From a virus, in IMG/VR virus record IMGVR_UViG_3300024432_000058, positions 1-27,961 of that record: DNA of 27,961 bases. One strand, written 5' to 3'. Every line of letters starts with the position of its first letter. Positions within the stretch are counted from its first letter, which is position 1. The notes beneath the pieces are model-generated. The model saw only the letters and a program-made list of their open reading frames with translations, made no database searches and was not told the DNA's origin. The translations under genes were made by a program, and so were the position numbers. Below are positions 1-27,961 of this stretch, piece by piece.

Positions 1-226
1 CTAATAGAAAAAGCCTCTTTTCCTGTCATTCTGTCATTTTCTGTCATTTTTGAAAAATATTTTACTATTACTGGTTTTGTGGGGTTGAAATTTACATCAC
101 CTGTATGTTCGGACAGGCACCAATCGCCCTTATGTAGCACCTAAATAATAGAAAATGTAAACACATCATTAAAATAGGAATGTAAAGGTAAAGGTAATGG
201 CATAATTATAAAAAAAGGTAAATAAT
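1..226. other. Leader / intergenic region, no full gene
   Basis: No credible gene is visible here. Positions 21-51 hold three near-tandem copies of CTGTCATT separated by T-rich spacers, which could be an operator or an AT-rich leader element. TGTAAAGGTA at 181-190 is the same 10-mer found at the borders of downstream endonuclease genes (5528, 5754 and 6467). It precedes an ATG at 198 that opens like those endonuclease genes but stops after two codons. AAAAGG at 213-218 is the likely ribosome binding site for the gene at 227. I could not identify a convincing sigma-70 promoter or terminator. Confidence 0.5.
198..212 (+). pseudogene. Start-codon scar of a GIY-YIG endonuclease gene
   Basis: ATGGCATAATTATA matches the opening ATGGCACAAATATA of the endonuclease gene at 5770 at 12 of 14 bases. 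Here the third codon CAA has become TAA, so the frame reads Met-Ala-stop. The same TGTAAAGGTA box stands upstream in both places. The simplest reading is that only the translation start of a former endonuclease gene survives. The match is short, so chance similarity remains possible. Confidence 0.35.
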
Positions 227-946
227 ATGGGACAAATTTACATTTTAGAAAACAAAAGTAATGGAAAAGTTTACGTAGGACAGACTACTCAAAGTGTTGA
301 GAAACGTTTAAAATGTCACATGAGAAGTAAATATTATATTGGCAGAGCTTTACGTAAATATAGTATAGATAATTTCAAGCAATATGTTTATTGTGGAATA
401 CCTGAATCTTTACTTGATTTCTGCGAGTCCGCAATGATAAAAAGATTGAATAGTATTTCTCCTAATGGGTATAATCTCGAAAGTGGAGGACATAAAAATA
501 AGCATCTGTCCGCGGCGACAAAGAGAAAAATCTCGGTGGCAAAAAAAGGAAAAAAAGGGTATTGGCAAGGAAAACATTTTTCTAAAGAACATAAGAAAAA
601 ATTATCGGAAAATCATGCTGATTTTTCTGGAAGTAAACATCCTATGTTCGGACGCACAGGAGAAAATAGTCCTATGCACGGGAAACATCGTTCTATGGAA
701 ACGAAGAGAAAAATCGCAGCAGCAAATAAAGGCAAAAATACAGGAAAAAATTCTCCTGTAGCTAGAGCGGTATTATGTATAGAAACTCAAGAAGTCTTCA
801 ATACTATTAAAGAAGCTGGTAAAAAATATGATGTATGTCGGCACGGTATTTGCAAATGCTGTAGAGGAAAATATAAAACGGCTGGCGGTTTTCACTGGAG
901 ATATAACAATGAGAAAAAAGGAGATAAACACCCTTTTTGTTGTTAA
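227..946 (+). CDS. GIY-YIG homing endonuclease 1 (free-standing, NUMOD3 repeats)
   Basis: A 239-residue free-standing homing endonuclease that probably makes a site-specific break in DNA lacking the gene, so that repair copies it in. The N-terminal GIY-YIG nuclease domain (about 1-90) shows Tyr5 in QIYIL, Tyr16-Val-Gly, catalytic Arg27 and metal-binding Glu67. Residues 93-170 carry about three NUMOD3 DNA-binding motifs of the type H-S-x-E-x-K-x-K-[IL]-S. The C-terminus (about 180-230) is a NUMOD1/IENR1-like helix-turn-helix segment ending in KTAGGFHWRY. The gene sits directly before the small terminase gene. The start follows AAAAGG with an 8-base spacer. Thirteen bases around its ATG (220-232) recur exactly at the next gene's start (981-993). 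Family assignment is firm; the cleavage target is unknown. Confidence 0.93.
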   Translation: MGQIYILENKSNGKVYVGQTTQSVEKRLKCHMRSKYYIGRALRKYSIDNFKQYVYCGIPESLLDFCESAMIKRLNSISPNGYNLESGGHKNKHLSAATKRKISVAKKGKKGYWQGKHFSKEHKKKLSENHADFSGSKHPMFGRTGENSPMHGKHRSMETKRKIAAANKGKNTGKNSPVARAVLCIETQEVFNTIKEAGKKYDVCRHGICKCCRGKYKTAGGFHWRYNNEKKGDKHPFCC

Positions 947-966
947 GCAATAATATAACAACAAAA
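935..966. repeat. 11-bp inverted repeat at the endonuclease 1 stop codon
   Basis: TTTTGTTGTTA (935-945) and TAACAACAAAA (956-966) are perfect inverse complements separated by 10 bases. The stem spans the stop codon of endonuclease 1 and ends just before the AAGGAG ribosome binding site (973-978) of the small terminase gene. It has only two G-C pairs and no classical terminator tract, so it could be a weak terminator, an RNA processing hairpin, or chance in AT-rich DNA. Confidence 0.4.
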
Positions 967-987
967 TGGCGTAAGGAGAAAAATAAT

Positions 988-1449
988 ATGGGATTTACCA
1001 AAAATGACCCAAGAATTAACCGTAATGGTCGCCCCAAGAAAGATAAATCTCTTTCAGATATTTTACGAAAATTAGGTGAGAACAAAAACCCTGGCTCAAA
1101 AGTCGCTAGGAAAATTCAGTTAGCGGAAGAAATGTGGAATCTGGCTCTAGTTGAAAAAGATTTTACTACAATGAAATACATCTATAATAGGCTGGACGGG
1201 ATGCCCTGTCAATCAATCGAACACGAAATCCCTGATCCCGTTACTTTTATTATAGAACGGCCTGATTTAGAAGAAATGAAAGTATCAGACGAAGACGAAG
1301 ACGGAAAGAAAAAGAAAAAGAAGAAAAAGAAAGATGACAAAAACGTAAAGAAAAAGAAAAAGAACCCTTTATATGGAAAAAAGCTATCAGATGCACATAA
1401 AAAGAAATTGTCTATTGCTGCAAAAAAGCGATGGGCTGAAAAAAAATGA
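988..1449 (+). CDS. Terminase small subunit-like protein with an endonuclease-derived C-terminus
   Basis: Probable small terminase subunit, which recognises phage DNA and loads the large subunit at the start of packaging. The start at 988 is preferred over an upstream in-frame codon because AAGGAG lies at 973-978. Residues 1-30 contain FTKNDPRINRNGRPKK, resembling the G-N-P-x-G-R-P leader of DUF5681-type terminase small subunits. A helical middle follows, then an acidic stretch and a nearly pure lysine tract (about 106-125). The last 28 residues, from NPLYGKKLSDAHKKKLS to RWAEKK, are a textbook NUMOD3 motif like those of the neighbouring homing endonucleases. The stop overlaps the large terminase start as ATGA, which implies translational coupling. 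The terminase role rests on the N-terminus and the position. Confidence 0.72.
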   Translation: MGFTKNDPRINRNGRPKKDKSLSDILRKLGENKNPGSKVARKIQLAEEMWNLALVEKDFTTMKYIYNRLDGMPCQSIEHEIPDPVTFIIERPDLEEMKVSDEDEDGKKKKKKKKKDDKNVKKKKKNPLYGKKLSDAHKKKLSIAAKKRWAEKK

Positions 1450-2702
1450 AAATAATAAATCCAAAAATAAACCTAAAGTCTCTAACAAATAAAATCTACT
1501 ATAAATATTTTTGGGATTACAAAAGACATAATATATTCTACGGGGGAGCTTCAAGCGGTAAGTCGGACTTCGTAGCATCTCGTATTTTATATCGGTGCAT
1601 CACTGAGCGAGGGAGAAATTTTTTAGTTGTTAGAAAAGTTGATAGAACTAACAGAAATTCTACTTTCGCACTTATCCAACAAATAATGAGCCGTTGGAAC
1701 GTAAATCATTTATTTCGAATAAATAAATCTGATATGACTATCACTAATACTAATGGAAACCAAATCCTTTTCCAAGGGCTCGATGATGTAGAGAAGGTAA
1801 AATCTTTAACATTTCCTAGAGGAATTCTTACGGATATCTGGGGCGAAGAGGCTACAGAATTCTCATTAAAAGATCATATAATTCTGAATATGAGACTTCG
1901 TGGTGCTTCAAGACATAAGAAGCAATTGACGTATACATTTAATCCGATATCCCAGTTTAGTTGGGCAAAGGAACAATTTTTTGATAAACCTTTACCAGAT
2001 TCCCAATGTTCTATATTAAAGACAACTTATAAAAATAATGCTTATTTGGAAGAAGAGGATAAAGTTGCTATTGAGAATCTTAAACGAGAAGATAAAACTT
2101 ATTATGATATTTACGCTCTTGGAAATTGGGGAGTATTAGGCAATTTAATATTCACGAATTATGTCATTGAAAATTTTGATCTTAAAGCTGAAGATTTTGA
2201 CGAAACATGTTGGGGCATAGACTTTGGCATAGTTCATCCATTTGCAATCGAAAAAGCTGGCTTTAAAGACGGTGAGTTGTATATTTATGATGAACTGTAT
2301 ACAAAAGGATATACTAATAACGAAGTGATTCGCATGAATGAGGAAGAAAAAGTACTGTTACGTGATGATGTTTGCACTGCAGATTCAGCTCGACCAGACA
2401 ATATCACGGAATGGCAGCAACAGGGATACAATGTGAGTGGCGCAAAGAAAGGACCTGGCAGTGTCAGATTTGGAATCGACTTTTTAAAACGTCATAGAAT
2501 CCATATACATAAGTCAAATTGTCCAGGAATTGCTGCGGAAATAGGTCTCTATAAGTGGAAGGAAAATAAAAATGGAGATATCATATATCCTGAAGAGCCT
2601 GTAAAATTTCGCGATGATGGCATCGATGCACTCAGATATGCAACGGAATACATTTGGCGAAATCAGGATTTAAAAGTTACTATGTCGCAGGGAATTTGGT
2701 AG
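1446..2702 (+). CDS. terL: Terminase large subunit
   Basis: The ATP-driven motor and nuclease that packages phage DNA into the procapsid through the portal. The 418-residue protein has the expected two domains. The N-terminal ATPase shows a Walker A-like YGGASSGKSD (about residues 36-45), a Walker B-like ILTDIWGEEA with acidic Asp and Glu, and a later T-F-N-P segment at the coupling-motif position. The C-terminal RNase H-fold nuclease shows the acidic motifs WGIDFG, TADSARPD and DDGIDALRYA. Motif order and length fit PBSX/SPP1-like (Terminase_3/6 type) large subunits. The start overlaps the small terminase stop. No intein or intron interrupts it. Confidence 0.95.
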   Translation: MKIINPKINLKSLTNKIYYKYFWDYKRHNIFYGGASSGKSDFVASRILYRCITERGRNFLVVRKVDRTNRNSTFALIQQIMSRWNVNHLFRINKSDMTITNTNGNQILFQGLDDVEKVKSLTFPRGILTDIWGEEATEFSLKDHIILNMRLRGASRHKKQLTYTFNPISQFSWAKEQFFDKPLPDSQCSILKTTYKNNAYLEEEDKVAIENLKREDKTYYDIYALGNWGVLGNLIFTNYVIENFDLKAEDFDETCWGIDFGIVHPFAIEKAGFKDGELYIYDELYTKGYTNNEVIRMNEEEKVLLRDDVCTADSARPDNITEWQQQGYNVSGAKKGPGSVRFGIDFLKRHRIHIHKSNCPGIAAEIGLYKWKENKNGDIIYPEEPVKFRDDGIDALRYATEYIWRNQDLKVTMSQGIW

Positions 2703-2728
2703 CATATTTTAAGTAAATAGGAGTAATA

Positions 2729-3427
2729 ATGGGACAAATTTATATTTTAGAAAATCAGAAAAATGGCAAATGCTACGTCGGTCAGACTGTTTATAATGTT
2801 AAAAAACGGTTATACAGTCATATGAAGAGTAAATATCCGATAGGAAATGCACTAAAAAAATACGGGATAGATAATTTTGATACACATACTATGCAATGTC
2901 CAGAGTATTTATTGGATGTTTGCGAAGTAGGCCTTATCGAATTGCTAAATTGCTTGGCTCCTAATGGATATAACTTGGATCTAGGCGGGCATAAACATAA
3001 ACACCGCTCTCTGGCAACAAGGAAAAAATTATCAGAGGCGAATAAAGGCAAAAAGCGATCAGAAGAAACAAGGAAACTGATGTCTGAAAATCATGATGAT
3101 CGATCAGGTGAAAAGAATCCTATGTTTGGAGTACATATATGTGGAAAAAATCATCACTTTTATGGTAAACACCATAGTGAAACAACGAAAAAACTGATGT
3201 CTGACAATAATAAAGGAAAAAATAATCCTATGTATGGCAGAACAGGTAAAAATCACCCTAGAGCAAGAAAAGTACAATGCATAGAAACTAACGAGACTTT
3301 CGATACAATTACAGAAGCAGCTATAAAATATGATGTATGTCGACACGGTATTGGTGCATGTTGCAAAGGTAAAAGAAAAACAGCTGGTGGATATCACTGG
3401 GAATATAAAGAGAAAGGAAAGGAGTAA
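2729..3427 (+). CDS. GIY-YIG homing endonuclease 2
   Basis: A 232-residue paralogue of the endonuclease at 227, placed between the large terminase and portal genes. Nuclease residues are Tyr5, Tyr16-Val-Gly, Arg27 and Glu66. Three NUMOD3-like motifs (about 92-170) and a C-terminal NUMOD1-like segment (about 180-228, ending KTAGGYHWEY) follow. The middle of the nuclease domain ([16 protein letters not shown]) belongs to a different subtype from endonucleases 1, 3 and 4, and is nearly identical in DNA to the gene at 12928. AGGAGTAAT occurs both before its start (2719-2727) and before the portal start (3420-3428). The gene looks intact and probably mobile. Confidence 0.93.
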   Translation: MGQIYILENQKNGKCYVGQTVYNVKKRLYSHMKSKYPIGNALKKYGIDNFDTHTMQCPEYLLDVCEVGLIELLNCLAPNGYNLDLGGHKHKHRSLATRKKLSEANKGKKRSEETRKLMSENHDDRSGEKNPMFGVHICGKNHHFYGKHHSETTKKLMSDNNKGKNNPMYGRTGKNHPRARKVQCIETNETFDTITEAAIKYDVCRHGIGACCKGKRKTAGGYHWEYKEKGKE

Positions 3428-3431
3428 TTAA

Positions 3432-4856
3432 ATGTCAAAAATATATGAAGGAAATTACCAAAAAGAAATCATTAAACAAATTGAAGCAGGGAATCCTATA
3501 GCAGCCATCATTGCCGACTTGATCGCCGAACATCGATCTCGCGCTATTCAAATGCAAAATTTATATCGAAGGCACAAAAATCAGTCAGCTAGTAGTTGGA
3601 GCGAAGAAATTTTGCCAATAGATCACGATGGAATTCCTATTTTCGCGAGGGAATATGATAACGAATTAAAAACCAACCACCGCTTACACAGTGACTTCCT
3701 AAATCGAATAAGGTTAACCCTGGTGGGCTATATGGGTAATGGGATCAGTATCTTAGTTAACTCTAAGAAATATGATTCAGAGCCGCTATTAAAGAAAGCA
3801 GAGTTAACAATCAGTGATTTCGTCAAATTTAATAATGAATTAAAGAATAATACGACTAGAGTCTCTGATTGTGTCTTATTAGGTACTTCGTATACGTTGC
3901 TATTTCAAGATGGAAAAGATCTAAGAACTTTGCAGTTATGTCCCTGGGAAACTATTATTATTAAAGATGCATCACTGGATAAAACAATGTTTGCTATGCG
4001 ATATTGGACAATAGAGGACAAAGTACTCGACGAGAAATATACTAGAATAGAATGGTATGACGATAAGAAAATTTATTATTATAGATCGATTAAAAATCTT
4101 GATGATTCGATGTCTTATGTGCCGCTACAAGTTACGACTTTAGTAAATGGTGTACAAAAAACAGTGATATCTAAGCCTCATTTAATGGCCGACGTGCCGA
4201 TTATCGAGTTTCCTAAGAATGAACAAAGAATCGGCGATTGCGAAATCAGTTTATCACTGCAAGATGCATACGATATTGCTCTCAGCGATTTAAGTTCTGA
4301 GGTAGCACAATTGCGACTATCTTATTTAGTAGGCCAATCAGTTGGCACGAAATTAGACGATGCTTTTAGAGAGCAGCTTAAACAGACTGGTATATTAACT
4401 TGTCGGTCGGATGGTAAATGGTATTTTGTTGAGAAAGAAATTGCATCTGAGGCAATAGAAAAATTACTTGATAGATTAGAACGTAACATCTATGCTTTTT
4501 CAAATAGTGTAGACTTTACATCAAAAGAATATTCTGGTAATATGCCTATAATGGCTTTTCAATTAAAGACTAAGCCGCTCGAAGAATCTGCTAAAGAAAC
4601 TGAGAACATGTTCAAGAAAAGTTTTCTTGATATGTATACAATAATAGTAGATTTTTGGAAAAGATTTAAATCTATAGATGTAGATCCACTGTCATTATCG
4701 TTCGAATTCACGAGGAATATTCCTTCTAATATTAAAGAAGAAGTTGAAAATTTTAAAAAACTTAAAGGGCTCATTTCTGACAGCTTGGCGCTGTCCAGAC
4801 TCTCCTTTGTGACAGATGTACAGGAAGAAATAGAACGGCAAAAAGAAGGAAAATAA
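3432..4856 (+). CDS. Portal protein (SPP1 gp6-like)
   Basis: The portal forms the dodecameric ring at one capsid vertex through which DNA enters and leaves, and where terminase and neck proteins dock. The 474-residue length fits the SPP1 gp6 family. Supporting features are a helical N-terminus, the segment ELKTNHRLHSDFLNRIRLTL near residue 75 followed by the GYMGNGISI turn, a central beta-rich wing/stem region, and a long helical C-terminus from about residue 370 ending in acidic and lysine-rich sequence. Its place after the large terminase gene is the standard order. The ribosome binding site AAAGGAG lies within the last codons of the preceding endonuclease gene, so the two may be translationally coupled. 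No MuF-type minor head gene follows; endonuclease genes occupy that position. Confidence 0.88.
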   Translation: MSKIYEGNYQKEIIKQIEAGNPIAAIIADLIAEHRSRAIQMQNLYRRHKNQSASSWSEEILPIDHDGIPIFAREYDNELKTNHRLHSDFLNRIRLTLVGYMGNGISILVNSKKYDSEPLLKKAELTISDFVKFNNELKNNTTRVSDCVLLGTSYTLLFQDGKDLRTLQLCPWETIIIKDASLDKTMFAMRYWTIEDKVLDEKYTRIEWYDDKKIYYYRSIKNLDDSMSYVPLQVTTLVNGVQKTVISKPHLMADVPIIEFPKNEQRIGDCEISLSLQDAYDIALSDLSSEVAQLRLSYLVGQSVGTKLDDAFREQLKQTGILTCRSDGKWYFVEKEIASEAIEKLLDRLERNIYAFSNSVDFTSKEYSGNMPIMAFQLKTKPLEESAKETENMFKKSFLDMYTIIVDFWKRFKSIDVDPLSLSFEFTRNIPSNIKEEVENFKKLKGLISDSLALSRLSFVTDVQEEIERQKEGK

Positions 4857-4882
4857 CATATATATTATAAAGGTAATTAGTA

Positions 4883-5542
4883 ATGAGCTGTATTTATATT
4901 TTAGAAAATTCTATAAATGGCAAGAAATACGTGGGACAAACTACCAAGACATTTAAAACTCGATTACAGCAACATTTGAAGAGTAAATTTGTAATAGGAA
5001 ATGCATTAAAAAAATATGGCCTCGATAATTTCAAACAGTACATTTACTCTGGAATACCAGAAAATTTATTAGATTATTGCGAAACAGAAATGATTAAAAG
5101 ATTGGATACTATAGCGCCAAATGGATATAATCTCGAAAGCGGAGGACATAAAAACAAACACGCCTCTGAAGAATCAAAGAGGAAGATGTCAGAGGCACAA
5201 AGTGGCAAACATCTTTCGAAAGAAACAAAAAGAAAAATATCTGAGGCACTTAAAGGAAGGATGTTTTCAGAAGAACATAAGAAAAAAATATCGGAATCAA
5301 AAAAAGGTGAAAAAAACCCTAATTTTGGACAGAAAGGTGAAAAGAATCCTAATTTTGGAAAACATCCTTCCGCCGAAACACGGAAAAAAATATCAGAAGC
5401 GCATAAAGGAATGATATTTTCTGAAGAACATAGGAAAAAAATATCTGAAGCAAATAAAAATCCATCAGAAGAAACAAGAAAAAAAATATCGGAAGCAAGA
5501 AAAAAGTATTGGGCAAATAAAGGGAAATGTAAAGGTAATTAA
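4883..5542 (+). CDS. GIY-YIG homing endonuclease 3
   Basis: A 219-residue GIY-YIG endonuclease with Tyr5, Tyr16-Val-Gly, Arg27 and Glu67. After the nuclease domain come about six tandem NUMOD3 motifs (residues about 93-205), each near S-x-E-x-[KR]-x-K-[IM]-S-E-A, ending in a [13 protein letters not shown] tail. It lacks the NUMOD1-like C-terminus of endonucleases 1 and 2, so it is a different architecture. The NUMOD3 repeats are also similar at DNA level, which favours expansion and contraction by recombination. It is bracketed by a 24-bp imperfect direct repeat (4868-4891 and 5530-5553, 22 of 24 identical) covering ribosome binding site and start codon. Confidence 0.93.
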
Positions 5543-5544
5543 TA

Positions 5545-5763
5545 ATGAGTTGTTAAATCTAAAAACTGATCTTAGAAATGTTTTGCGCAGGCATAAATAA
5601 ATGCAACCGTAAAACACTACCACATAACCCTTTAAGGGTTTAGAAGAATTAATAGATAATAGATTAGTTTTTAGATTACTTCTTGAAAAGAAAGAAAAAG
5701 AACATATATAAATAAAAAGTATTAAGCAAAAAAGAAATGTAAATAAAGGCAACTGTAAAGGTA
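5545..5763 (+). pseudogene. Eroded GIY-YIG endonuclease gene between endonucleases 3 and 4
   Basis: The gap keeps both ends of an endonuclease gene. At 5545 an ATG with an upstream AAAGG reads Met-Ser-Cys-stop, the opening of the MSCIYILEN class. At 5714-5745 the DNA AAAAAGTATT-AAGCAAA...AAATGTAAA follows the 3' end of endonuclease 3 ([12 protein letters not shown]) with substitutions and stops. The middle shows short open stretches in one shared frame, including LKTDLRNVLRRHK and LEELIDNRLVFRLL, interrupted by three TAA codons. I do not recognise them. They could be remnants of a structural gene displaced by endonuclease invasion. Confidence 0.55.
5626..5640. repeat. 15-bp palindrome AACCCTT-T-AAGGGTT
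   Basis: A perfect 7-bp inverted repeat around a single central T, inside the eroded region between endonucleases 3 and 4. The one-base centre rules out a simple RNA hairpin with all pairs formed. A dimeric protein-binding site or chance are the alternatives. Nothing nearby decides between them. Confidence 0.25.
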
Positions 5764-5769
5764 TTTTCA

Positions 5770-6471
5770 ATGGCACAAATATACGTACTAGAAAATAAGA
5801 ATAATGGAAAAACTTATGTCGGACAAACTATAAGAACTTTCAAACAGCGGTTGAAATGTCACATGAGAGGAAAACAGTATATTGATAACGCACTCAAAAA
5901 ATACGGGATCGATAATTTCAAGCAGTATGTTTATTCTGGAATACCTGAAGAATTACTCGACGAATTCGAAACAGCAATGATAAAAAGATTGGATAGTATA
6001 GAATCAGGGTATAATCTCGAAAGCGGAGGAAATAAAAATAAACATCTTTCTGAAGCAACGAAAAAGAAAATTAGTGAAGCGTTGAAAGGCAAACACCGTT
6101 CACAAGAAACAAAAAAGAAAATATCGGAAGCACGTAAAGGAATGGTGTTTTCAGAAGAAACAAAAAAGAAGATTAGGGATAATCATAAAGGCATGAAAGG
6201 AAAAAATCATTCGCAAGAAACAAAACAAAAAATGTCTGAATCAGGAAAAGGAAAAAATAATCCCTTTTACGGGAAACATCATTCTCCAGAAACAAAACAA
6301 AAAATTTCCGCGGCAATGAAAGGCGAAAAACATTGGAATTATGGAAAACATCTTTCTGAAACAACAAAAAGAAAATTATCGGAATCACATAAAGGAATGG
6401 TGTTTTCTGAAGAACATAAGAAAAAAATATCAGAAGCTAAAAAGGGAAAGCATCGTTCTGAAGAATTGTAA
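5770..6471 (+). CDS. GIY-YIG homing endonuclease 4
   Basis: A 233-residue GIY-YIG endonuclease with Tyr5, Tyr16-Val-Gly, Arg27 and Glu67. It has the longest NUMOD3 array in the window, about seven tandem copies over residues 90-233, and the protein ends abruptly within the last copy (HRSEEL). That ending suggests loss of an original C-terminus or repeat contraction. TGTAAAGGTA occurs just before the start (5754-5763) and again across the stop codon (6467-6476). It lies directly upstream of the scaffold gene. The start is supported by AAAGG nine bases upstream and by the conserved opening MAQIYVLEN. Confidence 0.92.
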   Translation: MAQIYVLENKNNGKTYVGQTIRTFKQRLKCHMRGKQYIDNALKKYGIDNFKQYVYSGIPEELLDEFETAMIKRLDSIESGYNLESGGNKNKHLSEATKKKISEALKGKHRSQETKKKISEARKGMVFSEETKKKIRDNHKGMKGKNHSQETKQKMSESGKGKNNPFYGKHHSPETKQKISAAMKGEKHWNYGKHLSETTKRKLSESHKGMVFSEEHKKKISEAKKGKHRSEEL

Positions 6472-6498
6472 AGGTAAAAAATAATAAGGAGAATAATA

Positions 6499-7188
6499 AT
6501 GAAACTAGACATGAGTCAAATTAAGCGGTTTTTGAAAGACAACGCCGATGAAGCGGCAGTGCAAGTACTGATAGAAGAAATGGTGGAAGAAATGGTGCCT
6601 ACAATGGATGACCAACTTGCTGGACTTACAAAAGATAATGCGTACGAACTTTTTATTTGCAAACACCAAAAATTATTGGATGCATTTAATAAAAAAGTTT
6701 CGGGGGCAATAGGTAAAAATTGGGAAGAGCACTTTGACGCAAAATATGAAGAAAAATTTTTGAAAGAAAACCCGCCAGAAAGCGACCTTGAAAAAAAGGT
6801 GAGAGCTCTGGAACTTAAAGCGATGAAGTCAGAAAAAAGAGCAGACAAGGCAGTGCTTAAAGCTTCTGCCATAAAGCGAATTAGCGAATTAGGTCTATCA
6901 GATAAATCTTTAGAAATGATCGACTGGCTAATCGCAGACGATGAAGAAAGTACTTCTAATAGATTAAATACTTTGTTAGAATTTCAGAATGGAATTACTA
7001 CAAAAGTAAATGAAAAAATCTTAGAAGAAAATGCGATGAACCCAGAAACTGGAAAAAAAGCTCTAGAATCGAATAAAGAAAAACTCATTGCACAGTATAA
7101 CGAGTTAGAAAAGACTGGAACTGCTGGATCTCCAACGATTCACGCAGAATTATTAGCTCTCGGCGATAGGATTAGGAGTCTCAAATAA
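6499..7188 (+). CDS. Capsid scaffold protein (DUF4355/gp20-like)
   Basis: Probable internal scaffold that guides procapsid assembly and is then lost. The 229-residue protein is charged and almost wholly helical, with a likely coiled coil at about residues 95-130 (ESDLEKKVRALELKAMKSEKR) and the segment ASAIKRISELGLSDKS typical of DUF4355-like phage scaffolds. The C-terminus (AELLALGDRIRSLK) is a short basic helix, the usual capsid-binding end. It stands two genes after the portal and directly before the major capsid protein, the standard place. AAGGAG lies at 6485-6490. The assignment rests on composition, partial motif similarity and position. Confidence 0.78.
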   Translation: MKLDMSQIKRFLKDNADEAAVQVLIEEMVEEMVPTMDDQLAGLTKDNAYELFICKHQKLLDAFNKKVSGAIGKNWEEHFDAKYEEKFLKENPPESDLEKKVRALELKAMKSEKRADKAVLKASAIKRISELGLSDKSLEMIDWLIADDEESTSNRLNTLLEFQNGITTKVNEKILEENAMNPETGKKALESNKEKLIAQYNELEKTGTAGSPTIHAELLALGDRIRSLK

Positions 7189-7189
7189 T

Positions 7190-7271
7190 GGGCATATATT
7201 TATGTTTATATCGGGATTCCAGAAACAAATGGGCATATATTTATGTTTATATCGGGATTCCAGAAACAAAT
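7190..7271. repeat. 41-bp tandem duplication
   Basis: Two exact copies of a 41-base unit (7190-7230 and 7231-7271) beginning GGGCATATATTTATG lie just after the scaffold stop codon. The unit derives from the Y-V-Y-x-G-I-P-E part of an endonuclease gene. Because 41 is not a multiple of three, the duplication itself shifts the frame. The copies are identical, so the event appears recent or is an assembly artefact. Confidence 0.93.
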
Positions 7272-7380
7272 GTTAGTCTATTGCTATAAAAAAGCGATGA
7301 TAAAAAGATTAAATAGTGGTTATAATTTATAACCACGTGGTAATAAAAATAAACACCCTTTAAAAAGAAGAGGGTTAATC

Positions 7381-7425
7381 AGTCTGATCAGGCTGATCGT
7401 TCTGATCGTCCTGATCGTTCTGATG
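7381..7425. repeat. 9-bp tandem repeat, about five copies (consensus gttCTGATC)
   Basis: Five consecutive 9-base units, all containing CTGAT, lie within the endonuclease wreck. In the frame that continues into the downstream NUMOD3 remnant they encode Gln/Arg-Ser/Ala/Pro-Asp tripeptides (QSD QAD RSD RPD RSD). The unit is not obvious in intact copies, so it probably expanded by slippage after or during decay. Confidence 0.8.
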
Positions 7426-7517
7426 AAAAACATCCTATGTATGGAAAAAAACATACTAAGGAAACAATAAATAATATGTCTATTGCTGCAAAAAAGCGAT
7501 GGGCAGCTAAAAGATAA

Positions 7518-7543
7518 ATTAGTGAGGGAAAGTACTCACTAAT
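7518..7543 (+). other. Stem-loop upstream of the major capsid gene
   Basis: ATTAGTGAG (7518-7526) and CTCACTAAT (7535-7543) form a perfect 9-bp stem with an 8-base loop, directly after the stop codon of the endonuclease wreck. No T tract follows, so it is not a classical intrinsic terminator. Possible roles are a 5' stabilising or processing hairpin of the capsid mRNA, or a protein-binding palindrome. Confidence 0.5.
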
Positions 7544-7581
7544 ATTCCTGATAGACGCAAATGGAGTAAATTTTTAAACTA

Positions 7582-7635
7582 CATATTCGGCTGGAATAAA
7601 TTATACAACTAAATTAAATAAGGAGGCCGAATATG
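7582..7635 (+). promoter_or_regulatory. Possible start-codon hairpin and strong RBS of the capsid gene
   Basis: CATATTCGGC (7582-7591) and GCCGAATATG (7626-7635) are perfect 10-bp inverse complements. The downstream arm contains the whole ATG of the capsid gene and the last G of its AGGAGG ribosome binding site (7621-7626). Folding would put the start codon in a stem with the rest of the binding site in the 34-base loop. The block ATAAGGAGGCCG (7618-7629) recurs exactly before the first tail tube gene (18582-18593). Translational control is inference. Confidence 0.5.
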
Positions 7636-8553
7636 GCTTATACAGACCGTGAAGACGCAAATTATGTTGGACAATTGTTTAGCATAGGCGCACACCAAAC
7701 ACCGTTCTTGAATATGATAGGTGGCTTAAATGGAGGAAGAGTAGTGTCAAGTTTTCTTTTTCCAGTGGCACAACCTTACGCACTTAGTGGCGCAAGTCAA
7801 GACACACAAAGTGAAGCAACAGCTGCTGCCGAAGGCACACCAGTTACTGTAACACGTGGACAAGATTATAACACTTGTCAAATTATGAAAAAAGACGCAG
7901 AGGTTAGTTACGCAAAACAATCTACACCTGGCGACTTCGCTGGCATACAGGTTGTTGGTAATCAACCAGTACAAGACGAATTAAGTTTTCAAAAAGCAGT
8001 TCAGCTAAGACAGTTAGCTATTGACGTTGAATATAGCTTTTTTAAAGGAGCTTATGTAGCACCTAATGCAGCTTCAACAAATCAAACAACTAGAGGTATC
8101 GAAGCAGCTATAGCTACAAATTCAGTAGCAGCTGGCAGTACTGATTTGACGAAGGCTTGGATTGATGAAGTATTAAGGACTATGGCCGCAAATGGCGCAG
8201 AATTTGTTAATATGATAGCTTACATGAATGCATTCCAGAAACAGATGATGTCTGATATATATGGATTTGCACCAACAGATAGAAATGTCGGTGGATTAAA
8301 TATTAAACAAGTTGAAACTGATTTTTGTATGTTGGGCATAGTATATGCACCTCAAGCTACGACTTCAGTAGTAGATATTGTGGATATCGCATTTTGTCGA
8401 CCAGTATTTTGTCCTTACAAAGGACAACGTATTTCTTGGACTGACAAAGGACCAATCGCCGCTAAAAAAGGTGGATTCTGGTATACACAAGTTGGTTTAG
8501 ATTATGGACCAGAAGAATATCATGGAGAAATCACTGGTTTAAATACTAGTTAA
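7633..8553 (+). CDS. Major capsid protein (SU10/DUF5309-like, HK97 fold)
   Basis: The shell-forming capsid protein. The 306-residue sequence fits the SU10-like/DUF5309 major capsid family: the opening AYTDREDANYVGQLF, TPFLNMIGGL near residue 30, VTRGQDYNTCQI near 75, FVNMIAYMNAFQKQM followed by DIYGFAPTDRNVGG near 195-225, and the ending VGLDYGPEEYHGEITGL. Members have the HK97 fold without a long cleaved N-terminal domain, consistent with the separate scaffold gene upstream. The gene has one of the best ribosome binding sites in the window (AGGAGG, six bases before ATG), as expected for the most abundant virion protein. Confidence 0.9.
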   Translation: MAYTDREDANYVGQLFSIGAHQTPFLNMIGGLNGGRVVSSFLFPVAQPYALSGASQDTQSEATAAAEGTPVTVTRGQDYNTCQIMKKDAEVSYAKQSTPGDFAGIQVVGNQPVQDELSFQKAVQLRQLAIDVEYSFFKGAYVAPNAASTNQTTRGIEAAIATNSVAAGSTDLTKAWIDEVLRTMAANGAEFVNMIAYMNAFQKQMMSDIYGFAPTDRNVGGLNIKQVETDFCMLGIVYAPQATTSVVDIVDIAFCRPVFCPYKGQRISWTDKGPIAAKKGGFWYTQVGLDYGPEEYHGEITGLNTS

Positions 8554-8567
8554 AGGAGGAATATAAA

Positions 8568-11516
8568 ATGGGAAATAGATTACAAGGAAGATCAAGATTA
8601 GGAATTCCTCCAGCGTTACGCGCGATCTTAGATACTTATGAAAAAGCAGATCTCACAGATGCGATTGACTTCGGGGAAAATGCTTCATTTAATGCTGATG
8701 ATAGGTATATCGCATTCGGTGATGATGGAGTTGATGATAGTTCACTTTATTTTAATGGACTTGATTTATGTCTTAAAGATTCGAATACAGGCGTAAAAAC
8801 GCTTGCTGAGTTAGCGGCTGCATCAACTATGACACTTGATGAAGCTTATGAACAAGGAAAATTTATTGATGGTTCTGGTGCTACTGGTGCTACTAATGCA
8901 TTTAGTGTTGGTGGTGCTGCAGCTGATGATAAGGTTGAAATTTTTCATAATGCTACAAAGGCGACTATTAATTGCCGAGCTGGTAATATGGATATCACTG
9001 CTCAGGGTGGTACAATCAATTTCAACGATGAAGCTCTTACTACAACTGGAAAAGTTACAGCCGATGGTGGAGTTGAGATTGGCGCTGATAGTGTTAAATT
9101 AACACTTGGAGCTGATGATGCAACTGATGCTTATTTACAGCATGATGGGAATCATCTAGAAGTATTTTCAAAAGGATCAATAGAATTATTTATGTCTGGC
9201 GATGCTGATGACTATATGGTATTTAGTACTGTATCTGATGTACCTACAATTGGTACTGCAGGAAGTTGTGATTTAGATATCACTTCAGATTCAGGTGAAA
9301 TCACTTTCGGTGACGATAATGTTACTATAGGCACTGGAACTCTTGATGTAGCAGGAGTAGCAACTTTTACAGTTGCTGCAACTACTGCTGGAATTAATAA
9401 CGCAACTAATCCGATTGATACTACAGCTGCTATAAAAATAGGAGCTGATTCAATTAAACTTTCATTTGGTGTTGATGACGCAGCAGATTGTTACATTGAG
9501 TGGAATGGAGACAATATGAACTTCTATTCTTCTGCTCATGGCAATGTTGTTACACTTGATACTTTAGCAGGTGGATCATTAAGTAATCCAGATGTAAGTG
9601 GTGACCTTACTATAACAGAAGGAAAACTCGTATGGACAGACGGTCAGGATGAAGTTGCTGGTACATGGACATTTTCTAATGTAACAAATGATGGAATTGA
9701 TATTATTGCGAATTCAGCTACTACGAGTAATATTTTACATATTACTTCAACAAGTCTTGTAGGTGGTTCTGGAGTTTTAGTTACTTTAGCTGAAGGTACA
9801 TTAAGCGGTGGATATTATTTTGAAGGCGCTGACGCTGGTACTACTGTCTTTGGTGTTAAAGAAGATGGTGAGATTGAGATAAGAGGCGCTGCAGCAGCTG
9901 ATATGATTACAATAACTGCTGGAGAACTGGTATTATCAGATGGTGTATTTGAAGTGGATATATCTAACGGTAATGATCAGGGATGTTATATAAAACGAGC
10001 TGATGTTACAGGAACAGCTGCACTTCTAGAAATAGAACAAAGTGCTGACGGCCCAACATCTCCATGTCTCCTGTTAGATATGAATTCGACAGGTGATGCT
10101 GATGTTCTAGAGATTACTAATGCTGGTACTGGATTTGCTATTACGGCTACTGGAGGCGTTGCAGGCTCTGGTGGATTTGAATTTACTACTGCTGCTTCTG
10201 CGACTGCACCTGCGATTGACGTAAGTGGAGATTGGGATGGAGCGGCTGCTACTGGTATGATAATGGCAGCAAGTAATGGAGTTCTAGCCGATGTTGCTGC
10301 AAGTTTACTGTACGCTGCACACTCAGGAAATGCCGCTGGAGCAAGCCAAGAAGGCTCATGTCTTAATTTGGTTGAGACTGGAGCAAATTCTGGTACATCT
10401 TATGCTGCTGGAATTTCTTCTACAAGTAATAACGCTATGCATTTAGTTACTATTGCAGTTGGCACAACTAATCTAGTGGTAGATGGGGGATCTGGACAAA
10501 CAGCTTCAATGACTGTTCTTGATGGAACTCCTGCAAACGGTTGGATTGGAGCTGCTAATGTTGGAATGTTACATCTGAAATCAGACGGCGCTTTAGCCGA
10601 TGTTGCAGCTAGCTTATTACATGTAACTTATACAGGTGATACTGATACTGGTAATAAAGTATCTATTGGAAACTGTGCTTACTTCTATGAGAATGGAACA
10701 ATTGAAGCTGGATCATATGCGGTCGGAATTAAATCAACAGGTGGAAATGCTCTTAACGTTGAAACAGCTGCGACTGATACAATCAATTTAAACGTTATTG
10801 GAATTACAGGTCAGACAGAAAGTATGATCAAATTGAATGGTGGAACTGGAGCTGACGGATGGATTGGTGCTGATACTAATGGAATGATTGAAATCGATAT
10901 GAATGATGCTAATTTAGCTCATGTTAACTCAAGTGGATTAGCAATTACTTTTAGTGGAGTACCACAGAATGCTTCTAGAGGACATTGTTTAAGAATAGTT
11001 GATACATCTAATTCAGGTGGAGCTACAGGATACGCAGTTTACGTAAGCGCAAATGATGCTGAAAATGAAGCAATGCTTATTGATAGTGGAAAACTTGATG
11101 TGGATGAAGAGGTCAGACTTAACACTGCAAGTGCTGGAGCTGGTCTAGGGCATATTAAAATTGGTACTACTGCAGATCACGCTGGTGCTAAAGGTGAGAA
11201 TGTTATAACAATTAAGAATGGCGCAGTAAAACCTGCTGGTGCTATAGCAGATTGTGCTTCATTATTTACTGAAGGCGGAGAGCTAGAAGGTATTGATTCT
11301 GGTGGAGTTGAAACTACATTAACACCACATACAGAAGAGGGTGATTATGTAATCAATTCATATGTCCCTTGGAGAAACAGTACTCTAAGAATTCACTTAG
11401 AACAAATAATAGATTTCTTGGTAGAAAAATATCCTGAGATTTCGAACCTTGTTCAAAGACTCGAAGGACGAGATATGATTCCTAAGGCGACAAAGTCACC
11501 TAAGAGAGTAAAGTAA
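8568..11516 (+). CDS. Long repetitive beta-rich virion protein (putative head fibre or decoration)
   Basis: A 982-residue protein rich in Gly, Ala, Thr and Asp, with the alternating pattern of beta-solenoid or fibre proteins. Internal repeats are clear. IGADSVKLTLGADDA near residue 170 recurs as IGADSIKLSFGVDDA near 290. A unit of about 105 residues, containing GWIGA-x3-GM and [LN]-L-A-x-V-[AN]-[AS]-S-x-L, begins near 554, 658 and 764. The C-terminus (about 935-982) becomes helical and basic, like a trimerisation or attachment segment. It directly follows the capsid gene (AGGAGG at 8555-8560), away from the tail adhesion genes at 23372-27901, so a capsid-attached fibre is the most natural guess. 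A tail fibre or glycan-binding appendage is also possible. I recognise no named family. Confidence 0.65.
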   Translation: MGNRLQGRSRLGIPPALRAILDTYEKADLTDAIDFGENASFNADDRYIAFGDDGVDDSSLYFNGLDLCLKDSNTGVKTLAELAAASTMTLDEAYEQGKFIDGSGATGATNAFSVGGAAADDKVEIFHNATKATINCRAGNMDITAQGGTINFNDEALTTTGKVTADGGVEIGADSVKLTLGADDATDAYLQHDGNHLEVFSKGSIELFMSGDADDYMVFSTVSDVPTIGTAGSCDLDITSDSGEITFGDDNVTIGTGTLDVAGVATFTVAATTAGINNATNPIDTTAAIKIGADSIKLSFGVDDAADCYIEWNGDNMNFYSSAHGNVVTLDTLAGGSLSNPDVSGDLTITEGKLVWTDGQDEVAGTWTFSNVTNDGIDIIANSATTSNILHITSTSLVGGSGVLVTLAEGTLSGGYYFEGADAGTTVFGVKEDGEIEIRGAAAADMITITAGELVLSDGVFEVDISNGNDQGCYIKRADVTGTAALLEIEQSADGPTSPCLLLDMNSTGDADVLEITNAGTGFAITATGGVAGSGGFEFTTAASATAPAIDVSGDWDGAAATGMIMAASNGVLADVAASLLYAAHSGNAAGASQEGSCLNLVETGANSGTSYAAGISSTSNNAMHLVTIAVGTTNLVVDGGSGQTASMTVLDGTPANGWIGAANVGMLHLKSDGALADVAASLLHVTYTGDTDTGNKVSIGNCAYFYENGTIEAGSYAVGIKSTGGNALNVETAATDTINLNVIGITGQTESMIKLNGGTGADGWIGADTNGMIEIDMNDANLAHVNSSGLAITFSGVPQNASRGHCLRIVDTSNSGGATGYAVYVSANDAENEAMLIDSGKLDVDEEVRLNTASAGAGLGHIKIGTTADHAGAKGENVITIKNGAVKPAGAIADCASLFTEGGELEGIDSGGVETTLTPHTEEGDYVINSYVPWRNSTLRIHLEQIIDFLVEKYPEISNLVQRLEGRDMIPKATKSPKRVK

Positions 11517-11539
11517 AATAAATAAAATAATAATATAAA

Positions 11540-11565
11540 GGAGAGGGTTATACCCTCTCCATTTT
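11540..11565 (+). terminator. GC-rich hairpin, candidate terminator after the fibre gene
   Basis: GGAGAGGGT (11540-11548) and ACCCTCTCC (11552-11560) form a perfect 9-bp stem with a 3-base loop, followed by ATTTTA. This is the strongest hairpin by GC content in the window. The short T run makes it at best a partial terminator. The ascending arm contains AAAGGAGAG, a copy of the ribosome binding site of the next gene (11566-11574), so it may act on translation instead. Confidence 0.5.
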
Positions 11566-11579
11566 AAAGGAGAGAAATT

Positions 11580-11852
11580 ATGGATGAAGTTAAGAATTTT
11601 GTTAAAAAGAAATGTGTAAAAATGTCAAGATTAGAAATTCTTGAGGCTGAAAAACAAGCAATAGGCAATAATTTTCATCAGGCCAATGTGCAAGTAGATA
11701 AGCTTACAAAGGAAGCTAATGTAAAATTAGCTGAATTGAATAAACAGAAACAAGAATTTATCTTAGCATTTAGATTTGTAGAAGGACAAATTGAAGAAGC
11801 AAAAAGGAATGAAGAAGGACAAATTGAAGAAGTAATAAGGAGTTGTAATTAA
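11580..11852 (+). CDS. Small helical coiled-coil protein
   Basis: A 90-residue protein, mostly helical and highly charged, with a heptad-like pattern (residues about 18-75) predicting a coiled coil. No family is recognised. The C-terminal EGQIEEAKRNEEGQIEEVIR comes from a 33-base tandem duplication (near 11781 and 11814). The start follows AAAGGAGAG. An internal Met at codon 15 is an alternative start without a good binding site. The stop abuts the next ATG. Its place among head genes suggests a minor virion or assembly protein. Confidence 0.6.
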   Translation: MDEVKNFVKKKCVKMSRLEILEAEKQAIGNNFHQANVQVDKLTKEANVKLAELNKQKQEFILAFRFVEGQIEEAKRNEEGQIEEVIRSCN

Positions 11853-12563
11853 ATGTCAATAATTCAATCATTAAAAAATGACGCTCTTGTATATCAAGAA
11901 AACGGATATAAGACTCGCTGGTTGGATGCCCTTGGCACTGACGTCATAAAATATCTATCTCGACCAGGAATTGCAATAGATGCATCTTCAGAACCAGCCG
12001 AATGGAAAAATGATGAAACAGGATCTAATACTATAGTAAATCATACTACACGTGGAAAATGGTTGCTAATCACAACAGGCGGAACTGAATATAATGGAAT
12101 TAATATGCAGCTTCACGGATCAGCTTTTCAGGTAGAAGCTGGCAAACCGTTTTACTTTGGAATCAAATGTGCCACAGAAAATGCTGCAAAAGGCGATTTT
12201 TTAATTGGCCTTTGTGAAGTAGATACAACTTGTTTGGCTACATCTGGTGCTCATGCACTTAGTGTAACAGACGACGGAATATATTTTTATCATCTCAATG
12301 ATGAAACAGACGTCACATTTGTAAACGAATTGGACGGCGTAGAAGGACCTGTAGCAGTAGGAACAACACATGATACAGATTATCATGTCTACGAAATTTA
12401 TTACAACGGCGAATCAATTAAAGCGTATTACGATAACGCTTTAGTAGCTGAAATTACGAGCGGTCTGGCTGCAGTAGCACTTACACCAACAATTAACGTT
12501 CGTGCTGGTGACGATGGCGCAGAGATCTTTGATGTAGAATGGTTGCGGTGTATCCAAATATAA
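11853..12563 (+). CDS. Lectin-like (concanavalin-fold) minor virion protein
   Basis: A 236-residue protein beginning immediately after the previous stop. The sequence suggests a jelly-roll of the concanavalin/LamG type: an early WLLITTGG strand, paired strands such as KPFYFGIKCAT, and DYHVYEIYYNGESIKAYYDNALVAEI, the typical paired-strand segment of such folds. It ends with a strand and WLRCIQI. Such domains often occur as capsid decoration or glycan-binding appendages in phages of Gram-positive hosts. The position between capsid and connector genes fits a decoration protein. AAGGAGT within the end of the preceding gene is the ribosome binding site. Confidence 0.55.
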   Translation: MSIIQSLKNDALVYQENGYKTRWLDALGTDVIKYLSRPGIAIDASSEPAEWKNDETGSNTIVNHTTRGKWLLITTGGTEYNGINMQLHGSAFQVEAGKPFYFGIKCATENAAKGDFLIGLCEVDTTCLATSGAHALSVTDDGIYFYHLNDETDVTFVNELDGVEGPVAVGTTHDTDYHVYEIYYNGESIKAYYDNALVAEITSGLAAVALTPTINVRAGDDGAEIFDVEWLRCIQI

Positions 12564-12584
12564 CATAATGCGAGGAGATCTTAA

Positions 12585-12908
12585 ATGGTAAGAGGACTAT
12601 TAATGTCAATATTTACGCGACGAGAATTAAATAATACTACAAATTCTGAGCTCATCTCATTAGCTAAGAAGTATAAAATTGTTGGTAATAGAAGAATAGC
12701 GAATTCGATCGATAGGCGAGGGATTATTAGCAGTCTATTATTATTAAAGAAAAAGACTACTACTAGTACTTGCAAAAAGAGTACTACTAGTACTCTCAAA
12801 GAGAAAAAAACAGGAGCGAAGACTCCTGACCCCCAGAAAAATATTAGTAAATTACCGTTAAAGAAAGAAAGAAAAAAGCGAAGTAGTACTCGCAAAGAGA
12901 AAAAATAA
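12585..12908 (+). CDS. Small basic protein with HeH/SAP-like N-terminus
   Basis: A 107-residue very basic protein. Residues 14-50 (LNNTTNSELISLAKKYKI, then a helix through RRGIISSLL) resemble the helix-extended-helix (HeH/Rho-N/SAP-like) nucleic-acid-binding fold common in small phage proteins near capsid genes. The tail from about residue 55 is low-complexity Lys, Ser and Thr with TTTST-CKK and STTSTLKEKK repeats, from a 24-base periodicity at 12759-12794. GAGGAG (12572-12577) supports the start; ATG at 12603 is an alternative. DNA binding inside the capsid or in the neck is inference. Confidence 0.55.
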   Translation: MVRGLLMSIFTRRELNNTTNSELISLAKKYKIVGNRRIANSIDRRGIISSLLLLKKKTTTSTCKKSTTSTLKEKKTGAKTPDPQKNISKLPLKKERKKRSSTRKEKK

Positions 12909-12914
12909 ATGAAT

Positions 12915-12932
12915 AAAGGAGAAAATCGTGAG
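12915..12932. repeat. Left copy of the 18-bp direct repeat flanking endonuclease 5
   Basis: AAAGGAGAAAATCGTGAG contains the ribosome binding site and GTG start of endonuclease 5. A copy with one mismatch lies at 13520-13537 and contains the ribosome binding site and GTG start of the following structural gene. The arrangement is what insertion of the endonuclease at a gene start would leave. Confidence 0.85.
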
Positions 12933-13536
12933 TTGCATTTACATTCTAGAGAATAAAATTAACGGTAAGTGCTACACAGGGCAAACCACACAATCAGTAA
13001 AAGTACGGATGAAAGGTCATATGAGGAGCAAACAGTATATTGGTAACGCTCTTAGAAAATATGGTATTCAAAATTTCGATACACATACTATGCAATGTCC
13101 AGAGTACTTATTAGATGTTTGTGAAGTAGGTCTTATTAAATTGCTTAATTGTATGGCGCCAAGTGGATATAATTGTGATCTAGGTGGAAATAAAAATAAG
13201 CATTTTTCTGAAGAACATAAGAAAAAAATATCAGAATCAAAAAAAGGAATGATATTTTCAGAAGAACATAGAAGAAAACTGTCAGAAGCACATAAAGGAA
13301 AACACCATTCGCAAGAAACGAAGAAGAAAATATCAGAGGCAAATAAAGGTGAAAAAAATGGTATGTTTGGAAAGAAAGTTTCAGAAGAAACTAGAAAACT
13401 GATGTCTGCTAATCATGCCGATGTTTCTGGTGAAAAAAATGGTATGTTTGGACGTTATATACCACAATCAAAAGAAGTAAATTTAAGAAGGTCTGAGACT
13501 ATGAAAAAGTATTGGGCAAAAAGGAGAATATCGTGA
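12928..13536 (+). CDS. GIY-YIG homing endonuclease 5 (GTG start)
   Basis: A 202-residue GIY-YIG endonuclease starting with GTG twelve bases after the beginning of AAAGGAG. Nuclease residues are Tyr5, Tyr16-Thr-Gly (Thr in place of the Val of the paralogues), Arg27 and Glu66. Four to five NUMOD3 motifs follow (about 90-170), and the tail [14 protein letters not shown] resembles that of endonuclease 3. The middle of the nuclease domain is nearly identical in DNA to endonuclease 2 (2879-2936 against 13077-13134), while the opening is of the MSCIYILEN class shared with endonuclease 3. The gene is thus a mosaic. Its stop overlaps the next gene's start as GTGA. Confidence 0.92.
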
Positions 13537-13537
13537 G
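13520..13537. repeat. Right copy of the 18-bp direct repeat flanking endonuclease 5
   Basis: AAAGGAGAATATCGTGAG matches 12915-12932 at 17 of 18 bases. It supplies the ribosome binding site and GTG start of the structural gene at 13533 while also encoding the last residues and stop of the endonuclease. Confidence 0.85.
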
Positions 13538-14006
13538 CCACGAACATTTATCAAACAATCCAATTTTTACAGATGGAAATGCATTTTTAATTACTGTTGT
13601 TGATACGGCTTTGGCAGATAATGGATCAATTTATGTACAGCTTCGAACACCTAAATTTTCAGCTGCAAGAATATATATAGATGCACATGCTTCAATTACA
13701 GAAACTGCTAAAAAATCTGGCCAGCTAGAAATACTCGAAGCACCTGCTTTTACGACAGGAGATGCAGCAGTAGCTGTTATAAATGTTAATAGAAATACTG
13801 TTAAGACGTCTAAATTATCAAATGTATTTAGTAATCCAACTTCTATAGTTGGTGGAACTTCACTTGGTAAAATAACAGTTGGAGTCCATAACGAAGAACT
13901 GCCCGCTTTTTGGTTGAAGCCAGAAACTGATTATATTATACAACTGACAAATTTATCAACAGCTGGAGCCAATTGTGGAATCGCAATTCATCTCCGCGAG
14001 GGCTAG
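13533..14006 (+). CDS. Minor virion protein, beta-rich, unknown family
   Basis: A 157-residue protein. GTG at 13533 is preferred over an upstream in-frame TTG because AAGGAG lies at 13521-13526 and the GTGA overlap is preserved. The sequence is beta-rich, with regular strands such as [35 protein letters not shown] and [14 protein letters not shown], ending in a LREG tail. The pattern resembles phage proteins that form jelly-roll or Ig-like decoration or fibre-base domains, but I cannot name the family. It lies just before the head-tail connector, so it could be a decoration or neck protein. Only five bases separate it from the connector gene's stop/start region. Confidence 0.6.
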
Positions 14007-14008
14007 GA

Positions 14009-14584
14009 ATGTCAATAATTAGCGCTACAACTGTACAATCAATTTTAGGAATAGGAGACACCTATGCGACGCAAATAGGGTTTCTCATACCTTATGTGCA
14101 GGACGATATTCTTAATTATGTTAATAATTATTTTAAAGATCCGAATATTGCGATCTCAGTTTCGACTATCGCATTTGTTGATAGCGACCCTGACACAATT
14201 ACAGATTCTGGGTCAGGATTTGTTACAGCACTTTTTGCTGATGGTATGGATATTATTGTAGAAAATAGTGTTTATAATGATGGAGTATATGAAATCGATA
14301 CAGTAGCAGCAGGAATTTTAACACTAGTATCGACCGACGAATTAATAGCAGAACTAGTTACTGCTTCGGCTGGAGTAACAATTACACGGGTTAAGTGGCC
14401 AAAGGGCTTACAAATGATATGTGCTCAGCTAATCTGGGAAAATATCGACCGAGGTTTGAACAAATCAGTCGAATCAGAAACTGTTGGTGATTATCGAGTG
14501 CACTACACCTCTATTACAGGCGGAGGATATAGTGAAGCGATCATGAGTGGATTAGAAAAATATACTAGGCCAGGTTTTGCATAA
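14009..14584 (+). CDS. Head-tail connector (adaptor) with an inserted beta domain
   Basis: The probable adaptor under the portal, comparable to SPP1 gp15 or HK97 gp6. The helical halves are residues about 1-45 (IGDTYATQIGFLIPYVQDDILNY...NNYF) and about 125-191 (WPKGLQMICAQLIWENI...YRVHYTSIT). Between them sits a beta-rich insert of about 75 residues with D-T-I-T-D-S-G-S-G-F, FADGMDIIVENS, NDGVYEIDTV and ILTLVSTDELIAE, a motif set found repeatedly as add-on domains in phage structural proteins. The start at 14009 is supported by TAGGAA just upstream and by the following MSIISATTVQS. An upstream extension would overlap the previous gene without a binding site. Confidence 0.75.
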   Translation: MSIISATTVQSILGIGDTYATQIGFLIPYVQDDILNYVNNYFKDPNIAISVSTIAFVDSDPDTITDSGSGFVTALFADGMDIIVENSVYNDGVYEIDTVAAGILTLVSTDELIAELVTASAGVTITRVKWPKGLQMICAQLIWENIDRGLNKSVESETVGDYRVHYTSITGGGYSEAIMSGLEKYTRPGFA

Positions 14585-14585
14585 A

Positions 14586-14915
14586 ATGAGTATACAATCA
14601 CATTATAAACAAACAGCCATTTTCAAAAGTTTTGATGAAACTAAAGATTCCTTCGGAATGCTAGATAAGAGTGATAGTAATTGGGATCTTGTGCTCAGCA
14701 CTCCTTGTTTATTTCACAAACTAATTGGTGACAGCAAATTCGTTAAAGGGAAAGAAACAATCTACAAAACAGGTATAGTCTTTTGCGGATTTAGCTCCCT
14801 TATAAGAACAGAACATAGAGTTACAATTGATGATATAGTTTATGAAATTGTTGATATAAAAGATGCTAATTCTAGACAGCATCATCTCGAAATAGAGGTG
14901 AAAGGAGTTGAATAA
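14586..14915 (+). CDS. Head-tail stopper-like neck protein
   Basis: A 109-residue protein with a compact beta fold resembling head-closure or stopper proteins (SPP1 gp16/Phage_H_T_join group). Strands such as WDLVLSTPCLFHKLI, ETIYKTGIVFCGF, HRVTIDDIVYEIVDIKDANS and HHLEIEVKGVE match the layout where an incoming-DNA stopper gives a small barrel ending in an x-x-Y-E-I-x-x-I-K segment. It lies between the adaptor and the gp10-like protein, the usual position. It has no strong ribosome binding site; the start one base after the preceding stop points to translational coupling. Confidence 0.68.
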   Translation: MSIQSHYKQTAIFKSFDETKDSFGMLDKSDSNWDLVLSTPCLFHKLIGDSKFVKGKETIYKTGIVFCGFSSLIRTEHRVTIDDIVYEIVDIKDANSRQHHLEIEVKGVE

Positions 14916-16259
14916 ATGCTAAGTTTTGAAATTACTTCGAAAGGCGATTTAGATAAAAGTGATAATTTAGAACGTGCTAAAAAAAAAGCGCTTCCAGTAA
15001 TTGCAGAATTCGTAAAAGGGAAATCTAAAGATTTGTGTCCTGTAAAAACAGGTCACTTGAAAGATTCTATAAAATCAGAAGTGAAAGGTGATATCGCCTT
15101 TTTAGGAACTGATGTTAATTACGCTTGTATATTTGGCGCGGGGGCGCATATAACAACAAAAAAGGCTAGTAAGCGCATAGGAAAGATAAAAATTGGTGAT
15201 ATGGTTTTAACACAAACTGGAGAATACAAAAAAGTTGTAAATATAAATAAATTCAGAGCAATTAGAAAACCACGCTTAATAAATATAGAAGTTGAATGGA
15301 GAAAAGGAAAATCTCATAAATTAATAGTTACAGAAGATCATAAAATATTAATAAATAGAGAAAATCGTAATAAATGGGTAATGGCAAAAGATATGTTATT
15401 AACTGATAAAATATATTCACGTAAAAAAATAGCTTATAATAAAAAATATAAAGTATGTGAATATTGTCAAAAAGAAAGAAAAGCACGAAATAAGAAGTAT
15501 TGTAGTATTGAATGTAGAACAATGGCTTGGAAAATTAAGAACCCTCATACTGGAATGAAACGAACCCAAGTATCAAAATTAAAAATGAGAAAAGCAAGAC
15601 AAAAATATCATGTTCAATATCCAGAGAAACATATAAATAGAATACTTGCACAGAAAGGATATAGAACTAAACATGAAAAAGATGTACAAGCATGGCTTGA
15701 TTTGAGAAATATAAAATATAAAACACAATTCCAAATAGGCAAACGATATGTAGATTTTTTTATACCAAAAAATAATGAAGTTTTTGAGGCAGACGGAGCA
15801 TATTGGCATAGTAATCAACAGATAGATATTCAAAGAGATAGGGAATTATTAAATATCAATAATAAATTAAAAATAACTCATATTCATTTTTATGATAAAC
15901 GATTTACAAATATATTTGATGCAAATCCATTACCTAATGTTCATTACATTGTATGTAATCCCGATATAAAAAGTTTTGTTGATAAAAATGTATTTGAGCA
16001 AAAAAAAATAGTATCATTAACAAAATGGACTTATAAAAATAAAAAACATAAAAACGATGGTTTGGGCACAAATTTATACGATTTGAGTGTTGAAGATATT
16101 CATTCATTTTATGCAAATGGCATGTTAGTTTCTAATAGCTACGTAGAATATGGAACTTCTAGACAATCGCCTCAATCTTTTTTACGTAAGGCAATAGATA
16201 TGCATAAAAAAGAAATTCTAGAAATTTTTAGCCAAAAAATAATTAAGGCATGGAAGTAA
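14916..16259 (+). CDS. HK97 gp10-like neck/tail protein interrupted by an intein
   Basis: A 447-residue precursor. The exteins are residues 1-70 and 408-447. Joined, they make a 110-residue protein with LCPVKTGHLKDSIKSEV and, across the junction, VNYA/SYVEYGTSRQSPQSFLRKAI, the hallmark Y-A-x-Y-V-E-[FY]-G-T-x-x-x-x-x-Q-x-F-L-R of the HK97 gp10 family, which joins the head connector to the tail. The junction interrupts this conserved segment. The intein is therefore expected to splice out for virion assembly. The start abuts the preceding stop, with AAAGGAG at 14900-14906. Extein assignment is firm; actual splicing is not shown. Confidence 0.88.
   Translation: MLSFEITSKGDLDKSDNLERAKKKALPVIAEFVKGKSKDLCPVKTGHLKDSIKSEVKGDIAFLGTDVNYACIFGAGAHITTKKASKRIGKIKIGDMVLTQTGEYKKVVNINKFRAIRKPRLINIEVEWRKGKSHKLIVTEDHKILINRENRNKWVMAKDMLLTDKIYSRKKIAYNKKYKVCEYCQKERKARNKKYCSIECRTMAWKIKNPHTGMKRTQVSKLKMRKARQKYHVQYPEKHINRILAQKGYRTKHEKDVQAWLDLRNIKYKTQFQIGKRYVDFFIPKNNEVFEADGAYWHSNQQIDIQRDRELLNINNKLKITHIHFYDKRFTNIFDANPLPNVHYIVCNPDIKSFVDKNVFEQKKIVSLTKWTYKNKKHKNDGLGTNLYDLSVEDIHSFYANGMLVSNSYVEYGTSRQSPQSFLRKAIDMHKKEILEIFSQKIIKAWK
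15126..16136 (+). mobile_element. Intein with zinc-finger, NUMOD3-like and Vsr-like nuclease parts
   Basis: A 337-residue intein, host-protein residues 71-407. The splicing domain shows Cys71 at the N-terminal junction, a block A-like IGKIKIGDMVLT, the block B T-x-x-H (Thr139-Glu-Asp-His142), block F DLSVEDIHSFYANGMLV with His396, terminal Asn407 and Ser408 as the +1 nucleophile. The penultimate residue is Ser rather than the common His. The inserted endonuclease has four cysteines (181, 184, 196, 200) suggesting a zinc finger, a NUMOD3-like helix (about 208-231), and a PD-(D/E)XK/Vsr-like core with VDFFIP (Asp280) and FEADGAYWH (Glu291, Asp293, His298). This resembles the Vsr-like EDxHD homing endonucleases typified by I-Bth0305I. 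Cleavage activity is inferred from these residues. Confidence 0.88.
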
Positions 16260-16262
16260 AAC

Positions 16263-16664
16263 ATGGCATCAGAATTTCTAATTTCCGCTCTTAGAGCTCG
16301 TTTGTTAAACGACACGGATGTGACTGATATTACTAACACAAGAGTATACTATTTAGAATCTCCCGAAAAGCCCACATATCCCTATCTGCTAATTCATGAG
16401 ATAGATGATTCGGATGAGAACTCTATCATAGGTAAAGATGGCAGCAGTCCCCGTATACAAATAGACTCGGTGGACAAGAATGAAAGCGTCGCTACGGTAA
16501 AAACATTGGATTTAGCAGTAAGATCTTCATTAAATGATTTTTCAGGTGATATGGATGGCATTCAGGTGAATTGGACCGTAAGAGGTGGTTCAAAAGTATT
16601 CAGAGAACCAGAAAACATATTACGGATAACGAGAGATTTTATTTGTTTTTACAACAGACCGTAA
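16263..16664 (+). CDS. Tail completion protein (DUF3168/SPP1 gp17-like)
   Basis: A 133-residue protein with the features of tail completion or tail-to-head joining proteins: an N-terminal helix with ISALRARLLNDTDVTDIT, then R-V-Y-x-x-x-[SA]-P-E-K-P-T-Y-P-Y-L-L-I (about 27-45), D-x-x-x-D-E-N-S, a beta-helix-beta layout and a final strand ILRITRDFICFYNRP. The Y-P-Y-[IL] motif near residue 40 is the most useful signature. It terminates the tail end so that it can dock to the neck. Placement after the gp10-like gene and before the tail tube is standard. It lacks a good ribosome binding site, so coupling to the upstream stop (16257-16259) is likely. Confidence 0.75.
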   Translation: MASEFLISALRARLLNDTDVTDITNTRVYYLESPEKPTYPYLLIHEIDDSDENSIIGKDGSSPRIQIDSVDKNESVATVKTLDLAVRSSLNDFSGDMDGIQVNWTVRGGSKVFREPENILRITRDFICFYNRP

Positions 16665-16678
16665 AGGAGGACGGAAAT

Positions 16679-17494
16679 ATGCTTACTGTAAAAATTTCAA
16701 TTACAACTCGCTGTAATTCAAGATGTAAAACTTGTCCAATTTGGAAATTGCAACCCCAAGATATGGCTTATGATGATTTTGTTAAAATATGGGATAAATT
16801 AAATTCTAACCCACACATTAATAAAATTATTTTGAACAACACAGGGGAGCTTTATTTGCATCCCGATTATTTGAAAATATTAAAGTACATAGAAAATAAT
16901 AGTAAAAAGTACATTGTCATGACAACTAACGGCAGTTGGTTTCCTTATATACCAAAAATTGATAATATCATTATTAGTTTTAATGGCGGCACTAAAGATT
17001 CCTATAACCGTATGACTGGGCTGGACTTTCATAAAGTATTTGCTAATATAAGGAATAATTTTGAAAATATGATGAGGAAAATAAGCAAGATTGAGATACA
17101 CTGTTTGATATGCGAATTAAATAAAAATACTGAACGAGAGTTTGTTCGGCTATGGAAACGATTACCTGCGAAACTTAGAATTTCTTATAAATACGACAAC
17201 CAATTTGGCGCAGATTTAACAATTGACAGATATAAAGAATCTAAAAGAATATTTTGTGATTACCTGAATATATTAAGTATATCGCCAACTGGGCAAGCGC
17301 TTATGTGTGCTCACGATTTTTCCTCCTCGACGAGTTGGGGAAATATTTTACAAGATAGTGTATTTGATCTTATGACACATCCTTTAAGAGAAAAAAAAAG
17401 ATTAGAGCATTCAGATAGTAAATTTCTAGGATTATGTGAAAAATGCAATCATAACCAGTGCACCGATGGGCTCGTTTTTGAGGCGTGCAGATGA
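16679..17494 (+). CDS. Radical SAM enzyme with SPASM/twitch-like C-terminus
   Basis: A 271-residue radical SAM protein. The cluster-binding motif is CNSRCKTC (Cys12, Cys16, Cys19); the rest of the barrel includes TGELYLHPDYLKIL and VMTTNGSW. The C-terminal part has Cys193, Cys210, and Cys253-x2-Cys256-x4-Cys261 with a late Cys270, and the context ISPTGQALMCAHDF, which fits an auxiliary iron-sulfur (SPASM or twitch) domain of the kind used for peptide or sugar modification. ATG at 16679 is chosen because AAAGGAGG stands at 16663-16670; an upstream extension would overlap the tail completion gene. The stop overlaps the glycosyltransferase start as ATGA. The substrate is unknown; a virion protein is the contextual guess. 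Confidence 0.87.
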   Translation: MLTVKISITTRCNSRCKTCPIWKLQPQDMAYDDFVKIWDKLNSNPHINKIILNNTGELYLHPDYLKILKYIENNSKKYIVMTTNGSWFPYIPKIDNIIISFNGGTKDSYNRMTGLDFHKVFANIRNNFENMMRKISKIEIHCLICELNKNTEREFVRLWKRLPAKLRISYKYDNQFGADLTIDRYKESKRIFCDYLNILSISPTGQALMCAHDFSSSTSWGNILQDSVFDLMTHPLREKKRLEHSDSKFLGLCEKCNHNQCTDGLVFEACR

Positions 17495-18498
17495 AACTAG
17501 CAATTCAATGGATGAACAAATTTGATGCGATATCTAATAGTTTTGGATATGCGACGCATCAGAAAAATATATCTGAAGCAATGCAAAGAAATGGAGTCGA
17601 AATTTCTGATGACGCAGATATCGCGTTTTTTATAGTTCCTCTCTGTCATTATGTGCCAGTTAAAAATAAAATCAATATTGTATACACGATGTACGAATAC
17701 AGCTCTCTTCCCGCAAATTGGATCAACAAGCTAAAGGATATAGATTTATTGATTGTACCTTGCAGTCATAACAAAGAATTATTTGGTAGATATACAGATG
17801 TTCCAATCTCAGTATGTTTAGAGGGGACTAATACGAACTATTATAAATATGTAGAGAGAAATTCTAAGCCAAATCAATTCATATGGCTTTGGCTGGGAGC
17901 TAACAACCTGAGAAAAGGTTATCTTCCGCTGATTCAAGCTTGGAACTTCTGGGCTAAATATCATCCAGATGATTTTTTAATAATTAAGACAACACCCAAC
18001 ATGGTATCTACGAAAGAGGACGTGAGAAGATTTAAGAATCATGTTATGATAGATTCTAGAAAATTACCACTAGACTCTTTAGACTCTCCACCTAACATGT
18101 TTGATGTTTATAAATACGCTAATGCATTCATTATGCCGACAATGGGAGAGGGATTTTGTTTGCCATTAGTCGAAGCTCTTGCTACAGGATTACCTTGTAT
18201 ATACACAAACTGGTCAGGACCTACAGATTATATGAATTCTGATATAGGTTATCCAGTAGATTATGAGTTGGTAGAAGTTTCTACAGCAGAAGAAATCGGT
18301 TATAATAAAATGGAGCATTGGAGCCGAGCCGCATATGCAGATATAAACTCTATATTGAGGCAAATGGCAACTATCTATTTTAATTATGATATAGCACTAG
18401 AAAAAGGAAGAAGAGGTGCTGAAATGGTAAGAAAGAAATTAACTTGGGATATCAGTGCGAAGAATTTAATCAAAACGATTAAAGATTTTGTAAGATAA
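17491..18498 (+). CDS. Glycosyltransferase, GT4-like (GT-B fold)
   Basis: A 335-residue glycosyltransferase of the GT-B fold. The N-terminal domain (to about 120) opens with a strand MKLAIQWM and a GYATHQKNISEAM helix. The C-terminal Rossmann half starts at WLWLGANNLRKGYLPLIQAW (about 130-149). The donor-binding region is MPTMGEGFCLPLVEALATG (about 214-232), with the E-x7-E pattern of GT4 enzymes, followed by WSGPTDYM. A C-terminal helix (KLTWDISAKNLIKTIKDFV) is typical. It transfers an activated sugar to an unknown acceptor. It overlaps the radical SAM gene by ATGA, so the two are translated together. No signal peptide or membrane segment is visible, which implies a cytoplasmic acceptor. Confidence 0.88.
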   Translation: MKLAIQWMNKFDAISNSFGYATHQKNISEAMQRNGVEISDDADIAFFIVPLCHYVPVKNKINIVYTMYEYSSLPANWINKLKDIDLLIVPCSHNKELFGRYTDVPISVCLEGTNTNYYKYVERNSKPNQFIWLWLGANNLRKGYLPLIQAWNFWAKYHPDDFLIIKTTPNMVSTKEDVRRFKNHVMIDSRKLPLDSLDSPPNMFDVYKYANAFIMPTMGEGFCLPLVEALATGLPCIYTNWSGPTDYMNSDIGYPVDYELVEVSTAEEIGYNKMEHWSRAAYADINSILRQMATIYFNYDIALEKGRRGAEMVRKKLTWDISAKNLIKTIKDFVR

Positions 18499-18506
18499 AT
18501 ATATTA

Positions 18507-18595
18507 ATGGTCGGGCATGCTAGCATTAGCGCTTGCTGCAAAGGCCGAAGTAAAACCGCTGATGTTTTAAGCATTGGCAATATAAGGAGGCCGCT
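18507..18595 (+). pseudogene. 3'-end remnant of a GIY-YIG endonuclease before the tail tube gene
   Basis: From ATG at 18507 one frame reads GHASISACCKGRSKTAD, matching RHGIGACCKGKRKTAGG near the C-terminus of endonuclease 2. The following CATTGGCAATATA (18572-18584) matches CACTGGGAATATA of that gene (YHWEY) at 11 of 13 bases, in a shifted frame. The remnant runs straight into AAGGAGG, the ribosome binding site of the tail tube gene, so that site is made from, or fused to, endonuclease-derived DNA. The nuclease domain is absent. This explains nearly the whole gap between glycosyltransferase and tail tube genes. Confidence 0.72.
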
Positions 18596-18597
18596 AA

Positions 18598-19005
18598 ATG
18601 GCAGAGACATACTTAGATGGAACCGATGGTTCCTGTAAATTAAACACTGCTACATTCCCAGTTACAAATTGGGAGTATACTGGTAATATTGTTTCTGAGG
18701 AGACAACACCTGTGGGTTCATCTGATAGAACATTTGAATCAACTATTAGAGAAGGTTCGGGATCCGTTACATTTAAGCTAGACGCAGATCAAGCTAGTCA
18801 AAAAGTATTAATCGATCAATTATTATCAGCTAACACACCAGAGAAAGTTTTATTACAATTATACCAGGATTTGACAGGCGCCGCGCAATTATACTTTTCA
18901 GCGATAATTACAAGCATCGCGTTTCCGAAAAGCGCCGCTGCGATCGATACAGTGACTATATCTTTTATTAAAACTGGCGTACTTTCACATGTTCCAACAA
19001 CGTAA
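18598..19005 (+). CDS. Tail tube protein, short form
   Basis: A 135-residue major tail tube candidate, the subunit that polymerises around the tape measure protein. The sequence is a compact beta fold: WEYTGNIVSEETTPVGSSDRTFESTIREGSGSVTFKLD, a helix SQKVLIDQLLSANTPEKVLLQLYQDL, and the pair AQLYFSAIITSIAFPKSAAAIDTVTISFIKTG. The last segment (alanine-proline linker, then a T-x-S-F strand) is typical of siphovirus tube proteins. It is clearly paralogous to the protein at 19635. The ribosome binding site AGGAGG lies seven bases before ATG, inside the same 12-base block used by the capsid gene, indicating high expression. Confidence 0.8.
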   Translation: MAETYLDGTDGSCKLNTATFPVTNWEYTGNIVSEETTPVGSSDRTFESTIREGSGSVTFKLDADQASQKVLIDQLLSANTPEKVLLQLYQDLTGAAQLYFSAIITSIAFPKSAAAIDTVTISFIKTGVLSHVPTT

Positions 19006-19018
19006 AAGAAGTATAAGA

Positions 19019-19357
19019 TGGGACAGATTTACATCTTAGAAAATAAGATAAATGGAAAACTAATTTGAATTATAATCACGGTGATCCTAGTGAAATATAC
19101 GATGAAATATGGAATGAATCTGTAATAATAATAAATACCAGTTCGGAAGGTATTGGTCACATACAAAAACGTTTTCTTAGATATACTTTTGGAGTTCAAG
19201 AAGCTACGGATTTTTATGATTCAAGTTACGACTGTACCAGGAAACAAATTTCATACTCAAATACTGAAGGATACAAAAAGGAAGATTAGTGAAAGTGGTA
19301 AAGGTAAAGGCAAGGAAAACATCATTCTAAAGAATCAAAGAAATTTTTCCTGATGGA
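19019..19357 (+). pseudogene. Wreck of a GIY-YIG endonuclease between the two tail tube genes
   Basis: ATG at 19019 reads [16 protein letters not shown] and then stops, matching the first residues of endonucleases 1 and 2. At the other end, 19264-19318 encode TKRKISESGKGKGKEN, and a frame shift later KHHSKESKKFF, both NUMOD3 motifs. The middle contains an open stretch (19065-19289, only a TTG start, 74 codons) with DPSEIYDEIWNESVIII, which I cannot place; it is probably not an independent gene. Part of the 5' and 3' ends of an endonuclease thus survive around foreign or highly diverged sequence. Confidence 0.75.
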
Positions 19358-19365
19358 GAAAAAAC

Positions 19366-19638
19366 ATGACTACAAAACAACTTGAAAAAAAAATCTCTTT
19401 TTTAAAGGAAAAGGTTTTTCCTATTATTTGGATAATAATGTTTGGAATAATAACAACTTGCTCTATTGGAATATTAAGTAGTATAGATAATAGGCTTACT
19501 TCCATTGAATTAACTCTCGACAGAATAGAACAAATTGTTATAAATCTTTCTGCTACCCAGGGAGATCTACAAGCTGATAGCGAAGGTAATAAGATAGATG
19601 TAAAAGCATTACGCAAAAATAAGGAGAACACAAAATGA
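19366..19638 (+). CDS. Small membrane protein with a cytosolic or periplasmic helix
   Basis: A 90-residue protein with a basic N-terminus (MTTKQLEKKISFLKEK), one hydrophobic segment (about residues 17-40, VFPIIWIIMFGIITTCSIGILSSI) and a charged amphipathic helix (IDNRLTSIELTLDRIEQIVINL). That layout resembles small phage membrane proteins such as holin accessory or XhlA-like factors, but the order (membrane segment first) differs from classical XhlA. GGAGAAAA lies before the ATG. The stop overlaps the start of the second tail tube gene as ATGA, so it is part of the late operon. Function is unknown; lysis assistance or superinfection exclusion are possibilities. Confidence 0.65.
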   Translation: MTTKQLEKKISFLKEKVFPIIWIIMFGIITTCSIGILSSIDNRLTSIELTLDRIEQIVINLSATQGDLQADSEGNKIDVKALRKNKENTK

Positions 19639-20381
19639 GTGAATATATTAATGGAACAGATGGTCGGTGTTTGCTGTCAGAAGCAAATTTCCAAGTCACT
19701 TCATGGGAATACACGGGCAACATAGTCTCTGAGGAGACAACTACGATAGGTTCATCTGATAGAACATTTGAATCAACTGCACGCGAGGGGAGTGGATCCC
19801 TGACGTTCAAATTAGATGTTGATGATGCTTCTCAAGTAATTGTAATTAACCAACTGTTGTCAAGTAATACACCAGAAAAAGTTTTATTACAACTGTACCA
19901 AGAGCTTGAAGTTACGACCCTAACATTTACTGATGATAGTGGCAACACAAATGATAATTATGGCGGATATTACGCAGATCTTTACGTAGGTCATGATATA
20001 CATAGATTTTGGTGGGATGTAGCAGACGGCGACGCAGCTCCTGCAGATCCTGGCACTCTACACGAAATTGATATTGCTACTGATGACGATGAAGACGCAG
20101 TAGCAGCTGCAACATCTGCAGTAATACATGCTGTAAGTGGTTTATCAAGCGATTATTCTAGTGGAGCAAGTTTTAATGTGACGCATGAATTAGGGGCAGA
20201 AGGCAACGCCTCAGAGAATACATCGGTGATGACAGTAACAATTCTCGTCGAAGGAGCGCAGTTATATTTTTCTGCTGTTTTGACAAGTATAGCTTTACCA
20301 AAATCAGCCGCTGCGATTGATACAGTAACAGCGTCTTTTATCAAAACAGGAACACTTATACATGTTCCAACAACAGTTTAA
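19635..20381 (+). CDS. Tail tube protein paralogue with an inserted domain
   Basis: A 248-residue paralogue of the protein at 18598. Residues 1-92 and about 207-248 align with the short form almost throughout: WEYTGNIVSEETT, SSDRTFEST, EGSGS, NTPEKVLLQLYQ, then AQLYFSA and LPKSAAAIDTV. Between them, after LYQELE, is an insert of about 112 residues starting TTLTFTDDSGNTND and containing HRFWWDVADGDAA, LHEIDIATDDDEDAVAA, a helix, and a final strand TSVMTVTI. The insert resembles a beta-alpha add-on domain common in phage structural proteins. The protein probably forms tail tube rings with the domain projecting outward. ATG overlaps the preceding stop; AAGGAG lies at 19621-19626. Confidence 0.8.
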   Translation: MSEYINGTDGRCLLSEANFQVTSWEYTGNIVSEETTTIGSSDRTFESTAREGSGSLTFKLDVDDASQVIVINQLLSSNTPEKVLLQLYQELEVTTLTFTDDSGNTNDNYGGYYADLYVGHDIHRFWWDVADGDAAPADPGTLHEIDIATDDDEDAVAAATSAVIHAVSGLSSDYSSGASFNVTHELGAEGNASENTSVMTVTILVEGAQLYFSAVLTSIALPKSAAAIDTVTASFIKTGTLIHVPTTV

Positions 20382-20410
20382 GAAACTAAAAATAAAAGGA
20401 GAAATAAATA

Positions 20411-20752
20411 ATGAATTATACACTCGAGTCTGAAAACGTTTTTATCCCTAACTTCGATAAAAACAAAGATCGTAAAGGTGATGAGCAAATAAAGGTAATA
20501 TATCAATATCCTACAGGTTGTGAATTAGCCGCTACGATCAAATCTAAAAATGTTAATGGTCAAATTGTCATCGAATCAGACTATGGAAATTTAGTAGATT
20601 CTTGCGTACTACGAATTGAAAATTTATCCGTAAATAGAAAAGCGATAAAGAAAATTGAAATACTCAAGAAATTGAGGGGATTTGCTAAATTATACTCAGA
20701 AATTACTACACACATCATCACTAGCACAAGTGGAATAGAAAAAAAAACTTAA
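20411..20752 (+). CDS. Tail assembly chaperone, short product (gpG-like)
   Basis: A 113-residue protein between tail tube and tape measure genes, the position of lambda G and equivalents. It starts with a beta region (VFIPNFDKNKDRKGDEQIKVIYQYPTG) and ends with helices, as in several tail chaperones of Gram-positive phages. The 3' end contains nine consecutive A residues (20739-20747) just before the TAA stop. This is a slippery site giving entry into the -1 frame of the following open frame, which has no binding site of its own. The two products would coat the tape measure protein and recruit tube subunits during tail assembly. Confidence 0.75.
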   Translation: MNYTLESENVFIPNFDKNKDRKGDEQIKVIYQYPTGCELAATIKSKNVNGQIVIESDYGNLVDSCVLRIENLSVNRKAIKKIEILKKLRGFAKLYSEITTHIITSTSGIEKKT

Positions 20753-20778
20753 AAATATGTTGGTTTCTACTTAGAGAC
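20738..20778 (+). promoter_or_regulatory. Predicted -1 ribosomal frameshift site
   Basis: In the zero frame the codons are GAA-AAA-AAA-ACT-TAA, so the heptamer A-AAA-AAA (20740-20746) matches the X-XXY-YYZ rule. After a -1 slip the frame reads AAC-TTA-AAA-ATA-TGT-TGG and stays open to 21063. A possible stimulatory hairpin GTTTCT-ACTT-AGAGAC (20763-20778, one G-U pair) lies 16 bases downstream; that spacing is longer than usual, so its role is doubtful. Confidence 0.72.
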
Positions 20779-21063
20779 GGTTGGGCTAACAAATTAGATA
20801 AAATCAAATTCATGAAGAATATAGAACGGCCCGTTGAAAAAAGAGGACGGTACGTTGAAAATGGAAAAACAGTTAAAGTTTTTACGCATGATATCCCCGG
20901 ATATTTCAACAAGCAAAATATGTTTTTCATAAATTTTTGGCGAAGGTGGAAAATTTTCGGCAATCCTTGGAATACTGGATGGGCAACTTGGCCTTACTGG
21001 GCTATCGAGGTAATAGAAACTTTAGAAGAATGTAGTAACTTAAGTAAAACGTTTAAGAAGTGA
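20746..21063 (+). CDS. Tail assembly chaperone, frameshift extension (gpGT-like)
   Basis: An open frame with no usable ribosome binding site, in the -1 frame relative to the chaperone gene. If reached by frameshifting, it adds 105 residues to the first 112 codons, giving a fusion of about 217 residues. The extension runs NLKICWFLLRDGWANKLDKI, then charged beta-like sequence, then a strikingly aromatic stretch with NFWRRWKIFGNPWNTGW and ATWPYWAIEVI, and ends helical. I do not recognise the aromatic region as a known T domain. An internal ATG at 20812 exists but has no Shine-Dalgarno, so the frameshift is the better reading. It ends 21 bases before the tape measure gene. Confidence 0.68.
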   Translation, partial: NLKICWFLLRDGWANKLDKIKFMKNIERPVEKRGRYVENGKTVKVFTHDIPGYFNKQNMFFINFWRRWKIFGNPWNTGWATWPYWAIEVIETLEECSNLSKTFKK

Positions 21064-21084
21064 AAGCAATGGAGGTATGCATAA

Positions 21085-23280
21085 ATGATTTCTGAAGAAT
21101 TAATTATCGCTGTTAAAGCACAAACTGATAAAGCTGTCAGTGATTTGAAAAGTGTAGAGGCTCAAACTCAAGCGATAATCAACACAGGAAAGCAATTAAG
21201 TACTTTCGTCACTTTACCGCTTTTAGCCCTCGGAACCGCTTTTGTGATGACAGCAGCAGATGCAGAAGAAACTAATAGCAAATTCGATGCTGTATTCAAA
21301 AATCAGTCTACTGGTGTCCGAGCATGGGCTAAAGAATTCTCAGCAGCTACTAATAGAGCCACAATAGATAACATTGGTTTCCTTTCAACGATACAAGATA
21401 CATTAGTACCTCTTGGTTTTATGAGAGATGAAGCCGCTGAATTATCAAAGACAACAGTTACATTAGCAACTGATTTAGCGAGTTTTAACAATTTACCCAC
21501 TGAAGATGTTATAAAATCAATTCAGAGCGCATTGGTAGGAAATCACGAAACAGTAAGAAAATTTGGTGTTGTCTTAAATGTAGCAGCAATAGAACAAGAA
21601 TTATTAAATATGGGTCTTACTGATGGATTTGACGCTGCATCAGAAGAGGAGAAAGCATTAGCTAGATTAAACATTATAATAGATAGTACAGCAGATGCTC
21701 AAGGTGATGCTGTTGCAACAGCTGAGAGTTTTACTAATCAAATGGTGGGAATGGAATCAGCTGGAACAGCTGCTGCTGAAGCATTCGGTACCTTATTATT
21801 ACCTGCATTATCAGATATTATTGGGTACATAACAGATGCTTTGAAATGGTTTACTGAGCTTGATGATGGTATGAAAGGTATAATTTTGACATTAGCTGGA
21901 ATTGCTGCAGCAGCAGGACCTGTTGTTATGGGAATAGGAGCAATTCAAGGAGCAATAGCTGTATTTTCTGTAACAGCAGCAGCAGTATTTGGCCCAATAG
22001 GGTTAATTATCGCAGGAGTTGCAGGATTGATAGCATTAGGAAACGCTATTGATGAAGTTATTGGACCTCAAGCACAGCATAGAGAAGCTGTTGAAAAGAT
22101 GAAAGCTCCGTTGAAAGATATTATTGAATTGACAGCTCAACGATTTGAAGCTCTACAAGATTTAAAAAATTCTCTTATTGAATTAACTGATGTAGAGTTA
22201 GCAGAAACAAAAGCGCAAACGCAATTGCAATTAGCACAAGTTCAAACTGCAAATATAGATGATTTTGTAAAAAAAATGTTGATTAGTGGAATGGAAAAAA
22301 CATTAGTAGTGATTGCTAATCTACAAGATGAAAGAAAAAAACTTATTGACGGTATGGGTGATGAAGGTGATGCAGCAGGTGATTTAGGTAAAACTTATGA
22401 TGAACAACTTAAATTAAGAGTTAAACAAAATGCTTTATTGGTGGAATTGTTTGGCACTGAGGAAGAAAAATTTATTGCATCTATTGAAGCTCAAGCTGCT
22501 AAACATGAAGAATTATTATTAGACCGATTTGATAAGGAGAAGTGGATAGCTGATGAAATAGCTAAATATAGATTTGAAAAAGCTCAAGAAACTGCTGCAG
22601 CTGCTGCAGAATTAGAACAAGAGGAATTAGAACGAGAAGCAGACTTTCTTGCAGAAAAAGCAGCGTTAGAAGAAGAAGCTGCTGCAGCCGAAAAAGCACT
22701 TAGAGAACAAGAACAAGCAGAATTAAAAAAAGATCTGGAAGATCGCATTACTGAATACGAAAAATATACTAATTTAGTAATGGCAGCCGTAGGTAATTTA
22801 TTCGATACGATGGCAACTCAGTTGGTAGAGGGAGAAGCTAGCTGGGAATCTTTTGCGAAGGTCGCCCAGGGGGCAATTGCCAATGTAATACGAGCTTTAG
22901 CAAATGAGATGATTGTTAACGCTGCAGGCGAGCTTGCAAAATTTATAGCCTCTTTTGGGCTTAATGCTGCGGCAGGTGCAGCAGCAGCTGCATATACAGC
23001 AGGAGCAGCGTTAGGTTATGGAACTGCAGCGCTGGTCGAATCGTTTGCTCAAGGTGGTAGTTTCGAAACATCAGGCCCTCAAATGATAATGGTAGGAGAT
23101 AATCCTGGAGGAGTAGAAAAAGTTGATATTACGCCTGTCAGTGGACCAGGGGGTGACAGTGGTTCATCACGTCTGGTCATTAATATTTCGCTAGATGGTA
23201 TTAAAGAGAAAATTTTTGATGAAATGTATGACGCCAGTAACAAAGGTGATTTCCTCATATCTGCGGGAGCAATAATTTAA
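21085..23280 (+). CDS. Tape measure protein
   Basis: A 731-residue protein that sets tail length and is ejected with the DNA. The N-terminal part has a conserved phage tail region with FVTLPLLALGTAFV (41-54) and later FSAATNRATIDNIGFLSTIQDTLVPLG and LVGNHETVRKFGVVLN, characteristic of the tape measure core family. A long hydrophobic region (about 264-320, GIAAAAGPVVMGIGA ... GLIIAGVAGLIALG) probably spans the host membrane during ejection. A charged alanine- and glutamate-rich helical stretch (about 490-560) follows, then a second hydrophobic alanine-rich segment near 620-650. GGAGGT lies ahead of ATG. The position after the frameshifted chaperone confirms the assignment. The length suggests a tail of roughly 110 nm by the usual 1.5 angstrom per residue. 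Confidence 0.92.
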   Translation: MISEELIIAVKAQTDKAVSDLKSVEAQTQAIINTGKQLSTFVTLPLLALGTAFVMTAADAEETNSKFDAVFKNQSTGVRAWAKEFSAATNRATIDNIGFLSTIQDTLVPLGFMRDEAAELSKTTVTLATDLASFNNLPTEDVIKSIQSALVGNHETVRKFGVVLNVAAIEQELLNMGLTDGFDAASEEEKALARLNIIIDSTADAQGDAVATAESFTNQMVGMESAGTAAAEAFGTLLLPALSDIIGYITDALKWFTELDDGMKGIILTLAGIAAAAGPVVMGIGAIQGAIAVFSVTAAAVFGPIGLIIAGVAGLIALGNAIDEVIGPQAQHREAVEKMKAPLKDIIELTAQRFEALQDLKNSLIELTDVELAETKAQTQLQLAQVQTANIDDFVKKMLISGMEKTLVVIANLQDERKKLIDGMGDEGDAAGDLGKTYDEQLKLRVKQNALLVELFGTEEEKFIASIEAQAAKHEELLLDRFDKEKWIADEIAKYRFEKAQETAAAAAELEQEELEREADFLAEKAALEEEAAAAEKALREQEQAELKKDLEDRITEYEKYTNLVMAAVGNLFDTMATQLVEGEASWESFAKVAQGAIANVIRALANEMIVNAAGELAKFIASFGLNAAAGAAAAAYTAGAALGYGTAALVESFAQGGSFETSGPQMIMVGDNPGGVEKVDITPVSGPGGDSGSSRLVINISLDGIKEKIFDEMYDASNKGDFLISAGAII

Positions 23281-23289
23281 GGAAATAAT

Positions 23290-23358
23290 ATGGGACAGAA
23301 TAATAACATTTGCAAATACTGCAAAGGTCGAAGAAAAACGGCTGGTGGATGGTATTAG
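23290..23358 (+). pseudogene. Internally deleted GIY-YIG endonuclease remnant (22 codons)
   Basis: ATG at 23290 opens with MGQ, the first residues of endonucleases 1 and 2, and after a few codons jumps to ICKYCKGRRKTAGG, matching ICKCCRGKYKTAGG at the extreme C-terminus of endonuclease 1, then stops. The whole nuclease and NUMOD3 region is missing. The frame stays open, so a 22-residue peptide could be translated from the GGAAATAAT leader. It fills the gap between the tape measure and next tail gene. Confidence 0.8.
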
Positions 23359-23371
23359 AGGTATATAGGAG

Positions 23372-24121
23372 ATGACGAGGATATTATACAAAAACAACTG
23401 GGATAATTATACTATCGATTCAAATTCTGAGGACGCAAATTATCCAGCTATAAATACAGTAGACACCAGTCTTTCGAAAGTTTGGCACAGTGTCGGAGTC
23501 AGCGCTGAATGGATATCCTTAGACTGTGGCGCAGGAGTGACTATTAATCCAACTGTGGCAGTCATAGCTGGGCACAACATTTCTGAATCCGCAGCAACCA
23601 TTAAAATACAAGGAGATGATGACTCTGATTTTAGTAGTCTAGCCGTTGACGAGAGTTTTACACACGCAGAAGGCAATATGGTTAAATTTTTCACTGGATC
23701 TGCTTTAAGATATTGGAAATTTTTAATTACAGATGAGACTAATAATTCTGGTTATATATCAATTGGCAGATTATTTTTGGGTACTTATCTAGAAACTGAT
23801 AATGCGATTTTTATTAGCTTTCCTTATAATATAGATGATACATCACTAACTGATACATCACTAACTGGCCAATTGTACGGAGACGAGGGTGTAATTTTAA
23901 GAAAATATGATTTGAGTATACCATTATTGAGCGATACAAATAGGAAAGCTCTTGATGTTATGTATAAATCTGTAAAGGTAGTAAAACCAATATTTTTCGT
24001 TTTCGATCATTCCGATCTTACAACAATAACTCCCTTATATTCGTCATTTACAAAATATGGTTACAGTCATGGAAAATCGAATTTGTGGAATTTGAAGCTT
24101 TCGATCAAAGAGGCTAAATAA
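23372..24121 (+). CDS. Distal tail protein with discoidin-like domain
   Basis: A 249-residue protein following the tape measure gene. Residues about 15-140 resemble a discoidin (F5/8 type C) jelly-roll: YPAINTVDTSLSKVWHS, the strand EWISLDCGAGVTINPTVAVIAGHN, and FTGSALRYWKFLITDET. The remainder (about 145-249) is beta-rich and may form the tube-end attachment region. This type of domain is common in phage tail-tip proteins and often binds cell-surface glycans. A 15-base tandem repeat (23837-23866) gives DTSLT-DTSLT near residue 157. The start follows TAGGAGATG. The stop overlaps the next micro-gene's ATG. An exact distal-tail (Dit) role is inferred from position. Confidence 0.68.
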   Translation: MTRILYKNNWDNYTIDSNSEDANYPAINTVDTSLSKVWHSVGVSAEWISLDCGAGVTINPTVAVIAGHNISESAATIKIQGDDDSDFSSLAVDESFTHAEGNMVKFFTGSALRYWKFLITDETNNSGYISIGRLFLGTYLETDNAIFISFPYNIDDTSLTDTSLTGQLYGDEGVILRKYDLSIPLLSDTNRKALDVMYKSVKVVKPIFFVFDHSDLTTITPLYSSFTKYGYSHGKSNLWNLKLSIKEAK

Positions 24122-24204
24122 TGGCAGATCTAACAATAGAAGAAAGACTTGTACGAATTGAAACCACTCTATTTGACACAAATGGCAGCGAAGGTTTCGT
24201 ATGA
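24121..24204 (+). CDS. Micro-gene: 27-residue coiled-coil peptide
   Basis: A 27-residue open frame starting on the last base of the previous stop: MADLTIEERLVRIETTLFD and a short tail. The E-E-R-L-x-R-I-E-x-x-L pattern is that of the N-terminal helix of XhlA-like phage lysis accessory proteins and related small coiled-coil peptides. Its TGA overlaps the ATG of the next micro-gene as ATGA, so the two are translated in series. Together they look like the two halves of such a protein, split by a stop. Too short for confident assignment, but the tight coupling argues that it is real. Confidence 0.55.
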   Translation: MADLTIEERLVRIETTLFDTNGSEGFV

Positions 24205-24272
24205 ATAAAATCATTCTATTGATTCTTGCTGGAGTAACTATAGCAGGATTCATTATAAATATTATTATATAA
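24201..24272 (+). CDS. Micro-gene: 23-residue membrane peptide
   Basis: A 23-residue open frame, MNKIILLILAGVTIAGFIINIII, that is a single predicted transmembrane helix with a basic N-terminus. It starts within the stop codon of the preceding 27-residue gene and ends 11 bases before the next gene. A pairing of a helical peptide and a membrane peptide recalls split lysis accessory proteins. Alternatively it is a stand-alone membrane toxin-like or exclusion peptide. No direct evidence for either. Confidence 0.55.
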   Translation: MNKIILLILAGVTIAGFIINIII

Positions 24273-24283
24273 AGAGGTATATT

Positions 24284-25126
24284 ATGGCAGGTGCACGAGT
24301 AACAGTTCCATCAGTAGGAGCTACCGACTGGACAGAATTTATAACAGTCGTGGAAAGAATGCGGCGAGGTTTTATGTCGTTAATGTTGACAAATCTCTAT
24401 GCCACAACAGAACCACAAATAGCTGCTGGTAGCGTTGTTGAAATAGATAGTACGCTTTACCAATTCTTAGTTAATGAAAGTATCACAGGTTGGGCTGGGA
24501 TTGGTGATGCTAGTATGGCGTTTATCAAATTAACCGCAGCTGGCGCTAGCGTGACAGCTAGTTGGGAAGACACTAATGGTACATGGTCTGATGCGAAACA
24601 AGGCTATTATGATGGATCTGATAGATTTATTGGTGGATGCTATCGCACTAACGTGACAACCTGGACTGATAAATGGATATGGTTAAAACGCAGATTTATT
24701 TTTGGCGGGGGTTTTTATGTGGGCACAGATAATCCAACTACGACGCAAGGGCTTCATTCCTCTGGAGGAATAAGAACTGACGAAGCAGCACCATACTTAA
24801 AAACTAAAGTAATGGAAATTGGTGACTGGAATATGGATGCTTCAGGAACAAAAACTTTAACACATGGTTTAGATCCTTCTAAAATAAGATATTTAACAGC
24901 AATTATATATGGAGATGTTGGAACAATTTATGAAAATGGAGGAGTTCCTATTAATTGGTCATATCATTCGGGTGGGGTTGCAAAAATAGCGGGAAATATT
25001 GGTATAAAACCTGCAACTAATACTTTAATTGAAATGGAAAGAACGACTGGGGAAACATTTGACGGTCCTTTTTTTGATGCAACATCATTTAATAGAGGAT
25101 GGGTAATTATAACATATGAAGCTTAG
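24284..25126 (+). CDS. Tail-associated beta-rich protein (putative fibre or adhesin)
   Basis: A 280-residue protein among the distal tail genes. The N-terminal half has PSVGATDWTEFITVVERMRRGF and strands through SVVEIDSTLYQFLVNESITGW. A central glycine- and tryptophan-rich region (YYDGSDRFIGGCYRTNVTTWTDKWIWLKRRF) resembles tail-fibre segments with WSDAKQGYYDGSDRFIGG. The final third (EIGDWNMDASGTKTLTHGLDPSKIRYLTAIIYGDV) matches a recurring phage tail-tip motif pairing I-G-D-W-N-M-D with T-H-G-L. No enzymatic motif is visible. AGAGGTAT is the likely binding site. It could be a receptor-binding or fibre protein. Confidence 0.6.
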   Translation: MAGARVTVPSVGATDWTEFITVVERMRRGFMSLMLTNLYATTEPQIAAGSVVEIDSTLYQFLVNESITGWAGIGDASMAFIKLTAAGASVTASWEDTNGTWSDAKQGYYDGSDRFIGGCYRTNVTTWTDKWIWLKRRFIFGGGFYVGTDNPTTTQGLHSSGGIRTDEAAPYLKTKVMEIGDWNMDASGTKTLTHGLDPSKIRYLTAIIYGDVGTIYENGGVPINWSYHSGGVAKIAGNIGIKPATNTLIEMERTTGETFDGPFFDATSFNRGWVIITYEA

Positions 25127-25135
25127 AGCGAATAA

Positions 25136-27901
25136 ATGAGAAATAACTTTTTTGATAGATATGATTGTGAATCACTTACACCTCCTATGGTGCTTGATGA
25201 AACTACACCTGTTGAAACAAATGTAGTTTTTAATAGATCAGCGCCAATAGATAGGGGTTCTTGCGAAGTAGCCACTAGTCCCATGGTTTTCGATGAAGAG
25301 GTACCAATACTTTATGATGCATTATGGGTGAGAAGCGATGAGCAAGCTCATAATGAAGAATACAGTTATAAATGTACAAAAAATATTGCTGCTGGCGATG
25401 CTGCTATAGTTGATTTAGTTGATGTAGCAGCAACAGATGATATGCATGGATTAGTTGCTGGCCAGACTTATACATTCTCAGCGTGGGTATATATACCTTC
25501 AGGTGGGATTTTTGGAAGCGAAGTTACCTTAATCATCTACGATTATCAAGGTGGTTGGGCCCCAACAATAACTGCAGCTGCTAATGTGTATGACGCTTGG
25601 CAGAAGGTAACTGTTACGAGAACTATAAGAGCTGCAGCGACAGGTATTATTGTGAGATTTATGGCCGCATCTTCAGCCTCTATCAACGAATATTTCTATG
25701 TTGATGATGTAAAACTTGATCATGCACGTGGTGGAAAATTTAGTTATAGATTAACAAAGACAATAGCAGCAGGAACTGCAGGTTCGGTACTTCTTACTGA
25801 CTCTTTAAACACTGCCGATATGCATGGCTTACTAGCAGGGCATAAATATACATTCGGAGCTTGGGTATATATTCCTTTAGGTGGGATCAAAGGTTCAGAA
25901 ATAACATTTCAAATAGGTGATTATGTAGCATCATGGGATTACACATCACAAGCTGCAACTGACACTTATGATGCCTGGCAATATGTAGAAGTTACTCATG
26001 ATGTAGATGCAGATGCTACAGGTATCGTAATAAAAATAGAAGTGGATTCGGACGCGGCAACTGGCGAATATTTCTTTGTTGATAAATTTCTACTTAATGA
26101 TTGGTTGGATTGGATCAATAAGCCATTTTCTAAGAAGAAGATTCTTGTAGAAATTTCATCTGGCTTAGCTGAAGATTTTTGGCTTAGTGAAGAGCCAGGA
26201 ATATGGTACAACAAATTAACGGTTTGGGTCCCAGATAAAAAATTTGGTTTTGGATATGGTGTTTTTGGATACGGCTCTTTTGGGAATGATGGTACTGATA
26301 CACTAGGCCATAATGCTGTATATTATCAAGTTGGCAGTGTGAAAATAAGTGGTGTAATTTATACTGAATATGACAAATATGATGATTGTGTTGCTAATAG
26401 TGAAAGTTGGTATTACGACATTATAACAACTAAATTATATTTGCACTTCCTTAATGATACTGCACCCTGGGAGCAAACTGGAGCCTGGGAGCGAACTACA
26501 ATAAGCATAGGCTTAGTAGCTGGTTTTTCGAATCATGCAGGTTACTATAATGATATATATTACGATGCAAGAGTTATATCTATTCCAAATATCTCATATA
26601 GGAAAAATTGGTTGTTTTTTGGTATTGCAAGATCTGCAGGTGGGGAAGTAACTCTTGATAATTCTGATGGTTATTTTGATAATTTTGCAACTCATGATAT
26701 TTTCGGCCATAAAATAGTTTTTAGGTTTGGGGTCGACGATATTGCACATGCTCAATATTTAGAGTTAGCTAACTTTTATATAGATAAAATAACTGTAACA
26801 AAAACAACATTCTCAATAGCTTTAAATGATAAGCGTTCTTTCCTACAGAAAAAGATACCGATAAATGTTTATGATTCTACTACTTATCCAGATATAAAAG
26901 ATACTAATGAGAATAAACCAATCCGTTTAGGATATGGAACTAACAAAAAAGTGCCTTGTGTTTGCACTAATGAAGAAGAGGCTATAGGTGGAGGTATTGA
27001 TTACACGTTTAAGATTTGTGATGTAGCAAATCCAGCTTATGCAATATCGGCAATAACAACTGTATATATTGACGATGTTGTAGAGGTACCAAAAGCTACT
27101 AATTTAAACACTGCAACATTCACAATAGCCAGTGGTGGTAATTACACAAAGGGAGATAAGGTTACTTGCACTTATACTGGGTATACTGATGGCGGAGTAA
27201 TCGATAATGCACTCGACGTCATAGCTGATCTGCTTAACGAATTTAATAACGACGTTTATAATTCAACTAATTTTAATACAACTGCATGGGCAATTGCAAA
27301 AGCCCTAGCATATGATATTGGTTTCCCTATAGAAAAAGAAACTGTGGGCTCAGCTATCACAAAAATTGCAAATACAGTGCATGGCTCATTTTTAATACAA
27401 GGTGATGATAGATACTCTTTTAAAATATTTGATGAAGATACAGCTGCAGTAAAAACTATTACAGGAGAAGAAATATTAAAATTAACAAAAGCCGAATATG
27501 ACACTAAGCGATATTTGACAAGATTCGAAATATTATATGATAGAGACTGGGATTCTGGATTTTTTAGAAGAATAATCGAAGAATCTAATGAAGAGGCAAT
27601 ATTTACTAAATATGGAGTCTATAGAGAGAAAGAATTTGAGACGTTACTGATTTCTGCTGACGACAGTTCTTCTTTAGCCTCAAAAATATCAAAAACAACT
27701 TCTGAAGTAGTTCCCTATTTCTCGTTCACTACGAAGTCGCAAAATTTTGATTTAATGCTAACAGATTTAGTGAATGTAGAATTAAATAGAGTAACGAAAG
27801 AGATGTATGGGACTGTTAAATTAGAAATAGTAGGTATAGTAAAAGATATGGCTAAATTTACTACTACTATTATTGGTCGATACATAAAGAATGTAGATTA
27901 G
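25136..27901 (+). CDS. Large tail/baseplate hub protein with two carbohydrate-binding-like repeats
   Basis: A 921-residue protein, the largest distal tail candidate. Two tandem domains (about residues 76-196 and 200-320) share YSYKCTKNIAAG / FSYRLTKTIAAG, then G-x-x-Y-T-F-[SG]-A-W-V-Y-I-P, a G-[SG]-E-[VI]-T strand, Y-D-A-W-Q-x-V-x-V-T, and EYF[YF]VD near the end. These are typical of CBM4/9-type carbohydrate-binding modules. The C-terminal part (about 480-921) has strand-rich sequence with RSAGGEVTLDNSDGYFDNF, ALNDKRSFLQKKIPINVYDS and RLGYGTNKKVPCVC, resembling tail hub proteins at the tail tip. No peptidase motif was recognised. It is likely the tail-tip hub that binds surface glycans. The start is without a strong Shine-Dalgarno. 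Confidence 0.68.
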   Translation: MRNNFFDRYDCESLTPPMVLDETTPVETNVVFNRSAPIDRGSCEVATSPMVFDEEVPILYDALWVRSDEQAHNEEYSYKCTKNIAAGDAAIVDLVDVAATDDMHGLVAGQTYTFSAWVYIPSGGIFGSEVTLIIYDYQGGWAPTITAAANVYDAWQKVTVTRTIRAAATGIIVRFMAASSASINEYFYVDDVKLDHARGGKFSYRLTKTIAAGTAGSVLLTDSLNTADMHGLLAGHKYTFGAWVYIPLGGIKGSEITFQIGDYVASWDYTSQAATDTYDAWQYVEVTHDVDADATGIVIKIEVDSDAATGEYFFVDKFLLNDWLDWINKPFSKKKILVEISSGLAEDFWLSEEPGIWYNKLTVWVPDKKFGFGYGVFGYGSFGNDGTDTLGHNAVYYQVGSVKISGVIYTEYDKYDDCVANSESWYYDIITTKLYLHFLNDTAPWEQTGAWERTTISIGLVAGFSNHAGYYNDIYYDARVISIPNISYRKNWLFFGIARSAGGEVTLDNSDGYFDNFATHDIFGHKIVFRFGVDDIAHAQYLELANFYIDKITVTKTTFSIALNDKRSFLQKKIPINVYDSTTYPDIKDTNENKPIRLGYGTNKKVPCVCTNEEEAIGGGIDYTFKICDVANPAYAISAITTVYIDDVVEVPKATNLNTATFTIASGGNYTKGDKVTCTYTGYTDGGVIDNALDVIADLLNEFNNDVYNSTNFNTTAWAIAKALAYDIGFPIEKETVGSAITKIANTVHGSFLIQGDDRYSFKIFDEDTAAVKTITGEEILKLTKAEYDTKRYLTRFEILYDRDWDSGFFRRIIEESNEEAIFTKYGVYREKEFETLLISADDSSSLASKISKTTSEVVPYFSFTTKSQNFDLMLTDLVNVELNRVTKEMYGTVKLEIVGIVKDMAKFTTTIIGRYIKNVD

Positions 27902-27940
27902 AGCCAAATTATTTTAATCAAAATAAGTAAGAATAAAAGA

Positions 27941-27961
27941 ATGGAAAAAATTGATATAATA
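27941..27961 (+). CDS. Possible start of the next gene, cut by the window edge
   Basis: ATG at 27941 begins MEKIDII and runs off the end. AAAAGA just upstream is a weak binding site. Only seven codons are visible, so nothing can be said about function, and the call may be wrong. Confidence 0.25.

Follow-up and report, generated by a model that had tools for sequence, protein, structure and literature searches.

The virus fragment analysed here carries, inside its tail gene module, a coupled pair of genes for a radical SAM (rSAM) enzyme and a GT4-family glycosyltransferase (GT). We consider it somewhat probable that they form a late, cytosolic cassette by which an unusual sugar is tailored and joined to a virion protein; the first candidate for this protein is the tail tube. 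A more specific version is offered tentatively: that the phage makes the sugar with an rSAM resembling BtrN and places it on the tail tube, that a sister phage sulfates it, and that the genes occupy a recurring insertion point. Below, "the window" means the whole of this 27,961-base (28-kb) fragment, which comes from an IMG/VR virus record.

The pair lies between the tail terminator gene gp17 and a tail tube gene, and the entire region is on the + strand. The upstream border is the tail terminator (tail completion) gene gp17 (16263..16664, +; PF11367, 45.7 bits), which is preceded by a gene for an HK97-gp10-like protein. The rSAM gene (16679..17494, +) starts with ATG and encodes 271 aa, with a PF04055 domain and a C-terminal domain classed as one-cluster Twitch. 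Its strong Shine-Dalgarno sequence, AAAGGAGG (16663..16670, +), was read directly from the sequence and overlaps the gp17 stop. The gene for the GT4-family (GT-B) glycosyltransferase (17491..18498, +) follows with an ATG that overlaps the rSAM stop as ATGA. Mechanical ORF calling places its start at GTG 17485, but ATG 17491 is preferred because of the ATGA overlap and because the GT of the sister phage L008 (see below) starts at the equivalent residue. The downstream border is the tail tube (major tail) gene TT1 (18598..19005, +; phrog_10528 major tail protein, 4.5e-5), whose product ends in HVPTT, and a tail tube paralogue, TT2 (19635..20381, +), carries an insertion of about 112 aa and ends in HVPTTV. 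An earlier note on this DNA, made from the letters alone, had described an rSAM protein with the motif CNSRCKTC that overlaps a GT4 by ATGA and lies, in the same direction, between tail completion and tail tube genes. Pfam scores above the cut-offs and inspection of the sequence confirm the first point, and gp17 upstream with the two tail tube genes downstream, all on the + strand, confirms the second.

The 99-bp gap between the GT and tail tube genes was searched for a structured or regulatory RNA; its folding is ordinary (z 0.20) and it has no Rfam match. Promoter scans at the cassette gave matches only at the level of shuffled sequence, none of them convincing. Terminator scans at the cassette also gave nothing convincing, those above the shuffled level being mostly intragenic.

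Several other features of the window were recorded. The HK97-gp10-like tail protein (14916-16259) is split by an intein at nt 15126-16136 (C71 to N407, with Ser after) that contains a DUF559-type nuclease-like domain; after splicing the protein is 110 aa, in agreement with the intein-free L008 orthologue. Five GIY-YIG/NUMOD3 homing endonuclease ORFs (227-946, 2729-3427, 4883-5542, 5770-6471 and 12928-13536) are interspersed with the terminase, portal, scaffold and connector genes, where Rfam gives no intron match. A perfect 41-bp tandem duplication (7187-7272) lies 3' of the scaffold gene and 5' of the major capsid gene. Downstream tail-region ORFs (23372-24121 and 25136-27901) contain carbohydrate-binding domains (F5/8 type C; CBM_4_9) and are probably receptor-binding or decoration proteins. 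Hints of the host come from MCP relatives (29-40% identity), which are present in genomes of the same class as the Lachnospiraceae MAG described below, and from the terminase, whose nearest relative is that of a Thermoanaerobacterium phage (47%); these relationships are suggestive.

The GT is assigned to PF00534 (37.4 bits against a cut-off of 26.4) and to phrog_2170 (1.7e-30). It has the EX7E motif EGFCLPLVE and is predicted to be soluble. Scans of viral contigs with the rSAM or the GT as single-protein queries gave no match, and relatives were found with MCP-anchored and motif-anchored scans of viral contigs. The exact GT motif MGEGFCLP occurs in five of all the viral contigs scanned, namely L008 and four others. 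The order gp17-GT4-second GT-tail tube is found in L038, L039 and L041; in L040 the tail tube gene follows GT4 and no gp17 is detected upstream. Among annotated phages, tblastn places a GT4 in the terminator/tail-tube slot in the Arthrobacter Kitkat group and DanielleIgnace, and in the Microbacterium phage Magritte. As in the window, Kitkat, KellEzio, DanielleIgnace and Magritte have a GT4 of the phrog_2170 family in the order tail terminator, GT, (small ORF), major tail protein; unlike in the window, their GT stands alone, and no rSAM was found in the genomes of Kitkat, DanielleIgnace and Magritte. The neighbourhood search that the earlier note had proposed therefore returns a GT4 in the slot of the window, L008, L038, L039, L041, Kitkat, DanielleIgnace and Magritte. 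These neighbourhoods lend support to its reading of the pair as late-module genes whose target is a virion protein, the first candidate being the tail tube.

Not all relatives occupy this position. GT4 homologues adjoin the major capsid gene in phiPsal1 and Mae-JY09 and lie near the portal gene in S-CBS4; those of S-EIVl and TJE1 lie elsewhere. The earlier note had named homologues scattered away from tail genes as evidence against its reading, and for the GT family this is found in part: distant GT4 genes of Streptomyces and Rhodococcus phages and of some cyanophages are away from tail and other structural genes. These distant homologues count against a virion-glycosylation cassette, as does the occurrence of the rSAM in only one sister. 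Virion glycosylation does not depend on such adjacency either, since the published GTs of mycobacteriophage Che8 are encoded at a distance from its tail genes. Parsimony on the GT tree gives three changes of the slot label, at least two of them forced by well-supported branches, and the label clusters more strongly than it does after shuffling (2/500). It is likely from the tree, although not proven, that GT4 arrived in the slot independently more than once, the reservation being that the changes may be gains or losses.

The complete cassette has one sister. The independent contig L008 (9.5 kb) carries, in order, connector genes, gp10, gp17, rSAM, a gene for a 222-aa protein, GT and tail tube. 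Since the pair, its order and its flanks recur there, the pairing is not due to chance. The rSAM, GT and tail tube proteins have diverged together between the window and L008 (45%, 55% and 53% identity), which argues that the pair is kept and not merely passing through. The slot is empty in five MCP relatives whose records reach across it (L010, L017, L020, L028 and L030), in which connector and tail-terminator genes are followed by the tail tube region, and we therefore regard it as a cargo insertion point. Neither the rSAM nor the GT4 was found anywhere in the records, many of them short, of 23 other MCP relatives. In one related phage the slot holds other cargo, a 62-aa zinc-ribbon-like ORF and a 172-aa ORF (L021:10114-10802).

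The 222-aa protein encoded between the rSAM and GT genes of L008 is likely, but not established, to be a sulfotransferase. Three weak matches are concordant: Sulfotransfer_1 (20.0 bits) and Sulfotransfer_2 (20.1 bits), both below the cut-off of 22, and the galactose-3-O-sulfotransferase family phrog_3347 (E 0.002). In our reading, its KTGGTT stretch resembles a PAPS-binding loop. The predicted model of the protein has a pLDDT of 34. If it is a sulfotransferase, the L008 cassette has three activities typical of glycan building.

Its abundance and its shared gene direction make the neighbouring tail tube the most likely acceptor; TT1 would be the first candidate and TT2 the second. Outside the insertion of TT2 the two proteins are 75-80% identical. 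Two tail-tube-like genes are also carried by three of the MCP relatives (L010, L017 and L030). Tail tube C-termini of phages with a GT in the slot often have Thr or Ser as the last residue, and C-terminal glycans have been published for mycobacteriophage capsid and tail tube proteins (PMC12619734). As a mark of the acceptor, the C-terminal Thr/Ser was rejected: it is present also in relatives without the GT and does not discriminate.

The chemistry of the cassette depends on the class of the rSAM. This protein scores 30.0 bits against PF04055 (cut-off 29.5), and its CNSRCKTC motif supplies the CX3CX2C cysteines at residues 12/16/19. Comparison of the window protein with those of L008 and of a cellular homologue (L049, below) shows that the CX3CX2C cysteines are invariant, as are four auxiliary ones, C193, C210, C253 and C256; the window's C261 and C270 are conserved in neither of the other two. 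The earlier note had seen a SPASM-like cysteine set. Only four auxiliary cysteines are conserved, and the rSAM is accordingly classed, by its sequence, as a one-cluster Twitch enzyme and not as a full SPASM enzyme. Assignment as a full SPASM peptide-modifying rSAM, which needs about seven auxiliary cysteines for two clusters, was rejected on this count.

A profile of the three rSAM sequences searched against the whole PDB matches BtrN and nothing else (E 3.8e-7). The match is weak and covers mostly the Twitch half, in which all four auxiliary cysteines align. In BtrN the four Twitch cysteines ligate the auxiliary cluster (PMC9012708). NCBIfam models show weak similarity of the rSAM to many rSAM families, every cut-off being missed by far. 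An AlphaFold model built from two sequences is mediocre (pLDDT 61), with a usable barrel and a poor C-terminal half, and its fold matches (SuiB, BlsE, EpeE, DesII, MoaA, BtrN and SpeY) are for this reason taken only as a range of possibilities. They mix peptide enzymes (SuiB, EpeE) with sugar and nucleoside enzymes (BlsE, DesII, BtrN, SpeY) and do not decide between them.

The nearest cellular homologue (33% identity over the full length) is encoded in a Lachnospiraceae MAG (CANQTG010000070.1; loci L049/L060), where it is the last gene of a polysaccharide locus in the order EpsG, GT8, GT4, Wzx-type flippase, rSAM. It has the RxSYxYDNQxG and CAHD motifs and the cysteines in common with the phage rSAM, and differs in its chromosomal EpsG/GT8/GT4/Wzx setting as opposed to a phage tail module. 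Profiles with and without this protein were used to search about 300 Lachnospiraceae genomes and about 400 of the phylum, and nine further loci were examined. Their neighbours include genes for PseB, PseC, PseG, NeuB, NeuC, WecE-type transaminases, KdsB-like proteins and GT2 enzymes. In one Lachnospiraceae locus (L091:4477-6597, +) a NeuB/PseI-like sialic acid synthase domain is fused to a Twitch-like rSAM, with PseF/PseG-like genes adjoining.

At least two glycan genes lie nearby in eight of the ten Lachnospiraceae rSAM relatives but in one of 20 control loci, a contrast (one-sided hypergeometric probability of about 6e-5, calculated by hand from the counts) that is somewhat flattered in favour of the test group by a glycan-gene panel built from the test loci themselves. 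The controls were loci of other SPASM proteins in genomes of the same family, scored with the identical panel and with self-hits excluded; the sole positive one (L112) is itself a NeuB/NeuC locus. Together with the BtrN match and the glycan-locus relatives, this contrast supports a role for the rSAM in sugar chemistry (glycan or nucleotide-sugar) and not in peptide modification.

A surface polysaccharide locus around the nearest homologue also favours an alternative: either late during infection or in the lysogenic state, the cassette would alter the envelope of the host, by masking receptors or converting the serotype, and the rSAM would make a host-polysaccharide sugar. Phage GTs that change serotype are known, as cited in PMC12619734. 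We consider this unlikely. No flippase, polymerase or membrane-bound GT (gtrA/gtrC type) is present between gp17 and the tail tube gene, no membrane segment is found in the rSAM or in the GT, and conversion genes do not usually lie inside the late tail operon, the place taken here in several phage groups.

The earlier note had assumed peptide modification, in which the rSAM would modify a residue of a virion protein (by epimerisation, cross-linking or oxidation) and the GT would glycosylate that residue or the protein. An abundant structural protein does adjoin the pair, rSAM/SPASM folds include peptide enzymes, two of which (SuiB and EpeE) appear among the matches of the low-confidence model, and the weak NCBIfam similarities include YydG and other RiPP maturases. 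A curated peptide-maturase assignment was nevertheless rejected, the best NCBIfam match reaching 57 bits against the 380 required, and in a different family. The sequence profile matches only BtrN, and the cellular relatives lie in glycan loci and not in RiPP loci. On this evidence peptide modification is quite unlikely, and the relatives and their contexts favour glycan or nucleotide-sugar chemistry instead.

It is very unlikely that the two enzymes hypermodify phage DNA by building a sugar on a modified base. Two other phage rSAMs do lie in apparent DNA-hypermodification surroundings: in MT835491.1 (L003:7014-8894) the neighbours of the rSAM are a TET-associated glycosyltransferase (TAGT) and ParB, before the terminase, and in another locus (L032:9270-13834) they are a thymidylate-synthase-like gene and one for a thymidylate kinase. 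The MT835491.1 locus resembles the present one in that a phage GT adjoins an rSAM, and differs from it in its TAGT-family GT, its ParB neighbour, its position before the terminase and its distant rSAM. Both of these rSAMs are more distant from that of the window (27-30% identity over the first ~125 aa) than is the polysaccharide-locus rSAM. Scans of the window proteins, from a 28-kb fragment, gave no match to TAGT or TET, nor to a thymidylate-synthase-like gene. In addition, the cassette sits in the tail module and has a sulfotransferase-like partner in L008. A further distant rSAM was noted in the head-gene region of Methanomicrobiales virus vir524 (L002:8989-9729; BK063669.1), shortly 5' of a gene for a ChaB-domain protein.

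The least likely reading is that of a recently acquired metabolic moron with no specific link to the tail, the slot being a merely permissive insertion point in a late operon: the different small cargo in L021, the five empty relatives and the GC content of the rSAM gene (0.319, below the window mean of 0.352) would fit it, but GT4 recurs in the exact slot in separate phage groups, and rSAM, GT and tail tube have co-diverged between the window and L008.

For the virion-glycosylation cassette we can suggest the following course. The rSAM and GT4 would be expressed late and act in the cytosol. The substrate of the BtrN-like Twitch rSAM would be a sugar, either a nucleotide sugar or one already in place, which it would oxidise, epimerise or otherwise tailor. 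The GT4 would transfer a sugar to a virion protein whose synthesis coincides with its own, in all likelihood the tail tube subunit of the adjacent gene, and in L008 the sulfotransferase-like enzyme would add sulfate. The benefit may be, for example, shielding of the particle or altered adsorption. If the reading of the slot is correct, the gap between the terminator and tail tube genes is a recognisable place in which to seek glycosylated tails in phages that are not related to one another, the cultivable Arthrobacter phages among them. The rSAM would be a phage representative of a still poorly understood group of rSAM enzymes found in bacterial polysaccharide and nonulosonate-type loci, and its chemistry could become testable.

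Two known systems invite comparison. BtrN, a Twitch rSAM dehydrogenase of butirosin biosynthesis, resembles the phage rSAM as a one-cluster Twitch enzyme whose four cysteines align. The two are distant, the substrate of BtrN is an aminocyclitol, and BtrN is neither phage-encoded nor coupled to a GT4. The second system is that of the mycobacteriophages Che8, Corndog and Myrna, whose virion glycosylation was reportedly described by Freeman et al. in 2023. According to three papers (PMC12363180, PMC12619734 and PMC11600133), phage GTs (Che8 gp108-110, Corndog gp38 and those of Myrna) glycosylate capsid and tail tube proteins. The statement of the earlier note that no standard phage system has this form thus holds in part: there are published cases of phage GTs that glycosylate capsid and tail tube, and these systems are without an rSAM. 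In the open-licence literature we found no description of an rSAM tied to virion glycosylation or to a phage sulfotransferase, or of the terminator/tail-tube slot as a recurrent home of GT4. The Che8 enzymes are GT2/GT25 by Pfam, one of them with a methyltransferase domain, and include neither an rSAM nor a sulfotransferase. They are not homologous to the window GT4, with which Che8 gp108 gives no alignment. What the two have in common would be the principle, phage-encoded GTs acting on the phage's own capsid and tail tube proteins; virion glycosylation itself is already known from a few mycobacteriophages, and what we have not found described is a cassette of this kind that includes an rSAM (together with the putative sulfotransferase).
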